Assembly (NCBI GenBank): GCA_028287465.1
Contig: JAQBPO010000069.1
Coordinates: 1-57,760, forward strand
DNA: 57,760 bases
Source: Fibrobacterota bacterium
GTDB taxonomy: Bacteria > Fibrobacterota > Fibrobacteria > UBA11236
Reading direction: 5' to 3'
The position numbers were made by a program, and so were the translations under genes. Below, piece by piece: positions 1 to 57,760 of the stretch (the stretch's first letter is position 1; each line of letters opens with the position of its first letter). The notes under the pieces were generated by a model that was given only the letters and a program-made list of their open reading frames with translations, made no database searches and was not told where the DNA came from.

Positions 1-12
1 CACTTTCGTGAA

Positions 13-921
13 TCATGCGGATATACGGCGCTTGCGTAGCCGATATCGCATAAATATTGCTGAAAAGTTGAGAAGAAAGGTCAATAACAACAGGACCAAG
101 GTGGTCGCGTATTGGATGCCCAGGGTCTTTTCCACGTCCGTGGACTGGGTGGTCATGATGTATACATGGTAGCCCAGCTCCATGAACTGATCCGTGAAGC
201 CCTTGGGAAGGTGGGGCAGGAAATAGGCCGCACCCGTGAACAGGATCGGGGCCACCTCGCCCGCGCCGCGGCTGACGGCCAGGATGGCCCCGGTCAGGAT
301 GCCGCCTACGGAATTGGGGAGCACCACGCGCCAGATGGTCTGCCACTTGGTCACTCCAAGCGCCAGGGAAGCCTCTCGGAGGTCCCGGGGCACGGTCTTG
401 ATGGCCTCTTCCACGGAAACGATCACGACGGGCAAGGTCAGCAAGGCCATGGTCAGGCTCGCCCATAGGATATTGGGTTGGGCCCAATGCAGGGTTCCCG
501 GTTCGCTGAACAGGCGGTCCAGGCCCTTGCCGGTGAACTGCACGAAGAAGCCCAGGCCGAAAAGCCCGAAGACGATGGCGGGGATCCCGGCCAGGGTGTT
601 CACCGCGAAGCGGATGAATTTGGCGATCCTGGATCCGCGCGAAGTGTATTCGCTCAGGTAGATGGCGGTGATGGTCCCGACGGGCACGCCCACCAGGGAC
701 ATGATCACCACCAGCATGAAGGTCCCCACGATGGCCGGGAAGATGCCGCCTTCGGTCATCCCTCCCGAGGGGGCCTGGGTCAGGAAGGCCCAGGTAAGGT
801 GCCGGGAGCCGCCCCAGACTATGGTTCCCATGATCCAGATCAAGGCCGCGACGGCGGTGAACGCGCACGCGGCGGTGAAGGTGATCACGGCTTTTCCGAT
901 TACGTTCTTGGCCGGGGTCAC
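13..921 (-). CDS. pstA: Phosphate ABC transporter permease PstA
   Basis: Inner-membrane permease subunit of the high-affinity Pst phosphate importer; it pairs with PstC and is energised by PstB. The 302-residue protein starts with a signal-anchor-like helix, has about six hydrophobic segments and carries the permease cytoplasmic loop around residues 165-205 (EEAIKTVPRDLREASLALG, the EAA-type motif that contacts the ATPase). It begins with GTG one base after the pstC stop, so the two are almost certainly translationally coupled. The stop lies 13 bases from the window edge, and pstB is expected just beyond it. Normal length for the family; no defects seen. Confidence 0.96.
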   Translation of the reverse strand: MTPAKNVIGKAVITFTAACAFTAVAALIWIMGTIVWGGSRHLTWAFLTQAPSGGMTEGGIFPAIVGTFMLVVIMSLVGVPVGTITAIYLSEYTSRGSRIAKFIRFAVNTLAGIPAIVFGLFGLGFFVQFTGKGLDRLFSEPGTLHWAQPNILWASLTMALLTLPVVIVSVEEAIKTVPRDLREASLALGVTKWQTIWRVVLPNSVGGILTGAILAVSRGAGEVAPILFTGAAYFLPHLPKGFTDQFMELGYHVYIMTTQSTDVEKTLGIQYATTLVLLLLTFLLNFSAIFMRYRLRKRRISA

Positions 922-922
922 G

Positions 923-1954
923 TCAGATTCCCTTGAATTTCTTCATGAGGCGGTTGCGGACGAAGAACTCGGCGACGGCATTGAGGCCGAAGGAGATGAT
1001 GAAGAGCAGGGCCCCCACGAAGAACAGGACGCGGTAGTGGGTATCCCCGAAGACGACCTCGGCCATCTCCGCGCCGATGGTGGCGGAAAGGGTGCGCACC
1101 GGATCCACCAGGGAAGGGGAAAGCAGGGCGGCATTCCCGGTAGCCATCAGGACGATCATGGTTTCGCCGAAGGCACGGCCGAATCCCAGTATCATCGCTG
1201 CGAAAATCCCCGGTGTCGCGGAAGGCAGGATCACGAACAGGGCGGTTTCCCATTGGGTGGCGCCCAAGGCCAGGCTGGCTTCCGTCATCACCTTGGGAAC
1301 CGCGTTCAGGGCGTCTTCGGAAACGGTATAGATGATGGGGATCACCGCCAGGGCCATGGCCACTCCGCCTACGAAGGCGTTCAGCCGGTAATGGAACCCG
1401 AACAGGTTCTGCAACAGGGTGGCCATGACGACCAGGGCGAAGAATCCGATGACCACCGATGGGAAACCCGCCAGGATCTCGATGATCGGCTTCATGGTCT
1501 CCTTGGCCCATTTAGGCGCGAAATTGGACGTGTACAAAGCCGCGAAGATACCGATGGGCGCAGCCAGCAACAGGGCGATCAAGGTGACCTTCAGGCTGCC
1601 GATAAGCAGGGGGACTATGCCGTATCGGGGATCCAGGGAGACGGGCTGCCAGCTTGTTCCGATGAGCGTCTTCGATTGGAAATCCTCTTGCTTCTGCTCC
1701 AGTTCCGGGGCCTCTTCGACCAAGGTCGTGCCGGGATCGACGCCATAGGTTTCCGCCTCTTCCACCTGGGCTTGGGACTTTGCCGCTTCCACATGGCCGG
1801 AGAACAGGGGAATGGCTTCGCGGAAGATGAAAACGAAGATGAGGGCGATGAACAGGAGCGAGATGAAGGCGACACCCTGGATCGATCGCTCGATGAGGAT
1901 TTCGCCGGGCCGCAAAGGCTTCTTCATGGTCAGGATTTTTCGATTGGCGGACAT
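923..1954 (-). CDS. pstC: Phosphate ABC transporter permease PstC
   Basis: First permease subunit of the Pst importer, 343 residues. An AAGGA ribosome site lies about six bases before the ATG. TM1 (roughly residues 25-48) is followed by a long hydrophilic segment rich in Glu, Gln and Ala (about residues 50-110) before the permease core. Such an insert is seen in a subset of PstC proteins and should face the periplasm. The EAA-type loop (DALNAVPKVMTEASLALGA) lies near residues 210-230. The order pstS-pstC-pstA is canonical and PstA follows with a one-base gap. I see no frameshift or missing segment. Confidence 0.96.
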   Translation of the reverse strand: MSANRKILTMKKPLRPGEILIERSIQGVAFISLLFIALIFVFIFREAIPLFSGHVEAAKSQAQVEEAETYGVDPGTTLVEEAPELEQKQEDFQSKTLIGTSWQPVSLDPRYGIVPLLIGSLKVTLIALLLAAPIGIFAALYTSNFAPKWAKETMKPIIEILAGFPSVVIGFFALVVMATLLQNLFGFHYRLNAFVGGVAMALAVIPIIYTVSEDALNAVPKVMTEASLALGATQWETALFVILPSATPGIFAAMILGFGRAFGETMIVLMATGNAALLSPSLVDPVRTLSATIGAEMAEVVFGDTHYRVLFFVGALLFIISFGLNAVAEFFVRNRLMKKFKGI

Positions 1955-1996
1955 CTGGAATCCTTTCGCCCCAGGGGATCCTGGGGCTTCGGTACT

Positions 1997-2833
1997 TTAT
2001 TTTACGGGGAAATATCCCACTTCGGTGACCACGGACTGGCCTTCGGGGCTCAGGGTCCAATCGATGTAGTCCTTGAGCGCGCCGGTCGGGCGGCTCTTCA
2101 GGTACATGTAGAGGTACCGGGTGATGGGATAGGTGCCGTTCTTGACCGTCTCCGCGGTGGGCTCATACGCCGGTGAGCCCGCGTCCTTCTTGATCTTCGC
2201 GAACTTGAGGCCCTTGGCGTAGGCGGCTCCGCCGAAACCGATGCCCAGCTTGTCCTTGGAGACCGCGTTCACCACCGCGGCGGTGCCGGGCAGGGACTGC
2301 ATGGAAGGGGCGAAATCCGATCCCTTCAGGACATTGTCGCGGAAGTACACGTAGGTGCCGGAATTGTTCTCGCGCCCGTAGAGCACGATTTTCGCGTCCG
2401 GGCCGCCCACGGCCTTCCAGTTCGAGATCTTCCCGGTGTAGATGTCCTTGACCTGATCCAGGCTCAGCTCCGAGACCGGGCTGGCTTCGTTCAGGTACAC
2501 GGCAAGGCCGTCCCGGGCGGAAGGCACTTCCACTCCCAGGGAATTGAAACGCTGCTTCAGCTTCTCGCGCTCGGCCGCCTTCATCTTGCGGGACGCGTCG
2601 CAGATGTCCGTGGTTCCGTTGATCAGGGCGGAGATACCCGTGCCGGATCCGCCGCCGGTGACCTGGACGCTGACGTCCGGATGCGTGGCCATGTACTTCT
2701 CGGCCCAGCGCTGGGCCAGAATGACCATGGTGTCGGAGCCCTTGACCGTGATGGTCTGGGCGGAAAAGGCCATGCTGGCCATCGAGGCGATGCCGAAGGC
2801 GGCCCCCGCCAGTATCGATTTCTTCATTTTCAT
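1997..2833 (-). CDS. pstS: Periplasmic phosphate-binding protein PstS
   Basis: Captures phosphate in the periplasm and delivers it to PstC/PstA. A signal peptide (MKMKKSILAGAAFGIASMAS...AFSA) is followed by the PstS core. The conserved segments are ITVKGSDTMV, then GGGSGTGISALINGT with DI..ASR, which form the phosphate cleft. The longer reading frame begins inside the porin gene. The ATG at 2833 (or 2827) was chosen because a GGAG lies just upstream and the signal peptide begins there. The porin stop codon is only about 11 bases upstream, so porin, pstS, pstC and pstA look like one transcript. Confidence 0.95.
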   Translation of the reverse strand: MKMKKSILAGAAFGIASMASMAFSAQTITVKGSDTMVILAQRWAEKYMATHPDVSVQVTGGGSGTGISALINGTTDICDASRKMKAAEREKLKQRFNSLGVEVPSARDGLAVYLNEASPVSELSLDQVKDIYTGKISNWKAVGGPDAKIVLYGRENNSGTYVYFRDNVLKGSDFAPSMQSLPGTAAVVNAVSKDKLGIGFGGAAYAKGLKFAKIKKDAGSPAYEPTAETVKNGTYPITRYLYMYLKSRPTGALKDYIDWTLSPEGQSVVTEVGYFPVK

Positions 2834-2844
2834 CTTCTCCATTT

Positions 2845-4209
2845 TCAGAATTTCACCTGCATGCGTATGGTCACCTGGTTGTTGTCGAAGTCGTCGGACC
2901 ATTTCTTGAATACCGCCGAGTTCGCGGCATTGGATCCCGCGGCGGCCGCATTCGTCTTCTCGTTCATGTTGAAATCGTAGTTGAGGGTGAAGCGCACGGC
3001 CTCGTCCCAGAAATGGTTCCAGCCCAGAGAAAGGGTCGAGAGCGCCGCATCGTTGGTATTCAGCTTGGAGCCCTTGAACCTGCCGATGTCCCCGCCTTCG
3101 GCATCCGTATTCGGGTCGAACACGTCATAGCGGACGGCGAGCTGGTTCCTGACGCCGACGTTCTGGACGGCCATGACGTACCAAGACGCCACCTTGCGGA
3201 GGTAGACGCCGTTGGTATCGCCCAGGGTATAGAGCCCGTTATTGCCGTTGGCGCTCACCCATCCGCCCCACCAGTATTCGCCGCGCAGGGAGATGCCTCC
3301 GATGACGGGAATGTCGTAATAGACCTGGGCGTCCACGCCCATGAGGTTGCGGTCATAGGTATCGAGCGCCTTGCGGCCGGCCTGGTTCACCCAGGTCAGG
3401 GTGTCGCCGACCGATCCGACCTCCGCCACCTTGCCGGTGGAGTTGGTGACCTTACCGAGGTAGCCGGAGACGCCTCCATCGACGGCCAGGTTGATGTCAT
3501 AGAAAGGGAGGGTGAAGCCGAGGCGGCCGATATAATCCTTCTCATTGTCGTTCTCGGCCAGGCCCGAGCCGAGGCCCGTAAAGGCGCCGGCCTTGAGATT
3601 GAGGTGCTCCAGGAAACCCATCGCTTCGGTTCCCGCGAATTCGATCTCGGCTCCCAGATCCTTCTCGCCCGGCATCAGGATCTGGCTGCCCCGGGTGCGC
3701 TCGGGCAATTCGATGGCGCTGGAGCTGTAGCCCACTTCGAAGCCGAAGGGGCGATCCATGACGCCGGCGGTGAGGCTGAACGCCTTGAGCCAGGGTTCGG
3801 TGATTTGGGCATTGACATCCTTGATGACGACGCCGGTGGGAAGGGCATCGATCTCCAGGACATAGCGGCTGGCGGTTCCCTGCCAGGTGGTCTTGAGGCG
3901 GGCCCGGCGGATCATCAGGCGTTCCTGGGAGGTGGCGGGGAAATTGCCCCCGTTCACCGAAGCCTGGTTCATGCTGTCGGCATATTGCCATTGGGCCTGG
4001 ACATAACCGCCCACTTTGAGTTTGGCGAGCTTTTCAACGGTGGACTTGGTTTCCAGGTAGCTCTCATTGAGGCCTTCCACCTGCCCCTTCATGTTCACCA
4101 GGGTCTCTTCCGCGGTCCGGGCCCGCGCCGCATCGGCGGAATCCCTCTCCTCGCATCGGGGCGCCCCCAGGCACAATAGCAAAGCGGGCAACATCAAAAT
4201 CCTTTTCAT
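2845..4209 (-). CDS. Phosphate-selective porin of the OprO/OprP type
   Basis: Outer-membrane channel, 454 residues, first gene of the porin-pstS-pstC-pstA operon. A signal peptide is followed by a short coiled-coil-like stretch (residues about 28-65, ARTAEETLVNMKGQVEGLNE). Then comes the barrel, with the family hallmark region LMIRRARLKTTWQG...YVLEIDA and GVMDRPFGFEVGYSSS. The C-terminus ends in alternating residues with a final Phe (VTIRMQVKF), the usual outer-membrane insertion signal. Family knowledge: these trimeric porins favour phosphate or polyphosphate. Linkage to pst and to an 11-bp-period repeat upstream supports phosphate-starvation control. Confidence 0.88.
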   Translation of the reverse strand: MKRILMLPALLLCLGAPRCEERDSADAARARTAEETLVNMKGQVEGLNESYLETKSTVEKLAKLKVGGYVQAQWQYADSMNQASVNGGNFPATSQERLMIRRARLKTTWQGTASRYVLEIDALPTGVVIKDVNAQITEPWLKAFSLTAGVMDRPFGFEVGYSSSAIELPERTRGSQILMPGEKDLGAEIEFAGTEAMGFLEHLNLKAGAFTGLGSGLAENDNEKDYIGRLGFTLPFYDINLAVDGGVSGYLGKVTNSTGKVAEVGSVGDTLTWVNQAGRKALDTYDRNLMGVDAQVYYDIPVIGGISLRGEYWWGGWVSANGNNGLYTLGDTNGVYLRKVASWYVMAVQNVGVRNQLAVRYDVFDPNTDAEGGDIGRFKGSKLNTNDAALSTLSLGWNHFWDEAVRFTLNYDFNMNEKTNAAAAGSNAANSAVFKKWSDDFDNNQVTIRMQVKF

Positions 4210-4261
4210 CGACTCTCCTGTATCCTGTTTCGGACCCGTCCTTCAATAGGAGCGAATCCCT

Positions 4262-4290
4262 GTTTCAATCGCATTTCACCCCGGTTTCAA
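4262..4290 (-). promoter_or_regulatory. Candidate Pho box (three 7-bp repeats, 11-bp period) before the porin-pst operon
   Basis: Read on the minus strand, three 7-mers occur at exact 11-bp steps: TTGAAAC (4290-4284), GTGAAAT (4279-4273) and TTGAAAC (4268-4262), each separated by 4 bp. A -10-like TATTGA (4248-4243) starts 13 bp after the last repeat, and the porin ATG is 53 bp from it. Direct 7-bp repeats with 4-bp spacers are the known geometry of PhoB boxes. The base sequence differs from the E. coli consensus, so the assignment is inferred. Confidence 0.65.
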
Positions 4291-4491
4291 AGCCGTACCG
4301 GCGAAGGCCGGGGGCCGGGAAGCGGGATTACCGCCGGTCCGGCCGGATTCCGGCCGCCGAGGGATAACTTAGGCCGCCGATATTGCAAACCGTTTTCAAT
4401 GGGATTGCGGGACGATTCGCCGTCGTCCGGTCCGCCGCGGAAAAGACCGGGATCGGTTCCGCCCGGTTCCCGTGAAGCGTATATTAACCGC

Positions 4492-4992
4492 ATGAAAATC
4501 CTCCTGGTCCGTCATGGCCGCGCGGGAAAGGCCGATCCCGGAACCTGGCCCGACGACGATTTGCGGCCGCTCACCCCCAAGGGCGCCAAGCTCTTCGCCA
4601 AGGCGGCCAAGGGTCTGCTATCCCTGGAAACCAGACCGGTCCGGATCCTGACCAGTCCCGCCGAACGCACGCGGCAGACCGCGGAACTGCTGGCGCAAGG
4701 ATTGGGGATGGGAACCAAGGCCATGGTGGCGGCTCCGGATCTCCATCATGCCGTCCCGCCGGAAAGGGCCCTGGCCAGGCTGGCGCGCGCTAAGCTCCCG
4801 CGCTCCATCGCCCTGGTAAGCCATCAACCCTGGCTGGGGGAATTCCTGTCCCTGCTCGTGGCCGGGGACAAACGCGCGGCCATCGAATTGGATAAAGGCG
4901 GCGCCTGCCTGGTCGAGGCGGAAACCCTGGCCAAGGGTAAGGGCGTCCTCTCCTGGCTGCTCACCCAGGATCAGCTCGCGGCCCTGGGCTGA
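4492..4992 (+). CDS. sixA: Phosphohistidine phosphatase SixA
   Basis: Small histidine-phosphatase-superfamily protein (166 residues) that removes phosphate from phosphohistidine. The family signature LLVRHGRAG places the catalytic His at residue 8; the partner Arg lies in TSPAERTRQTAE and the second His in LVSHQPWLGE. The start at MKILLVRHG was chosen over an upstream ATG in the same frame. A TATATT lies exactly six bases before this ATG with no ribosome site between, suggesting a leaderless message. It precedes ppx and ppk1 on the same strand, and SixA is often found beside polyphosphate genes. Confidence 0.92.
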   Translation: MKILLVRHGRAGKADPGTWPDDDLRPLTPKGAKLFAKAAKGLLSLETRPVRILTSPAERTRQTAELLAQGLGMGTKAMVAAPDLHHAVPPERALARLARAKLPRSIALVSHQPWLGEFLSLLVAGDKRAAIELDKGGACLVEAETLAKGKGVLSWLLTQDQLAALG

Positions 4993-5032
4993 GGCCCGGC
5001 CCGGGGACCGCGGAATTTGTTACAATGGAAGC

Positions 5033-6001
5033 ATGTTGATCCGCATCGTGGACATAGGCAGCAACTCCATCAAGGCCTCGGTCTATGATGTGCAGAACCA
5101 GGACCATAAGGTGGCCGACAAGGCCAAGCTGTCCTTCTCCCTGGGCGAAGAGGTCTTCTCCTCCGGGTCCGCCGGGTCCATCTCCGAATCTTCCCAGGAC
5201 AAGGTCGCCGCCTTCATCCAGGGACTCCCGGTTTCCGTGAACGGCGAAAAGGTGCACTTCACCTTCGTGATGGCCACCTCCGCCGTGCGCTCCGCCAAGA
5301 ACCGGGACGCCTTCGCGCGCAGGCTGCAACAGAAGACCGGCTTCGTTCTGCGGCTCCTTTCGGGCGAGGAGGAATCCTTCCTCATCCACATGGGCATCGC
5401 GAGCAAGTCCGGCATAGGCCCCCAGGAAGTCATCAATACCATCGACATCGGAGGCGGAAGCGCGGAAATCAGCTGGAGCCGCGGGTACGATTACCTGTTC
5501 GGGCACAGCTACGATCTGGGCGCCATCCGCCTGAGCCAACGATTCCTCAAGGGCAAGGCCTTTTCCCGGGAAGCCTTGGAGCAGATCCAGGAGCTGGCGG
5601 AAAGCGAATTCAAGACCCGGTTCAAGGGGGATGCGCCGCCCCTTTGCCAGCGCGCCTTCGGGAGCTCCGGCAACATCCGCGCCATAGCCCGCATGGTGGA
5701 GGGTGTGCGCGGGGGGCCGTTCGTCAAACTGATTCCGGAAATCACCGTCGGCAGCCTGGAGGACATCGCCGAGATCTCCCTCGGCAAATCGGCCCAGAAC
5801 ATCCAGAGCCTGTTCGACATCACCTTGGAGCGCGCGCGTATCATCATGCCGGCCGTGGTGGTGCTTTCCGCCAGCATGCGCGCCTTCGGCATCCACCGCC
5901 TGGCCATCAGCGAAGCCGGCCTGCGGGAAGGCGCCGCCTACTTCTGGAGCCGGCACGGGCATCTGAACCTGCCCGTCGACGGAGCCGTTCCCGCCGCATG
6001 A
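5033..6001 (+). CDS. ppx: Exopolyphosphatase / Ppx-GppA family phosphatase
   Basis: Hydrolyses terminal phosphates of polyphosphate (or pppGpp). The 322-residue protein has the ASKHA fold signatures: phosphate-1 motif IVDIGSNSIKASVYD at the N-terminus, the middle ATSAVRSAKN segment, and phosphate-2 motif NTIDIGGGSAEISW near residues 140-153. It is the short form and lacks the C-terminal HD-like extension of E. coli Ppx. An extended -10 (TG, one base, TACAAT) ends six bases before the ATG, so it may have its own leaderless promoter even though sixA ends 40 bp upstream. It sits between sixA and ppk1, which fits polyphosphate turnover. Confidence 0.92.
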   Translation: MLIRIVDIGSNSIKASVYDVQNQDHKVADKAKLSFSLGEEVFSSGSAGSISESSQDKVAAFIQGLPVSVNGEKVHFTFVMATSAVRSAKNRDAFARRLQQKTGFVLRLLSGEEESFLIHMGIASKSGIGPQEVINTIDIGGGSAEISWSRGYDYLFGHSYDLGAIRLSQRFLKGKAFSREALEQIQELAESEFKTRFKGDAPPLCQRAFGSSGNIRAIARMVEGVRGGPFVKLIPEITVGSLEDIAEISLGKSAQNIQSLFDITLERARIIMPAVVVLSASMRAFGIHRLAISEAGLREGAAYFWSRHGHLNLPVDGAVPAA

Positions 6002-6065
6002 TACGCGACGCCCGAGTCCCCGGATAATACACCACCCATTAACCCCGCCGCCTGAGAATCCCGCC

Positions 6066-8264
6066 ATGAACTCCCAGCCCGCTTCGCAGCCGCAGACCGT
6101 CCCCCAACCCTTCCCGCAGCCCTCGCCCCAGCCCGGCCCCGAATACGCGGGCAAGGACGCCTTCATCGACCGCGAGTATTCCTGGCTCGAGTTCAACCAG
6201 CGCGTGCTGGAAGAGGCCCTGGACCCGTCCAATCCCCTGCTCGAACGCATCCGCTTCCTGGCCATAGTCGCCAACAACCTGGACGAGTTCTTCGAGGTGC
6301 GCGTCTCCGCGCTGCTGCAGAAGGTGGAATCCGGCCTCCTGGTGGACGGCATCGCCGGCCTGGACGCTTCCGTCAAGCTCGACGCCATCCTCAAGCATTG
6401 CCAGCGCACCGTCAAGCTGCAGTACAAATGCTGGAACGAGGACCTGCTCCCGCGCCTGCGCGACAACAACGTCCATATCAAGACCATGGCGTCCCTGGGC
6501 AAGGACGAAGAGAAGCACGTGCACGCCTTCTTCCGCAAGGAAATCTATCCGCTGCTCACGCCCATCAAGGTCGATCCGGCGCATCCCTTCCCCTGGGTGC
6601 TGAACAAGTCCCTGGGCCTGCTGGCCCTGCTCCGCGAGGACAAGCGCCGGGACGGCCTGGGCGTGGTCTCCATCCCCCGCAGCCTGCCGCGCCTGGTGAG
6701 CGTGCCCAACAAGGAGAAGGGCTACTGCTTCATCTTCATCCATGACGTGGTGCAGCATTACATCACGGAACTGTTCAAGGGCTACGCCATCAAGAGCAGC
6801 GCGCCCTTCCGGGCCACGCGCAACAGCAATCTTTACCTCGAGGAAGAGGAAGGCAGCAGCCTCATCGACGCCGTGGAGGCCGTGGTGCACAACCGGCGCC
6901 GCGGGGACGTGGTACGGCTTGAGATCGACAAGAACGCGTCGAAGCGCATCGTGGACGCGCTCGCGAAGACCTTCGACATCGACGCCACCCAGGTGTTCCG
7001 CGTGGACGGCCCCGTGAACCTCAACCGCCTGGCCAGCCTGTACAACATGGTCCCGCTGCCCAACCTGAAGTTCCCGCCCATCCATCCCGGCTCCACCTCG
7101 CATTTCCGCGATCCCGAGGATCTATTCCAGGAGATCCGCCATCGGGACATCCTCCTGCACCATCCTTTCGACTCCTACGATCCCGTGGTGCGCTTCATCC
7201 AGAGCGCCGCGGAGGATCCCAAGGTCCAGGTGATCAAGCAGACCCTCTACCGCACCAACGCGGAGTCACCGATCATGTACGCATTGTTGGAAGCGGCGGA
7301 GTTGGGCAAGGAAGTGATCGCGGTGGTGGAGCTCAAGGCCCGCTTCGACGAGAAGTCCAACATCAGCTGGGCGCGCCAGCTCGAGGAAAAGGGCGGCACC
7401 GTGGTCTACGGCCTCGTGGGCCTCAAGACCCATTGCAAGCTGTCCCTGGCCATCCGCAAGGAAGAGAGCGGCTTCGTCCCCTATGCCCACGTGGGCACGG
7501 GCAACTACAATCCCGATACCGCCCGCAGCTATACGGACATCAGCTTCCTCACCAGCGATCCGGAAATCACCGGAGGCGTCTCCGAGGTGTTCAACTTCCT
7601 CACCTCGCAATCCCGCAGCCCGGATTTCAAGACCCTGCAGGTGGGGCCGGTGAACTTCCTGAGCGAGACCCTGCGCCGCATCCGCGCGGAAACCGAAGCG
7701 GCCCGCGCCGGCCGGCCTTCCGGGATCACGGCCAAGATGAACGCCTTGTTCGACAAGGAGGTCATCGAGACGCTCTACGAGGCCTCCCAGGCGGGAGTCC
7801 CGGTGCGACTCATCGTCCGCGGCACGTGCGCCTTGCGTCCGGGGGTGAAAGGGCTTTCCGAGAACGTCCAGGTGAAAAGCGTGGTGGGCCGGTTCCTGGA
7901 ACACAGCCGCATCTACCATTTCGAGAACGGGGGGAATCCGGCGGTATTCGTCGGCAGCGGGGACTGGATGGAACGCAACCTGCGGGAACGCGTGGAAGTG
8001 GCCATCCCCATCAAGGATCCGGCCTTCATCCGCCGGCTGGAGGACATCCTCGCCGTGTACTTGTGCGATACCGCGAAATCCCGCCTGATGCGCGCCGACG
8101 GCAGCTACGTAAGGGCCTCCGCGCCTCCGGGCGAGGCGCCGGTCAACGCCCAGGAATGGCTCGCCAAGCGCACGGACAGCCCGGACCTTCCCGTTCCTTC
8201 CGCGTCCCGCCTGTTCCCCGATCGGGTCCCTCCGGTTGAGGCAGATACGGTTACGGCCCTTTGA
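6066..8264 (+). CDS. ppk1: Polyphosphate kinase 1
   Basis: Polymerises the gamma-phosphate of ATP into polyphosphate and runs in reverse. The 732-residue protein shows the full PPK1 layout. A Pro/Gln-rich tail (about residues 1-28) precedes the N-domain (YSWLEFNQRVLEEA), followed by the head domain and two phospholipase-D-like C-domains. The autophosphorylated His lies in YAHVGTGNYN (His475) and the second essential His in HSRIYHF (His613). The Pro/Gln-rich start and a Pro-rich C-terminal tail are beyond the usual core. Its position after sixA and ppx, 64 bp downstream of ppx, makes a polyphosphate module adjacent to pst. Confidence 0.97.
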   Translation: MNSQPASQPQTVPQPFPQPSPQPGPEYAGKDAFIDREYSWLEFNQRVLEEALDPSNPLLERIRFLAIVANNLDEFFEVRVSALLQKVESGLLVDGIAGLDASVKLDAILKHCQRTVKLQYKCWNEDLLPRLRDNNVHIKTMASLGKDEEKHVHAFFRKEIYPLLTPIKVDPAHPFPWVLNKSLGLLALLREDKRRDGLGVVSIPRSLPRLVSVPNKEKGYCFIFIHDVVQHYITELFKGYAIKSSAPFRATRNSNLYLEEEEGSSLIDAVEAVVHNRRRGDVVRLEIDKNASKRIVDALAKTFDIDATQVFRVDGPVNLNRLASLYNMVPLPNLKFPPIHPGSTSHFRDPEDLFQEIRHRDILLHHPFDSYDPVVRFIQSAAEDPKVQVIKQTLYRTNAESPIMYALLEAAELGKEVIAVVELKARFDEKSNISWARQLEEKGGTVVYGLVGLKTHCKLSLAIRKEESGFVPYAHVGTGNYNPDTARSYTDISFLTSDPEITGGVSEVFNFLTSQSRSPDFKTLQVGPVNFLSETLRRIRAETEAARAGRPSGITAKMNALFDKEVIETLYEASQAGVPVRLIVRGTCALRPGVKGLSENVQVKSVVGRFLEHSRIYHFENGGNPAVFVGSGDWMERNLRERVEVAIPIKDPAFIRRLEDILAVYLCDTAKSRLMRADGSYVRASAPPGEAPVNAQEWLAKRTDSPDLPVPSASRLFPDRVPPVEADTVTAL

Positions 8265-8655
8265 TTACGGGAACGAAACGCTTCGGCAACGCTTCGATCC
8301 GGCAAGGTCGCAATCTGGGATTGCCGTTCCGGCGAATCTCCCGTCCGGGGCCGGACTGGCCCTTTGACGGCCCCATAACCCGCAAGCTCCCCGGGCGCGG
8401 ATCCGGGAAATCCGTATCTTCGATAACGGAACGATTCCATCCGGATTCCCCGTTTTACACGGTGCGATTGGAGACCTGTCCCCGCGCAAGCGGATTATTC
8501 GCGTTCAGGCGCGCTGGGGATGGACTTCCCGGGCGTTTTCGGCGGGATGCCGGAGGACCTTTGATTGCGCCTGGCGTGCCGGCAATGGGAGAATCGATAT
8601 TGGGAATGCATTTGATCCCGTCCTGGTGGGGATGGTCGGAAAGGGAAGGACTGGA
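8265..8655 (+). other. Non-coding gap after ppk1
   Basis: A 391-bp gap without a convincing gene. It contains a small perfect hairpin at 8310-8324 (GCAATC, loop TGG, GATTGC) and a longer 7-bp inverted repeat starting GGGGCCG. Neither is followed by a T run, so neither is a clear terminator. A GGAAGGA ribosome site at the right end serves the next gene. No Pho-type repeat was seen here. Confidence 0.5.
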
Positions 8656-11600
8656 ATGCGGCGATTGAAAGCCTGGGCGCTGATTCTCGCGGCCGGACTG
8701 TTTGGATTGTCCACGGGAAGCGCGTCCGCGCAGACCGTCGATTTCGAATCCTCCGCCTACGCGGCCGATAAGACCATAGTCGGCGCGGACGGATGGCTGC
8801 AGGCGACCGAACCGGTCTTCGAAGTCCCTGACAATTTCAAGGCGCAGGCCGGTGCGGGAGGCAAATGGCTGCACGCCCTCACCTCCACGAACACGACCGT
8901 ATACCGTTCCTTCCCTTCCATCGCGGGCATCCTCGACGTGCGCTGGAAATGGCGCGCCCTCGGGGACAGCGTGCATTTCTGCCTGGGGGTTTCCGGGGCC
9001 TCCGGCAGCGCGCGCCTCGCCAATCGCGGCCTGGCCTGCCTGGAACATTCCGGGACCCTGTCCGCGCAGGGCTCGGGCGTTTTCGGGACCGCTTCGAAAG
9101 AGACCTGGGCCCAAGGCGTCTGGCATTACATGCGCATGGTCCTGGACAACTCCGCGGGCACCAACAGGTTCGCCTTGTACATTTCCGAGGATTCCCTGCG
9201 CGGCTCGGAGCGCCTCGCCATGCCGGCCATCGCCATGGGCGGTTCGGGTCCGATGACCCGGATCGTATTGCGCGACGAGGGCGGCAGCGGCTACGTGGAT
9301 CTGGACGACCTTTCCTGGGAAACCACCGCGGTCTGGCAGCCTCTGGGTTCAGGATCGGGCCCGGAAGGCGATACCCTCTGGTCCACCGCCAGGAACTGGA
9401 GCACGGGCGTGGTCCCGGACAGCTCCACCCACGTCCTCTTCTCCGAAGCCTTCCCCAGGGGATGCGCCCTCGACCGCAACGTCGCCGTCAAATCCGTCAC
9501 CGTGGCTCCGGGATACAAGGGCAACCTCAACCTGGGGGCCCAGGTCCTCACGGTGCTGGGCAAAGCCGATTTCACGGGCGGCTCCTACCCGTACACGGGA
9601 ACCGGCCATATCCGATTCCCGTCCCCGCGCGGAAGCGCCCTCATCGGACCCGACGCCGGGACGACCCTGGCAACGATCCGCCACGACGGCCCCGGCCTCC
9701 TGCGCCTCGAAGGCCGCGCCCTTTCCGTCGCCAACCTGAACCAGATCCAGGGGACCTTCGACTTCAACGGTCTCGATCTTTCCGTGATCGGGGACCTCAA
9801 CGTCAAGAACGGGCAGCCCGCCACCTTGCGCAATCTGGACGGCCGCGCCATTACCGTAGGCCATACCGCCCGCCTCGAAGGAACCTCCAAGGATACCTTG
9901 CTCGGCCTGGGTTCCGCGCCCAAGGGATGGTCCATCACCGTTTCCGGAGCGGACACCTTGCTGGCCCGCTTCGCCTCCCTCGGCAACGCCCGCGCCCCGG
10001 CCGTCCAGGGTTTCGCCTTTCAGAGCGCGGATGCGGGCGGTAATTCCGGATGGGTCTTCGCCACCGGCCCCGCCATCGTCGCCCAACCCAAGGACACCGC
10101 CGTGAAGCTGACGGACGCCGCCGTCTTCCGCGTCTCGGCCTCCAGCAAGCTGCCCATGACCTACCAATGGATGCGCAACGACCAGCCCATCGCCGGACAG
10201 ACCGATTCAACCTACATCATCCTCGTCACCAGGAAGACCGACAGCGGCGCCACCTTCAGCTGCAAGGTGAGCAACAGCGCCGGCGCGACCTTCACCTCCG
10301 GCGCCAAGCTCAAGGTCGAATTCCCGCCTCCGACGGTGTCTCCCGCCCCGCAACCCCTTTCGGAACCCCTCTCCATCAAACTCACCGCATCCATCGTGGG
10401 CTCCAAGACGTTCTATTCGATCAACGGAGCCGCCTACACGGAGTTCATCGGCAATTTCACCCTGAAGGATTCGACCTTGCTACGGGCCTTCTCCACCTAC
10501 ATCGGGGACACCTCCTCGCCCGCCGCCTGGAACTTCCCCAGGCAATCCCTCCCGCAGGCGCCGGAACCCTCCATCGATCCCGGATCCCTCACCTTCCTGG
10601 ACACCGTGAGGGTGATCGTTACGGCGCCCGGAGCGTCCATTTTCTACACCACCGACGGTACGGTCCCGGACAGCGCCAAAATCCCGTATACCGGATCCCT
10701 GCTCCTTTCCGCGACCACGAACTTCAATGCCATCGCCTATAGGCCAGGGTACCGTCCGAGCCCCGTGGCCTCCCGGCTCTACATCCACAAGGAAGGGGAA
10801 ACCATTCCGCCTCCGACCGCCAATCCCCCGGGGGCATTCTTCACCGATTCCATCGTGGTCCGGGTCTCCCCCCCCGCGGGCTATCCCGACGCCGCGGTGT
10901 ATTACATGACCGGTGGGCAGGGCACGTTCAGGTTCACCGACTCCCTGGTGCTGCATGCCTCGACCACGCTCAAGGCCATCGCCATCTCCGGCTCCAGGTA
11001 CAGCGATACCGCGGTATGGGAATTCAAGCGCCGCCTGGAAGCGCCGACCGCCCTGCCCAAGAGCCGCAGCTTCACCGATACCCTGCGCGTGAGCCTCGCC
11101 ACCAAGATCCAGGGCGCGGCCATCCATTACACCTTGGACGGCAGCGATCCCACGGCCGCTTCCGCGACCTATCCCGGCCGCGCCATCCTGATCGACTCGA
11201 CCGCGGTCCTCAAGGCCGTGGCGGTATTGGGGGGCGATATCAGCGCCGTCCTCTCGGAAACCTACACCCTCATCCCCGACACGCCCTCCGCATCCCATCG
11301 CGGCGGGGATTACAGCTCGGGAATCACCCTCTCCCTGAGCTCATCGGCGGCGGGGGCGACCCTCTACTACACTTTGGACGGGACCACCCCGGGCCCCGAA
11401 CGCGGCCTGCCCCCCTACAGCGGCCCCTTCAAGCTGGATACCAGCGCCACCCTCAAGGCGGTCGCCGTGACCGGAACGGGCTCCAAGCTGCAACGCAGCC
11501 CCCTGCGGATCGAGAATTACACCTTCATCTCCCCGGGTCCCCGCGTTCTGGGTCCCGGCCAGCGGATCGACCTGTCCCCCAATTACAGCCTGGTGAGCCC

Positions 11601-13527
11601 CTTGGCCGGCGCCTCTCCCGTGAACGTGGAGGTGCTGGCCGTGGACAGCCTTAAATCGCTCAAAGGCTTCCGCGACATCCTGTTCGGGATCAAGGTGACC
11701 CTGCCGGAAGGCGCCTCGGCCTTCCCCAAGGTGGTCATCAACTCCCCCAAGGACGAGCCCCGGTCCCTGTATTCCATGCCCTCCAAGGGCGTGGCACGAT
11801 ACCTCTCCGGCAACGATACCGCCGAGATCCTGGCCCCCGGCACCTACTTCCTGGCCGTGGACACCTTGCCTCCCGTCATCACCTATTCGGGCGAGACCTT
11901 CACCGTCGAGGATTCCACGCGGCTGGTGGTCTCCATCCAGGACAATGTCTCCAACCTCCTGCTGGACCTGGAGCGTTCCGACAAGGCCGACGGCGGCTTC
12001 ACGGGCCGGGAAATCACAAGTACCCTGCTCCTGAACGTTTCCCTCAAGAACCCTCCCGGCTCCCTCCTGCCCTTGACCATCCGGCTCAGGGTGGACGACC
12101 ACTCCGGCAAGTCCGTATTCCCCGCCGATGGATCCCTTTATGCGCTGGCCCAGCGGTTCACGTCCCCCATCCGCACCCCGGCGGCCTTCCACATCGGCAG
12201 CACCATCGCGGATCCCTGGGATCTGATCGCGGTCCCCCTGGCCATGGAACCGCCCCTGACCCTGGCGCAGCTGCGCAAGAACAACGCCGTCCCGGGAATG
12301 GAAGGCGCGATGGTCAATCCCGCCACCGGGAAATACCGTTATCTCGAACCGGGGGAGCCCCTGCTACCCGGCGCCGCCATCTGGATCGGCGCGCCCACGA
12401 GCGTCCCTTCCCTGATCTTCCCCGCCCTGCAGACCGCCTCCCGCCACGGCAAGGACGGCTACGCCCTCACCTTGCACCATGGGTGGAACCAGGTGGCCAA
12501 TCCCACCCTGGGCCGCCTCTGGTGGCCCGTAACCCGGGAGTTTCCCGAGCTCTACGACGTCTCCCAGGTCAAGGGCCTGCACGCCTGGGACGCGGCGGCG
12601 GGCGCATACGTCCACGCCGAGACCCTGGAACCCTGGCGCGGTTACTTCGCCTGGTATGACGGTTCCCGCGATACAACGGTGGACCTGCGCTTCGGACCCG
12701 TGGAACCTCCCGCCCAGTCCAAGCCCAAATACGCGGCGGTCCGCGGCGCCGGCGCCGAGGGGATCGCCATCCGCCTCGACCTGGCCGGCGGCCCCGTGAT
12801 CCGGCTGGGCGCGGCCCCCCGGGCCGAGGACGGCAAAGGGGTGGAGGATGAACCCCAGCCCGTGGGCCGCATCGAACGGGGAGCCCGCCTCTTCTCCGCC
12901 CGCGCGGGTCTGCGATTGGAAACGGACCTGCTGCGCTGGATCCCCGGAAACCTGTACGCCTGGAAGGTCATCGCCGGGCTGCCGGTCCGTAATGCGCGGC
13001 TTCCGGGCCTTGATGCGGGCGCGGTCGGCGCGGATTCCGCGGCAAGCGCCGCCGGAACGGAAGGGTCGGCCCGTGTCCATGGCCTGGCCCTGCCCCCTGG
13101 ATACGCCGCGTGGGCCGTCTCCCGCAAACGCGGATTGCGGTTCCCCCTGGCCGAAGGTTCGGCCATCCCCATGGTCCCCGGCTTCACCGACAGCCTGGAG
13201 GTCCTGGCCGGACCGGCCGCGGAATTGGAAGCCCGCCTGGCCGGAATCCCCGGGTCCATCGCCGCGTTCGATGCCCGCATCGCCGCGGCCCCCGGAAGCT
13301 TCGCCCTGCACCTAAGCCTCCCCGACGCCTCCCATGTGCGCATGCGGGTCTGGACCCTCGCGGGCGGCGCGGTGGAGGACGACGCGCTCTATCTCCCCCA
13401 AGGCGCGTACGACCTGGTCCGGAACCATGGAGGCCGGGGGTATCCCGCCGGACTCTACGTGCTGGCCCTGGAATGGAACGGCGGCGGGCATTCGGGACAT
13501 TTGACCCGTAAAATCGCGATTCCCTAA
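8656..13527 (+). CDS. Giant secreted protein: lectin-like domain, Ig-like domain, chitobiase C-terminal repeats, sorting tail
   Basis: A 1,623-residue exported protein of unknown target. The start at MRRLKAWALI was chosen for its signal peptide (ending near SASAQ) and the GGAAGGA just upstream. Domains by eye: a jelly-roll lectin-like region (residues 30-225); a repetitive beta region (225-460); an Ig-like domain with YQWMRNDQPIAG (470-555); four or more CHB_HEX_C-type repeats (555-960) with IFYTTDGTVP, IHYTLDGSDP and LYYTLDGTTP. A C-terminal module (965-1623) is shared with the protein at 36644-41263. It ends GLYVLALEWNGG...TRKIAIP, resembling type IX sorting tails. Its place between ppk1 and the PhoB gene is unexplained. 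Binding or display of polysaccharide is only an inference. Confidence 0.85.
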   Translation: MRRLKAWALILAAGLFGLSTGSASAQTVDFESSAYAADKTIVGADGWLQATEPVFEVPDNFKAQAGAGGKWLHALTSTNTTVYRSFPSIAGILDVRWKWRALGDSVHFCLGVSGASGSARLANRGLACLEHSGTLSAQGSGVFGTASKETWAQGVWHYMRMVLDNSAGTNRFALYISEDSLRGSERLAMPAIAMGGSGPMTRIVLRDEGGSGYVDLDDLSWETTAVWQPLGSGSGPEGDTLWSTARNWSTGVVPDSSTHVLFSEAFPRGCALDRNVAVKSVTVAPGYKGNLNLGAQVLTVLGKADFTGGSYPYTGTGHIRFPSPRGSALIGPDAGTTLATIRHDGPGLLRLEGRALSVANLNQIQGTFDFNGLDLSVIGDLNVKNGQPATLRNLDGRAITVGHTARLEGTSKDTLLGLGSAPKGWSITVSGADTLLARFASLGNARAPAVQGFAFQSADAGGNSGWVFATGPAIVAQPKDTAVKLTDAAVFRVSASSKLPMTYQWMRNDQPIAGQTDSTYIILVTRKTDSGATFSCKVSNSAGATFTSGAKLKVEFPPPTVSPAPQPLSEPLSIKLTASIVGSKTFYSINGAAYTEFIGNFTLKDSTLLRAFSTYIGDTSSPAAWNFPRQSLPQAPEPSIDPGSLTFLDTVRVIVTAPGASIFYTTDGTVPDSAKIPYTGSLLLSATTNFNAIAYRPGYRPSPVASRLYIHKEGETIPPPTANPPGAFFTDSIVVRVSPPAGYPDAAVYYMTGGQGTFRFTDSLVLHASTTLKAIAISGSRYSDTAVWEFKRRLEAPTALPKSRSFTDTLRVSLATKIQGAAIHYTLDGSDPTAASATYPGRAILIDSTAVLKAVAVLGGDISAVLSETYTLIPDTPSASHRGGDYSSGITLSLSSSAAGATLYYTLDGTTPGPERGLPPYSGPFKLDTSATLKAVAVTGTGSKLQRSPLRIENYTFISPGPRVLGPGQRIDLSPNYSLVSPLAGASPVNVEVLAVDSLKSLKGFRDILFGIKVTLPEGASAFPKVVINSPKDEPRSLYSMPSKGVARYLSGNDTAEILAPGTYFLAVDTLPPVITYSGETFTVEDSTRLVVSIQDNVSNLLLDLERSDKADGGFTGREITSTLLLNVSLKNPPGSLLPLTIRLRVDDHSGKSVFPADGSLYALAQRFTSPIRTPAAFHIGSTIADPWDLIAVPLAMEPPLTLAQLRKNNAVPGMEGAMVNPATGKYRYLEPGEPLLPGAAIWIGAPTSVPSLIFPALQTASRHGKDGYALTLHHGWNQVANPTLGRLWWPVTREFPELYDVSQVKGLHAWDAAAGAYVHAETLEPWRGYFAWYDGSRDTTVDLRFGPVEPPAQSKPKYAAVRGAGAEGIAIRLDLAGGPVIRLGAAPRAEDGKGVEDEPQPVGRIERGARLFSARAGLRLETDLLRWIPGNLYAWKVIAGLPVRNARLPGLDAGAVGADSAASAAGTEGSARVHGLALPPGYAAWAVSRKRGLRFPLAEGSAIPMVPGFTDSLEVLAGPAAELEARLAGIPGSIAAFDARIAAAPGSFALHLSLPDASHVRMRVWTLAGGAVEDDALYLPQGAYDLVRNHGGRGYPAGLYVLALEWNGGGHSGHLTRKIAIP

Positions 13528-13550
13528 AGCACCGTGCATCCCCGGAGGGA

Positions 13551-13568
13551 TTGAAACACGGTTGTAAC
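13551..13568 (+). promoter_or_regulatory. Candidate Pho box before the PhoB-type gene
   Basis: TTGAAAC (13551-13557) and TTGTAAC (13562-13568) lie at an exact 11-bp period with a 4-bp spacer, in the direction of the response-regulator gene. A possible -10, TAGATT (13602-13607), sits just before the ATG at 13617. The box-to-(-10) distance (33 bp) is about two helical turns longer than at the other three sites. Autoregulation of phoB through such a box is normal in known Pho systems. Confidence 0.55.
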
Positions 13569-13616
13569 GCGTTTCCCTTCGCCGCGCCCCCCGCGCGCTT
13601 GTAGATTTTCCCTGAG

Positions 13617-14336
13617 ATGAATCAAACGAGCGTACTGGTCACCGAAGACGATTCGGACATCCTGGAACTGATAACCTACAGCCTCGAATCCGAAGGCTTC
13701 CGCGTGCATGCCGCCAAGACCGGGCAGGATGCCCTCTCCATCCTGAGCGACGAGTCCGTGGACCTGGCCATCCTTGACGTGATGCTCCCGGACATGTCGG
13801 GCATCGAGCTCTGCCGCAAGATCAAACGCGAAGAGCGCCTGGAGAACATCCCGGTCCTCTTCGTCACCGCCAAGGACGAAGAGACCGACAAGCTCATCGG
13901 GTTCAAGGTGGGCGCGGACGATTACCTTACCAAACCCTTTTCCCCGAAGGAACTGGTGGCCCGGGCCAAGGCCCTGGTCAAGCGCTCCAAGGGGGCCAAG
14001 GATCGCTTCGCGTTCCGCGGCCTCGAGATACACTTCGACCGGCACGTGGTGGAAGTGGAGGGGACCCGGGTCAACCTGACTCCCCGCGAATTCATGGTCC
14101 TGAAGGTCCTCATCGAGGGCCAGAAGAAGACCATCGCCCGCGCCACCTTGCTGGAACGCGCCTGGGGCATGGAGTCCAAGGCCGGCCTGCGCAGCGTGGA
14201 CGTGACCGTGACCCGCCTTCGCGAAAAGATGAAGCCTTACGGCAAATGCATCCGCACCGTCACGGGCTTCGGGTACCAATGGGATCCGGAGGGGTTCGCG
14301 GCCCAACAGGAAGCCGCCGACCCGGCGCCTCCCTAA
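13617..14336 (+). CDS. phoB: PhoB/OmpR-type response regulator
   Basis: DNA-binding response regulator, 239 residues. The receiver domain (1-120) has the acidic pair Glu10/Asp11, the phosphoacceptor Asp54 in AILDVMLPD, Thr84 and Lys106 in LTKPF. The winged-helix effector domain (about 130-230) ends with VDVTVTRLREKM and RTVTGFGYQW, typical of the OmpR/PhoB family. PhoB is preferred over other family members because of the surrounding pst, ppk, pit and DUF47 genes, the Pho-like repeats, and a PhoR-type kinase 1.8 kb downstream. Unusually, two other genes lie between the regulator and its likely kinase. Confidence 0.85.
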   Translation: MNQTSVLVTEDDSDILELITYSLESEGFRVHAAKTGQDALSILSDESVDLAILDVMLPDMSGIELCRKIKREERLENIPVLFVTAKDEETDKLIGFKVGADDYLTKPFSPKELVARAKALVKRSKGAKDRFAFRGLEIHFDRHVVEVEGTRVNLTPREFMVLKVLIEGQKKTIARATLLERAWGMESKAGLRSVDVTVTRLREKMKPYGKCIRTVTGFGYQWDPEGFAAQQEAADPAPP

Positions 14337-14495
14337 ACGGCCGGGTAAAGAAGGCCAGCGGTCCGACCGCTCACGAAATACCCACAAACAAAAACACATA
14401 TCCCGGATAAATGCTGTTTTAGAGCTTTTTAAAGCCTATTTTGCTCACGGATTTTTCCCCCACATTGCAGTAGATTAGGCACCGGAGAATCCGGA
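14337..14495 (+). other. AT-richer intergenic region between phoB and the TIGR02147 gene
   Basis: A 159-bp gap clearly richer in A/T than its surroundings. It begins with a short hairpin after phoB (AGCGGT, CCG, ACCGCT) without a T run. It ends with TAGATT about 20 bases before the next ATG and a GGAG ribosome site. A separate promoter for the next gene is likely but no good -35 is visible. Confidence 0.4.
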
Positions 14496-15380
14496 ATGGA
14501 CGCCAAAGCCACCTTGAACATCTTCGAGTACCTGGACTACCGGAAGCTCCTGGCGGACTATTACTCGTTCAAGAAATCCCTCAACCGGCATTTCTCCCAC
14601 CGCATGTTCGCGCTCAAGGCGGGCATCCGCTCCAGCGGGTATTTCAGCGAGGTGTTGAACGGACGCCGCAACCTGGCCAAGGCGCAAATCCAGAAGTTCG
14701 CGAAAGCGATGGACCTGGGCGCGAAGGAGCGCGTGTACTTCGAACTGATGGTGGGCTTCTGCCACGCCAAGTCGGATGCGGCCCGCAAATCGATCTACGG
14801 CCTGATGCTGGAAGCCATGCCCGTGAACGTGCAGCAGGTGAAGCAGTCCCAAATGGAGTACTTCGCCAAGTGGTATCATGTCGCCGTGCGGGAGACCCTG
14901 TCCATCGTTGCCGTGAAGGGGGAAGGCGAAGAACTCGCGGGCGTGCTCGACCCGCCCATCTCGCCGGCCCAGGCCAAGGCCGCCATCCGCCTGCTGGAGC
15001 GCCTCCGCCTCGTGGCGAGGGACGCGGAAGGCTGCTGGCGCGCCACCCATGTCTCCCTGCTGTCGCCCGGGGATCCCGGCGCCGCCATGCTCCTGAGGGA
15101 GTTCCAGCGGGAGATGATGCTGCGCGCGGCGGATGCCCTGGAGCGGGTGCCTTCGGCGCAACGCGACGTCTCCTGCGTCACCATGAGCGTTTCCGCGGAC
15201 GGGTTGGCGCGCATCAAGGGGCTCGCCGCAGAGTTCCACAAACGCGTATTGGAAGTGGTGCGATCGGATCGCGGCGAGGATCGCGTCATCCAGCTTAACG
15301 TGCAAGTATTCCCCCTGACTCGCGGGGAGGGCCCCGCCCTGCCCCGCAGCGAGGACGGCCATGCGCTTCACCAGAACTGA
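14496..15380 (+). CDS. TIGR02147 / DUF4423-type protein, putative regulator
   Basis: A 294-residue protein of the TIGR02147 family, a paralogous group known chiefly from Fibrobacter and also Bdellovibrio relatives. The family opening is plain: an IFEYLDYRKLLADYY segment near residue 10, then a helix-turn-helix-like region (KAGIRSSGYFSEVLNGRRNL, about residues 43-62). A longer alpha-helical domain with RKSIYGLMLEAMP, FAKWYHVAVRE and a second helix-turn-helix-like stretch (residues 150-190) follows. The function is unproven; DNA or RNA binding is inferred from the first domain. Its stop overlaps the lipoprotein gene by 20 bases, so the pair is co-translated. It interrupts the usual phoB-phoR adjacency. 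Confidence 0.8.
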   Translation: MDAKATLNIFEYLDYRKLLADYYSFKKSLNRHFSHRMFALKAGIRSSGYFSEVLNGRRNLAKAQIQKFAKAMDLGAKERVYFELMVGFCHAKSDAARKSIYGLMLEAMPVNVQQVKQSQMEYFAKWYHVAVRETLSIVAVKGEGEELAGVLDPPISPAQAKAAIRLLERLRLVARDAEGCWRATHVSLLSPGDPGAAMLLREFQREMMLRAADALERVPSAQRDVSCVTMSVSADGLARIKGLAAEFHKRVLEVVRSDRGEDRVIQLNVQVFPLTRGEGPALPRSEDGHALHQN

Positions 15381-16146
15381 TTCCCGCGCCCAAGGGCCTT
15401 CCGGGCATCCGCGCCCGCCTCGTTGGCCGCGCCTCTCACGCTTCCCGGGCCTGTTCGCGATCCTGTGCTTCCTCCTGGCGAATTGCATCATGGACGGCCG
15501 CCAGGCCGGCACCTCGACCAGCGTGACCAATCCCGCGGCCCTGGTCACGGGGTTCGCCATCCTCAAGGACGGGTCCCCCGCGGCGGGCGCGCGCGTCTCC
15601 CTGCGCAAGCCCATCATCGACGTCTCCAGCGCGGGCGTGCCCACGTCGCGGCAGGTAGGATACGCGGTCGCCGATGCCGCCGGCAAGTTCACCGTCCCCC
15701 TTGTCTACCTGGACGACGTGTACATGGAAATCCGCGAATCCCCGGACCAAAGGCGCGGCGTCCCGGCGGACTCCCAGGAACTGCATTTACGCCGCTGGCC
15801 CAACGGGCTCCCCCATGACGGCAAGATGGGGACATTCCGCCTGCAACCCCCGGGAGATCTCATAGCCCATATCGATACGATCCAATTCGTCGCCGGTCCT
15901 TCGGCCCGCCGCTGGGTAGGCGTTCGCGGCACCGACAACTTCATCGCCGCCCCGGACAAGAATCCTTTCACCCTGAAGGGCGTCTCCGCCGGGCACCGCG
16001 AGCTGGTCCTGGTCATGGTCCCGGACACGGCCGATTGGGCTGCCCACCCCGAGCGCAAGCCGGCGGTCCTGGATTCCATCGTACAGGGCGAGGTCAAATC
16101 GGGGAGTGGCACCGATTTCGGCCCGATTTTCTACTATAACTTCTGA
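15361..16146 (+). CDS. Putative lipoprotein with carboxypeptidase-regulatory-like domain
   Basis: A 261-residue envelope protein. A basic N-terminal stretch of about 28 residues precedes a hydrophobic helix and a lipobox-like LLANC; Asn before Cys is atypical, so lipidation is likely but not certain. Residues 55-110 (ALVTGFAILKDGSPAAGARVSLR..., then AVADAAGKFTVPLV) have the pattern of a carboxypeptidase-regulatory-like beta sandwich. The rest is not recognised. The ATG lies inside the last codons of the TIGR02147 gene, so its expression is tied to that gene. The PhoR-type kinase starts 22 bases downstream, and all four genes run in one direction. Confidence 0.65.
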   Translation: MRFTRTDSRAQGPSGHPRPPRWPRLSRFPGLFAILCFLLANCIMDGRQAGTSTSVTNPAALVTGFAILKDGSPAAGARVSLRKPIIDVSSAGVPTSRQVGYAVADAAGKFTVPLVYLDDVYMEIRESPDQRRGVPADSQELHLRRWPNGLPHDGKMGTFRLQPPGDLIAHIDTIQFVAGPSARRWVGVRGTDNFIAAPDKNPFTLKGVSAGHRELVLVMVPDTADWAAHPERKPAVLDSIVQGEVKSGSGTDFGPIFYYNF

Positions 16147-16167
16147 GTCCCCGCGCCTGCGGGACGC

Positions 16168-18015
16168 ATGCCCATGGGACAACAAAACCGCGAATACCCT
16201 TCCCTCCGTTCCCGGCTCATCGGGATGTTGGCCATATTCGCGGCCCTTTTCCTCGGCCTGACCGGCTACCTCTACTTCACTTCCCGCGCCCTTTTCGCCG
16301 AGGCCCTACAGAAGGAACTCTCCGGCGATCTGGAATGGATGGCCTCCACCCTCCAGGAACGGCCCGACCTCCTGCGGGATCCCGTCCTGTCGGATTCGCT
16401 CTGCAAGGCCATATCCCGTTTCAAGGGCTTCCGGGTCACTCTCATCGGCGCCTCCGGCAGCGTCCTCGCGGATTCGCACGTGCCCTTGGCCGAGGTGGGC
16501 GGCCTCGAGAACCACGCCTCCCGGCCCGAAGTGAAGATGGCCATGCGGGCGGGATGGGGCCATGCCTGGCGCTACTCCCATACCCTCGACCGAGGCATGC
16601 TTTACGTAGCCCGCAAGGTACCGGATCAGGAATATTACCTCCGGATGGCCGCCGGACCCATCACCTTGAACAGCTTCCAGATGGCCTCCCTGAAGCTCTT
16701 CGCCCTGTTCCTGGCCCTGTTCGCGGGAGCCTCCTCCGCCGTCACCTGGTGGATCAGCCGCAAGATCAGCGCTCCCCTGCTGCACCTGACCGGGGCGGGA
16801 GGCGCTTCGGATCCCCGGAAGCCGCCACGGTGGGAAGCGGAATTCCGCGAGGCGGAAGTGCTCAACCAGGCTTTCGAAGGCTACGTGGGGCAGGTCCGCA
16901 CCCTGGGGCGCGAGATAGAGAAGCAGCGGGACAAGCTCGCCGCGGTCCTGAACCAGCTGGAGGAAGGCATCCTCATCCTGTCCCCGGACGGAACCGTCGT
17001 CGCGGCGAATCCGTCCTCCCTCCGCCTGCTGGGCGCGGGCCAGGACAATCGGGATGCCGCGGCCTGGGTGGGCCGCCCCCTTAGCCTCCTCCTTCCCGGC
17101 AGCCCGTTGCCGGCCTGGGTGGAGGCGGCCGGATCCCCGGACCGCACGCCCGTCATGCACGTGGACAAGGGTCCGGACGCGCCCTATGATCTGCTTTGCC
17201 ACCTGGCGCCTTTGGGGAAATCCGGCGCGGACCCGGAAGGCGCGCCCTCCGGGTCCGCCGCGCCCGAAGCCCGGGAATACCTGCTCACCCTGCTGGACGT
17301 CACGGAGTTCCGCCATCTCGATCGGGTGAAGTCCGAGTTCGTGGCCAACGCCTCCCATGAACTCAAGACGCCGCTCTCCTCGATCAAGGGATACGCCGAA
17401 GCCCTGTTGGAAGGCGCCTTGAACGACCCCAAGGTGCGGGAACCCTTCGTGGGGAAGATCCACGCCAATGCCCTGCGCCTGGAGCGTCTCGTCCAGGATC
17501 TCCTAAGCCTTTCCCACCTGGAGGCGAATCCGGAACCCAGGGAAACCGAACCTCTCCCTTTGCGGGGTTACGTCAATGCCGCGGCCAACCTGCATCGGCA
17601 TGCCATGGAGGGCGCGGGCGTGCGCCTGGAGAACCATGTCGGCGAGGACGTGCGGGTCATCATGGAGCCCAGGGACCTGGAACTCATCCTGAACAACCTG
17701 GTCGGGAACGCGGTCAAGTACAACCGTCCGGGCGGCAAGGTGAAGCTCTGGACCGAGACGGGAGCGTCCTTGCGGTTGTTCGTCAAGGATACGGGCATCG
17801 GCATCCCCGAGGAGATGCTTCCGCGCATCTTCGAGCGCTTCTACCGGGCCGGCGCCTCGCGCGCCTCCAAGGAGGGGACGGGCCTGGGGCTGGCCATCGT
17901 GAAGCATGCGGCGCAGAAATACGGAATGACGGTTTCGGCGGAAAGCGGGATCGGAGAGGGGAGCCGGTTCATCATCGGGTTCCCGCCCGCCCTCGTGGAT
18001 AAGCCCCCGGCCTGA
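16168..18015 (+). CDS. phoR: PhoR-type sensor histidine kinase
   Basis: Membrane sensor kinase, 615 residues. TM1 is at about 15-38, a periplasmic sensor of some 130 residues follows, TM2 is near 172-196, then a linker helix and a PAS-like domain (about 255-380, LNQLEEGILILSPDGTVVAANP). The phosphoacceptor His397 lies in NASHELKTPLSSIKGY. The ATP-binding domain has the N box NLVGNAVKYN, the G1 box DTGIGIPEEM and the G2 box GTGLGLAIVK. The large extracytoplasmic domain is longer than in E. coli PhoR but common elsewhere. It pairs with the regulator at 13617-14336 by context. The start could also be the ATG two codons later. Confidence 0.86.
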   Translation: MPMGQQNREYPSLRSRLIGMLAIFAALFLGLTGYLYFTSRALFAEALQKELSGDLEWMASTLQERPDLLRDPVLSDSLCKAISRFKGFRVTLIGASGSVLADSHVPLAEVGGLENHASRPEVKMAMRAGWGHAWRYSHTLDRGMLYVARKVPDQEYYLRMAAGPITLNSFQMASLKLFALFLALFAGASSAVTWWISRKISAPLLHLTGAGGASDPRKPPRWEAEFREAEVLNQAFEGYVGQVRTLGREIEKQRDKLAAVLNQLEEGILILSPDGTVVAANPSSLRLLGAGQDNRDAAAWVGRPLSLLLPGSPLPAWVEAAGSPDRTPVMHVDKGPDAPYDLLCHLAPLGKSGADPEGAPSGSAAPEAREYLLTLLDVTEFRHLDRVKSEFVANASHELKTPLSSIKGYAEALLEGALNDPKVREPFVGKIHANALRLERLVQDLLSLSHLEANPEPRETEPLPLRGYVNAAANLHRHAMEGAGVRLENHVGEDVRVIMEPRDLELILNNLVGNAVKYNRPGGKVKLWTETGASLRLFVKDTGIGIPEEMLPRIFERFYRAGASRASKEGTGLGLAIVKHAAQKYGMTVSAESGIGEGSRFIIGFPPALVDKPPA

Positions 18016-18036
18016 AGCCGGGAACCGGAATGGAAA

Positions 18037-18055
18037 GCAAGGGGTGGACCCTTGC
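18037..18055. terminator. Hairpin between convergent phoR and pit genes
   Basis: Perfect 7-bp stem GCAAGGG/CCCTTGC with a 5-base loop in the 48-bp gap between two converging genes. There is no T run on either side, so it may be a weak or factor-assisted bidirectional terminator. Confidence 0.4.
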
Positions 18056-18063
18056 CCGGGAGT

Positions 18064-19068
18064 CTATCCGCCCGCGAGGCGGATGCCCCAGCAGATCACG
18101 AAGGACAGCAAGGCCGTGCAGGGAATGGTGAGGACCCAGGCAACGCCCATCTGACCCGCGATCTCCCAACGGACCGCCGATGCGCGCTTGGCGGAGCCCA
18201 CGCCCATGATGGCGCTGGAGATGACGTGGGTGGTCGATACCGGCATGCCGAAATGGGTGGCCGTGAGGATGGTGATGGATGCCGCCGTTTCCGCGGCGAA
18301 GCCGTGCACCGGGGCGAGCTTGATCATCTTCACGCCCATGGTCTTGATGATGCGCCAGCCGCCCGCGGAAGTGCCCAGGGCCATGGCCGTGGCGCACAGG
18401 AAGACCACCCAGGTGGGCACGTGGAAATCCTTGCCGCCGTGCATATAGCCCATGCTGACCAGGGCCAGGGTGATGATGCCCATGGCCTTCTGCGCATCGT
18501 TCGAGCCATGGCTGAAGGCCATGAAGGATGCGGACACCAGCTGCAGGTGCTTGAACCAGCGGTTCACCTTGCCGGCCGGGCTCTTGTGGAACATCCACAT
18601 GATGGCGATCATGATGACCGCGCCGCCCGCGAACCCGATCAGGGGCGAGAGCAGCAGGGATTTCACGATGTTCCAGACGCCCGTGCCGTTCAGCTTGGAA
18701 AAGCCGTGGGTCGAGACCACCGATCCGATGAGGCCGCCGATGAGGGCGTGGGAGGAGCTGGAAGGGATTCCGTAGAACCAGGTCAACAGGTTCCAGGCGA
18801 TGGCCGCGAGCAGGCTCGCCGCCACGATGCTGTGGGTGACAAGCATGGGATCCACTATGCCCTTGCCGATGGTCTTGGCCACCGCCGTGCTCAGGAAGGC
18901 GCCGCCGAAGTTCAGGACGGCGGCCAGGATCAGGGCGGTCCTGGGCCTCAGCACGCGCGTGGAGACCACGGTGGCGATGGCGTTCGCCGAATCGTGCATG
19001 CCGTTGATGTAATCGAATACCAGGGCCAGGGCGATTAGCCCGAGCAGGATGGGAAGTGATTCACCCAT
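18064..19068 (-). CDS. pit: PiT-family inorganic phosphate transporter
   Basis: Low-affinity, cation-coupled phosphate permease of 334 residues with about ten membrane segments. Both halves carry the PiT signature: DYINGMHDSANAIA near residue 20 and FSHGSNDAQKAMG in the second half. The gene overlaps the upstream DUF47 gene by eight bases, the common pit-DUF47 arrangement. It runs towards the PhoR gene, so high- and low-affinity phosphate uptake are coded in one island. It looks intact and of normal length for the short PiT form. Confidence 0.95.
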   Translation of the reverse strand: MGESLPILLGLIALALVFDYINGMHDSANAIATVVSTRVLRPRTALILAAVLNFGGAFLSTAVAKTIGKGIVDPMLVTHSIVAASLLAAIAWNLLTWFYGIPSSSSHALIGGLIGSVVSTHGFSKLNGTGVWNIVKSLLLSPLIGFAGGAVIMIAIMWMFHKSPAGKVNRWFKHLQLVSASFMAFSHGSNDAQKAMGIITLALVSMGYMHGGKDFHVPTWVVFLCATAMALGTSAGGWRIIKTMGVKMIKLAPVHGFAAETAASITILTATHFGMPVSTTHVISSAIMGVGSAKRASAVRWEIAGQMGVAWVLTIPCTALLSFVICWGIRLAGG

Positions 19069-19687
19069 GTTTCAGGACGATCCCCTCGATGATCCCGGCC
19101 ACGTGTTCGCACATGTCCGTGGCCGTTTCCAGGTTGTCGTAGATGTCGCGCCACTTCATGACGTCCAGGGGATTGGGATTGCCCTTGAACAGGTCGGCCA
19201 CGGCCTCCCGGGCGATCTTGTCGGCCAGGTTCTCCAGGCGGTTGATCTCGATGCAATGGGGGATGATCTTCTCGTACTTGAGATCCGAAATCAGGGGGAT
19301 GACCTTGTTGAGCTCCTCCACCTGCTTGACGATGACGTCGACCAGGGCCTTCATGGGCGGGGTGATCTGGGTCAGGCCGTAGAGCATCATGCGCTCGGTG
19401 ACGGCTTCCATGTAATCCATGCAATCGTCCAGGCCCAGGGTCAGCTGATGGATGTCTTCGCGGTCGATGGGCGTGATGAAGCTTTTGTCCAGTTTGATGA
19501 GGATATCGTGGGTCAGGACGTCCGCATCGTGCTCCAGCCGTTCCAGGCGGGTGGCCGAGGCCTGGACGTCCGCGGAAGGGCCGGATACCATGTCGCTCAT
19601 CACCTGGGCGCCCGCCTGCAGGATTTTGGCGGCATTGCTGAACATATCGAAGAATTTGTCGTCGGTGGGTATCAGCTTCTTGAACAT
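19061..19687 (-). CDS. DUF47 (PhoU-like) protein coupled to Pit
   Basis: Cytoplasmic all-helical protein of 208 residues in the DUF47/TIGR00153 family, distantly related to PhoU. It begins MFKKLIPTDDKFFDMFSNAA and has the repeated Glu/Asp helices (ERLEHDADVLTHDILIKLD, and ATDMCEHVAGIIEGIVLK at the end) that coordinate metal in PhoU-like proteins. A GGGGAG ribosome site precedes the ATG. Family knowledge: DUF47 proteins are encoded with PiT permeases and are thought to regulate them. The stop overlaps the pit start, supporting this. Confidence 0.92.
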   Translation of the reverse strand: MFKKLIPTDDKFFDMFSNAAKILQAGAQVMSDMVSGPSADVQASATRLERLEHDADVLTHDILIKLDKSFITPIDREDIHQLTLGLDDCMDYMEAVTERMMLYGLTQITPPMKALVDVIVKQVEELNKVIPLISDLKYEKIIPHCIEINRLENLADKIAREAVADLFKGNPNPLDVMKWRDIYDNLETATDMCEHVAGIIEGIVLKHG

Positions 19688-19787
19688 ATCGCTCCCCGGG
19701 GCGTTCCCCTCATGAACGGGCGGGGAAGGTAGAAAAAACCACCCTTTCTATCCTATAATGGTCCGGATCCGTGGCCCGGCTGGAGGA

Positions 19788-19805
19788 CTGTAACAGCTTT
19801 GAAAC
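19788..19805 (+). promoter_or_regulatory. Candidate Pho box before the 116-residue membrane protein gene
   Basis: CTGTAAC (19788-19794) and TTGAAAC (19799-19805) at an exact 11-bp period, followed after 14 bp by TAAAAA (19820-19825). The last repeat is 53 bp from the ATG at 19858, the same distance as at the porin gene. The direction points to the plus-strand gene, not to the divergent DUF47-pit pair, although it could affect both. Confidence 0.5.
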
Positions 19806-19857
19806 ATGCGGTTTCGGGGTAAAAACGGGAGAATGGATGCGCAGAGGCCGTGATTAG

Positions 19858-20208
19858 ATGAAAATCCCCATGAACCTTCTCGTGTTCGTCGCCGTCGCCG
19901 GGGTCTTTTACCTCTACATCCTGCCGAAAAAGAACCAATACGTTTCCGGCCTGATGAAGAGCATGGGCGCGGGGGGTCCCGTCTCGCGCGAGGATTCGGT
20001 CAAGGCGATGGTGGAGGCGCGCATCATCGTGGATCTCTGCCCGCGCGCCGATCTGAGCGAATACCGGCCCCGCTCCTGGTCGGACTACGGCGCCGTGGAC
20101 GACGCCACCTCATCCATAGTCCATGAATTCTCCTGCGACGGCGCGAACCGGAAGTTCCTGTTCCGCCTGCGTTACGGTTCCATCACGGAGATCGTGGACT
20201 TGAACTAG
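19858..20208 (+). CDS. Unknown small single-span membrane protein
   Basis: A 116-residue protein not recognised. An N-terminal hydrophobic helix (about residues 5-24, LLVFVAVAGVFYLYI) is followed by a basic stretch (PKKNQYV), so the soluble part could face either side. The C-terminal 90 residues contain two Cys (VDLCPRAD and FSCDGANR) and end in a compact beta-like segment (KFLFRLRYGSITEIVDL). The coding frame has codon use like its neighbours. It lies between the DUF47-pit operon and aspS, converging on aspS with six bases between stops. The Pho-like repeats upstream suggest phosphate control, which is the only clue to its role. Confidence 0.7.
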   Translation: MKIPMNLLVFVAVAGVFYLYILPKKNQYVSGLMKSMGAGGPVSREDSVKAMVEARIIVDLCPRADLSEYRPRSWSDYGAVDDATSSIVHEFSCDGANRKFLFRLRYGSITEIVDLN

Positions 20209-20214
20209 CCTTCG

Positions 20215-22035
20215 CTATTGCGCCTGGGCCGCGGCCTGCTCCTTCGCCCGTTCCGCCAGCACCTTGGGATCGATCTGGATATGCAACTCGCGCAGCTGCT
20301 TGTCCGTCACGTCGCCCGGGGCGTTCATCATCAGATCCTGCGCCTTCTGGTTCATGGGGAAGGCGATCACCTCGCGGATATTGCTCTCGTCGGCGAGCAG
20401 CATCACCATGCGATCCACTCCCGGGGCGATGCCTCCGTGGGGCGGGGCGCCGAGCTTGAATGCGTTGATCATGCCGCCGAACTTGCGGTCCACCACCTCG
20501 GGACCGTAGCCGGCCACTTCGAAGGCCTTGTACATGATCTCGGGGACATGGTTCCGGATGGCGCCGGAGGAAAGCTCCACGCCGTTGCAGACGATATCGT
20601 ACTGGAAGGCGTTGATCTCGAGGGGGTTCTTGGTCAGCAAGGCTTCCATCCCGCCCTGGGGCATGGAGAAAGGATTGTGCGAGAAGGCGATGCACTTGTT
20701 CTCTTCGTCCCATTCGAACATGGGGAAGTCCACGATCCAGGCGAAGCGGAATACGTTCTGGTCGATGAGATCCAGATCCTTGGCGACCTTCTTGCGGAGC
20801 TCGCCCGCGATCTTGGCCGCGACGTCCTTCTTATCGCAGATGAAGAAGATGGCGTCCCCGACGTTCACGCCGCACTGGGTGCGCAGGCTTTCGAGCTGTT
20901 CGGGGGTGAGGAACTTGGCCAGGGGGCCCTTGACGGGCGTGGCCGCGTCCCCGGTCCAGACCAGGTAGGCCAGGCCCTTGGATCCGATGGACTGGGCGAA
21001 CTCGACCAGCTTGTCGAAGAAGCTGCGGGGCTTGTCGGCGATGGACTTGACGGGAACGGCGCGGACCACCATGCCGGCGGCCACTCCGGCCTTGAAGGCC
21101 TGGAAGCCGGACTCGGCGAACAGGGCGCTCACGTCGCGGATTTCGATGGGGATGCGCAGGTCCGGTTTGTCCGATCCGTACTTGAGCATGGAATCGGCAT
21201 AGGTGATGCGCTGGAACGGGATGCCGTCCACCTTCTTTTTCGAGAACTCGACGAAGGTGCCGTGCACGACCTTCTCCACGGCCTCGAACACATCGTCCTG
21301 GGTCACGAAGGACATCTCGATATCGAGCTGGTAGAACTCGCCGGGCGAACGATCCGCGCGCGCGTCCTCGTCGCGGAAACAGGGGGCTATCTGGAAGTAC
21401 CTATCGAAGCCCGCCACCATCAGCAATTGCTTGAACTGTTGGGGCGCCTGGGGCAGGGCGTAGAACTTGCCGGGATGGATGCGGCTGGCCACCAGGTAAT
21501 CGCGCGCGCCTTCCGGCGAGCTGCTGGTGAGGATGGGCGTCTGGAATTCCATGAACCCGCCGTCCGTCATGCGGCGGCGCAGGCTCGAGATCACCTGCTG
21601 GCGCAGGATGATGTTCTTGTGGAGCTTGTCGCGGCGCAGATCGAGGAAGCGGTACTTGAGGCGCAGGTCCTCCGGGCTCTCCTCCTTGCCGTCCACGAGG
21701 ATGGGCAATTGCTCGGCCATGGACTGGACCGTCATCTCGTCGACGACGATTTCGATCTCGCCCGTGGCCATGGAGGGGTTGACCGTGCCTTCCCCGCGCG
21801 CGATGACCTTGCCCGTGATGGTGATGACGCTTTCGTAGCGGAGACGGGTGGCCTGATCGAAGAAGGGGCGCTCCGGATGGAACACGATCTGGGAAATCCC
21901 GTAATGATCCCGGAGATCGATGAAAAGGAAATGGCCGTGATCCCGGCGGCGGAAGACCCAACCGGACAGGCGGACGGTCTCGCCGACATGGGATTTGCGC
22001 AATTCACCGCAGGTATGGGAACGATAGAGATGCAT
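20215..22035 (-). CDS. aspS: Aspartyl-tRNA synthetase
   Basis: Charges tRNA-Asp (possibly also tRNA-Asn), 606 residues, class II. The anticodon-binding OB fold is at the N-terminus ([21 protein letters not shown]). The catalytic core carries motif 2 ([21 protein letters not shown]) and motif 3 ([14 protein letters not shown]), with the bacterial GAD insert (about residues 290-410) between them. Start at [15 protein letters not shown], as in other bacterial AspRS, rather than the upstream ATG. A short Ala/Gln tail ends the protein. The SPGEFYQ in motif 2 differs slightly from the common QPEFTQ. No asparagine-specific clue can be read by eye. Confidence 0.96.
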
Positions 22036-22120
22036 AGCCTTTATTAATCCTTTTCCCGGGATTCCGCGCCAACCCAAGCGTTTGGGGCGATTATGACGAT
22101 TACCGACGGTAACCGTAACC

Positions 22121-22158
22121 TTGAAATCCGACTGAAATTACAGGATGGTAATTATAGT
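22121..22158 (+). promoter_or_regulatory. Promoter with Pho-like repeats upstream of the CNNM/CorC gene
   Basis: TTGAAAT (22121-22127) and CTGAAAT (22132-22138) at an 11-bp period, then 14 bp, then TATAGT (22153-22158). The layout matches the porin (13 bp) and 19.8-kb (14 bp) sites. The 385-bp gap it lies in separates aspS (minus) from the CNNM gene (plus). The rest of the gap holds tiny reading frames only. Confidence 0.45.
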
Positions 22159-22240
22159 AGAATAACCGGCATGCCCCAATGCCATGTCCGGCAACGGATT
22201 GGGAGGAGTGGCGCATTTTAATTAAATTGGACGGATTCTC

Positions 22241-22396
22241 ATGATCAGCCAATCCATAACCAGCCCCGACTCTCCGCGCGCCTCGACCGCGGCCTTTTCC
22301 GCGGCGGGTGGAACGGCTTCGCCCTCGGCCTGCTCGCATGCCGCGGCGCCGACCTCGCCCTCGGCCTGGTCCTGCATTTCCGGACTGCGCCCCTGA
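22241..22396 (+). CDS. Possible 51-residue small ORF
   Basis: An ATG-to-TGA frame of 51 residues rich in Ser, Ala and Pro, in the same frame as the next gene but closed by its own stop 25 bases before it. Its ATG overlaps the stop of an even smaller 21-residue frame (22179-22244) as ATGA. The promoter at 22121-22158 would transcribe both. There is no recognisable domain and the composition resembles translated GC-rich noise, so it may not be real. Confidence 0.2.
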   Translation: MISQSITSPDSPRASTAAFSAAGGTASPSACSHAAAPTSPSAWSCISGLRP

Positions 22397-22420
22397 GGTG
22401 CGCCGTCCTCCCATGACATT

Positions 22421-23788
22421 ATGAGCGAAGTCGGTTTCGATCTTTTCCTTATCGTGATTCTCGTGCTCGGCAACGGTCTGTTCGCCATGACCGAGATCGC
22501 CGTCGTCTCCGCGCGCAAGGCGCGACTCCAGCAATGGGCCAACGAGGGCAACCATCGGGCCCAGAACGCCCTCGACCTGGCCAACTCCCCTAACCGCTTC
22601 CTCGCCACGGTCCAGGTCCTCATCACCCTGCTCACCCTGCTCACGGGCGCGGCGGCCGGCAGCACCATCGCCAAGCGCTTCGCGGAATCCATGTCCGGCC
22701 TCCCGTTCATCGGGGAATACCGCGAGAACATCGCCATCACCATGGTCGTGGTCGGCGTCGGCTTCCTGCAGGTCATCTTCGGCGAACTGGTCCCCAAGAC
22801 CGTCGCGCTCAACCATGCCGAGAAGATCGCCGCCCTGGTCGCATGGCCCATGCAGGTCATCTCCCGCCTCGCCTATCCCGTCGTCTCCCTGCTGGGCTTC
22901 ATCACGGATACCGTCCTGCGGATTATGGGGAGCAAGCCCTCCAGCGAGCCCCCGGTCACGGGCGACGAAATCAACGTCATGATCGCGCAGGGCACCGAGG
23001 CCGGCGTCTTCCAGGAGTCCCAGCAGGACATGGTGGAAAGCGTGATCGAGATGAACGAGCGCCGCATCAACAGCATCATGACGCCGCGCCCGGAAATCGT
23101 CTGGCTGGACGTGGAGGCGCCGTTCGAGGAGAACCGCGAGAAGATCATCGGCAGCTCCTATTCCCGCTTCCCCGTATGCCGCGGCAGCCTGGACGAGGTG
23201 CTCGGCATCATCCACACCAAGGACATGCTGGCGGATTGCATCTCCGGCAAGCCCATCGACCTGCAAGGCCACACGCGCCGGGCCCTGACTGTCCCCGAGA
23301 CCATCCCCGTGCTCAAGTCCCTGGAGTCCTTCAAGGAGTCCGGCATCCATATCGCCCTCGTCATCGATGAATACGGCAGCCTGCAGGGCCTGGTCACCCT
23401 CAATGACATCATGGAATCGATCGTCGGCGACATCGATTCGCACGATCAGGAAGAGCGTCCCGGGGCGGTCAAGCGCGAGGACGGCTCCTGGCTCGTGGAC
23501 GGCATGCAGCCCATCGAGGACTTCAAGGAACTGATGGAGATCGATCACCTGCCCGAAGAGGACACGGACACCTACCAGACCCTGGGCGGTTTCGTGATGA
23601 TGAAGCTCGGCCGCATCCCCAAGGCCGGCGAATTCTTCAAGCAGGACGACGTGCGTTACGAGGTGATGGACATGGACGGGAACCGGGTGGACAAGGTCCT
23701 GGTCAAGCGGGAGGAAGAGCCGCAGCCTGATTCGGAGGCGCAGGGTTCTTCTTCGCGTCCGGCGTCTTGGCATCAGGATCGGTCTTAA
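22421..23788 (+). CDS. CNNM/CorC-type hemolysin-family membrane protein
   Basis: A 455-residue inner-membrane protein. The CNNM (DUF21) transmembrane domain (residues 1-190) opens with LFLIVILVLGNGLFAMTEIA and includes FGELVPKTVAL, both hallmarks. A CBS pair (about 205-330, with IMTPRPEIVWLD and IDEYGSLQGLVTLNDIME) and a C-terminal CorC_HlyC domain (about 345-435) follow. Family knowledge: such proteins are linked to magnesium or cobalt efflux or homeostasis. Its last 86 bases overlap the convergent FapA-like gene in antisense. Upstream is a promoter with Pho-like repeats, which would be new for this family. Confidence 0.92.
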   Translation: MSEVGFDLFLIVILVLGNGLFAMTEIAVVSARKARLQQWANEGNHRAQNALDLANSPNRFLATVQVLITLLTLLTGAAAGSTIAKRFAESMSGLPFIGEYRENIAITMVVVGVGFLQVIFGELVPKTVALNHAEKIAALVAWPMQVISRLAYPVVSLLGFITDTVLRIMGSKPSSEPPVTGDEINVMIAQGTEAGVFQESQQDMVESVIEMNERRINSIMTPRPEIVWLDVEAPFEENREKIIGSSYSRFPVCRGSLDEVLGIIHTKDMLADCISGKPIDLQGHTRRALTVPETIPVLKSLESFKESGIHIALVIDEYGSLQGLVTLNDIMESIVGDIDSHDQEERPGAVKREDGSWLVDGMQPIEDFKELMEIDHLPEEDTDTYQTLGGFVMMKLGRIPKAGEFFKQDDVRYEVMDMDGNRVDKVLVKREEEPQPDSEAQGSSSRPASWHQDRS

Positions 23789-25319
23789 CGGCCGAGGCCC
23801 CCGCCTTTTCGGAGGACGCGACGGGCGCGGCCGGCGCCTCGGGCAGCAGCGATCGGCTGGACAGCCCCGAGGGCGCCCAGATCCATTCCAGTTTCGCGTC
23901 GGCCTCCTCGAGCTCCCGGTGGTGCCCGTACACCTCCAGGATCCCTCCCCAGACGATCTTTTCCGTAACCGCGAACTTGCCCACATGCTTGGGCGCGGCC
24001 ATCATGATCGAATGCAGCCGCTCCTTCTCCGCGTCCAGGCTCTTCTCCGCGTTCTTAAGCGCCACGTAGGCGTCCGCGACGCCCTTCACCTCGGCCTTGG
24101 ATCGTTCCGACATGGTGGCCCCGTACTTGGCCATCATCACCTTCATGCCCTTGAGACGGGTCTCGATGGGCGCCAGCTTGGGGGCTATCTCCCCCTTGAG
24201 GTGCTCGATCTCCTTGATGCGCGCCTTCGCGGCCTCGGCGGCCTTGTCCACGATCCGGATATTGGTATGGCATCCCTCGCCGCCCAGGACGGCGATGGTC
24301 ACGTCGCCATAGGCGCGTATGTCGCCTCCCACGACCGAGCAGTTCGGCTTGTCGGCCTTGAATTCCCTGGCGATCACCTGGCAATTGCGGATGCCCTTTT
24401 CCACTTCGACCAGGCCCTCCTCGCACTCCAGCTTCACGTCCTGGGCTCCCAGCACGCGCACCGAAGTCTTGCCGGCGATGCGGCCGTGGCCGTGGCCGAA
24501 CACGCCCGACTTGATGGTGACGCTTCCGCCCCTGGAGATGACCTCGGAGCCTTCCACCGTGCCTTCCACGGTGATATCGCCTTCCGCCTCCACTGAGAAT
24601 CCTTCGGTCACGTTGCCCAGGACCTGGATGTCCCCCTGGTAGTGGAGGTTTCCGGTATGGAAATCCACGTCGCCCTTGAGCACGTAGGTCACGCCCACGC
24701 AAATCGCGCCGGACTGGTGGTAGACGTAACCGCCGACCAGCGCCACCAGGTTGAGCCCGTCGTCGCTCACCTTGGTGTTGGCTCCCATCTTGAACTGGAT
24801 ATCCTTGGCGGGTTGCGCCGGGAGCGGCTTGCCGAAGATGTCCTTGCCTTCCGTGCCCTGCACGGCCGGCGTCTTCACCGCGAGCACGTCGCCCTTTTTC
24901 ACCTGATGGATATTGTCGACGTTCTTGTAGTCGGCCTTTCCGTCCTTGCCCACGACGGGCACCAGATCCGTATCGATCTTGATCTTTTCCTGGATGCTTG
25001 CGTCGCGGCTCGCCTTGGCCGGCAGACCTTGGGCTATGATCTGGCCGCGATCGTATTGCTTGCCGATCAGCATCCGATCGACGGCGGCCCAATCGACGCC
25101 TTCCACTACCAGGAGGCCCTGGAGCTTTTTGGCGACGTCATCGCGGGTCAAGGTGATTCCGGATTGGGCGACCGCGCCCTTGATGGTCAGGGTGGCGCGC
25201 TGGGGTTCGGCTTTGATATCGAGATAATCGGCGGCGGTTCCTACGGGTGTAGGAGCGGATGTGGCCCCCGGAACGGCAATTTCCCCCGAGGGCGTTCCAT
25301 TTTTGGAATCCTCGGCCAT
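23703..25319 (-). CDS. FapA-like protein (DUF342)
   Basis: A 538-residue cytoplasmic protein of the DUF342/FapA family. The N-terminal domain (about 50-165) has VKKGDVLAVKTPAVQGTEGKDIFGKPL, the family signature. A right-handed beta-helix (about 170-350; GDVDFHTGNLHYQGDIQVLG, GDITVEGTVEGSEVIS) and a long coiled coil (about 355-440) follow. A low-complexity Ala/Pro/Lys tail ends it. FapA is named for flagellar assembly, but no flagellar gene is in view and DUF342 proteins occur in non-flagellated bacteria. A good sigma-70-like promoter lies directly before the ATG. The 3' end overlaps the CNNM gene by 86 bases. Confidence 0.88.
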   Translation of the reverse strand: MAEDSKNGTPSGEIAVPGATSAPTPVGTAADYLDIKAEPQRATLTIKGAVAQSGITLTRDDVAKKLQGLLVVEGVDWAAVDRMLIGKQYDRGQIIAQGLPAKASRDASIQEKIKIDTDLVPVVGKDGKADYKNVDNIHQVKKGDVLAVKTPAVQGTEGKDIFGKPLPAQPAKDIQFKMGANTKVSDDGLNLVALVGGYVYHQSGAICVGVTYVLKGDVDFHTGNLHYQGDIQVLGNVTEGFSVEAEGDITVEGTVEGSEVISRGGSVTIKSGVFGHGHGRIAGKTSVRVLGAQDVKLECEEGLVEVEKGIRNCQVIAREFKADKPNCSVVGGDIRAYGDVTIAVLGGEGCHTNIRIVDKAAEAAKARIKEIEHLKGEIAPKLAPIETRLKGMKVMMAKYGATMSERSKAEVKGVADAYVALKNAEKSLDAEKERLHSIMMAAPKHVGKFAVTEKIVWGGILEVYGHHRELEEADAKLEWIWAPSGLSSRSLLPEAPAAPVASSEKAGASAVKTDPDAKTPDAKKNPAPPNQAAALPPA

Positions 25320-25324
25320 GACTT

Positions 25325-25354
25325 ATTATAGACCTTGTCCGCAAAAACACGCAA
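25325..25354 (-). promoter_or_regulatory. Sigma-70-like promoter of the FapA-like gene
   Basis: On the minus strand a TTGCGT (25354-25349) is followed by an 18-bp spacer and a perfect TATAAT (25330-25325). Only five bases separate the TATAAT from the ATG, so the message should be leaderless or nearly so. Confidence 0.65.
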
Positions 25355-25439
25355 TATCTTAATGGCACCCAATGGTAATTGACTGTTAAATTCAGCGGTA
25401 ACGGGTAAAACTGCTCGTTTTTGCTCCAAAAACCTGATT

Positions 25440-26684
25440 TCAGCCTATGGCGGCCTTCGCCGTAACGGGTATCCGTCGCAGCAAATCCAGGCAGGCGCGG
25501 CTCGCCTCTTCCGGTCCGTCCCCGGTCCCCATGCGCCGGGCCAGCCTTTCCAGGCGGTCCTCCCATCCGTTCAACGCGTCACGTTTCCGGATCAATTCCC
25601 CGAAGGTAGCCGCGTCCGGTCCGGGAAAAGCGCCGGCCCATTCCGGGAACAGTTCCTCCTCCAGGAGGAGGTTGGGAAGCGCCAGGCGCCGCGCGGCCAG
25701 GACCCTGCGCCCCAAGGCCAAGGTGAGCGGGTCCAGGATGGCCAGGACCAGGGTTGGGATGCGGCGCAGGGCCAGCTCGAGGGTGACGGTGCCCGGAAAG
25801 GCGAGGGCGCGGACCGCCGCGGCCAGGGTTGCGGCCTTGTCGGTGCGGACCTCCGCCCTGGTCGACCACTTTACGGAAGCGGCCCCGGCCTTGAGGTCCA
25901 AGCCGGCGAGGATGCGCCGCGCGGCATCGGCCAGATGGGGCGGCACCAGGACGGCGATCCCCTCCCTATCGTCCAGGCCCTCCCTCTCGAGCAACCCCAG
26001 CCAGACCGGGAGGTTGCGCCGCAGCACGGGCAGCCGGCTCCCGGGGCAAAGGCAGAGGAGCGGCTCCCGCGGCGGCCCGTCCTGGGGGGCCGCCGCGGGC
26101 GCGGCCAGGAAATGGCCCACCGAAAGGCGCGAGGCGATGGGCGCGTAGGCGGCGGCTTCGAACGGGAACAGGACGTGCAGGGCGCAGCCTTCCAGGGCGG
26201 ATCCGGCCCGCCGGAGCTTGCGGGCGGGATCCCGGTAGGCCCATGCCTGGGGCGGCGCCACGAAGCATACCGGAACGCCCAGGTTACGGGCCAGGCGCGC
26301 CAGGCGCAGGTTGAGGCCGGGATAATCCACCAGGACGGCAAGGTCGGGACGGAACCGGCGCATTTCCCGGGCGGCCTTGGCGTACATGCCCAAGGCGAAA
26401 CCGGCGTTGCGGATCACGTCCCAGGCCCCGCTGAAGGCGGTGCGTTCCATCGGGAACAAGGGTTCCAGGCCCCAGGCCGCCGCGGAAGCGCCTCCCAGGC
26501 CCCGCAATTCCAGGTCCGGAAGCGAGGCCCGCAACCTCGCGAGGATGGACCCGAGGATGCCGTCCCCGGAAACCTCTCCGGCGGATACGAAAACCCGTGG
26601 CGGCCGCGCGGGGCCCGCCGGCAGGCCCAAGCCTGCCGGTTCCGCCGGCAGGCCCAAGCCTGCCGGTTCCGCCTCCAGGCTCAA
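25440..26684 (-). CDS. lpxB: Lipid-A-disaccharide synthase
   Basis: Joins UDP-diacylglucosamine and lipid X to form the lipid A disaccharide; a peripheral inner-membrane enzyme and a sign of a Gram-negative outer membrane. The 414-residue frame has VFVSAGEVSGDGILGS at the start of the core, the LVDYPGLNLRLAR and VAPPQAWAYRD segments and FPFE before AAYAPIA. The apparent start is a TTG overlapping the stop of the HAD gene. The first 25 or so residues are encoded by a palindromic 27-bp tandem repeat (AEPAGLGLP twice) foreign to the family. The exact start is therefore uncertain. Confidence 0.9.
   Translation of the reverse strand: MSLEAEPAGLGLPAEPAGLGLPAGPARPPRVFVSAGEVSGDGILGSILARLRASLPDLELRGLGGASAAAWGLEPLFPMERTAFSGAWDVIRNAGFALGMYAKAAREMRRFRPDLAVLVDYPGLNLRLARLARNLGVPVCFVAPPQAWAYRDPARKLRRAGSALEGCALHVLFPFEAAAYAPIASRLSVGHFLAAPAAAPQDGPPREPLLCLCPGSRLPVLRRNLPVWLGLLEREGLDDREGIAVLVPPHLADAARRILAGLDLKAGAASVKWSTRAEVRTDKAATLAAAVRALAFPGTVTLELALRRIPTLVLAILDPLTLALGRRVLAARRLALPNLLLEEELFPEWAGAFPGPDAATFGELIRKRDALNGWEDRLERLARRMGTGDGPEEASRACLDLLRRIPVTAKAAIG
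26617..26670. repeat. Tandem 27-bp palindromic repeat inside the lpxB 5' end
   Basis: Two perfect 27-bp copies (26617-26643, 26644-26670) plus a decayed third. Each copy holds a 9-bp stem CCGGCAGGC/GCCTGCCGG with a 4-base loop. In the lpxB frame each copy encodes AEPAGLGLP, so the array is in frame and adds residues before the conserved core. Confidence 0.85.
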
Positions 26685-27385
26685 GCCAGGCTCTCGGGAT
26701 CGATGTCGGTCAAGGAAGATGCCACGCGGTCGAACTCGTCGCCCACCACCTTGGGCGCGGTATGCGGTGCGATCCAGATGGTGCTCCAGCCCCGCTCCCG
26801 CGCGGATTCCAGGTTGTCCTGGCGGTCGTCGGCGAAGTGGACGCGGATGTCAGGGCCATGGCGTTCGCGCAGGTGGGCGTCCACCTTGGCATAGGCCTGC
26901 CGGTTGGGTTTGCCTTCCCAGTCCATGAAGGCGATATCGAAGATGCCCTCCAGGCGCGGCCCCAGGAAATCCGTGGCGGCCCTGGCGGCCGTCTCCATTC
27001 CCTGCGGCAGGATGGTCCCCAGGCCCATGGCCTTGAGGCCCCGCACGGCCCAGTCCATGCGCGCATTGGTGAAGATGTAGAAGGGATGGGGCATCCGGGC
27101 GAGCCACTCGTGAAGGCGGGGATCCGGGGGCGGCAGGTGATGCTCCTCGATGGCGTGGATGAAGTCGCAGTAATGCTCCCGGTCCACCCCGTGCAGTTCC
27201 TCCAACCCCTTCAGGGTGGTGCCGTACTTGTCCCAAAGGCGCGTGCGCGCCTCGTCCGCCTCCGCTTCGCTGAACCCGAGGAAGGTGCGGATATACAGGT
27301 TGATGCGGTCGTCCACGGCCTTCAGGGTCGTGAGGGTGGAAGGATAGAGGGTGTGATCGTAATCCAGGAGCAGGATCTTCTTCAC
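26681..27385 (-). CDS. HAD-superfamily hydrolase, pyrimidine 5'-nucleotidase-like
   Basis: A 234-residue haloacid-dehalogenase-type phosphatase. Motif I is LLDYDHTLYPS (nucleophile Asp8, second Asp10), motif II is the Thr in YIFTNARMDW, and motif III/IV includes a Lys near GKPNRQAY and the pair in HFADDRQDN. The cap is of the helical C1 type near residues 20-90. The sequence pattern matches the pyrimidine 5'-nucleotidase (SDT1-like) branch, but the substrate is not proven. It starts with GTG inside the Nudix stop (GTGA overlap), and its own stop overlaps the lpxB start, so three genes are translationally chained. Confidence 0.85.
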   Translation of the reverse strand: MKKILLLDYDHTLYPSTLTTLKAVDDRINLYIRTFLGFSEAEADEARTRLWDKYGTTLKGLEELHGVDREHYCDFIHAIEEHHLPPPDPRLHEWLARMPHPFYIFTNARMDWAVRGLKAMGLGTILPQGMETAARAATDFLGPRLEGIFDIAFMDWEGKPNRQAYAKVDAHLRERHGPDIRVHFADDRQDNLESARERGWSTIWIAPHTAPKVVGDEFDRVASSLTDIDPESLA

Positions 27386-27933
27386 GGCAATACGGACTCC
27401 CAAAGGGTTTCCAGCACCCCGTAGGTGAAGCCCCAGATGGCCCCGTCCCCGGTGCCCACGCGGATGCAGGGGAATTCCCGGTCCGGATGGGAAAGGCTCA
27501 TGGCGGCCTGGTGGCGGTTGGCGGGATCGCGGAGGTAGCTTTGGGGCAACCAATGGAATTCGGCGATTTCCAGGGCCGCCAGGGCCAAGGGCGGCTTGGA
27601 AGGGATTTCGAACAGGAAGGGCGCCACCTGCATGGGCTTCCCCATATGGCCCCCCGCCACGGCCATGGGCAGGGCCTGGACCAACTGTTCCGATAGGAGC
27701 CGGAGGCCCGTTTCCTCGAAGGTTTCCCGGACGCATGTTTCCAGGAGATCTTTGTCACCCTTTTCCCAACGACCGCCGGGCAAGGCGAAATGACCGGACC
27801 AGGGGTCCTCGGGATTCGTCGCGCGCCTCAAAAGCAGGAATTCCGGGTCCTCGCCCGTGGTGCGGATTAAGGCCACGGCCGCCCGGGGAGAGGCGCCCGG
27901 CGGGGTCAGGGGATGGGAATCGGGCGGCGTCAT
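27382..27933 (-). CDS. Nudix hydrolase (CoA pyrophosphatase-like)
   Basis: A 183-residue Nudix protein that should hydrolyse a nucleoside diphosphate linked to another group. The Nudix box begins with FALPGGRWEKGDKDLLET and continues CVRETFEETGL with the catalytic REXXEE core. The preceding LIRTTGEDPEFLLLRRA...WSGHFALPGG stretch resembles CoA pyrophosphatases (NudL type). The start at MTPPDSHPL was chosen because TATAAA ends exactly six bases before it, and the frame upstream has no domain content. First gene of the Nudix-HAD-lpxB chain. Confidence 0.88.
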   Translation of the reverse strand: MTPPDSHPLTPPGASPRAAVALIRTTGEDPEFLLLRRATNPEDPWSGHFALPGGRWEKGDKDLLETCVRETFEETGLRLLSEQLVQALPMAVAGGHMGKPMQVAPFLFEIPSKPPLALAALEIAEFHWLPQSYLRDPANRHQAAMSLSHPDREFPCIRVGTGDGAIWGFTYGVLETLWESVLP

Positions 27934-27939
27934 GATGTT

Positions 27940-27945
27940 TTTATA
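27940..27945 (-). promoter_or_regulatory. Leaderless -10 element of the Nudix-HAD-lpxB operon
   Basis: TATAAA on the minus strand, six bases before the Nudix ATG, in an AT-rich patch that contrasts with the GC-rich surroundings. No clear -35 is present. The gap to the divergent rlmN gene is only 156 bp. Confidence 0.5.
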
Positions 27946-28089
27946 AACTATAAATATGGGTTGGAGGGCCGGGCCGGCAAGCCCCACGGCCCCAAAAGGC
28001 CTTCCGACCCCGTTTTTCCTTCGGTCGCAAGGGGTTAGGTCACCGTCGATTCCGTGCTTCATGGCAATTTTTGCTAAATTGAATCCCGC

Positions 28090-29133
28090 ATGACCAAGTC
28101 TCACATCCTGGGCGCGAGCCTGCAGGAACTGGAAGCCCTGGTTGCCTCATTCGGGCAACCGGCTTTCCGCGCCAAGCAAATCCATAATTGGATGTTCCAG
28201 AACCTGGAATCCGATTTCGCCAAGATGACCAATCTTCCCAAGGCCCTGGTCGAATCCCTCCAGGCGTCCGCCACCTGCTCGGCCCTGAAGGTCAAGGCGA
28301 ACCAGGTCTCCACCGACGGCACCACCAAATGGGTCTTCGAAACCCATGACGGCCATTTCTTCGAGACCGTGCTCATCCCCACGGACGACCGGCGCTCCAT
28401 CTGCGTGTCTTCGCAAATCGGATGCGCCATGGGTTGCACCTTCTGCCGCACGGCCACCATGGGCTTCATCCGCAATCTCACCTTGGGCGAGATCCTGGAA
28501 CAAGTGCATTACGTTAGCCGCCATGTGCGGGCCCTGGACGGCGGCCGCGTCAGCAACGCCATCTTCATGGGCATGGGCGAACCGCTCCTCAACCTGGACA
28601 ACGTGGCCACGGCCTGCGAGATCATGAATTCCCAGGAAGGCTTCGGCATCGCCAAGGACAAGATCACCGTGTCCACCTCCGGCGTGGTCCCCAAGATCCT
28701 GGAATGGGGCGCGCGGGCGCCGGACTTCAAGCTGGCAATCAGCCTCAACGGCAGCAATGACGAGATGCGCTCCTCGCTGATGCCGATCAACCGCCGTTAC
28801 AACATCGACACCTTGCTCAAGACCGCGGACGAATACATCCGTCTTTCCGGCCAGAAGCTCACGTTCGAATACATCCTCATCAAGGACAAGACCTGCACGC
28901 CCGAATCGGCCCGCGAGCTCAAACGCATCGCGTCCCATCGGCACTGCAAGATCAACCTCATCCCGCTCAACCGCGGAAATCCGGACATGGAGGCCCCTTC
29001 CGACGATGAAATAGCCGAGTTCGAACGTATCCTCGCGCAGGGGGATTTCCAAGTCCTGCGCAGACGGCCGAGAGGCCCTGATATTTACGCCGCTTGCGGA
29101 CAACTGGCCACAGAACAGAAAAAGGTAGCCTGA
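28090..29133 (+). CDS. rlmN: 23S rRNA (adenine-2503-C2)-methyltransferase RlmN
   Basis: Radical-SAM enzyme that methylates A2503 of 23S rRNA (and A37 of some tRNAs). The 347-residue protein has the CX3CX2C cluster motif at Cys112, Cys116 and Cys119 (QIGCAMGCTFCR), preceded by ICVSSQ. GMGEPLLN supplies the SAM-binding GGE-like motif. The C-terminal methyl-carrying Cys is in YAACGQLA. An extended -10-like TGCTAAATT lies nine bases before the ATG. Its stop overlaps the next ATG by one base (TGATG). Confidence 0.97.
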   Translation: MTKSHILGASLQELEALVASFGQPAFRAKQIHNWMFQNLESDFAKMTNLPKALVESLQASATCSALKVKANQVSTDGTTKWVFETHDGHFFETVLIPTDDRRSICVSSQIGCAMGCTFCRTATMGFIRNLTLGEILEQVHYVSRHVRALDGGRVSNAIFMGMGEPLLNLDNVATACEIMNSQEGFGIAKDKITVSTSGVVPKILEWGARAPDFKLAISLNGSNDEMRSSLMPINRRYNIDTLLKTADEYIRLSGQKLTFEYILIKDKTCTPESARELKRIASHRHCKINLIPLNRGNPDMEAPSDDEIAEFERILAQGDFQVLRRRPRGPDIYAACGQLATEQKKVA

Positions 29134-29747
29134 TGCTTACTCAAAACCTGCCGGAATACTGGGAAGACTTGTACAAGAACAAGAAGGACACGTGGTGGGA
29201 CAACGGAAAAGCCAGTCCAATCCTCGAGGAATTCTTCAAGCATCCTTCCTGCCCCAAGACCGGGCGCGTGCTCGTTCCCGGAGCGGGTCGGGGCTACGAC
29301 GCCGCCGCCTGGGCCGCCCGGGGCCATGAGACCCTGGCCGTCGATTTCTCCGGCACCGCGTATACGGCGCTGACCGCCCTATCCGAGAAGCAGCGTAAGC
29401 TGTCCGTCCTCAATATCGATCTGTTCGAGCTCTCCCCCAAGAGCACCGAACCTTTCGACATCATCTTCGAGTACGGTTGCTTCAACTCCATCCATCCCGG
29501 CCGCCGCGACGAGTATTTCGAAGTCTGGGACAAGATGCTCACGCCCACCGGCGTGGTCATCGCCGCCTTCTACCCCCTGATCCGCACCACCTCGCAGGAA
29601 GGCCCTCCCCATCCCACCTCCGAAGGCGAGCTGATGGCCCGCCTTGACGGGGTCTTCGACATCGAGGAGAAGTTCGTCCCCAAGAAGAGCCTCAAGGAGC
29701 GCTTGGGCAAGGAAGAGATCTGGATCCTGAGGAAGCCTAAGCACTAG
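29133..29747 (+). CDS. SAM-dependent methyltransferase, thiopurine/thiol-methyltransferase-like
   Basis: A 204-residue class I methyltransferase coupled to rlmN by a one-base stop/start overlap. The N-terminus (YWEDLYKNKKDTWWDNG) and SAM motif I (RVLVPGAGRGYDAAAWA) match the TPMT-like branch, which methylates small thiols, selenium or halide substrates. An acidic residue ends strand two (LAVDFS), and the FDIIFEYGCFNSI segment follows. The substrate cannot be named. A strong terminator follows about 50 bases after its stop. Confidence 0.85.
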   Translation: MLTQNLPEYWEDLYKNKKDTWWDNGKASPILEEFFKHPSCPKTGRVLVPGAGRGYDAAAWAARGHETLAVDFSGTAYTALTALSEKQRKLSVLNIDLFELSPKSTEPFDIIFEYGCFNSIHPGRRDEYFEVWDKMLTPTGVVIAAFYPLIRTTSQEGPPHPTSEGELMARLDGVFDIEEKFVPKKSLKERLGKEEIWILRKPKH

Positions 29748-29798
29748 GCCAAGGGCCCCAAACGTTACCGCAGCGATACGGTAACACCCGGGTTAATC

Positions 29799-29845
29799 AA
29801 GCCCCTCCTCCCCGCGCATCGCGCCAAGGGAGGAGGGGCTTTTCC
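29799..29845 (+). terminator. Intrinsic terminator after rlmN operon
   Basis: Perfect 14-bp stem (29799-29812 with 29828-29841, GC-rich, starting AAGCCCC) followed by a T run. A run of A/T on the 5' side lets it act on both strands. A second 7-bp hairpin (GTTACCG/CGGTAAC, 29764-29785) lies just before it. Confidence 0.9.
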
Positions 29846-30073
29846 GTTTCCGCCCGGACCCTCGATCAAGGGACCGTAAAATCTCGTTCCGGACCCCCGA
29901 AAAGCCCATGTCCTTTGGGTTTTTCCCCAGCATCAGCAGCAACCCAACTTCCTAAAACAGGGGCCTAAAGCCTTGGTTTTGCTCCATTTGCTTCCGGCCA
30001 GTTAGACCCCCTCGCGACGTGGCGGAGGCCCACCAGATGTGGTACCCTTTTTCAAAAGGAGGCACAAGATACG
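29846..30073 (+). other. Spacer before the 202-residue unknown gene
   Basis: No gene is seen in these 228 bp. The 3' end has an AAAAGGAGG ribosome site before the ATG at 30074. A plausible promoter (around GGTACCCTTTTT) is too weak to call. Confidence 0.4.
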
Positions 30074-30682
30074 ATGTCCTACTTCAGTTCCAAATCCACT
30101 TGGCTCAGCCTGGTAGACGCCGCCCACCCCGTGGGCGAAGATTCGCCCAAGTCCGAAACCGCTCCCGTCCTGGACGGCCTCGCCCTTTCCTTCGAGGACT
30201 ACCGCCCTTGCTTTCCCGCCGAGGGCGGCAGCGGCTTCGGCGGCTCGGACGCCTCCGATCCCGAAGGGAAGGTCAAGGACACCGCCGAAGACCTGGATTA
30301 CCTCCGCATCACCATGGAACTGCGGCATCGCATGTTCTTCCATTTCAAGGAATGGGAGTTCGGTCCGGCCCTGCTCGAGGATCACCTCCGCCTGGCCCAG
30401 GCCCAGACCGACGCCGAAGAGGCCCTGGTCCATTATTGCCAGGCCCGCCACGTCGCCGTCACCTTGGTGGAAAAGTTCGACCAGCCCACCTACCGGCTGG
30501 CCTGGATCGAAGCCGATCGCGTCATCGCCGAAATCCACGCCCTGATCGGGAACACGGAGAGCTGCGCGCTTTACGCGAAGGAAGGCCTGAACGCGATCAA
30601 GCAGGGCAGGTTCACCGCCGATTACGATATGCGGATTACGAAGCTGGCGGTTCGGTTTTTGAATCTGCTTGAGGGGAAATGA
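30074..30682 (+). CDS. Unknown helical cytoplasmic protein
   Basis: A 202-residue protein not recognised. A strong AAGGAGG ribosome site precedes the ATG. The first 75 residues are low in structure and Gly/Ser/Pro-rich (EGGSGFGGSDASDPEG). Residues 80-200 form several helices with a TPR-like spacing (ALLEDHLRLAQAQTDAEEALVHYCQARHVA, then CALYAKEGLNAIKQG). There is no signal peptide. It stands alone between a terminator and a long structured non-coding region. Confidence 0.7.
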   Translation: MSYFSSKSTWLSLVDAAHPVGEDSPKSETAPVLDGLALSFEDYRPCFPAEGGSGFGGSDASDPEGKVKDTAEDLDYLRITMELRHRMFFHFKEWEFGPALLEDHLRLAQAQTDAEEALVHYCQARHVAVTLVEKFDQPTYRLAWIEADRVIAEIHALIGNTESCALYAKEGLNAIKQGRFTADYDMRITKLAVRFLNLLEGK

Positions 30683-30689
30683 ATGACCC

Positions 30690-30925
30690 GGCCCCGGGCG
30701 CGCGGGGGCGGGGGTGGCGCGTGAAGGCTCCGCCCTTCGGCTGGGTGATGCTGCGGGTCTCCTGCCGGGCCGTCGGCTCCCTGAGGGTCTGCCGGTGGGA
30801 GCGCGCAAGCCGGGGCGCGTGACTTGGGCTTCCGCAGGCGCGCTCCGCTTCCGGCCGGGCGGGCCCGGCGGCGCCGGCGGGCTGCGCCTAATACGCGCCA
30901 CCCCCGCCCCCGCGCGCCCGGGGCC
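30690..30925. repeat. Long inverted repeat 1 (33-bp perfect arms)
   Basis: Arms 30690-30722 and 30893-30925 are perfect reverse complements over 33 bp, separated by 170 bp. The arms share the core GCGCGGGGGCGGGGG with inverted repeat 2. Confidence 0.85.
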
Positions 30926-31267
30926 CGGCCTGATACTCCGAAGCTGTTTCGGAGCCCTGTGGGCAGACTGCGAATCGAACCCTTCCGCATCCCTACAGCC
31001 CCAGCCCAACCTCACTTGCCCCCGCGAAGTCCCACGCCCCACCCCCCAACGCAAAGCCCTTCCAAGCCCCCCGAAGTCCCGCGGTCTAACCCAAACGCGC
31101 ACCGTCCGGCGGACGGTGCCGCCGCGCCTCCCAGACCAGCAGGGAACCCCCTAGACCCGGAGGTCCCATAGACTACATCCAATTACGACCCACCTAACAT
31201 GGACCGCACCGCCGCCCGCCAAAAAGAGTCCGGCTTCACCCCGCCATTCGCGAAGGCGAGCGTCTCC

Positions 31268-31529
31268 GCGCGGGGGCGGGGGCCCGGGTGTCCGGGCTTA
31301 TCAGGCTCCGGCGGCGTGACGAATCAGCTCCGCGACCGCAGGTTTGCAGGCCGCCCGGCCGAAGCGCGAACGAACATCTGCGGGACCGCATCGCGAGAGG
31401 CTTCCATATGTGAGTGAGCGCGGAAGACCGGAAATAAAAAACCCGGCCGGGTGGCCGGGTGAATCAATGTATCTGAAGCAAACCCGCTGGAGCCGTAAAG
31501 TCCGGACACCCGGGCCCCCGCCTCCGCGC
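31268..31529. repeat. Long inverted repeat 2 (28-bp arms, one mismatch)
   Basis: Arms 31268-31295 and 31502-31529 are reverse complements over 28 bp with one mismatch, flanking a 206-bp segment that includes the secDF terminator. The right arm ends six bases from the secDF stop codon. Confidence 0.85.
31436..31459 (-). terminator. Intrinsic terminator of secDF
   Basis: On the minus strand the stem CCCGGCC/GGCCGGG (loop ACCC) is followed by six T. It lies about 77 bases after the secDF stop. Confidence 0.85.
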
Positions 31530-31535
31530 AGCGAC

Positions 31536-34223
31536 CTACTTCTTGGCAGCCACCGCCGGATGAACCCGGCGATGATCCCACCAGACCACGAACGGGCACG
31601 CCACGGCAATGGTCGAGTACGTCCCGACGAACACGCCGATGATCATCGCCACGCTGAAATCGCGCACCGACGAGGCTCCCATCACCGCCAGGATCACCAC
31701 GGTGAACAACACCGTCAAATGCGTGATGATGGAACGGCTCAGGCACTGGTTGTTCGCGCTGTTCACCCGCGCCGCGAAGCTCTCCTTGGAGCTGGCCACG
31801 CCGGTCAGCTCGCGGATGCGGTCGAAGATGATGATGGAATCGTTCAGCGAATAACCGATGATGGTCAGGAGCGCCGCCACGAAGTCCAGGGAGATTTCCA
31901 TCCCGAACAGGGAGAACAATCCGAGGGTGATCAGGCAATCGTGGACCAGGCCCAGAACGCCCCCCACGCCGAAGCCCAAGCCATTGCGGCCGAAGCGGAA
32001 CCAGATATAGAGCACGATGAGGACCAGGGCGGCCAGGATGGAGTAGACGGCGGACCTCCGCAGATCCTTTCCGACCGAGGGGCCGACCGTATCTTCGCCT
32101 TCGATGGTGGCGCCCACGACGGCCTTCCGGATGGCGCCCAGGGACGCGCTGTCCTCGGATACCTTGGGGAGGAAGATCAGGAGGCGGTTCTCATTGGCGG
32201 CGCCCAGGGTCTGCACGCGCGGATTCTCGAGGCCGGCGCTCTGGATCTCGCGGCGGACCTTTTCGATATCCGGCTTATCCTGGAAGGCGACGCGGTAGAC
32301 ATGGCCGCCGGTGAAATCGATGCCGAAGTGGAGGCCGCGCACGGCGATGGCTCCGAGGGCGAGCACCAGGATGACGATGGACAGGCCCACGTAGTACTTG
32401 GCGTGGGGGATGACCTTGATGTCCACCTCGTGGAACCAGTTGATGCCCTTGCCGATGGAGAGGTTCTTGATGTCGCGGTTGGCGAGGATGTAGTCGAATA
32501 CGAGCCGGGTCACGATGATGGCCGTGTACATCGAAGCGCCTATGCCGACCATCAGGGTCAGACCGAAGCCCTTGATGGGACCGACTCCGATATAGTAGAG
32601 GATGGCCGCGGTGCCGAGGGTGGTGACGTTGGAATCGAAAATGGCGCTGAAGGCCTTCTTGTAACCTGCGTCGACGGCGGCGCGGACGCTGCGCCCGGCC
32701 CGCAATTCTTCCCGGATGCGCTCGAATATCAGCACGTTCGAGTCCACGGCCATACCGATGGTGAGCACGATGCCGGCGATGCCGGGCAAGGTCAGGGTGG
32801 CATGGAAAGCGCCCAGGACGGCGAAGAGGATGATCATGTTGAGGAGCAGGGCCAGGTTGGCGATGAGACCGGCGCCCTTATAATAGAGGGCCATGAAGCC
32901 GGCGACCAGGGCCAGGGCCACTATGGCGGCGTACATGCCTTTCTTGATATTATCCTCGCCCAAGGTGGGGCCGACCGAACGGAGCTCGGCGATTTTCATG
33001 GGGGCGGGGAGGGAGCCGGCTCGCAAGGTGACCGCGAGCTGCTTGGCTTCATTCATGTCCCCGATTCCGGTGATGGAGGCGCGACCATTGGGGATGCGGC
33101 CCTGGATGACGGGGGCGGAATAGACCACGGAGTCCAGGACGATGGCCAACTGCTTGCCGATATTGGCGCCGGTCACGCGGCCGAATTCCTTGGGTCCGAG
33201 GCCCTTGAAGGTCAGGCTGACTTCCACTTCGCCGGCGTTCATGCCGCCGCCCAGGCGCTGGGGACGGGCGTCCGCGATGGTGGCGCCGGTCATCTCGGGA
33301 CGGCGCTTGAGGAGGTACAGGCGGCGGATCTTGGTGTTGCCGCCTTCGAGGGTTTCGATGTCACGGCCCCAGAGGAACTGGTAACGGCTGGGGATCAGGG
33401 CCTGGACATCCGGGTCTTCCAGGATGGTACGGGCCTTGGAGACGTTCTCGGCCTTGACGGCCAGGTCACGGCCCATGGCCATGAGGAGGGCGCCGAAGGG
33501 ACGGTTCTTGTAGAATTCCGAGGCGGTTTCCGAGGAGGTATCCTTGGCCGAGTCGGCCTTGCGGGTGCTGTCCTTGGCGGAAGCCAGGGCGCCGGTGGAG
33601 TCCTTCCTGACGGTGGCGGAATCGCCCTTCGCGCTGTCCTTCTGGACTACGCGGCCGAAGATATCCTGCACGGCCTGGGCGGTATCATTGCCCGGGACCG
33701 CTCCCTTTTCGGGCTTGCCGCCGGAACGGCGGTTGAGGAAGGCGTCGATCTTATCCAGGACCGGCTTGAACTCGGTGCCTTCGGGGATCAGTTTGAACTC
33801 GAGGAGGGCGGTGGCCCCGATGAGGCGGCGGGCATCTTCCGCGCCCATGCCGGCTAGGTCGGCCACGATGCGGTTTTCGCCGGAACGGGTGATGAGCGGT
33901 TCGCTCAGGCCGTATTGATCGACGCGGTTCCGGATGATCTCCAGGGACCGATCCATCACGTCCTTCTGGGCTTCCTTGTCCAGCTTCTCCTTATTCACCT
34001 CGACGATGATATGGGTTCCGCCGGCCAAATCGAGGCCCAGGTTGATGGCCTTGGCGGCCATTTCCGGATGTTCTTTCTTGTAGAGCTCCCGTTCCCGCTT
34101 TTCCAGGGGGAGATTGGCGTCGTTCTTCTTGGAGAAGACCACGACGCTCGGAAAAAGACTGATGCCGCACAACACCAGGATGATGAGGAGCAGAACTGTG
34201 CGTAAGCCGGTATCCCTTTTCAT
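31536..34223 (-). CDS. secDF: Fused protein-export membrane protein SecDF
   Basis: Proton-driven accessory of the Sec translocon, with SecD and SecF in one 895-residue chain. The SecD half has TM1, the periplasmic D1 domain (INLGLDLAGGTHIIVEV) and the MAVDSNVLIFERIREE motif. The SecF half has HFGIDFTGGHVYRV and LNDSIIIFDRIREL. About 12 membrane segments fit the fusion form. An unusual hydrophilic Lys/Asp/Ser-rich linker lies within the first periplasmic domain (about residues 190-245, DSAKGDSATVRKDST). The gene stands alone, without yajC, and ends at a terminator. Confidence 0.97.
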   Translation of the reverse strand: MKRDTGLRTVLLLIILVLCGISLFPSVVVFSKKNDANLPLEKRERELYKKEHPEMAAKAINLGLDLAGGTHIIVEVNKEKLDKEAQKDVMDRSLEIIRNRVDQYGLSEPLITRSGENRIVADLAGMGAEDARRLIGATALLEFKLIPEGTEFKPVLDKIDAFLNRRSGGKPEKGAVPGNDTAQAVQDIFGRVVQKDSAKGDSATVRKDSTGALASAKDSTRKADSAKDTSSETASEFYKNRPFGALLMAMGRDLAVKAENVSKARTILEDPDVQALIPSRYQFLWGRDIETLEGGNTKIRRLYLLKRRPEMTGATIADARPQRLGGGMNAGEVEVSLTFKGLGPKEFGRVTGANIGKQLAIVLDSVVYSAPVIQGRIPNGRASITGIGDMNEAKQLAVTLRAGSLPAPMKIAELRSVGPTLGEDNIKKGMYAAIVALALVAGFMALYYKGAGLIANLALLLNMIILFAVLGAFHATLTLPGIAGIVLTIGMAVDSNVLIFERIREELRAGRSVRAAVDAGYKKAFSAIFDSNVTTLGTAAILYYIGVGPIKGFGLTLMVGIGASMYTAIIVTRLVFDYILANRDIKNLSIGKGINWFHEVDIKVIPHAKYYVGLSIVILVLALGAIAVRGLHFGIDFTGGHVYRVAFQDKPDIEKVRREIQSAGLENPRVQTLGAANENRLLIFLPKVSEDSASLGAIRKAVVGATIEGEDTVGPSVGKDLRRSAVYSILAALVLIVLYIWFRFGRNGLGFGVGGVLGLVHDCLITLGLFSLFGMEISLDFVAALLTIIGYSLNDSIIIFDRIRELTGVASSKESFAARVNSANNQCLSRSIITHLTVLFTVVILAVMGASSVRDFSVAMIIGVFVGTYSTIAVACPFVVWWDHRRVHPAVAAKK

Positions 34224-34615
34224 GGATTTTGCGAACCCTTCATCTCAAAAAATCGTTGTCGCCCCGGGGGGAATCCCCTGGGCTAAGTGGTTGAAAAAGC
34301 TGACCGAATATAGAAAAGTTAGGCTGAGGGGCTAGGGAGGGGGGAATAAGAGTCCGGCTCAAAAACCGTAGTTTCCGGGAAGGGGGTAAAGGGTACAGGC
34401 GATTCCCGTCCGGAGCCTGGAGTCAGGAAAAATCCGAGAGGGGCGGCCGGGTCTCGCGGCGGGGCAATCCATCGCCGCTTCAAGGAGTCGAACGGGAGTC
34501 GCTAGGGAGTCATAAAAAGCATGGTATCGGTCTTTTCACCCCAGACTCCGGACTAATGGTATCTAGCGGAGACTTTGATTCCAGCGCGCACCCTGGTTCC
34601 GGGGAGGTCTTGGTC
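34224..34615. other. Intergenic region upstream of secDF
   Basis: A 392-bp gap without a gene. On the minus strand a TATATT lies near 34310 as a possible secDF -10. Further upstream is a set of GGAGTC repeats at 11-bp period (separate entry), and several more GAGTC words are scattered through 34350-34555. Confidence 0.5.
34484..34511. repeat. Three GGAGTC direct repeats at exact 11-bp period
   Basis: GGAGTC occurs at 34484-34489, 34495-34500 and 34506-34511, one helical turn apart, followed by an AT-rich patch. This looks like an operator for a protein binding one face of the helix. The target gene is unclear: secDF starts about 260 bp away on the minus strand. Confidence 0.6.
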
Positions 34616-35299
34616 CTAACAGCTCTTTGGCCGATAGGATTGAAGCAGCAACTTGAATTCGGGATTCTGGCGCAGGGATTCCAGGTCCGGGTCCTTCAGT
34701 ACCCATTCGAAATCGTTGAAGCCCTTGCACAAGGCCATTTCCATGGCGGCCAGGGACTGCTCCCGTTTGGCCAGGAGGGAGTAATAGCAGGCGAGGTCGT
34801 AGTAGGCAGCGGTGCAATCGGGATCCAGGAGAACCGCCTTCTTGCAAGCGGCCACGCTCTCCTCCAGCCGGCCGGGTCCCTTCAGGAGGGATCCGAGCAG
34901 GATATAGGCGGGGGCGAAGCGGGGATTGAGCTCGAGGGCCCGCCGGCATTGGGCTTCGGCTTCCTTGATGCGATCCAGGCTCTTATACACCCCGGACAGG
35001 CAGTAATGGGCGTCGAAGGTATCGTGCCCGCAGTCCATGGCCCGCTGGAAGCATTCCACCGCATCCTCGTAGAGGTAGGCGTCGGCGAAATCCAGGCCGC
35101 GATCGAAAAACCATTTTCCTTCCGGGGAGGCGCCGTCGGAGGGGAGGTCCAGGGATTTTTCCAGGATGTTCATGCCTGCGGAGATTTTTCCCGCCCGCAT
35201 CAGGAGATCGGAGAGTTCCCTGTACAAGGCCTTGCCGTCCTGGGAGGATTTGATCCTTTCCCGGAGCATCCCGACCTTGTCCCTCAATATTTCTTCCAT
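34616..35299 (-). CDS. Tetratricopeptide-repeat protein
   Basis: A 227-residue cytoplasmic protein made of TPR helices. The start at MEEILRDKVGMLRERIKS was chosen over longer frames because a GGAG lies just upstream and a TATATT lies further back. The repeats are clear from about residue 75: AYLYEDAVECFQRAMDCG, GVYKSLDRIKEAEAQCRRALELNP, LLGSLLKGPGRLEESVAACKKAVLLDP, and YYSLLAKREQSLAAMEMAL. It ends with DPDLESLRQNPEFKLLL, a common tail in TPR proteins. It should mediate protein contacts; the partner is unknown. Transcribed towards secDF. Confidence 0.85.
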   Translation of the reverse strand: MEEILRDKVGMLRERIKSSQDGKALYRELSDLLMRAGKISAGMNILEKSLDLPSDGASPEGKWFFDRGLDFADAYLYEDAVECFQRAMDCGHDTFDAHYCLSGVYKSLDRIKEAEAQCRRALELNPRFAPAYILLGSLLKGPGRLEESVAACKKAVLLDPDCTAAYYDLACYYSLLAKREQSLAAMEMALCKGFNDFEWVLKDPDLESLRQNPEFKLLLQSYRPKSC

Positions 35300-35383
35300 A
35301 GGCTCCAGGGGTTTCTTGCTGTCTCCAAAATATAATGTTGGGTTACGGCCGCAGGGTGGCAAATCGCAGGCGGCAGGACGGGA

Positions 35384-35451
35384 AAAACCGCAAAGCCCCC
35401 CGACATTCGCGGTTTTCGGCCCATTCCGGCGTTCCCGGCAGGAATGGGCCG
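35384..35451 (-). terminator. Double-hairpin terminator of the TIGR03118 gene
   Basis: On the minus strand, first an 11-bp stem (CGGCCCATTCC pairing with GGAATGGGCCG, 35451-35417), then AAAACCGC/GCGGTTTT (35416-35384) ending in a T run. It lies directly after the TIGR03118 stop. Confidence 0.8.
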
Positions 35452-35462
35452 GGACTTGCCTC

Positions 35463-36542
35463 TTATTGAGGAACCAGGTATCCGAACAATCCATGGGTTT
35501 CTTCCGCCGGTCCCGCGGTGAAATACAACCTTGATGCGGTCCTGCCGGCGCCGGTCCCGGAAAAGTACAGGGCCCAAAGGCCTTCCAAGGCGAGGGGGTT
35601 GCCGTTCGCATCCGTGACCTGCCCCTCGAACGCCCCGTTGGCATCGTAGACATTGATGAGTCCGTCCCCGAAATTGCCCACGAAGATCCCGTCCCGGAAT
35701 GGACCGAAGGCCCCGGGAACCGCAACCATGGCCCAAGGCGAATTGAGGCGGCCCTGGGAAGCGAAGCGGCGCTGCAGGACGCCGCCGGTCGAGAATACGT
35801 TGATGAAGCCGGATCCCAACCCGGCCGAATCGTCCTCGTTGTCCGGGGGCTTCTGGCGTGCATAGGCGACGAAGAGCTCGTTTCCGATCAGGGCGATATT
35901 GAAGGGGGCGAAATCCGCCGGGATCGAGGTATCGGCGAAAGCGCGCGAAGTGTCGCGTTGGAAGGCGCCGTTATAGACATCGATGCGGCGGCCCCGGAAA
36001 TCGGCGAGATAGAGGAAGCTTTTCCCGCTGTCGGCGGCGATCGCCAGGCCCTTGTAGACGGAGCCCGAATCGGACCGGTCCGCCACGACGACGGCGCTCG
36101 GACCCGAGCTCCACGCGGAAATGGTTCCATCTTCGCCCGCGAAGAGGAAAAGGGCCTTACCGCCCCCGTTCGGCATGGCGAATTCCGTTCCGCCGTTGTA
36201 GACCACGCCGGTCGGGGCGCCCATCTGGCCCTTGGCGCCCGGAACGGTGATGGCGGCGCCCTGGGTGCCTCCGTCCACGTTGTACAGGGTCGCCATGCCC
36301 GTATGGTTGTCGGCCACCCAGTAGACGCCCGTGGGCCCCACGGCTATGCCCCAAGGGTTGGCGAGGTTGGTGTCGATGGATTTCGCATTGTAGGCGGCGG
36401 TATCGGTCTGGAGATTGATCTGCTGGAAGTTCCGGTCGCCGGAGGATCCGTTCCCGGAATCGAAGCATCCGGAAATGGCCGCGACGGATATTACAATGGC
36501 GCATGACGTTATGGATCTGGAGCCCGTATTCATTGGGTTCAT
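35463..36542 (-). CDS. TIGR03118-family beta-propeller lipoprotein
   Basis: A 359-residue exported protein with NHL-like repeats. The signal peptide ends in a good lipobox (AAISGC), so it should be lipid-anchored. The TIGR03118 start is present: INLQTDTAAYNAKSIDTNL, then NPWGIAVGPTGVYWVADN. Propeller blades repeat PWG/AVG and NVFSTGG-type motifs, ending in GLFGYLVP. No enzymatic residue pattern is evident and the family is uncharacterised. It stands alone, with a terminator after it and the giant-protein gene 100 bases upstream on the same strand. Confidence 0.85.
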   Translation of the reverse strand: MNPMNTGSRSITSCAIVISVAAISGCFDSGNGSSGDRNFQQINLQTDTAAYNAKSIDTNLANPWGIAVGPTGVYWVADNHTGMATLYNVDGGTQGAAITVPGAKGQMGAPTGVVYNGGTEFAMPNGGGKALFLFAGEDGTISAWSSGPSAVVVADRSDSGSVYKGLAIAADSGKSFLYLADFRGRRIDVYNGAFQRDTSRAFADTSIPADFAPFNIALIGNELFVAYARQKPPDNEDDSAGLGSGFINVFSTGGVLQRRFASQGRLNSPWAMVAVPGAFGPFRDGIFVGNFGDGLINVYDANGAFEGQVTDANGNPLALEGLWALYFSGTGAGRTASRLYFTAGPAEETHGLFGYLVPQ

Positions 36543-36643
36543 GGGACGCCTCCTGTGGCCGGGTGATCCGGCGGTTGGGGAAGAACCGGATCAAAAAAGC
36601 CTATGCGCGGCGCGGGCGCAACGGAATCACCATGCCAATGTGG

Positions 36644-39600
36644 CTAGCGGACCGCGCCGAACTTTTCGACGCGGCGTTCGGATCGATCCGCGCCCCGGGC
36701 GCGGATTTCCACCAGGTACAGGCCCTGCGAGAGCGGGCCCCGGCCGCGTCCCAGGACGGGCCATCCCAGGACATGGCGCCCGGATCCGAGGCCCAGATCG
36801 CCGACACCGCCCGCTTGCGCCCCCGAGGGAGACCAGATGCGGACATCCACCCGGGCGGGTTGCGGAAGCATCAGGGTAAGTTCCAGCCCCCCGGGCGAAG
36901 CGCGCAGGGATGAGGCGAATCCGCCCGTCTCCCCTTCTTCCCGGCCGAGGATCAGTCCGGCGACCTTGGCGAGGGCTTCCGGGGTCCCCGCGTAGACGGA
37001 AAGGGTATCGTCCCCGGTAACCGGGATGCCGCTCCCGGGCAGCAACCGGTACTTCAAACGGCGCGCCGGAGACACCGCCCAGGCCTGGAAGCCTTCCGGC
37101 AGCGCGGCGGTTTCCAGTTCCATCCGGTAACCTGCCGGTTTCCCCCTGGAGACGACGGTCCAGCCCATGGCATGGGCCGGATCCCATGGGATGTAGTCGG
37201 TGGCAAGGGCCGCGCCGTCCCGGGTGATCCAGGTTCCGGACCTTTGATCCGCATTTCGGGCGGGCGGGAGGTATTCGTCTTCGATCCCCAATCCCCGGCG
37301 GGCGAAGTCCGCGGCCCCCATTTCCAGGGGCAGGCCGGCGCCCGGCTTCAGCCCGAGCATCAGGCTGCGGGATGCCTGGGCCTTGGGCGCGGGGCCGGGC
37401 GGCGGGAAGGCGGCGGAAGCGGCGCGCGCGGCCCCGGGACCCACATGGACCACGGTGTCCCCTCCCCCGTACCATACGTAATACCCCTCCCAGGGGCGCA
37501 ATGTGTCCAGGCGCGTGAATCCGGATCCGTCGAAGCCCCGCAGATCCTTCAAGGGGGAGCGCAGGTAACCGTCCCCGTCCTTCCGGGAAATGGGCCAGGC
37601 CAGCGGGCGCAAGGAAGGGCAGGTGACCAGGTTCCAACCGTTCGCCAGGGCGATCGGGAAGAGCCCGTCCGAATCGGAGGCCAGGGATCGGGAGGCCGGG
37701 AAGGTGAGGATTCGGGCGCCCGCTCCGCTGGCGAGCCAGAAAGCCCCGCCCGGCGGTAGGCTTTCCCCTTCCGGGTAGAATTCATAAGCGCCCTCGCCGC
37801 CGGGCTTGGCCACCCAGCGCGCGGCCTGGAGCGGGCCCGCGCCGGCGGCGGCGGAAAGCGCGGAGATGGTCAGGGGAGCCCGGGGGGCCAGGGGCATTCC
37901 GCAGATCTTCCAGTCATACCCGGGCTTGAGCTCCATCGGCACCGGGATCGGGGAGAGCCCGCGGGCCACGGTGATCACGCGTCCGGTACCCGGCGGATAT
38001 CGCGAAGCCCGGGACTCGTCCGTGGCCTCAAGGCCCAATTCGAAGGGCGCGTAGCCGGAAGCGGGGACCCGCATATCGAAGGCCATCTCCTCGCCCGAGG
38101 AGGCGGACCACCAACCGAGGCTGTCCCGGGTCCCGTTATCGATATGCAGCTTGCACCGGAGATTGGCGACATTGTCCTCCATGACGAAGGTCGCGCGCAG
38201 GGTATCCGCGCCGCGCGCGTCGGTGCCGGTATAACGGATGCGCGGAGGCAAGGTGTCCCGGCCCCAGAAATAGGCGCCCTCCGCCGGGATCCAGAGCGTC
38301 CCGTCCTTGGGCGGCATCCACAGGTTGGCGCCGTTGCCCGCCCTGCGGTACAGCTGGACGCCGGGCGTGGAATCCCCTGCCACCTGAAGTCCCGGAAAGG
38401 CGGCCGCTACGTCCGTGGCCGTCACCTTGAAAAGGGGGCCCACCTTGTCGAAACCCGCCGGCGCGGGATTCCATGCCGGTTCCATGGCCACCAGGACCGA
38501 GGACCTGGTTTCCTGGACCGGGTAGAGGATGGTATGGGTGGGATCCACGTTGATGGAACCGCCCGGGGCGAGGGTGTCGCCGCGAACGCTGGGCGCGGTG
38601 CGTACCGTGTAGGCCGCGGTCAGGGTCGCGCCTGCCAGGCCGTTGCGCACGGCCTTGGCCTTGATTACGGCGTTCGCGGCCAGGGGGATGCGGGCGGAGA
38701 AGAGATGGGTGGACCCGCCCGACGCGACGCCGGGCTCGGACCCGTCCAAGGTGTAGAAGATGGAACTGTTGTCCGCCGCGCAGGAAAGTTGGATCAGGAC
38801 GGAACCTTCGTAGGGTCCACCGGGGGGATCGGCGGTGGGCGCGGGGGGCGGGATTTCCGCGGGAACTCCGAAGGTCAGGACCTTGGAATCCGCGCGCTGG
38901 GTCTGGTACGCGAGGTTGATCCAATCCGGGCTGCGGGCGGTCCCGGAAATCTGCACGGCATCGATATCGCCCATGAATCCGGCTTCATAGGTTCCGCCTT
39001 CCAGATGGACGGCGCCGATGGCGAATGCGTAGCCCGTGATCGGAATGGTATCCGCCGGCAGGGTGAAGATCTCCGTTCCGCTTTCGTAGAGCCTCACCGA
39101 CGCACCGTTGTAGGTGACGGTTATATGATGCCATTGGCCGTCCGTGAGGAGGACTCCGGATTCCGACCCATTGTCATTCCCCGCCATCAAGCCGTTCCAG
39201 GTGCTCAGTTTGCCCTGGCTGGACACGATCCCGAAATCGCCGCTGGCGGTTCCGGGGGTGGTCGAACCGAAGAGGGTGGGATACAAGGCCATTTTCGATC
39301 CCGTTCCAGGCGTGATTTCCCTGGCCCACATGCCGACGGTAAAGGCGGTCCGTCCCATCAGGATTTCCGACGGCAGGGAGATGTAGCTGCTTGCGCCGCC
39401 GAAGCGGTAGGCGGCGCCGATCACGCCCGCCACGTTCCGGACGACGTTGTCATTGCTCCCGTTCAAGGAGGAGGATACCGCATCCATGGCGTTCCCCGAG
39501 GTTTCGTTAAGGGCATAGGCGGCGCGGAAGCCGTTGGACGCGGAGAATACCGCGGGTCCGCTGGAAGCGGGCCCGGCGGTGGCCTTGCCCCAATACAAGG

Positions 39601-41263
39601 TGATGAAATCCTTATCGCTGTTGCCGTCCACCTTGGGCACCCGCACCCACACGTCCGCCTTGCCGTTCTGGACGGCCCAGGACTCGATCTGGAAGGGCAG
39701 GGCCGCACCGTCGGCATCCGCGAAGCGGATATCCTTTCCGCCCGCCCCGGCCTGGGTGAAATCCAGGCGGTCCGGGGTGAGGCGCACGAGCATGGGGAAA
39801 TCAGCCACGTCTCCCGGGACGTCCGCGCCGCCCGGGGTGGTATTGAAGAAGATCTTCTTCGAATGCGCCCATGTCGAGTATGCTTCCGGTACCGTCAAGG
39901 TTACCGTAACGGTGCTAAGGGAATCGTGGCCGTCCGAAAGCCGGCACTGGTAGGCTCCCGCATCGGCGAGGGTGACGGAAGCCAGGCTTAAGGCGGAGGC
40001 CTTGGCCGAGGCGAGGGGCACGCCGTCCTTGTACCATTGGTAGGAGACAGGATAGGAGGAGGAGGCGCCCACCTGGAAGTTCACCGGCGCCCCTTCGGCC
40101 GCGGTCGCCGCTTTCGGCTGGGAGGTGATGGAGAGCCGGACGGCGGGCGGGAACTCCCAGGTCAGCATTTTGACGTCCGCGCGCTGGCTTTCATAGGTGA
40201 GGCGCATCCAATCGGCGGAATGGGCGGCCATGCAGATTTGCGGTTCGTCGATCAGGCCCTTGAAGTTGGAGTTTTCCGCCCAATTCGATTTACCCAGGTA
40301 ATTCCGGGTCCGGATGATATTCCGCAAAACGATCCCGATCCTGCCGGACTGCACCATGACCCCGTTCCTGTAAATAGCCGCGACATCTCCGTTATGGACC
40401 ACGCCCAACTGGACCCAGGTGTTCACCGCGAGTCCTTGGGGCGCATCCAAGCCGCTGCTGGCATTGCCGCCGTTATAGGCCTGGTAATAGATCCCTCCGG
40501 CGAGCTCATACTGGCCGAACACCAGATTGTCGGAGGACACGCCGTTCCCGAAATCCAGGATCCTCCCGAACCGGGTGAAGGCGGAGGTCTTGGCCCAGAT
40601 GGTGAAGGTCACTCCCGAACTGGTCAGATCCGCGAAGCCCGCCCCGAAATCCAGATAGGCTCCCCGATAAGGGTCCCCGTCAAGGCTGTCCGCCATGCCG
40701 ATCAGGCCTTCGCGCCGCTCGGTCCCTTTGTAGTTCACCGGCGTTCCATGGTTGAAGGGTCCCACGGAATTGGCGCGCGCCTGGGTACCGCCCTCGCCCA
40801 AATGCCAGACTCCCGCGAATTGCATGAAGGCGGTAAAAACCTTGGAACCGTCTGAAAGGTAGGCCGCGCCGGCCTTGCCCCAGTGGATATTGATGTAGTC
40901 CTTGTCGCTGAGCGCATCGATCTGCGGGATCCTGACCCAGAATTCCGCCTTGCCCGAGGCCGCGTCCCACCGTTCGATCTGGAAGTCCAGATGGGTCCCG
41001 TCCGGATCGGAGAATCGCACGTCCGCGCCCGTGGCCAGGCTTTGCGCGATGATTTCGTTGGCCTTTCCGCCTGCAGGCGCCAGGCGCACCAGCATCGGGA
41101 ATCCCGTGATGTTCAAGGTGATGTTTGCGACGGCCGCCGTGGTATTGAAATGGATCTTGGCCGTATGGGCCCAGGTGGAATAGTCCTCCTGGGCCGAAGC
41201 GGTCCCCGCCGCGGCCAGGAAAAGCCAGGTACAAGCCGTGAAAAGAATGCGGATGGCCTTCAT
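36644..41263 (-). CDS. Giant secreted protein: two DUF2341-LamG units, Ig-like domain, chitobiase C-terminal domain, sorting tail
   Basis: A 1,539-residue exported protein, started at MKAIRILFTACTW for its signal peptide (cleavage near TASAQ). Order: DUF2341 (residues 30-150, FPMLVRL...DYINIHWGKAG), LamG-type lectin (150-365), Ig-like domain (375-460, YQWYKDGVPL), second DUF2341 (465-595, FITLYWGKAT), second LamG (600-805), and CHB_HEX_C-type domain (820-910, IFYTLDGSEP). A long C-terminal module (915-1539) is paralogous to that of the protein at 8656-13527; both share DTLPP.I.Y.G and a GWN...P box. It ends GLYLVEIRARG.., like a type IX sorting tail. Likely cell-surface, binding polysaccharide; the target is unknown. 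Confidence 0.86.
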   Translation of the reverse strand: MKAIRILFTACTWLFLAAAGTASAQEDYSTWAHTAKIHFNTTAAVANITLNITGFPMLVRLAPAGGKANEIIAQSLATGADVRFSDPDGTHLDFQIERWDAASGKAEFWVRIPQIDALSDKDYINIHWGKAGAAYLSDGSKVFTAFMQFAGVWHLGEGGTQARANSVGPFNHGTPVNYKGTERREGLIGMADSLDGDPYRGAYLDFGAGFADLTSSGVTFTIWAKTSAFTRFGRILDFGNGVSSDNLVFGQYELAGGIYYQAYNGGNASSGLDAPQGLAVNTWVQLGVVHNGDVAAIYRNGVMVQSGRIGIVLRNIIRTRNYLGKSNWAENSNFKGLIDEPQICMAAHSADWMRLTYESQRADVKMLTWEFPPAVRLSITSQPKAATAAEGAPVNFQVGASSSYPVSYQWYKDGVPLASAKASALSLASVTLADAGAYQCRLSDGHDSLSTVTVTLTVPEAYSTWAHSKKIFFNTTPGGADVPGDVADFPMLVRLTPDRLDFTQAGAGGKDIRFADADGAALPFQIESWAVQNGKADVWVRVPKVDGNSDKDFITLYWGKATAGPASSGPAVFSASNGFRAAYALNETSGNAMDAVSSSLNGSNDNVVRNVAGVIGAAYRFGGASSYISLPSEILMGRTAFTVGMWAREITPGTGSKMALYPTLFGSTTPGTASGDFGIVSSQGKLSTWNGLMAGNDNGSESGVLLTDGQWHHITVTYNGASVRLYESGTEIFTLPADTIPITGYAFAIGAVHLEGGTYEAGFMGDIDAVQISGTARSPDWINLAYQTQRADSKVLTFGVPAEIPPPAPTADPPGGPYEGSVLIQLSCAADNSSIFYTLDGSEPGVASGGSTHLFSARIPLAANAVIKAKAVRNGLAGATLTAAYTVRTAPSVRGDTLAPGGSINVDPTHTILYPVQETRSSVLVAMEPAWNPAPAGFDKVGPLFKVTATDVAAAFPGLQVAGDSTPGVQLYRRAGNGANLWMPPKDGTLWIPAEGAYFWGRDTLPPRIRYTGTDARGADTLRATFVMEDNVANLRCKLHIDNGTRDSLGWWSASSGEEMAFDMRVPASGYAPFELGLEATDESRASRYPPGTGRVITVARGLSPIPVPMELKPGYDWKICGMPLAPRAPLTISALSAAAGAGPLQAARWVAKPGGEGAYEFYPEGESLPPGGAFWLASGAGARILTFPASRSLASDSDGLFPIALANGWNLVTCPSLRPLAWPISRKDGDGYLRSPLKDLRGFDGSGFTRLDTLRPWEGYYVWYGGGDTVVHVGPGAARAASAAFPPPGPAPKAQASRSLMLGLKPGAGLPLEMGAADFARRGLGIEDEYLPPARNADQRSGTWITRDGAALATDYIPWDPAHAMGWTVVSRGKPAGYRMELETAALPEGFQAWAVSPARRLKYRLLPGSGIPVTGDDTLSVYAGTPEALAKVAGLILGREEGETGGFASSLRASPGGLELTLMLPQPARVDVRIWSPSGAQAGGVGDLGLGSGRHVLGWPVLGRGRGPLSQGLYLVEIRARGADRSERRVEKFGAVR

Positions 41264-41526
41264 CAACCCGATCAATCCGATCCATCCCTAGGGGGATTCC
41301 CGAGGGCCTTTTTCAGGCTGATTATAGGGGATGGAGGCGGAAAACCGGGATGCCATGCTCAAGGGAATGCCGGGGGAATGGGGACTTGCGGGATGCCGCG
41401 CGTTGTCCCCAGACAACGGCACGGGGCTCGGGAGATCCTCCAAATGGGCGAATCAAGGCGCGGCGGGGATATATTCCTGACTGAAAGCCGTGATTCCGCA
41501 TCCCCGGAACCGGCAAGGAGCCCAGC

Positions 41527-42903
41527 ATGACCCGGTCCAGGATCCGTAAAATCTCCCAAGGCGTCTTATCCCTCGCAGCCCTGCTCTGCCCGCCCGCCCA
41601 CGTCCTCGCGTGCCCCGCCTGCGGCCCGCTCCCGGAGCCGTCCGGCCTGGAGGTCCACGAATGGGGCACCTTCACCACCCTCAACTCGAGCGCAGGCAAT
41701 CCCCTGGCGGGATTGTACGTGGACGCCTCGCGCCTGCCGGATTTCGTCTTCGGTCTGCCCTATTTCAACTACGACGCGGAAAAGGGCTGGGCCTCCCTGG
41801 ACCGCCTGCGCAACGTGACCGTCAAGATGGAAACGCCGGTGCTCTATTTCTACAGCCGAAAGGAAATGGCCGTGGACGTGAAGGTGGAATTCAAGGGAGG
41901 CACCATCAGCCAATGGTACCCGGCGTGTTACGACTGCGAATCCAATCCCGCCGGGCCCCAGGTCGATTTCGCCCAAGGAACCTACCCGGGGCATGTCGGC
42001 TGGAAGGCCACGGTGCTGGCCCCCGGCCCGGACCTTCCCTATACGACCCCGGGCGCCACCCTGGAATGGCTGGCGCCGCGCGCGACCACGGCCAACCAAT
42101 TGCGCGGACAGCACGGGGAGATCGAGAAGTTCCTCTTCTACCGCGGGCTCGGGAACTTCCCGTCCACGGTCGACATCCATTTCATGCCGGACGGCTTGCT
42201 CCGCGTCCGGAACGGCGGCGCCGAGGACATCGGCTACCTGATGGTCTATGAGCGCGGGTACGGTACCCTGGAACAGCCCTTGAACGAATCCTCCATCGGC
42301 ACGGTCTGGTACCAGGGCCCCATGAAGGCGGGCCAGGAGATGACGTTCAAGCGGGACAAGCCCTTCACCGATTACATGCAGGCCAATGCCGCCATGGACG
42401 AATTCCGGCTGCAGATGCAAAAGGCGGGGCTGACCGCCGAAGAGGCCCGCGCCCTCCTGAACACGTGGTACACGGGCTATTTCATCGAAGGCGGGCTCAA
42501 GGCCTTCTGGATCCTGCCGCGCGCCCAGGTCGATCGGATCCTGCCGCTGGAAATCACGCCCAAACCCGACAAGCTGGAGCGGGTGATCGTGGGCCGAAGC
42601 GAAATCCTCACGCCGGAATTCGAACAGGTCCTCTACCAGGCCAAGGCCTCCGGCGGCTTCGAGGCCCGGTTCGGCAAGGATAAATACCGGATGGCCTTCC
42701 TGGACTTCCTGGCCAAGGATCCGGATTGGCATATGGGGACCGGAACGCGTCCCGCGTCCTCCGCGACGCGCGGCGCGGGATCCGCTTGGCACGTTCCCGG
42801 CCAATCGGGATGGGCCTCCCCGTGGTTCCCGGGGATGGGACGCGAAGGCGCCTTCGACGCCCAGGGACGCGCCATCCCTGGCGCCGCTCCCTCCGTCAGG
42901 TAA
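41527..42903 (+). CDS. HEWGTFT-family secreted protein of unknown function
   Basis: A 458-residue exported protein. A signal peptide (LSLAALLCPPAHVLA) precedes CPACGP. The distinctive LEVHEWGTFTTLNSSAGNPL segment marks an uncharacterised family met in Planctomycetes, Acidobacteria and similar lineages. Further conserved-looking parts are NVTVKMETPVLYFYSRKE, QWYPA and FLFYRGLGNF. The last 40 residues are Gly/Ala/Pro-rich and probably disordered. The gene is flanked by a TATATT-containing upstream region and a good terminator, so it is likely monocistronic. I cannot propose a function. Confidence 0.8.
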   Translation: MTRSRIRKISQGVLSLAALLCPPAHVLACPACGPLPEPSGLEVHEWGTFTTLNSSAGNPLAGLYVDASRLPDFVFGLPYFNYDAEKGWASLDRLRNVTVKMETPVLYFYSRKEMAVDVKVEFKGGTISQWYPACYDCESNPAGPQVDFAQGTYPGHVGWKATVLAPGPDLPYTTPGATLEWLAPRATTANQLRGQHGEIEKFLFYRGLGNFPSTVDIHFMPDGLLRVRNGGAEDIGYLMVYERGYGTLEQPLNESSIGTVWYQGPMKAGQEMTFKRDKPFTDYMQANAAMDEFRLQMQKAGLTAEEARALLNTWYTGYFIEGGLKAFWILPRAQVDRILPLEITPKPDKLERVIVGRSEILTPEFEQVLYQAKASGGFEARFGKDKYRMAFLDFLAKDPDWHMGTGTRPASSATRGAGSAWHVPGQSGWASPWFPGMGREGAFDAQGRAIPGAAPSVR

Positions 42904-42925
42904 TGCCCGCCACCCCGATCCCGAT

Positions 42926-42962
42926 CCGGGGAAGGAATCGCCCGATCCTTCCCGGGATTTTT
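42926..42962 (+). terminator. Intrinsic terminator after the HEWGTFT gene
   Basis: An 11-bp stem with one mismatch (CCGGGGAAGGA / TCCTTCCCGGG, loop ATCGCCCGA) followed by ATTTTT, starting 22 bases after the stop codon. Confidence 0.8.
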
Positions 42963-43065
42963 GGGGTCCCATCGCCAAATCCGCAATCTCCCCGCCCGGA
43001 ATCCCGGAAAAGAATTAAAGAAGTTTCGGTTCCTGCCGATATCCTGAAAAGGAGAGGAACCGGAA

Positions 43066-43512
43066 ATGTTGGATCTTACCCCCATCGCCAATGCCATCCG
43101 AACGGTTCAGCCGCAGCCGCAGGCCCTGCCTTCCGTCACCGAGGATATGAAGCCGGTGCCCGGAACGGAAATCCAGGCCCCCGTGCCTCCGCCCGCCAAG
43201 GGCTCCGAACCGGGCTTGGGCGAGCATTTCGATGTATACGATACCCAGGTCCCGCCGAATCCTCCGGCGACAAAGGAAACCAAGGCGAAGGAGGCGATTC
43301 CCGACAACGCCCCCACCCCGGAAGTGCAACAGGAAATCTCACGCGCCCGTGAATCCGAGGCCAAAAAGGAAAAGGCCAAGGCGAAACCGGAATTGCTGGG
43401 GAGAGGCACCGGCCTGCCGCAACCCACCACGGAACCGCTCCATCTGGAAATGCCCTTCCTGAAGCCCTTGGGGAAACAGCCCCTGGGCCGATCGATCGAC
43501 TCCACCATCTAG
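43066..43512 (+). CDS. Unknown Pro/Lys-rich small protein
   Basis: A 148-residue protein not recognised, with a clear AGGAGAGG ribosome site before the ATG. It is largely low complexity: Pro-rich at 15-65 (VPPPAKGSEPG, PPNPPATKE), charged and helical at 85-110 (SRARESEAKKEKAKAKPE), and Leu/Pro-rich at the end. There is no signal peptide, membrane helix or Cys. It lies between a terminator and the FkbM gene. Probably a disordered protein; a real gene is supported mainly by the ribosome site and open frame. Confidence 0.6.
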   Translation: MLDLTPIANAIRTVQPQPQALPSVTEDMKPVPGTEIQAPVPPPAKGSEPGLGEHFDVYDTQVPPNPPATKETKAKEAIPDNAPTPEVQQEISRARESEAKKEKAKAKPELLGRGTGLPQPTTEPLHLEMPFLKPLGKQPLGRSIDSTI

Positions 43513-43573
43513 CCTCCGCATTTCCGGTCGCGGCAATCGACCTTCCCCTCCCCGATTTGGTATCATCACCTCC

Positions 43574-44389
43574 ATGCCGCTGCGCAGCCTGAAACGGGTC
43601 CTGTTCCGCCTGTCCGGTCCCGGACTCTACCGCCTTTTGCATGCGGCCTGGTTCTACCTGCGCCTGATGCGCGCCCTCCGTTCCGGACGCTATGCCCGGG
43701 AATTCTTCGGCGGGGACGTGCTCGCCTTCGCCGAGGCCTTGCGTCCGGGCTTCCTGGTGCTGGATATCGGCGCGTTCCTGGGGGGATCGACGGCACTCTT
43801 CGCCCGCGCGGTGGGACGCTCCGGCCGCGTGATCGCCTTCGAGCCCGTGCACCATGGCATGTTGGGAAGGATGCTCCGGGCCTTGCGCCTCAAGCAGACG
43901 CGCGTCGAGCCTCTGGCTTTGGCCGGGGAGAACGGCGATACGGAACTCGTCATCCCCATCCGTGGAGGAGTGCCTTTGTATTCCCAGGCGGGTTTCGCCG
44001 AGTCCTACCCCGCGGCGCAGGAGCCCGGATCGGGATACACCTTCCAGCGCCTGCCCACGCGCCTCATGCGCCTGGATGATTACCTGGCGGGGGCGTCCCT
44101 CTCCCCGGAGTCCGTATCCGCGGTCAAGATCGACGTGGAGGGATCGGAGATGGCATTGTTCGCCGGCGGGGAGGATTTCTTCACGCGCTTCCGCGGTCCC
44201 GTGCTCTGCGAATTCTGGTTCACCGTGATGCCGCCTCCGGGATGGGCATGGATGCGGGAGCGGGGGTATTCCTGCCGTTACCTGGACCGGAAGGGAAGGT
44301 GGGTGGCGGCCGATACGCCGGAGGAGCTGGCGGCGGTATGCCGCGGCGAGACCTACGGCAACTTCTTCCTGGAACGGAAAGCGGCCTAG
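43574..44389 (+). CDS. FkbM-family methyltransferase
   Basis: A 271-residue SAM-dependent methyltransferase. The FkbM pattern is clear: FLVLDIGAFLGGSTALFAR (motif I), AFEPVHHG (acidic end of strand two), LDDYLA, then VKIDVEGSEMALFAG, the family's signature. Such enzymes O-methylate sugars in polysaccharides or other small molecules. An amphipathic Arg-rich helix at residues 1-40 is added before the core. An extended -10 (TGG then TATCAT) ends seven bases before the ATG and no ribosome site is present. Confidence 0.9.
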   Translation: MPLRSLKRVLFRLSGPGLYRLLHAAWFYLRLMRALRSGRYAREFFGGDVLAFAEALRPGFLVLDIGAFLGGSTALFARAVGRSGRVIAFEPVHHGMLGRMLRALRLKQTRVEPLALAGENGDTELVIPIRGGVPLYSQAGFAESYPAAQEPGSGYTFQRLPTRLMRLDDYLAGASLSPESVSAVKIDVEGSEMALFAGGEDFFTRFRGPVLCEFWFTVMPPPGWAWMRERGYSCRYLDRKGRWVAADTPEELAAVCRGETYGNFFLERKAA

Positions 44390-44422
44390 GCGCTCCTCAT
44401 CCGCCCATCCCGGGGCGGGGCC

Positions 44423-44953
44423 TCAATCGGGCTGCAGCTCCCCTTTGATCCTGTAGAGCCACAAGGTCATCTTCCCGAAGCGGGCAAGCATCTTGGCCTC
44501 CGGCATGGTGATGCCGTCCGTACAGGAAAAGCAATTGTCGCAATGCAGGGTGAGGGAGTCCGACCAGATGGTGAACGCGTAGCCGTCCTTGCTGGTGCAG
44601 ACGTACTTCTTGCGTCCCTTCCAGAGATTGGTCATGGAAATGAGGATGCCTGCGGTATCCTTCTCGCCTTGGGAAAGAGCCCGCTTCCGGATCGCCCCAT
44701 CGAACCCGTTCTCGTCGTCCGGTTCGAGGGCGCCTGCGTTGGGATCGAGTTTGAGGATGCCGACGGAATCCCGGGTGAGGGCCATCTGGCAATCGGCCTT
44801 GGCATCCTTGAAGTTGAAGGAGATCTTGATCGGACCCGCTTCCGGGACTTCGGCGGTGGCCGGCACGACCGCGGGAGCCGGATTCGGGTTCGGGTTCGCA
44901 TTCGGAGAGGGCCGGCCCGCGGATAATCCCATGACCAGGAGGATGGGGACCAT
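44423..44953 (-). CDS. Unknown exported protein with Cys-rich C-terminal domain
   Basis: A 176-residue protein, if started at MVPILLVMGLSAG, which gives a short signal peptide; a longer frame extends upstream and the start is uncertain. A repetitive NANPNPNPAP stretch (coded by GGTTCG-type hexamers) forms a linker. The C-terminal domain (about 45-176) has five Cys, four of them close together in YVCTSKDG...LHCDNCFSCTDG, suggesting disulfides or metal binding. No family is recognised. It is divergent from the CBM9-like gene and convergent with the FkbM gene. Confidence 0.6.
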   Translation of the reverse strand: MVPILLVMGLSAGRPSPNANPNPNPAPAVVPATAEVPEAGPIKISFNFKDAKADCQMALTRDSVGILKLDPNAGALEPDDENGFDGAIRKRALSQGEKDTAGILISMTNLWKGRKKYVCTSKDGYAFTIWSDSLTLHCDNCFSCTDGITMPEAKMLARFGKMTLWLYRIKGELQPD

Positions 44954-45107
44954 GGCCGTCGAAATGCCGGACCGAAAGCAGGAAGGAGGGGTGGCGGATG
45001 ACGGCGAAATGACGCGGATGGCGGGACTCCCTCGGTGGCAGACCCTCAAGGGCCGGGACTGCAAAGGTACCCTATTCTCCCATTTTTCGGCAGGCTGGGG
45101 GGCCCCA

Positions 45108-45123
45108 TGTGATAGCCATCACA
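45108..45123. promoter_or_regulatory. Perfect CRP/FNR-family-type palindrome
   Basis: TGTGA, six bases, TCACA (45108-45123) matches the CRP consensus half-sites exactly and extends to CATGTGAT/ATCACATG. It lies between divergent genes. A TATAAT at 45159-45164 follows, placing the site centre about 55 bp before the expected start of the CBM9-like transcript. Confidence 0.65.
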
Positions 45124-45158
45124 TGGATCCGATGGGTTAGCACGGTTATTTACGAAAA

Positions 45159-45164
45159 TATAAT
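45159..45164 (+). promoter_or_regulatory. -10 element of the CBM9-like gene
   Basis: A perfect TATAAT in an AT-rich patch. A weak -35 (TTAGCA, 45137-45142) sits 16 bp upstream. A second possible -10, TATCTT, lies six bases before the ATG at 45209. Confidence 0.55.
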
Positions 45165-45208
45165 CACCGTTCCCGGGCGTATTCTTGCGCCGACGATATC
45201 TTTGCCCT

Positions 45209-46129
45209 ATGAAAGCCTATCCCTGGAAGGGGCTCGCCTTGGCCGCGCTGGCCTCGGCATCCGCGTCCCTTTCCGCCATTCCTACCGTCACCCATCTGTG
45301 CCGGCCCGTTCCCGACTCCTTCACCATCGACGGCCGGTTGGCCGAACCCCAGTGGAAGGGCCTGGACACCCTGCGATTGCTCCGGAACAACGATCCTGCG
45401 GGCGGGAAGCCGTCGGTGGAGACCAAGGTGCTGGCGGCCTGGAGCCGGACGCGCCTGTACCTTGCGTTCATCGCCTCAAGCAAGGACGTGCAAGGCACCT
45501 TCACCAAGCATGACGATCCCCTTTATGATCAGGACGTGGTGGAAGTGTTTTTCGATCCGGACGGGGACTCCAAGAACTACCTGGAGCTGGAGTGGAATTG
45601 CCTGAACGCGGTGCTGGACTACTTTTTCACCGGGCCCCAGACGGGCCTGGACAAGAATTGGGCGCCCCAGGGCATGCAGAACGCGGTCCTGGTGCAGGGC
45701 ACCGCCAACAAGGCTTCCGACACGGACACGGGCATGGTGGTGGAAATCTCCATCCCCTGGACCGCCATCCAGCCCTGGTCCAAGGCTTCCTTGCCGCCCA
45801 AGGACGGGGACACCCTTGCCCTCAACTTCTACCGCATCGAATACGGGGCCAACGGGTCCGCGGAACTGCTCTCCTGGGCCTCGACCGGCGTGGCCGATTT
45901 CCACCGGCCGGACAAGTTCGGCGCCCTGGTCTTTTCCTCCCAACCCGTAACATCCTTGATACCCTTCGCGCGCGGCGCGGCGGAGAGGGCGGATCGGATG
46001 GGCAGGGAAGGCGGTAAGGAAGTGGATTCAAGGCTTCCGCGGGCGCGGCGCGCGGACGGTCGATTGGCCCCGGATGCGGGCCGGGAACTCAGGGTGTTCG
46101 GGATTCCCGTGCGGCCAGGGAAGGACTGA
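45209..46129 (+). CDS. Secreted CBM9-like carbohydrate-binding protein
   Basis: A 306-residue exported protein. Start MKAYPWKGLALAALAS gives a signal peptide. Residues 30-250 match the CBM9/DOMON-like fold: FTIDGRLAEPQWKGLDTL, then TKVLAAWSRTRLYLAFIAS, and YDQDVVEVFFDPDGDSKNYLELEWN, the usual CBM9 core. EISIPWTAI and FYRIEYGANG follow. This kind of stand-alone domain binds xylan or cellulose or forms part of surface enzymes. The C-terminal 55 residues are Arg-rich and not recognised. The last 41 bases overlap the convergent GNAT gene. A CRP-type site upstream suggests catabolite control. Confidence 0.82.
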   Translation: MKAYPWKGLALAALASASASLSAIPTVTHLCRPVPDSFTIDGRLAEPQWKGLDTLRLLRNNDPAGGKPSVETKVLAAWSRTRLYLAFIASSKDVQGTFTKHDDPLYDQDVVEVFFDPDGDSKNYLELEWNCLNAVLDYFFTGPQTGLDKNWAPQGMQNAVLVQGTANKASDTDTGMVVEISIPWTAIQPWSKASLPPKDGDTLALNFYRIEYGANGSAELLSWASTGVADFHRPDKFGALVFSSQPVTSLIPFARGAAERADRMGREGGKEVDSRLPRARRADGRLAPDAGRELRVFGIPVRPGKD

Positions 46130-46694
46130 CGCGAAGCGCTCGCCATTCCTTTTCCAGCAGGGCGTAGAGGTACTCGTCGGCCCACTCGCCCTTGACCAGG
46201 CAATTGTGGACCATATGGCCCTCGCGACGCATGCCCAGCTTCTCCATCATCCTCCAGGAACTCTCGTTCCGCGTATCCGCCACCGCCCAGATGCGGTAGG
46301 CGCCAAGCTTCCACAGGTAGTCGATGAGGCCTATCACGGCCTCCTTGCCGTATCCCTTGCCGTGGAAACGCCGGTTGAAGTGGAAGCCGATCTCGGCCTG
46401 GCGTTGGATCTCGTCGTTCATCTTGAAGGAGATGTTCCCGATGACCTTGCCCCCGACTTGGTCGGACCCCGCCTGGCCGTTCCCGTCCTTGAGCTCGACC
46501 GCGAATTCGTTCCAGACCCCGCAGGTGCCGGGAATCACGGCGCCCTGGATTTCCAGATCCTGCCTGGTGTCCTCGAGATCATAGGGATCCCAGAACTCGT
46601 ATTTCGCGACTTCCGGGTCCGACAGGATTTCGTGGGCGTCGATCAGATCCTTGCCCAGGAAGCGGCGGATGATCATCCGTTCAGTCTCGTACAT
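46089..46694 (-). CDS. GNAT-family N-acetyltransferase (RimJ/RimL-like)
   Basis: A 201-residue acetyltransferase. The start at MYETERMIIRRFL matches the usual family opening; ATGs a few codons upstream are also possible. The acetyl-CoA motif is IGFHFNRRFHGKGYGKEAVIGL, with the R/Q-X-X-G-X-G/A element within it, followed by RIWAVADTRNESSWRMMEKLGM and an EGHMVHNCLVKGEW segment typical of the RimJ/RimL branch. The substrate is unknown. A patch between its strands (GNGQAGSDQVGG) is a low-complexity insert. The 3' end overlaps the CBM9-like gene in antisense. Confidence 0.87.
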   Translation of the reverse strand: MYETERMIIRRFLGKDLIDAHEILSDPEVAKYEFWDPYDLEDTRQDLEIQGAVIPGTCGVWNEFAVELKDGNGQAGSDQVGGKVIGNISFKMNDEIQRQAEIGFHFNRRFHGKGYGKEAVIGLIDYLWKLGAYRIWAVADTRNESSWRMMEKLGMRREGHMVHNCLVKGEWADEYLYALLEKEWRALRVSPSLAARESRTP

Positions 46695-46908
46695 CGTTTC
46701 CGCTCGCATCGCCATCCTGGATTGAACCGTCCTCCCCGGGATCACGGGGACCGGTTTCGCGAAAAGGTACTAAAAGAAACCGGCGTTTAATAAACCGAAC
46801 GCCGTCCTTCCAGTCTCCCGCCTCCGGACGCGCACCCCGCGGTTAATTTCCGTTGCTGCATCCGCTCCGCGCGCGCCGCGGACCGTCCTTCCACCCGCGA
46901 GGCCCATC

Positions 46909-48156
46909 ATGATCCGGATCCGTACCGCTCCTTCCCTATGCTTGACGCTCTTCCTGGCCCTCGCCGCCTCCGGCCGCGTCCATGCCCAACTGCCCGCCGC
47001 TCCCATACCGGCGTATCCCGGCGACATGGCCAGGAACATTCCCGTTTCCACTTCGCTGAAGTGGAAGAAAGTGTCCGCCGCCGTCGGCTACCATGTGCAA
47101 CTGTCGGCGGATCCCGGATTCGCCGCCCAGTTCTTCGAGGACTCGACCTTGGTGGATACCTTGGCTTCGGTGAAACGCCTGGCGGATACCACGACCTATT
47201 ACTGGCGCGCGCGGGCCAGGAGCGCCGCCGGATTCGGGCCCTATTCCAAGGTCCGCAGCTTCACCACCAACCCTCCCTTGGGCGCCGGCCCCACCCTGGT
47301 GGAGCCCGCGGAATCCAGCCTGGGACAGTCCCTCTCGCCCACCCTGCGCTGGAACGCCTTCCCCGGCGCCAAGGCCTACGGCGTGCAGGTCTCCCTCATG
47401 AACAACTTCAGCGTCCTCTTCTTCCAGGACACGTCGGTCGCGGATACGGTCCTCAAGATCACCGGATTGGAGAAAGGCACGCTCTACTATTGGCACGTGC
47501 GCGCCAATACCGTTCCCGTCAAGACCGGATGGACCAAGGGGAACTTCACGACCCTGACGGATCCGCCCACGGCCACGGCATCCCTTCTGGCGCCCGCGGA
47601 AGGCGCGGCGGAACTTCCCCTGGCCGTGGAGTTCTCCTGGGAAAGCGTGGAACGGTCCACGGGCTACCTCCTCCAGGTTTCGACCCGGGCCGATTTTTCC
47701 GCCCCCGGGAAATCCGATTCTTCCGCCTTCACCATCGTCACGGTGGACGGATTGTCGGCCAACACAACCTACTACTGGCGCGTGCGGGGTTTCAGCGCCT
47801 CCGGCCAAGCGCCCTTCTCCGCGGCGCGCAGCTTCAGGACCGGAACGGGCACGGCGGGTTTCCGGGGCGCCGAGGCGCGCGGTTCCACCTTCATGCGGAT
47901 CCTGGCGGGGCCGGGCGCGGGAGGGGCGGGCAGCGGGGTCAAGGTGGAGTTCGGCCTGGCGCGCAGGTTGCCGGTGACGATCATGGCCTACGGGGCGTCC
48001 GGGGAGTCGGTGGAAGTCCTGGCGGAGCGCATCCTGGAGGCGGGGACCCATGCCTTCCCGATCCCGGATCCGGCCTCCGGACGGACCTCGGGGATCCGGT
48101 GGATCGAGTTGCGGGCGGGCGGAACCAGCCTGGTGCGCAGGATCATCCTTCCCTGA
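46909..48156 (+). CDS. Secreted FN3-repeat protein with sorting-type tail
   Basis: A 415-residue exported protein with a signal peptide ending at RVHAQ and a GAGG ribosome site. Three FN3-like repeats (about 30-120, 125-215, 220-310) share the pattern P.....W......Y.VQ.S...F and TTYYWRARARS / GTLYYWHVRAN / NTTYYWRVRGFS. A Gly/Ala linker leads to a C-terminal segment (about 325-415) ending WIELRAGGTSLVRRIILP, similar in form to the tails of the two giant proteins. It may be attached to the cell surface; the ligand is unknown. Confidence 0.82.
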   Translation: MIRIRTAPSLCLTLFLALAASGRVHAQLPAAPIPAYPGDMARNIPVSTSLKWKKVSAAVGYHVQLSADPGFAAQFFEDSTLVDTLASVKRLADTTTYYWRARARSAAGFGPYSKVRSFTTNPPLGAGPTLVEPAESSLGQSLSPTLRWNAFPGAKAYGVQVSLMNNFSVLFFQDTSVADTVLKITGLEKGTLYYWHVRANTVPVKTGWTKGNFTTLTDPPTATASLLAPAEGAAELPLAVEFSWESVERSTGYLLQVSTRADFSAPGKSDSSAFTIVTVDGLSANTTYYWRVRGFSASGQAPFSAARSFRTGTGTAGFRGAEARGSTFMRILAGPGAGGAGSGVKVEFGLARRLPVTIMAYGASGESVEVLAERILEAGTHAFPIPDPASGRTSGIRWIELRAGGTSLVRRIILP

Positions 48157-48193
48157 TCCGGCTCTCCCGTCCCGGGCATCCGTAGCGTTGCGG

Positions 48194-49081
48194 TTACCTG
48201 ACTCCGGCCTTTCCCGGCGCGGCGGACCGCTCTCCCGGAGCGGCGGACCGCTCTCTTAGAGCGGCGGACCCGGGGAAGGCCGCGCGCGCGGCGCCTATGG
48301 TCCGGAGCGATTCCGGCTTTTGGGCATAGGCGATGATCAGGGCGTTTTCCGCCCGCATGCCTTGGGGCAGGGCAAGGCGGGAACGACCGCGGCCTTCCGC
48401 GTCCAGGCGCTCGGTCCGGAACCCGCGCACGACATTGTCATGCTTCAAGGTGCGGCCGCGGTTCTCCCCGCGTTTGACCGGCACCGCCAAGCCCTTCTCG
48501 ACCACCGCCAGGTTCAGCAGATCCCCGGCCTGATGTCCGGTCACCCGGTAGGTCAGGTCCAGGATTGCGGCCCCGCTATCGCCGGCATTCCCCGCGACCA
48601 GGACCGATGAGAGGGAGATGACCGCGCCCGCCGGCCGCTCCAGCGCGGCCTCGATGCGTTTCCGCGCCAAGCCGCCTTGCGATCCTACGAACCCGTCCGT
48701 CCCGTTCACGATCATCTGCGGGGTATAGATCCGGCCTTCCCCATCCCGCGCGTACAGCCGTTGCCGATCGGTGAATCCGGATCGGCTGAATGGATCGGCC
48801 CATCCCAGGCCGTTCCAATAGTCCACGTGGAAGGAGAGCGTGAAGACGGACTTGCCGGTCCTTTCGGCTTCCGCCCCGAGGCGGGAAAGCAGTTCGTCCG
48901 CGGGCGGGCAGCTGGAACAGCCTTCGGAAGTGAACAGTTCGACCACGGCGAAAGGGACGGGAGGGGCGGCAGGGCCGGCGCCGTGCAGGGCGCCGGACGG
49001 AACCGGCGCGGCCGCGAGGATTTGCCCGAAAGCGCTGGCGATCGCGGCGAAGGACAGGATCCGGATGGACGGTTGAGGCAT
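48194..49081 (-). CDS. DUF1223 thioredoxin-like exported protein
   Basis: A 295-residue exported protein of the DUF1223 family. The start at MPQPSIRIL has a GGGAG five bases upstream. After the signal peptide the family hallmark FAVVELFTSEGCSSCPPADELL gives a CXXC thioredoxin-like site, followed by LSFHVDYWNGLGWADPFS and RIYTPQMIVNG, all conserved. The function is unproven; a periplasmic redox role is inferred. The C-terminus is extended by a palindromic 21-bp tandem repeat coding for ERSAAPG units, absent from typical members. Confidence 0.9.
   Translation of the reverse strand: MPQPSIRILSFAAIASAFGQILAAAPVPSGALHGAGPAAPPVPFAVVELFTSEGCSSCPPADELLSRLGAEAERTGKSVFTLSFHVDYWNGLGWADPFSRSGFTDRQRLYARDGEGRIYTPQMIVNGTDGFVGSQGGLARKRIEAALERPAGAVISLSSVLVAGNAGDSGAAILDLTYRVTGHQAGDLLNLAVVEKGLAVPVKRGENRGRTLKHDNVVRGFRTERLDAEGRGRSRLALPQGMRAENALIIAYAQKPESLRTIGAARAAFPGSAALRERSAAPGERSAAPGKAGVR
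48219..48270. repeat. Tandem 21-bp palindromic repeat at the DUF1223 3' end
   Basis: Two 21-bp units (48219-48239, 48240-48260) and a partial third. The palindrome GAGCGG/CCGCTC has a 4-base loop (CGGA). The units are in frame and encode repeated ERSAAPG near the C-terminus of the DUF1223 protein. Confidence 0.8.
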
Positions 49082-49210
49082 ATCGGCTCCCTGGCTCATG
49101 TAACCCGTTCAAGGGTAAGTCCGGATTCGGCGACTTCCGTTACCTTCCGGTCCCGGAAGACAGGGTCCGATGCGGATGGCCTACCCTTCCCCGGGCCGGA
49201 GGGAAGCCGA

Positions 49211-51118
49211 TCAGCGGAGGGTGAAGAACCCGAAGACCGGCGCCAGCCTGCGGCTGCGGCCCAGCGCATCCACCGGAACCTTCGGGAAGGGTCCCTGCAA
49301 AGAGACCATCGCCTTGCCGCGGCCTTGGACCGGCTGGGGAATGGCGCCTCCGGTGCGGGTCACGTAAAGCCTCTCCGAAATCGCGCGCGCGGTCGCCACC
49401 ATTTCCGGATAGGGCCGATCGCAGAGATCCAGGAATCCGATCTGGTAGTTCTCCCCATCGCCTCGGCCCGTATACACCTGATCGCTGTACTGGAACCAAT
49501 GCGCGCCCACCACCTTGGCATGCAGCAGGCATTGATCCACCATCCCGCCATAGAGGCGCGCCCTCTGCTTCTGGTTGAACGCGGTCCGCAATCCCGGATG
49601 TGGCAGGCCGCGGTCCAGGGCCCCGTAATGGAACTCCGTCAGCATGACCGGCTTGTCGATTTCCGCCGGCAGGCCCAGGTCGCTGATGGAATACTCGTAA
49701 TGGTTGAAGCTGACCACGTCGCAATACTTGCCCGCGGATCGCCATACCGCCTCGGGCGCCACGTGGATGCGGCTGCCCAGGTAGAGCACGCCGGGCAGGA
49801 TGGCCTTCATCTCCTGGGAGCAGATGCGGTAATAGTCCTCCGAGATGGCGGCCGCCGTGGCCGCGGGCCAGTTCAATTCATTGTCGCTGAAGACGCCCAG
49901 GCACCAGGGATCGTCCGCGAGCTCTTTTTTGAGCGCGGTCAGCTTGGCCTGGACCGCGCTCCGGAAAGCGGCGGTATCGATGGTGGCGGGCAAGGTCTGG
50001 TTCAGGCCGGTCGCGAAATTCACGGTGTACACGGTCTTCTTCAACCCGTAGATGCCCTTGTCCGACCAGTTGCCCATGGTATTGGCGCCCCAGCTGCGGA
50101 AGCGCTGGTGGGCCATGGCGGCGGCCCTGGCGTACCAGGTGGACCCGAGCTTGCGTTTGAGGTTCGCTCCGCGGAAGTCCCCGTTCGCCGGCGGGGAGGT
50201 GAAATAATTCTCGCGGCCGGATACCGGCGTCGTTTCTCCGGAATTGACGCACGTGATCCCCATGGACCAGAAGAGGCGCCCGTCCGGATCCACCAGCCAC
50301 CATTTCCCGTCCACCTTCTGGGTCCGGAACCGGCCCGTCGCGTCCTGCTTGGGGCCGGCGGCCCAGCCTCCATAGGCATCCCACCCCGTAGGCCCGGGAT
50401 GCAGCATCAAATCGTCCGACTCCGCCTCGGCCTGCATGGCCATGTCCGGATAGCCGGCGATCTTCCCCGGCCAGGAGGCGTGCCGGTATTGGCCCAGGGT
50501 GTCGAGCAAAGGGAAGAATCCCGCCTTCAGTTCCGTCTCCGCGGGCGGCGCGTACGTTCCCCAGGCGCGCACGTCATCGATGACGAAACCGCGGCCGGGA
50601 CCGGGGTTGAACACGTCCACCTGCACCTGGGTCACCCGCGTCAAATCCACGATCTCCCAATGCTCGGTATACCCGCCCGGCAGGCCCTTCATGCCCTTGA
50701 GGTAGGTCGCCATGTAGGCCGGCGCCTTGTTGCGGTTGAAATGCACGTAGAGGGTATCGGTCTCGCCCGGGTCCAGCATCAGGTAACCCTGGTTGGACGG
50801 GTAGGAATTGTCCTCGTTGACATGGGCGTAAAGGCCGACGCTCTTGGCTCCGTTATTGCGTACCGTCATGACGATTCCCAGGTGCGCGGAAAGATCCTTC
50901 GCGGGAAAGGTCAGGGTGGCGCCTTCCCAGGCCGCCGCGTCCTTGGGCGCGATGGCCAGCCCGGTATTCCCGTTGCGGGTATCCAGGGAGGTGGCGGCGC
51001 CGAAAGCCTTGGCCGAAGCGAGGCTGAAGCCGTTCTCGAAATCGAACAGGACGGGTCCCGGCTGGGCCATGGCCGCGATGGGGAAGGACAATAGGAAAGC
51101 CGCTGCCGGATTGGCCAT
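49211..51118 (-). CDS. GH50/beta-agarase-like secreted glycoside hydrolase
   Basis: A 635-residue exported enzyme. The start at MANPAAAFLLSFPIAAMAQ has GAGGTG just upstream and gives a signal peptide. Residues 25-190 form a carbohydrate-binding-type jelly roll; the TIM-barrel domain follows from about 220 (KWWLVDPDGRLFWSMGITCV). Candidate acid/base Glu is in VFSDNELNW and the nucleophile Glu in VMLTEFHYGA, as in clan GH-A families such as GH50 agarases. YYRICSQEMKAILPG and VVSFNHYEYS between them fit. Agarose is only a guess; related enzymes cut other galactans. The C-terminal 40 residues (PQPVQGRGK...VFGFFTLR) resemble a degenerate sorting tail. Confidence 0.78.
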   Translation of the reverse strand: MANPAAAFLLSFPIAAMAQPGPVLFDFENGFSLASAKAFGAATSLDTRNGNTGLAIAPKDAAAWEGATLTFPAKDLSAHLGIVMTVRNNGAKSVGLYAHVNEDNSYPSNQGYLMLDPGETDTLYVHFNRNKAPAYMATYLKGMKGLPGGYTEHWEIVDLTRVTQVQVDVFNPGPGRGFVIDDVRAWGTYAPPAETELKAGFFPLLDTLGQYRHASWPGKIAGYPDMAMQAEAESDDLMLHPGPTGWDAYGGWAAGPKQDATGRFRTQKVDGKWWLVDPDGRLFWSMGITCVNSGETTPVSGRENYFTSPPANGDFRGANLKRKLGSTWYARAAAMAHQRFRSWGANTMGNWSDKGIYGLKKTVYTVNFATGLNQTLPATIDTAAFRSAVQAKLTALKKELADDPWCLGVFSDNELNWPAATAAAISEDYYRICSQEMKAILPGVLYLGSRIHVAPEAVWRSAGKYCDVVSFNHYEYSISDLGLPAEIDKPVMLTEFHYGALDRGLPHPGLRTAFNQKQRARLYGGMVDQCLLHAKVVGAHWFQYSDQVYTGRGDGENYQIGFLDLCDRPYPEMVATARAISERLYVTRTGGAIPQPVQGRGKAMVSLQGPFPKVPVDALGRSRRLAPVFGFFTLR

Positions 51119-51285
51119 GGAACACCTCGTGGACAATCTAACGGATGGCCGGGACTTTCGGGTACGGAAACTGGTGTCCATGCAGGGACTCATGGGGTCG
51201 GAAACGTCGCCTCAGCCATGCATTCCTGGCAGATAACCCCCGATCGGTTATATTTCCCGGACCCGTATAACCCCAAGGAACCCCC

Positions 51286-51507
51286 ATGGCGACTCCCCTA
51301 CCCAATTCCAAAGCCGGCATCCGGACCGTGATCACCGAATACGCCGATGGAAAGAACTGCTTCTCCAGCGGAGCCAAACGCGTGAAGATGGATGCCCTGT
51401 TCGAGAGCCTGGGCAAGGATATGTCCGTCTGCCCGGACGTTCCCAAGCATGTCATCGCCCTGACCGCCAAGTACCGCCAGGAAGTGGACAAAATCGCCGG
51501 AACATGA
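51286..51507 (+). CDS. Unknown 73-residue protein coupled to a methyltransferase
   Basis: A small soluble protein not recognised, with two Cys (NCFSSG and SVCPDVP) and a helical end (HVIALTAKYRQEVDKIAG). The upstream gap has TATATT near 51250 and an AAGGAA ribosome site. Its TGA overlaps the methyltransferase ATG by four bases (ATGA), so the two are made together; it may be a partner or substrate-targeting subunit of that enzyme. Confidence 0.6.
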   Translation: MATPLPNSKAGIRTVITEYADGKNCFSSGAKRVKMDALFESLGKDMSVCPDVPKHVIALTAKYRQEVDKIAGT

Positions 51508-53006
51508 GGACAGCCCGCTCGCGCATCGATCCGTTCGCCTTTTCCCCCGCGGAAATCGCCGGGATCCGCGACGCGTTCCGGAGAGCCGGATTCGACGAAG
51601 CGGGGATCTCCGGGGCCTTCGGAGTCAAGAACATCCCCTCCATCCGGGACGTGCCCGCTGAAACCGCCTTGCGGAGCACCGCCGCGGAATCCCCCCTCAA
51701 CACCCTGGCCAGGATGTTCATCATCGGCATCCCCGTCGCCCCCGAGGCCGCGGAAAAGGCGCTCGGCCCAATGCCGCTGGAGCGATTGATCGCCGGCGGC
51801 CTGCTGCGGGACATAGGCGGCCGCATCTACGCCGAGGTCAAGCTGACTCCCATCGATGGAATGCTCATCGCCTTCGACCGTTCCTGGGAGGATGAGAAGG
51901 TGGAATCCCCGGACCATGTCATGGGCCCCAGCGACAGCGCCCGCCTCCTGGCCGGCCTGGTGGTGCGGGGGGATTTCGAAAGCATGCTGGACGTGGGGGC
52001 GGGCTGCGGCTACCTCACCTTTCTGGCCGCGAGGGACAGCAAGCGGGTGGTGGCCACGGACGTGAATCCCCGGGCCGCGACGTTCCTGGCCTTCAATGCC
52101 GAGCTGAACGGGATGGGCAAGGTGGACGCGCGTACGGGGGATCTCTTCGCGCCCGTGGCGGGAGAGCGCTTCGACCTCGTCATCTCCAATCCTCCCTTCA
52201 TGATTTCCCCCGAAGACCGCCTGGTCTACCTGAACGGAGGGATGAAGGCGGACGCCTTCTGCCAGAAGATCGCGGCGGAAGCCCCCGCCTACCTCAAGGA
52301 GGGCGGTTGCTTCCAGATGCTCTGCAATTGGGTCGAGAACGCGGGCAAGGACTGGCAGGAGCGCCTGCGGGGATGGTTCGAGGGTACCGGCTGCGATACC
52401 TGGGTGCTCCGGTCCTCCACCACGGATCCCGTTTCCTACGCCATGAACTGGATGAAGCTGGGCCACAGCGACGCGTCCTCGGGGGACGCGGCGCGGCTGG
52501 AGGCGTGGCTGGAATATTACCGCGCCGAAAAGGTGGCCGCCATAGGCGCGGGCGCCGTCGTCATGCGCAAGCGTCCGGGCGGGGACAATTGGTTCCGCTC
52601 CTTCGACGGTCCCGGCAAGATCAGCGGCCCCTGCGGCGGGCAGGTCCTCGAACGCATCCAGGCCCTGGACTACATGGCGCGCCGGGTCAAGGATGACGCC
52701 GCGCTCATGGAAACCGTGTTCCGCGTGTCCCCTCATGCGCGCCTGACCCAGGAATGCGGGCCTTCGGAGCAGGGATGGGCCCAGACCCGCGCCTACGTGC
52801 AGATCACCCAGGGTTTCGCCTATGCGGAAGAGGTGGATACCTACTTCGCCGAACTCCTGGTTTCCTGCAATGGATCGCGGCCCCTCCGGGAGGCCATCGC
52901 CAGGACCGCCGCCGCCGTGGGCCTGGAGACCGCGGACATCCCTTCGGAAACCGCCGAGGTGGTTCGGCAGCTGGTCGATGAAGGGTTCCTGCTTCCGGTC
53001 GCTTAA
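51504..53006 (+). CDS. Class I SAM-dependent methyltransferase with NPPF motif
   Basis: A 500-residue protein. An N-terminal helical region of about 130 residues precedes the Rossmann fold: MLDVGAGCGYLTFLAARD (motif I), VVATDVNPRA, and LVISNPPFMISPED. The NPPF tetrad is the signature of enzymes methylating planar nitrogens, such as PrmC (glutamine) or RsmC/TrmN6 (bases). A roughly 230-residue C-terminal extension (WVLRSSTTDPVSYAMNWM, then FRSFDGPGKISGPCGGQ) is unlike PrmC and resembles two-domain methyltransferases seen in Actinobacteria. The substrate is unknown. The start overlaps the 73-residue gene. Confidence 0.82.
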   Translation: MRTARSRIDPFAFSPAEIAGIRDAFRRAGFDEAGISGAFGVKNIPSIRDVPAETALRSTAAESPLNTLARMFIIGIPVAPEAAEKALGPMPLERLIAGGLLRDIGGRIYAEVKLTPIDGMLIAFDRSWEDEKVESPDHVMGPSDSARLLAGLVVRGDFESMLDVGAGCGYLTFLAARDSKRVVATDVNPRAATFLAFNAELNGMGKVDARTGDLFAPVAGERFDLVISNPPFMISPEDRLVYLNGGMKADAFCQKIAAEAPAYLKEGGCFQMLCNWVENAGKDWQERLRGWFEGTGCDTWVLRSSTTDPVSYAMNWMKLGHSDASSGDAARLEAWLEYYRAEKVAAIGAGAVVMRKRPGGDNWFRSFDGPGKISGPCGGQVLERIQALDYMARRVKDDAALMETVFRVSPHARLTQECGPSEQGWAQTRAYVQITQGFAYAEEVDTYFAELLVSCNGSRPLREAIARTAAAVGLETADIPSETAEVVRQLVDEGFLLPVA

Positions 53007-53021
53007 TCCGCCTAAAGTCGC

Positions 53022-53903
53022 TTAAGGCCGCACCGGCATGGGCGAGGCGAAGGGATCCAACGGGGCCGCCAAGGCCGCGACCTTAACCCTGCCCGCATGG
53101 AGGTTCTTTTCCCTGGCCACCCGGGCCGCTTCCCGCATCCCTCCGAAATAGTACCGATTGAAGAACAAGGTCGTGATCAGGGCGAAATCCATCCCGGCCA
53201 CCCATCGGGAACTCCGATCGGGGCCTTCGAGGGCGCGCCATGCGCTGAAGCCGGCCAAGGCCGCGAATCCGACGCTCAGGAAGAAGTGGCTGGCCGCGAC
53301 CCGGGGCTCCCCCGCGTACAGGAGGCCCATGCCGGGGAGGGCGGAAAGACGATAGGCCTTGTCCGGATCCAGGCTTCCCTTGGGTAACCGGTAGGATACG
53401 GGGCCCCTGGGGGCGTAACGGGTGAGGGAAAGCCCCGCGTACACGGCGGGGGCGAAATCGGCCAAGGCGGCGGAATCCCCGGGACCGGCGGAGGAATGGC
53501 GCTCGAAAACGGCATAGGCTTCGCCGAAATCCTCCCGGGCCAAGGCGGAAGCCACCAGGCCGCGCTCCGCCGCGGTCTTGTCGTCGCAGAACCGGAAGGC
53601 CAATTCGAAGGCGTACCTCCCGGCATCGGCGCGGCCGCTTTCCCAATCCAGGCAGGCGCGTTCCAGGGCGTAACGGCAATGTTGCATGTCCCCGTCGAAA
53701 AGGGATCGTTCCAGCGCCACCCGCCCCGCGATGTATTCCGGTTCGCTGCGCGCCGCGGATCCCCGGCCGCCGCAAGACGCGAGGATCGGTCGGGCCGTAT
53801 CCGCGGGGTCCGCCCCGCCGGGATCGGCGGGGTCCGCCCCGCCGGGATCGGCGGAGGCGCATGCGATCCATGCGGAAAAAAGGATCCATGGGAGCGCGCG
53901 CAT
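53022..53903 (-). CDS. Unknown exported/membrane protein, paralogue of its neighbour
   Basis: A 293-residue protein with a signal peptide ending near IACASA. A tandem 24-bp repeat (DPGGADPA units) follows. Residues 45-170 are helical and TPR-like with several Cys (CGGRG, HCRYALERACLDW, FCDD). Residues 180-265 hold two or three membrane helices (YRLSALPGMGLLYAG, FLSVGFAALAGFSAW, FALITTLFFNRYYFGG) ending in AARVAREKN. The same order and motifs occur in the upstream gene. Last gene of the lipoprotein-yidD operon. No family recognised. Confidence 0.7.
   Translation of the reverse strand: MRALPWILFSAWIACASADPGGADPADPGGADPADTARPILASCGGRGSAARSEPEYIAGRVALERSLFDGDMQHCRYALERACLDWESGRADAGRYAFELAFRFCDDKTAAERGLVASALAREDFGEAYAVFERHSSAGPGDSAALADFAPAVYAGLSLTRYAPRGPVSYRLPKGSLDPDKAYRLSALPGMGLLYAGEPRVAASHFFLSVGFAALAGFSAWRALEGPDRSSRWVAGMDFALITTLFFNRYYFGGMREAARVAREKNLHAGRVKVAALAAPLDPFASPMPVRP
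53799..53846. repeat. Tandem 24-bp palindromic repeat at the 53.9-kb gene 5' end
   Basis: Two 24-bp units (53799-53822, 53823-53846; one mismatch) and a partial third. Each carries a perfect stem of up to 8 bp (CGGCGGGG/CCCCGCCG) with a TCCG loop. In frame it encodes DPGGADPA units just after the signal peptide. Confidence 0.85.
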
Positions 53904-53915
53904 CTTCCGGACCGG

Positions 53916-54764
53916 TTATCGGAAAATCACGTCATGGAGGGAGGCCAGGAAGGCCGCCTTCCGCCGCTTGTTGGTTTCCCGGGCCGCCCGCTGCGCTCCG
54001 TACAGGTTCGACAGGTGGAACACGGCCCCGAACCCGCCGAAGGTCCAGGCGCGCACCGGCGCGTCCTCAAGGGCATAGAAGGCCGCCACCCCGTAAAACA
54101 GCGACACCACCGTGAAGGCGAAAATCCCGTCCCCGGTCTGGCCGGCATAGGCGTACCCCAATCCGGGCAGGACCGACAACCCCAGGGCCAGGCCCGGGGA
54201 CTTGAACCCGGCGGAGAGGTAACAGCGGGGATCCGCCGGTCCCGCGCAAGCCGGGTCCCCAGGGGCGGCGGGCCATGCCTCGCGGGCGGCCTCCGGTCGA
54301 TCGCCCAGGAACAAGGCCGCGGCCAGGAACCGCCTCCGCTCGTCGTCCGCCGGAGAACCGGAGCCGGAATCGGCCTGGAGGGCCTTCACGCAGGCGGTCA
54401 AGGCCTCCGGATGGGCGAAGTCCAGCAGGTGGGATTCCAGGTAATAACGACGGTAGCGGGCATCCGCCCTGGCGATATGCGGGGCCAGGATTTCCCGCGC
54501 CCGGGGGAAATCCCCTGAGTGGTACAGGGCCTTGCCCAACTCCAGATCGATTTCCGGAGGGATGGCGCAATCATCATGGGCGCGGCGGTAGATCTCGGCC
54601 TGGAAGGCGGCCAAGGCGAATTGCCGGTCCGCGTTCAATCCCTGCAGGAAACGCACGTCCCGATCGTCCGGACAGGCCATGGCCCGCGGCAGGCAGGCGA
54701 ATATGGCGACCCAGAAGGCGATCCGCACGGCGACCCGCCCGGAAGGCCTAGGGAACCGGGTCAT
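53916..54764 (-). CDS. Unknown exported TPR-like protein with C-terminal membrane helices
   Basis: A 282-residue protein. Signal peptide (IAFWVAIFACLPRAMA), then a helical TPR-like part (45-150: ALAAFQAEIYRRAHDDC, ELGKALYHSGDFPRAREIL), then membrane helices (LGLSVLPGLGYAYAGQ, GIFAFTVVSLFYGVAAFY, TFGGFGAVFHLSNLYG) and AARETNKRR. The ALPGMG/VLPGLG-Y.G-type turn and the terminal NLYGAQRAARETN match the downstream gene, so they are paralogues. The ATG lies 17 bases inside the end of yidD. Confidence 0.7.
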   Translation of the reverse strand: MTRFPRPSGRVAVRIAFWVAIFACLPRAMACPDDRDVRFLQGLNADRQFALAAFQAEIYRRAHDDCAIPPEIDLELGKALYHSGDFPRAREILAPHIARADARYRRYYLESHLLDFAHPEALTACVKALQADSGSGSPADDERRRFLAAALFLGDRPEAAREAWPAAPGDPACAGPADPRCYLSAGFKSPGLALGLSVLPGLGYAYAGQTGDGIFAFTVVSLFYGVAAFYALEDAPVRAWTFGGFGAVFHLSNLYGAQRAARETNKRRKAAFLASLHDVIFR

Positions 54765-55143
54765 GGAAATGCCTTTCCGGCCCGACCAGCGGGTAGGCGG
54801 ATTTGTCGAACCCGTTGCAGCGCATCACCCGGTCCCCGGTCATGAGGATGCCTTGGGCCAACCCATGGCCGCGGATGGCGTCACGGGCGAACCCCGAGCA
54901 GGTGGGCGAGAATCCGCAGGTGGGCCCGTCCGCCGGGGAAATGCCTGATTGGTAGAAGCCGAGAAGCAGGGTGAAAAACGCCTTGAGGACTCCCGGCCCT
55001 TTGCCCGGATGGCCTGCCTGGCCCTCCAGGAAGGCCTGGGAAATGGGTTCCGTTCCCTCGCCGCCGGCCCGGCCGGGGAACCAGGCCGCCAGGGACAGGC
55101 ATGCCAAGGCGACTAGGGCGGCACGGCGGTAACCGGGAATCAC
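54748..55143 (-). CDS. yidD: Membrane protein insertion efficiency factor YidD with an N-terminal signal
   Basis: A 131-residue protein. The YidD/DUF37 core is plain: LLGFYQSGISPADGPTCGFSPTCSGFARDAI, then GLAQGILMTGDRVMRCN. Unlike normal YidD (about 70-85 residues) it has a hydrophobic N-terminal segment (RRAALVALACLSLAAWFPG) and a spacer before the core. The start is GTG in a GTGA overlap with the lipoprotein stop. Normally yidD sits between rnpA and yidC; here it is in an envelope operon followed by two TPR/membrane genes. It may be a specialised variant. The final HDPVP tail is not part of the family. Confidence 0.85.
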   Translation of the reverse strand: MIPGYRRAALVALACLSLAAWFPGRAGGEGTEPISQAFLEGQAGHPGKGPGVLKAFFTLLLGFYQSGISPADGPTCGFSPTCSGFARDAIRGHGLAQGILMTGDRVMRCNGFDKSAYPLVGPERHFHDPVP

Positions 55144-55940
55144 GGGGCCGGAGGAAGGGTGGCCTGGCCCAATTGGAGGCGCTCCGGATCCAACCGGTTC
55201 AGGAAGGCGGTGATCAGATCCTTCAGCTGGGTGGACATGTCCGAGCCGCTTCCGCTGATGGCCGAGGATTGCGGGCTGAGGCAAAAGCCGCCGGAGTTCG
55301 AGATGGTGCCCGACGCATAGGCTAGCTCGCCGGTCTCGGCGGACCAGACGCCGTACCGGACGTCCGCGGTGTAGACCGTTGAGCTGGACGAGCCGTTGGT
55401 GGTATAGGTCGTGATGATCTTGCCGATCATCTTGGGGTCGACCAGGGCGATGATATAGTCCACGGAATCGTTCTGCTTCAGCTTCTCCGCCCAGGCCTTC
55501 ATCTGGCCCCCGCCGCGGCTCGGCTGGTAGTCGATGGGCTTGATGTTCCCGCCATTGTCGTTATACTGGCTCAACCCCATCTTGCCGATATCCGAAGCGG
55601 CCAGGGAGTAGAAGGACGGCGCGCTGATGCCCAGTTCCTCCAGGCGCTCCGAGGGGATGGAGACGAACTTCTGCTTCTTGAAGGCCCCGGTCAGGGATTT
55701 GATGATCCGGCCTTCCCATTCCTTGCGGTATTTCGGGCCGTCCTCGGGGTGGCCATTGCTCATGCAGCTGGAAGGAGGGCTGTATTCCATTTCCGGCATG
55801 GAGAGTATCCCGAAAGTTACCCCGTCGAGCTTCTTGTCCTTGTAGTCTTCGCTCATGTGGCGGGTGTAACGCTCGGAGCATCCCGTGGAAACGAGGGCCA
55901 AGGCCAGGGCGGGCATGCGTAGGGTCTTGAGGAATTCCAT
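55140..55940 (-). CDS. Unknown lipoprotein, first gene of the yidD operon
   Basis: A 266-residue lipoprotein with a good lipobox (LVSTGC, Cys21). The mature protein has an alpha/beta pattern: GVTFGILSMPEMEY, then helix WEGRIIKSLTGAFKKQKFV, SIPSERLEELGIS, VDYIIALVDPKMIG and ADVRYGVWSAETGELAYASG. The last pair resembles outer-membrane lipoproteins that report a variable to other subunits (GNA1162- or CsgG-like layout), but I cannot assign it. Two Cys (SSCMSNG and GGFCLSP) could pair. The operon continues through a GTGA overlap into yidD. Confidence 0.7.
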   Translation of the reverse strand: MEFLKTLRMPALALALVSTGCSERYTRHMSEDYKDKKLDGVTFGILSMPEMEYSPPSSCMSNGHPEDGPKYRKEWEGRIIKSLTGAFKKQKFVSIPSERLEELGISAPSFYSLAASDIGKMGLSQYNDNGGNIKPIDYQPSRGGGQMKAWAEKLKQNDSVDYIIALVDPKMIGKIITTYTTNGSSSSTVYTADVRYGVWSAETGELAYASGTISNSGGFCLSPQSSAISGSGSDMSTQLKDLITAFLNRLDPERLQLGQATLPPAP

Positions 55941-56097
55941 TCAATCCTTCCACGGCCCGGATAAAGCGGGACCGGTACGAAAACGAAGCGGCGGATTCGA
56001 GAAATGCGCGGGAGCGCGATCACAAAAGATCGGGGAATATATACATTTCGCCGGCCCGCCGTCACAGTCGATAAAAAACTTTCCCCGGAGTCTTTCA

Positions 56098-57357
56098 ATG
56101 GGCCTTTTCCGGTCCGCCCTTGCCGTCGCATGCCTTTTCCTTTTCGGGATATCCGCTTCCCCGGCCCCCGCCAGCGTCATCTTCACCGAAAAACAGGTCC
56201 TGACCCGGGACAAGACCCTGGACGTTACGGTATGGAGGCCGGACAGCGCCTTCGACGCCGCGGACACCGCATGGTCCTGCGGCAAGGCCTACGGCACCCT
56301 GAACGTCTCCTCGTGCCTCGTCAGACCGTACGTGCGCACTTCGAACGTACGCGACCAGTATCTCTATTGGGCGTTCCTGAACCTTTCCGGCGGCACCGAA
56401 CGCGCGGACCTGACTCCCCAGGTGGAGGAGCAGGAGGCTTTTTTCGAGGGCCTGCAAAAGCCCCTCCTGGCCCTGAAGCAGAAGGGCGGCACCTGCCAAT
56501 ACCTGATCGCCTACCATGACGGCTATGCGCCCCTGGCCGCCGGGACGGTCCTATGCCCGGATCTCGCCACCGCCCTCCGCGGCGTGGAGGAAGACATGGC
56601 CGGACACGCCTCCATGGTCCCGAGCCGGGACAAGGCGCCCGGGAGCAAGCACGTGATGCATCGCGGGGAATTCTCCACCGATGTCCCCAATGCCATCGAT
56701 TGGGGGTTGGAGGCGGCCCCGGCCCTGGCCATCGGCTGGAGTTCCGATCATACCGACAGCGCCGGCCCTTTCACATCGGAAGTGCGGACCTTCGACTTCA
56801 ACGACCTAGCGACCCGGGACCTGTTCCCCCTGGCCGTCCGCGCCTTCATGGTCTATAAGGGTTCCGTGGGGCTCCGCCTGGGGTATGCCTATTCCAGTTT
56901 CGATCTGGCGTCCGAATTCAAGGACCGGATCCGGGCGGACCTGGCCGCCCAAGGCCAGACCCTGGACGACTGGAAGATCGCGAGGCACGATTACTCCCTG
57001 GAACTTACGGCCGGAAAGCCCTATACCAACGGGAATGCCGAACTGGGCTGGTACGCCTCCATCGGCTTCGCCAAGGTGGACTTCCGGGAAACCGCCACCG
57101 TCAGCGGGAAGGACTACAAGGACGCGGGCCTGCTCGCCGATCAGACCGCCTTCCTGATCGGCGCCGGGGGCGAGGTCAAGCTGGCCCGTTGCATTGTCAT
57201 GGGACTGGAGCTGGGATTGATGGTCAAGGATTTCGAACTCAGGAACTCGACCAGGCAACCCGACGGCAGCGGCAATGAAATCCAGTTGCGCCTGCGCCTG
57301 GGGGGGTTCAGCCGGATGCACCTCGCGTCCCCCGCCGCTCCCGACCATGCTCCTTAG
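56098..57357 (+). CDS. Unknown outer-membrane-type protein
   Basis: A 419-residue exported protein. The start at MGLFRSALAVACLFLF was chosen for its signal peptide and a GGAG seven bases upstream. The N-terminal half (30-200) is soluble with three or four Cys (WSCGKAYG, VSSCLVRP, TCQYLIAYH). The C-terminal half (210-410) looks like an outer-membrane beta barrel, with alternating strands such as VGLRLGYAYSSFDL, AELGWYASIGFAKVDF, CIVMGLELGLMVKDF and IQLRLRLGGFSRM. TATATA at about 56039 with a small CGATC/GATCG inverted repeat is a possible promoter. No family recognised. Confidence 0.7.
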   Translation: MGLFRSALAVACLFLFGISASPAPASVIFTEKQVLTRDKTLDVTVWRPDSAFDAADTAWSCGKAYGTLNVSSCLVRPYVRTSNVRDQYLYWAFLNLSGGTERADLTPQVEEQEAFFEGLQKPLLALKQKGGTCQYLIAYHDGYAPLAAGTVLCPDLATALRGVEEDMAGHASMVPSRDKAPGSKHVMHRGEFSTDVPNAIDWGLEAAPALAIGWSSDHTDSAGPFTSEVRTFDFNDLATRDLFPLAVRAFMVYKGSVGLRLGYAYSSFDLASEFKDRIRADLAAQGQTLDDWKIARHDYSLELTAGKPYTNGNAELGWYASIGFAKVDFRETATVSGKDYKDAGLLADQTAFLIGAGGEVKLARCIVMGLELGLMVKDFELRNSTRQPDGSGNEIQLRLRLGGFSRMHLASPAAPDHAP

Positions 57358-57480
57358 ATAAGCGTCCAAACGGACCAATAGGGGCGATCCGGGATTTTTC
57401 TTTACACTTCCCGCCAAGTTTCTTGTACATGCCTCCTCCAGAGCATAGCTTAGGCTCAAATCGATTCGAAAGGAATTGTA
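57358..57480 (+). other. Intergenic with likely promoter for the last gene
   Basis: A TTTACA at about 57402, followed 17 bases later by TGTACA, is a possible promoter. An AAAGGA ribosome site precedes the ATG at 57481. Confidence 0.45.
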
Positions 57481-57760
57481 ATGAATAAGCAGATTTCCCT
57501 CTACACCGCCATCATCGCCCTGACCACGGGCCTCGCCCTCAATACCGCCAAGGCCGATAACGGCGTAGCCAACGAGACCGCCCAGATCAAGAAGGACAGC
57601 GTCGACGTCAAGAACGACCGCAAGGACGTCCGGAACGCCGAGCATGAGCTGAAGGGCGACAAGCACAAGCTCAAGACCGACAAGAAGGATGCCGCCGCCA
57701 GCGAAGACAACCGCGAAGCGCAGGAAGCCGCCTTGTCGAAGTCCAAGAAGGACGGCTCCA
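57481..57760 (+). CDS. Lysine/aspartate-rich exported protein, cut by window edge
   Basis: The reading frame is open to the last base of the window, giving 93 residues. A signal peptide (MNKQISLYTAIIALTTGLA...TAKA) precedes a highly charged helical region with repeated KKD/KND/KTD motifs (IKKDSVDVKNDRKDVRNAEH, then KLKTDKKDAAASEDN) in a roughly heptad rhythm. It resembles small periplasmic coiled-coil proteins. AAAGGA lies before the ATG. The C-terminus is unseen, so no family is claimed. Confidence 0.75.
   Translation, partial: MNKQISLYTAIIALTTGLALNTAKADNGVANETAQIKKDSVDVKNDRKDVRNAEHELKGDKHKLKTDKKDAAASEDNREAQEAALSKSKKDGS

Follow-up and report, generated by a model that had tools for sequence, protein, structure and literature searches.

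Within the window, by which we mean the whole 57,760-nucleotide stretch of Fibrobacterota DNA that was analysed, four minus-strand genes between positions 53,022 and 55,940 form an operon, situated on contig C40, whose coordinates, overlaps and gap were re-derived and agree with those of an earlier, sequence-only reading. The first gene, LP (55140..55940, minus strand), encodes a predicted outer-membrane-type lipoprotein; its stop overlaps by 4 bases (GTGA) the GTG start of yidD (54748..55143, minus strand), the product of which belongs to an exported YidD subfamily and consists of an N-terminal signal-like segment and a YidD domain (residues 55-117). The following gene, TPR1 (53916..54764, minus strand), overlaps yidD by 17 bases and specifies a signal-like N-terminal segment, weak TPR repeats and a C-terminal membrane module (PGxGYxYAG ... 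NxYGAxxAAxxxN); after a gap of 12 bases comes TPR2 (53022..53903, minus strand), a diverged TPR1 paralogue. GC3 is coding-like in all four genes (0.80-0.86). Divergently from LP, and separated from it by 157 bases (55941..56097) in which the minus strand shows one weak promoter-like match (56036-56065), lies BB (56098..57357, plus strand), the gene for a secreted protein previously described as barrel-like, which gave no family match in profile searches. The topology of the module proteins was derived from hydrophobicity and charge only.

YidD is generally regarded as acting from the cytoplasmic face, where it assists YidC in membrane insertion. The window protein shares the domain and the three conserved cysteines of canonical YidD and exceeds both curated cut-offs (Pfam PF01809, 65.3 bits against 27; TIGR00278, 64.1 bits against 40); no match was found among PDB sequences. 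The hydrophobic N-terminal extension attributed to it is present, as judged by a simple hydropathy rule. Its gene, lodged between LP and TPR1, is indeed away from rpmH/rnpA, whereas the other, canonical yidD of the genome is found on contig C20 downstream of rpmH, with a short ORF read as rnpA in between; the operon copy is thus not the only yidD of its genome, which would have spoken against a specialised role.

Judging from sequence comparisons, exported YidD is a distinct subfamily. In a tree built from 53 of the 104 exported-type sequences (23 taken by chosen name prefixes and 30 at random) and 30 canonical ones, a branch supported at 100/100 separates all 53 exported-type rows, that of the window (WINDOW_SP) among them, from the canonical ones. 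An N-terminal signal-like segment occurs in 103/103 exported-type domains and in 2/58 canonical ones, as scored by simple hydropathy and a small-x-small rule rather than a trained predictor; the partial L124 was not counted with the exported type, nor were L002, L043 and L227 with the canonical one. A positive N-region accompanies the signal-like segment in 90 of the 103, so that export of the YidD domain is predicted. The C-terminal segment is also altered: over 20 module-bearing genomes, Pfam matches of the exported type end at positions 54-60 of 67, and those of canonical proteins reach 66-67, with the window protein extending to 64. The three cysteines and a DRLxRC segment are nonetheless kept. 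Unlike canonical yidD, the exported form does not lie beside rnpA/rpmH and has a TPR-membrane protein next to or fused with it; moreover, 17 of the 20 genomes hold a second, better-scoring yidD match. Automatic annotation names the exported form YidD too, a label that misleads should the domain prove to act in the periplasm; YidD is also the sole functional annotation that the operon carries. Extra YidD copies elsewhere in the phylum (G060, G062, G090, G157, G159, G007 and G058) were considered and do not represent the YidD-TPR module: three have N-terminal membrane anchors, two belong to a different divergent form, and the copies in G007 and G058, as far as they were followed, look canonical.

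The proposal that the last two genes encode paralogous TPR/membrane proteins holds for their common C-terminal membrane module (BLASTP E 7e-5) but less so for the repeats, since TPR1 gives a weak Pfam TPR match of 21.1 bits, which misses the cut-off of 27, and TPR2 gives none. Profile comparisons nevertheless place both within the family, TPR1 (P0002) scoring 68.5 bits against the TPR-half profile and the TPR2 profile aligning with the family profile at 94% in hhalign (E 1.3e-7). An AlphaFold2 model (pLDDT 82.9) built for a fused relative shows TPR-like helices and, after them, two long C-terminal helices; a fold search with this model returned generic TPR matches only, none of them at E 0.001. 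Helical TPR repeats are likewise found in the envelope scaffolds LapB and BamD, and weak Foldseek matches (E 0.02 or higher) to LapB and BAM-complex chains were obtained, but the module protein differs from these in carrying PGxGYxY and GNIxG motifs within a C-terminal membrane module.

At residue 21, LP carries a lipobox-like cysteine that is invariant in 6/6 aligned rows. Profile searches gave no sequence family match for the protein, and nothing below E 0.1 was retrieved from PDB sequences, the best hit (E 0.13) being judged chance. Its model, built on 3 sequences and of low confidence (pLDDT 50.8), found FlgT, HpaA and CsgG as top Foldseek matches (E 7e-5 to 5e-4), and in VIA it reached Z 9.4 with FlgT (rmsd 3.3, 156 aligned) and Z 7.9 with PelC (rmsd 3.4, 129 aligned). 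In predicted topology, in its top structural matches, most of which come from this group, and in the cysteine, LP as tentatively modelled resembles the CsgG/PelC/FlgT/HpaA lipoproteins, from which it is set apart by the lack of a family or PDB sequence match and by the confidence of the model. Within its phylum LP occurs only beside the module: it was detected in 5 of 167 genomes, and 6/6 matches adjoin the YidD-TPR genes. As for homologues in other phyla, lipoprotein-like proteins encoded upstream of the module at L098 (KSB1) and L077 reached hhalign probabilities of 0.4% and 2.1% with the LP alignment, no match in either case. The association of BB is looser. It is divergently adjacent to the module in three genomes, and strong BB relatives occur in G000, G156, G154 and G157, all but the last of them at the module; five module loci of the phylum (contig C52 of G156, G160, G002, G020 and G036) gave no BB match. 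The suggestion that BB is a dedicated client, in the sense of an exclusive one, is therefore rejected, because a strong relative exists in the module-less G157 and module loci occur without it.

A conserved neighbourhood in relatives, which the sequence-only reading had put forward as a check, does exist. The congener G156 has all five genes in the order LP-yidD-TPR1-TPR2 with divergent BB, and another genome of the order, G154, has four of them up to the end of its contig; as the gene order recurs, the grouping reflects more than chance. In G036, G002 and contig C52 of G156, signal segment, YidD domain, TPR repeats and membrane module are fused in one protein. A scan of genome contigs confirmed 180 relatives, and among the best 80 of these, all of which entered the neighbourhood comparison and in which genes were taken as the longest non-overlapping ORFs (some with starts too far upstream), 37 fused YidD-TPR ORFs were found; the profiles detected no module ORF in L149 and L154 and no YidD ORF in L155. 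Separate or fused, the pair occurs in no fewer than eight phyla; cultured carriers include the Bacteroidota Belliella and Mucilaginibacter as well as Desulfobacter latus. In another phylum, yidD is again followed by tandem TPR pairs, as seen in surveys that counted genomes by TPR-half matches at E 1e-18 or better with up to 9 or 13 candidates scored per genome and so give lower bounds. The distribution of the module is patchy: in the window's phylum 7 of 167 genomes carry it, and in the window's genus only 2 of 6. No account of an exported YidD-TPR module was found in the YidD literature searched, a coverage that mostly left out subscription journals.

Since the neighbours of the module differ between phyla, its occurrence cannot be put down to one partner system throughout. 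A link to type II secretion (T2SS) stands out in one related group, the 36 loci among the best 80 of 180 that are labelled Thermodesulfobacteriota, Myxococcota or Pseudomonadota, together with two unlabelled Deltaproteobacteria (L106 and L118). Here the same-strand gene immediately upstream is gspE in 16/36, with L133 and L150 (no upstream gene within the sequence examined at the locus), L149 and L154 counted as misses, and in three of the 16 it overlaps the module by 4 bases; some gsp gene lies within the sequence examined in 23/36, L154 included. At L121, the upstream GspN, GspC, GspD and GspE pass NCBIfam cut-offs. The exported yidD-TPR genes directly follow gspE of the gspC-N operon at these 16 Desulfobacterota-type loci, whereas no gsp match was seen in the other 44 loci, to which the linkage does not extend. 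In the window's phylum, secretins were found in five of the six module genomes that were searched, G160 having the module and no secretin match; those of the window genome, four matches, sit on contigs C83, C81, C55 and C73, and contig C40 has none, secretin being the sole T2SS component sought in this genome. An obligate partnership with T2SS is rejected on account of G160.

These observations suggest that the exported YidD-TPR pair probably helps build something in the cell envelope. Of the dedicated insertion or assembly device proposed earlier, the envelope part is backed by synteny, YidD-TPR fusions, signal sequences, LP linkage and T2SS proximity in another phylum group, but YidD/YidC-like membrane protein insertion is doubtful, because the YidD domain is predicted to be exported. 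The module is most likely a periplasm-facing, inner-membrane-anchored accessory of envelope assembly or secretion. The TPR protein would be held in the inner membrane by its C-terminal helical hairpin-like module, with the TPR repeats and the YidD domain on the periplasmic face; the TPR part might recruit clients or partners during their exit from the Sec translocon or their entry into a larger assembly, and exported YidD might stabilise the recruited proteins, as a mirror image of the supposed role of cytoplasmic YidD near YidC. The outer-membrane partner in the Fibrobacterota lineage would be LP, with its predicted fold of ring- or pore-forming lipoproteins, and that in Desulfobacterota-type genomes T2SS. 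Such lineage partners point to assistance to envelope-spanning export machinery as the likeliest task, and a widespread envelope module that aids the assembly or operation of such machinery is, from sequence, a serious if tentative candidate. More doubtful is the broader proposal that the periplasmic-side YidD branch, anchored through its TPR-membrane partner, assists envelope assembly in general across eight or more phyla and has been coupled to a different export machine or partner in each lineage: Desulfobacterota would use T2SS, Fibrobacterota a PelC/CsgG-like lipoprotein, and Bacteroidota, Cloacimonadota, Elusimicrobiota and others an unnamed exported protein of 175 residues.

Other explanations account for parts of the evidence. 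The window protein could be a canonical-type YidD paralogue, anchored by its N-terminal segment and continuing to assist YidC/Sec in the inner membrane, as its profile scores and the retained cysteines and DRLxRC segment would allow; the fully supported separate branch, the shortened Pfam matches, the signal-like N-terminus with its positive N-region and the coexistence of a canonical copy in most of the 20 genomes make this rather unlikely. That four unrelated genes came together by chance, for which one could cite the sparseness of the module in its phylum, is hardly credible in view of the synteny in G156 and G154, the gene fusions and the tandem TPR pairs of another phylum.

Two further alternatives concern the partner. 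A T2SS/T4P-type accessory in all hosts, helping to insert or assemble (pseudo)pilins or secretin, would fit the frequent gspE adjacency, the three overlaps and the secretins of most searched module genomes, but is unlikely given the lack of a secretin match in G160 and on the window contig and of any gsp match in the remaining loci of the best 80. Similarly improbable is a lineage-specific surface export pore, with LP as a CsgG/PelC-like ring, BB as an outer-membrane protein and YidD-TPR as their dedicated inner-membrane assembly factor: the constant company of LP and the module, the PelC and CsgG matches of its model and the divergent BB in three genomes agree with it, whereas modules of the same phylum without LP or BB (G160, G020 and contig C52 of G156), BB without the module in G157 and other partners in other phyla do not. 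If the YidD domain is periplasmic, the conserved gene pair beside T2SS, which is open to experiment, offers a direct way to learn what this domain does. A vague annotation here becomes a testable question of where the domain is located and what it holds.

The four minus-strand genes of the operon encode a predicted lipoprotein (LP, 55140-55940), a YidD of the exported type, that is with an N-terminal signal-like segment (54748-55143), and two TPR/membrane-module proteins, TPR1 (53916-54764) and TPR2 (53022-53903). LP and YidD overlap by 4 bases (GTGA) and YidD and TPR1 by 17, with 12 bases between TPR1 and TPR2. A GC3 of 0.80-0.86 across all four genes marks them as coding; coordinates and spacing agree with the sequence-only reading, which had also rightly singled out a signal-bearing YidD in this setting as odd. 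In Pfam and NCBIfam searches, YidD scores above both cut-offs, and LP, TPR2 and the divergently encoded secreted protein BB (56098-57357, plus strand) have no family match at E 1. The TPR-plus-membrane layout attributed to both TPR1 and TPR2 holds for the C-terminal membrane module, which is their region of paralogy, but not equally for the repeats, whose matches are the sole family signal of TPR1 and lie below threshold. A convergent methyltransferase gene (51504-53006; DUF7059, MTS and DUF7782 domains) ends 15 bases from TPR2.

The genome holds two YidD matches: that of the window scores 66.5 bits, and a better one (88.7 bits) lies on contig C20 in the ordinary position, following rpmH and a short ORF read by eye as rnpA, so the first outcome that would have counted against the sequence-only reading does not apply. 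A second, better-scoring YidD match is found in 17 of 20 genomes bearing the module (exported-type YidD plus a TPR protein with C-terminal membrane module, as separate or fused genes), and a crude motif search located rnpA- or rpmH-like sequence beside 9 of these 17. In the YidD tree (88 domains, 91 columns), where many inner forks are unresolved, a branch with 100/100 support separates all 53 exported-type rows, window included, from the 30 canonical rows and from five others that belong to two further divergent types. A hydrophobic 12-mer, taken as a signal-like N-terminus, occurs in 103/103 exported-type ORFs versus 2/58 canonical ones, both of which have long upstream extensions. Exported-type proteins carry a different segment in place of the canonical GGxDPVP-like ending, and cysteines at residues 82, 88 and 115 of L078, a fused relative, are kept in 46/48, 50/50 and 46/46 non-gap alignment rows. 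Within the window's class, G060, G062 and G090 encode another variant, with long N-terminal hydrophobic anchors and its own branch in the tree (L066:2016-2513, L067:4543-5064 and L069:5229-5654); in the window's genus, L053 and L054 (G159 and G157) encode a divergent YidD-like domain with a changed cysteine motif, scoring low but over the Pfam cut-off (38.4 and 33.9 bits).

At least one YidD match occurs in 152 of the 167 genomes of the window's phylum, Fibrobacterota; module-profile matches place the module in seven (the window's own G000, G156, G160, G154, G002, G020 and G036), and in two of the six genomes seen from the window's genus. Synteny is kept in relatives, which bears out the sequence-only reading on this point. 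The congeneric G156 shows the entire BB/LP-yidD-TPR1-TPR2 layout (best protein identities to the window 39%, 50%, 57%, 48% and 55%, respectively) and carries a second, fused module copy; within the order, G154 retains BB/LP-yidD-TPR1 as far as its contig extends. G036 and G002 encode LP followed by a single fused YidD-TPR-membrane module protein, and G160 has a separate yidD/TPR pair without LP. In G002, two LP genes stand in tandem ahead of the fused gene (L071:1383-3216). LP is found in 5/167 genomes, and all six of its matches adjoin the module. The proposal that BB, read as barrel-like, is a client of the module is not supported: BB-like matches, mostly weak, occur in 30/167 genomes, and of the strong ones (G000, G156, G154 and G157) that of G157 is in a genome without the module.

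Named genomes searched with the fused alignment yielded 180 confirmed relatives; the labels among the best 80, many of them metagenome bins, include Bacteroidota, Thermodesulfobacteriota, Fibrobacterota, Verrucomicrobiota, Elusimicrobiota, Omnitrophota, Cloacimonadota, Eiseniibacteriota and KSB1. Among sampled whole genomes, the module is present in at least 25/198 from the phylum of Anditalea (Bacteroidota) and at least 36/148 from that of L121 (Thermodesulfobacteriota), both counted by hand at E 1e-18, and in at least 15/117 from that of Syntrophosphaera (Cloacimonadota), tallied at 1e-20. Of the 25 Bacteroidota-group genomes, 22 have two TPR-membrane matches in tandem, as in the window; among ten such loci read, eight are yidD-TPR-TPR, one is a TPR pair in which no yidD ORF was called, and one is a fusion. 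From the best 80 of the 180 relatives, which also underlie the neighbourhood counts below, YidD ORFs were extracted in fused (37) and separate (40) form, together with 38 TPR partners.

An AlphaFold2 model of the fused relative L078:2091-3347 (58 rows; mean pLDDT 82.9, pTM 0.64) comprises an N-terminal helix (7-29), YidD (64-134), TPR-like helices (164-311) and C-terminal helices (323-340, 344-366 and 370-413); Foldseek matches listed for it include only TPR-type helical proteins, none at E 0.001. Beyond the final membrane stretch, Lys and Arg outnumber acidic residues in the tail (5.4 versus 2.4 on average, 49 rows), as would fit a C-terminus in the cytoplasm and YidD and TPR parts outside. 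TPR proteins of L097, L101, L109, L129, L139 and L151 have a short strand-like end with a C-terminal aromatic residue; this ending, frequent in Desulfobacterota-type TPR proteins, resembles that of outer-membrane proteins and is odd for an inner-membrane protein. The LP model is poor (pLDDT 50.8, 3 rows), with Foldseek matches to FlgT, HpaA, CsgG, PelC, TolB and GNA1162. VIA-align scores of this low-confidence model, of which Z below 8 may reflect merely a common arrangement, are Z 9.4 for FlgT (rmsd 3.3, 156 aligned), 9.1 for XCC0632 (3.5, 149), 8.9 for HpaA (4.7, 155), 7.9 for PelC (3.4, 129) and 7.3 for CsgG (4.2, 151). Despite the poor model, these putative matches are mutually consistent, and the matched proteins probably share one fold group.

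Among the 36 Desulfobacterota- or Deltaproteobacteria-labelled loci, which come from related genomes and are not independent, a gspE-like gene in the same orientation directly precedes the module in 16, with a four-base overlap in three of these, and some gsp-like gene lies within the examined stretch in 23; the other 44 of the best 80 loci have none in theirs. At L121, GspN, C, D and E pass the curated cut-off, with GspL and M below it, and GspF and G of L140 are above it. The T2SS link is restricted to one group of genomes. Cytoplasmic YidD reportedly has a role near Sec/YidC, described by Yu et al. in 2011. A table in PMC8082313 has one entry on this role. The present comparison establishes a conserved gene pair whose YidD carries a predicted export-type signal; we suggest that the exported YidD and the TPR protein work together on the periplasmic face, where they may help to assemble or run envelope export machinery.

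A protein of ~175 residues, without Pfam match in the copies searched, is encoded in the examined stretch of 36/80 loci, mostly as the next gene to the module; among these are loci of Bacteroidota, Verrucomicrobiota, Omnitrophota, Elusimicrobiota and Cloacimonadota and the contig of G160 (Fibrobacterota). This conserved unnamed partner (for example L068:5709-6233, L104:9055-9582 and L146:6291-6797) also looks exported.
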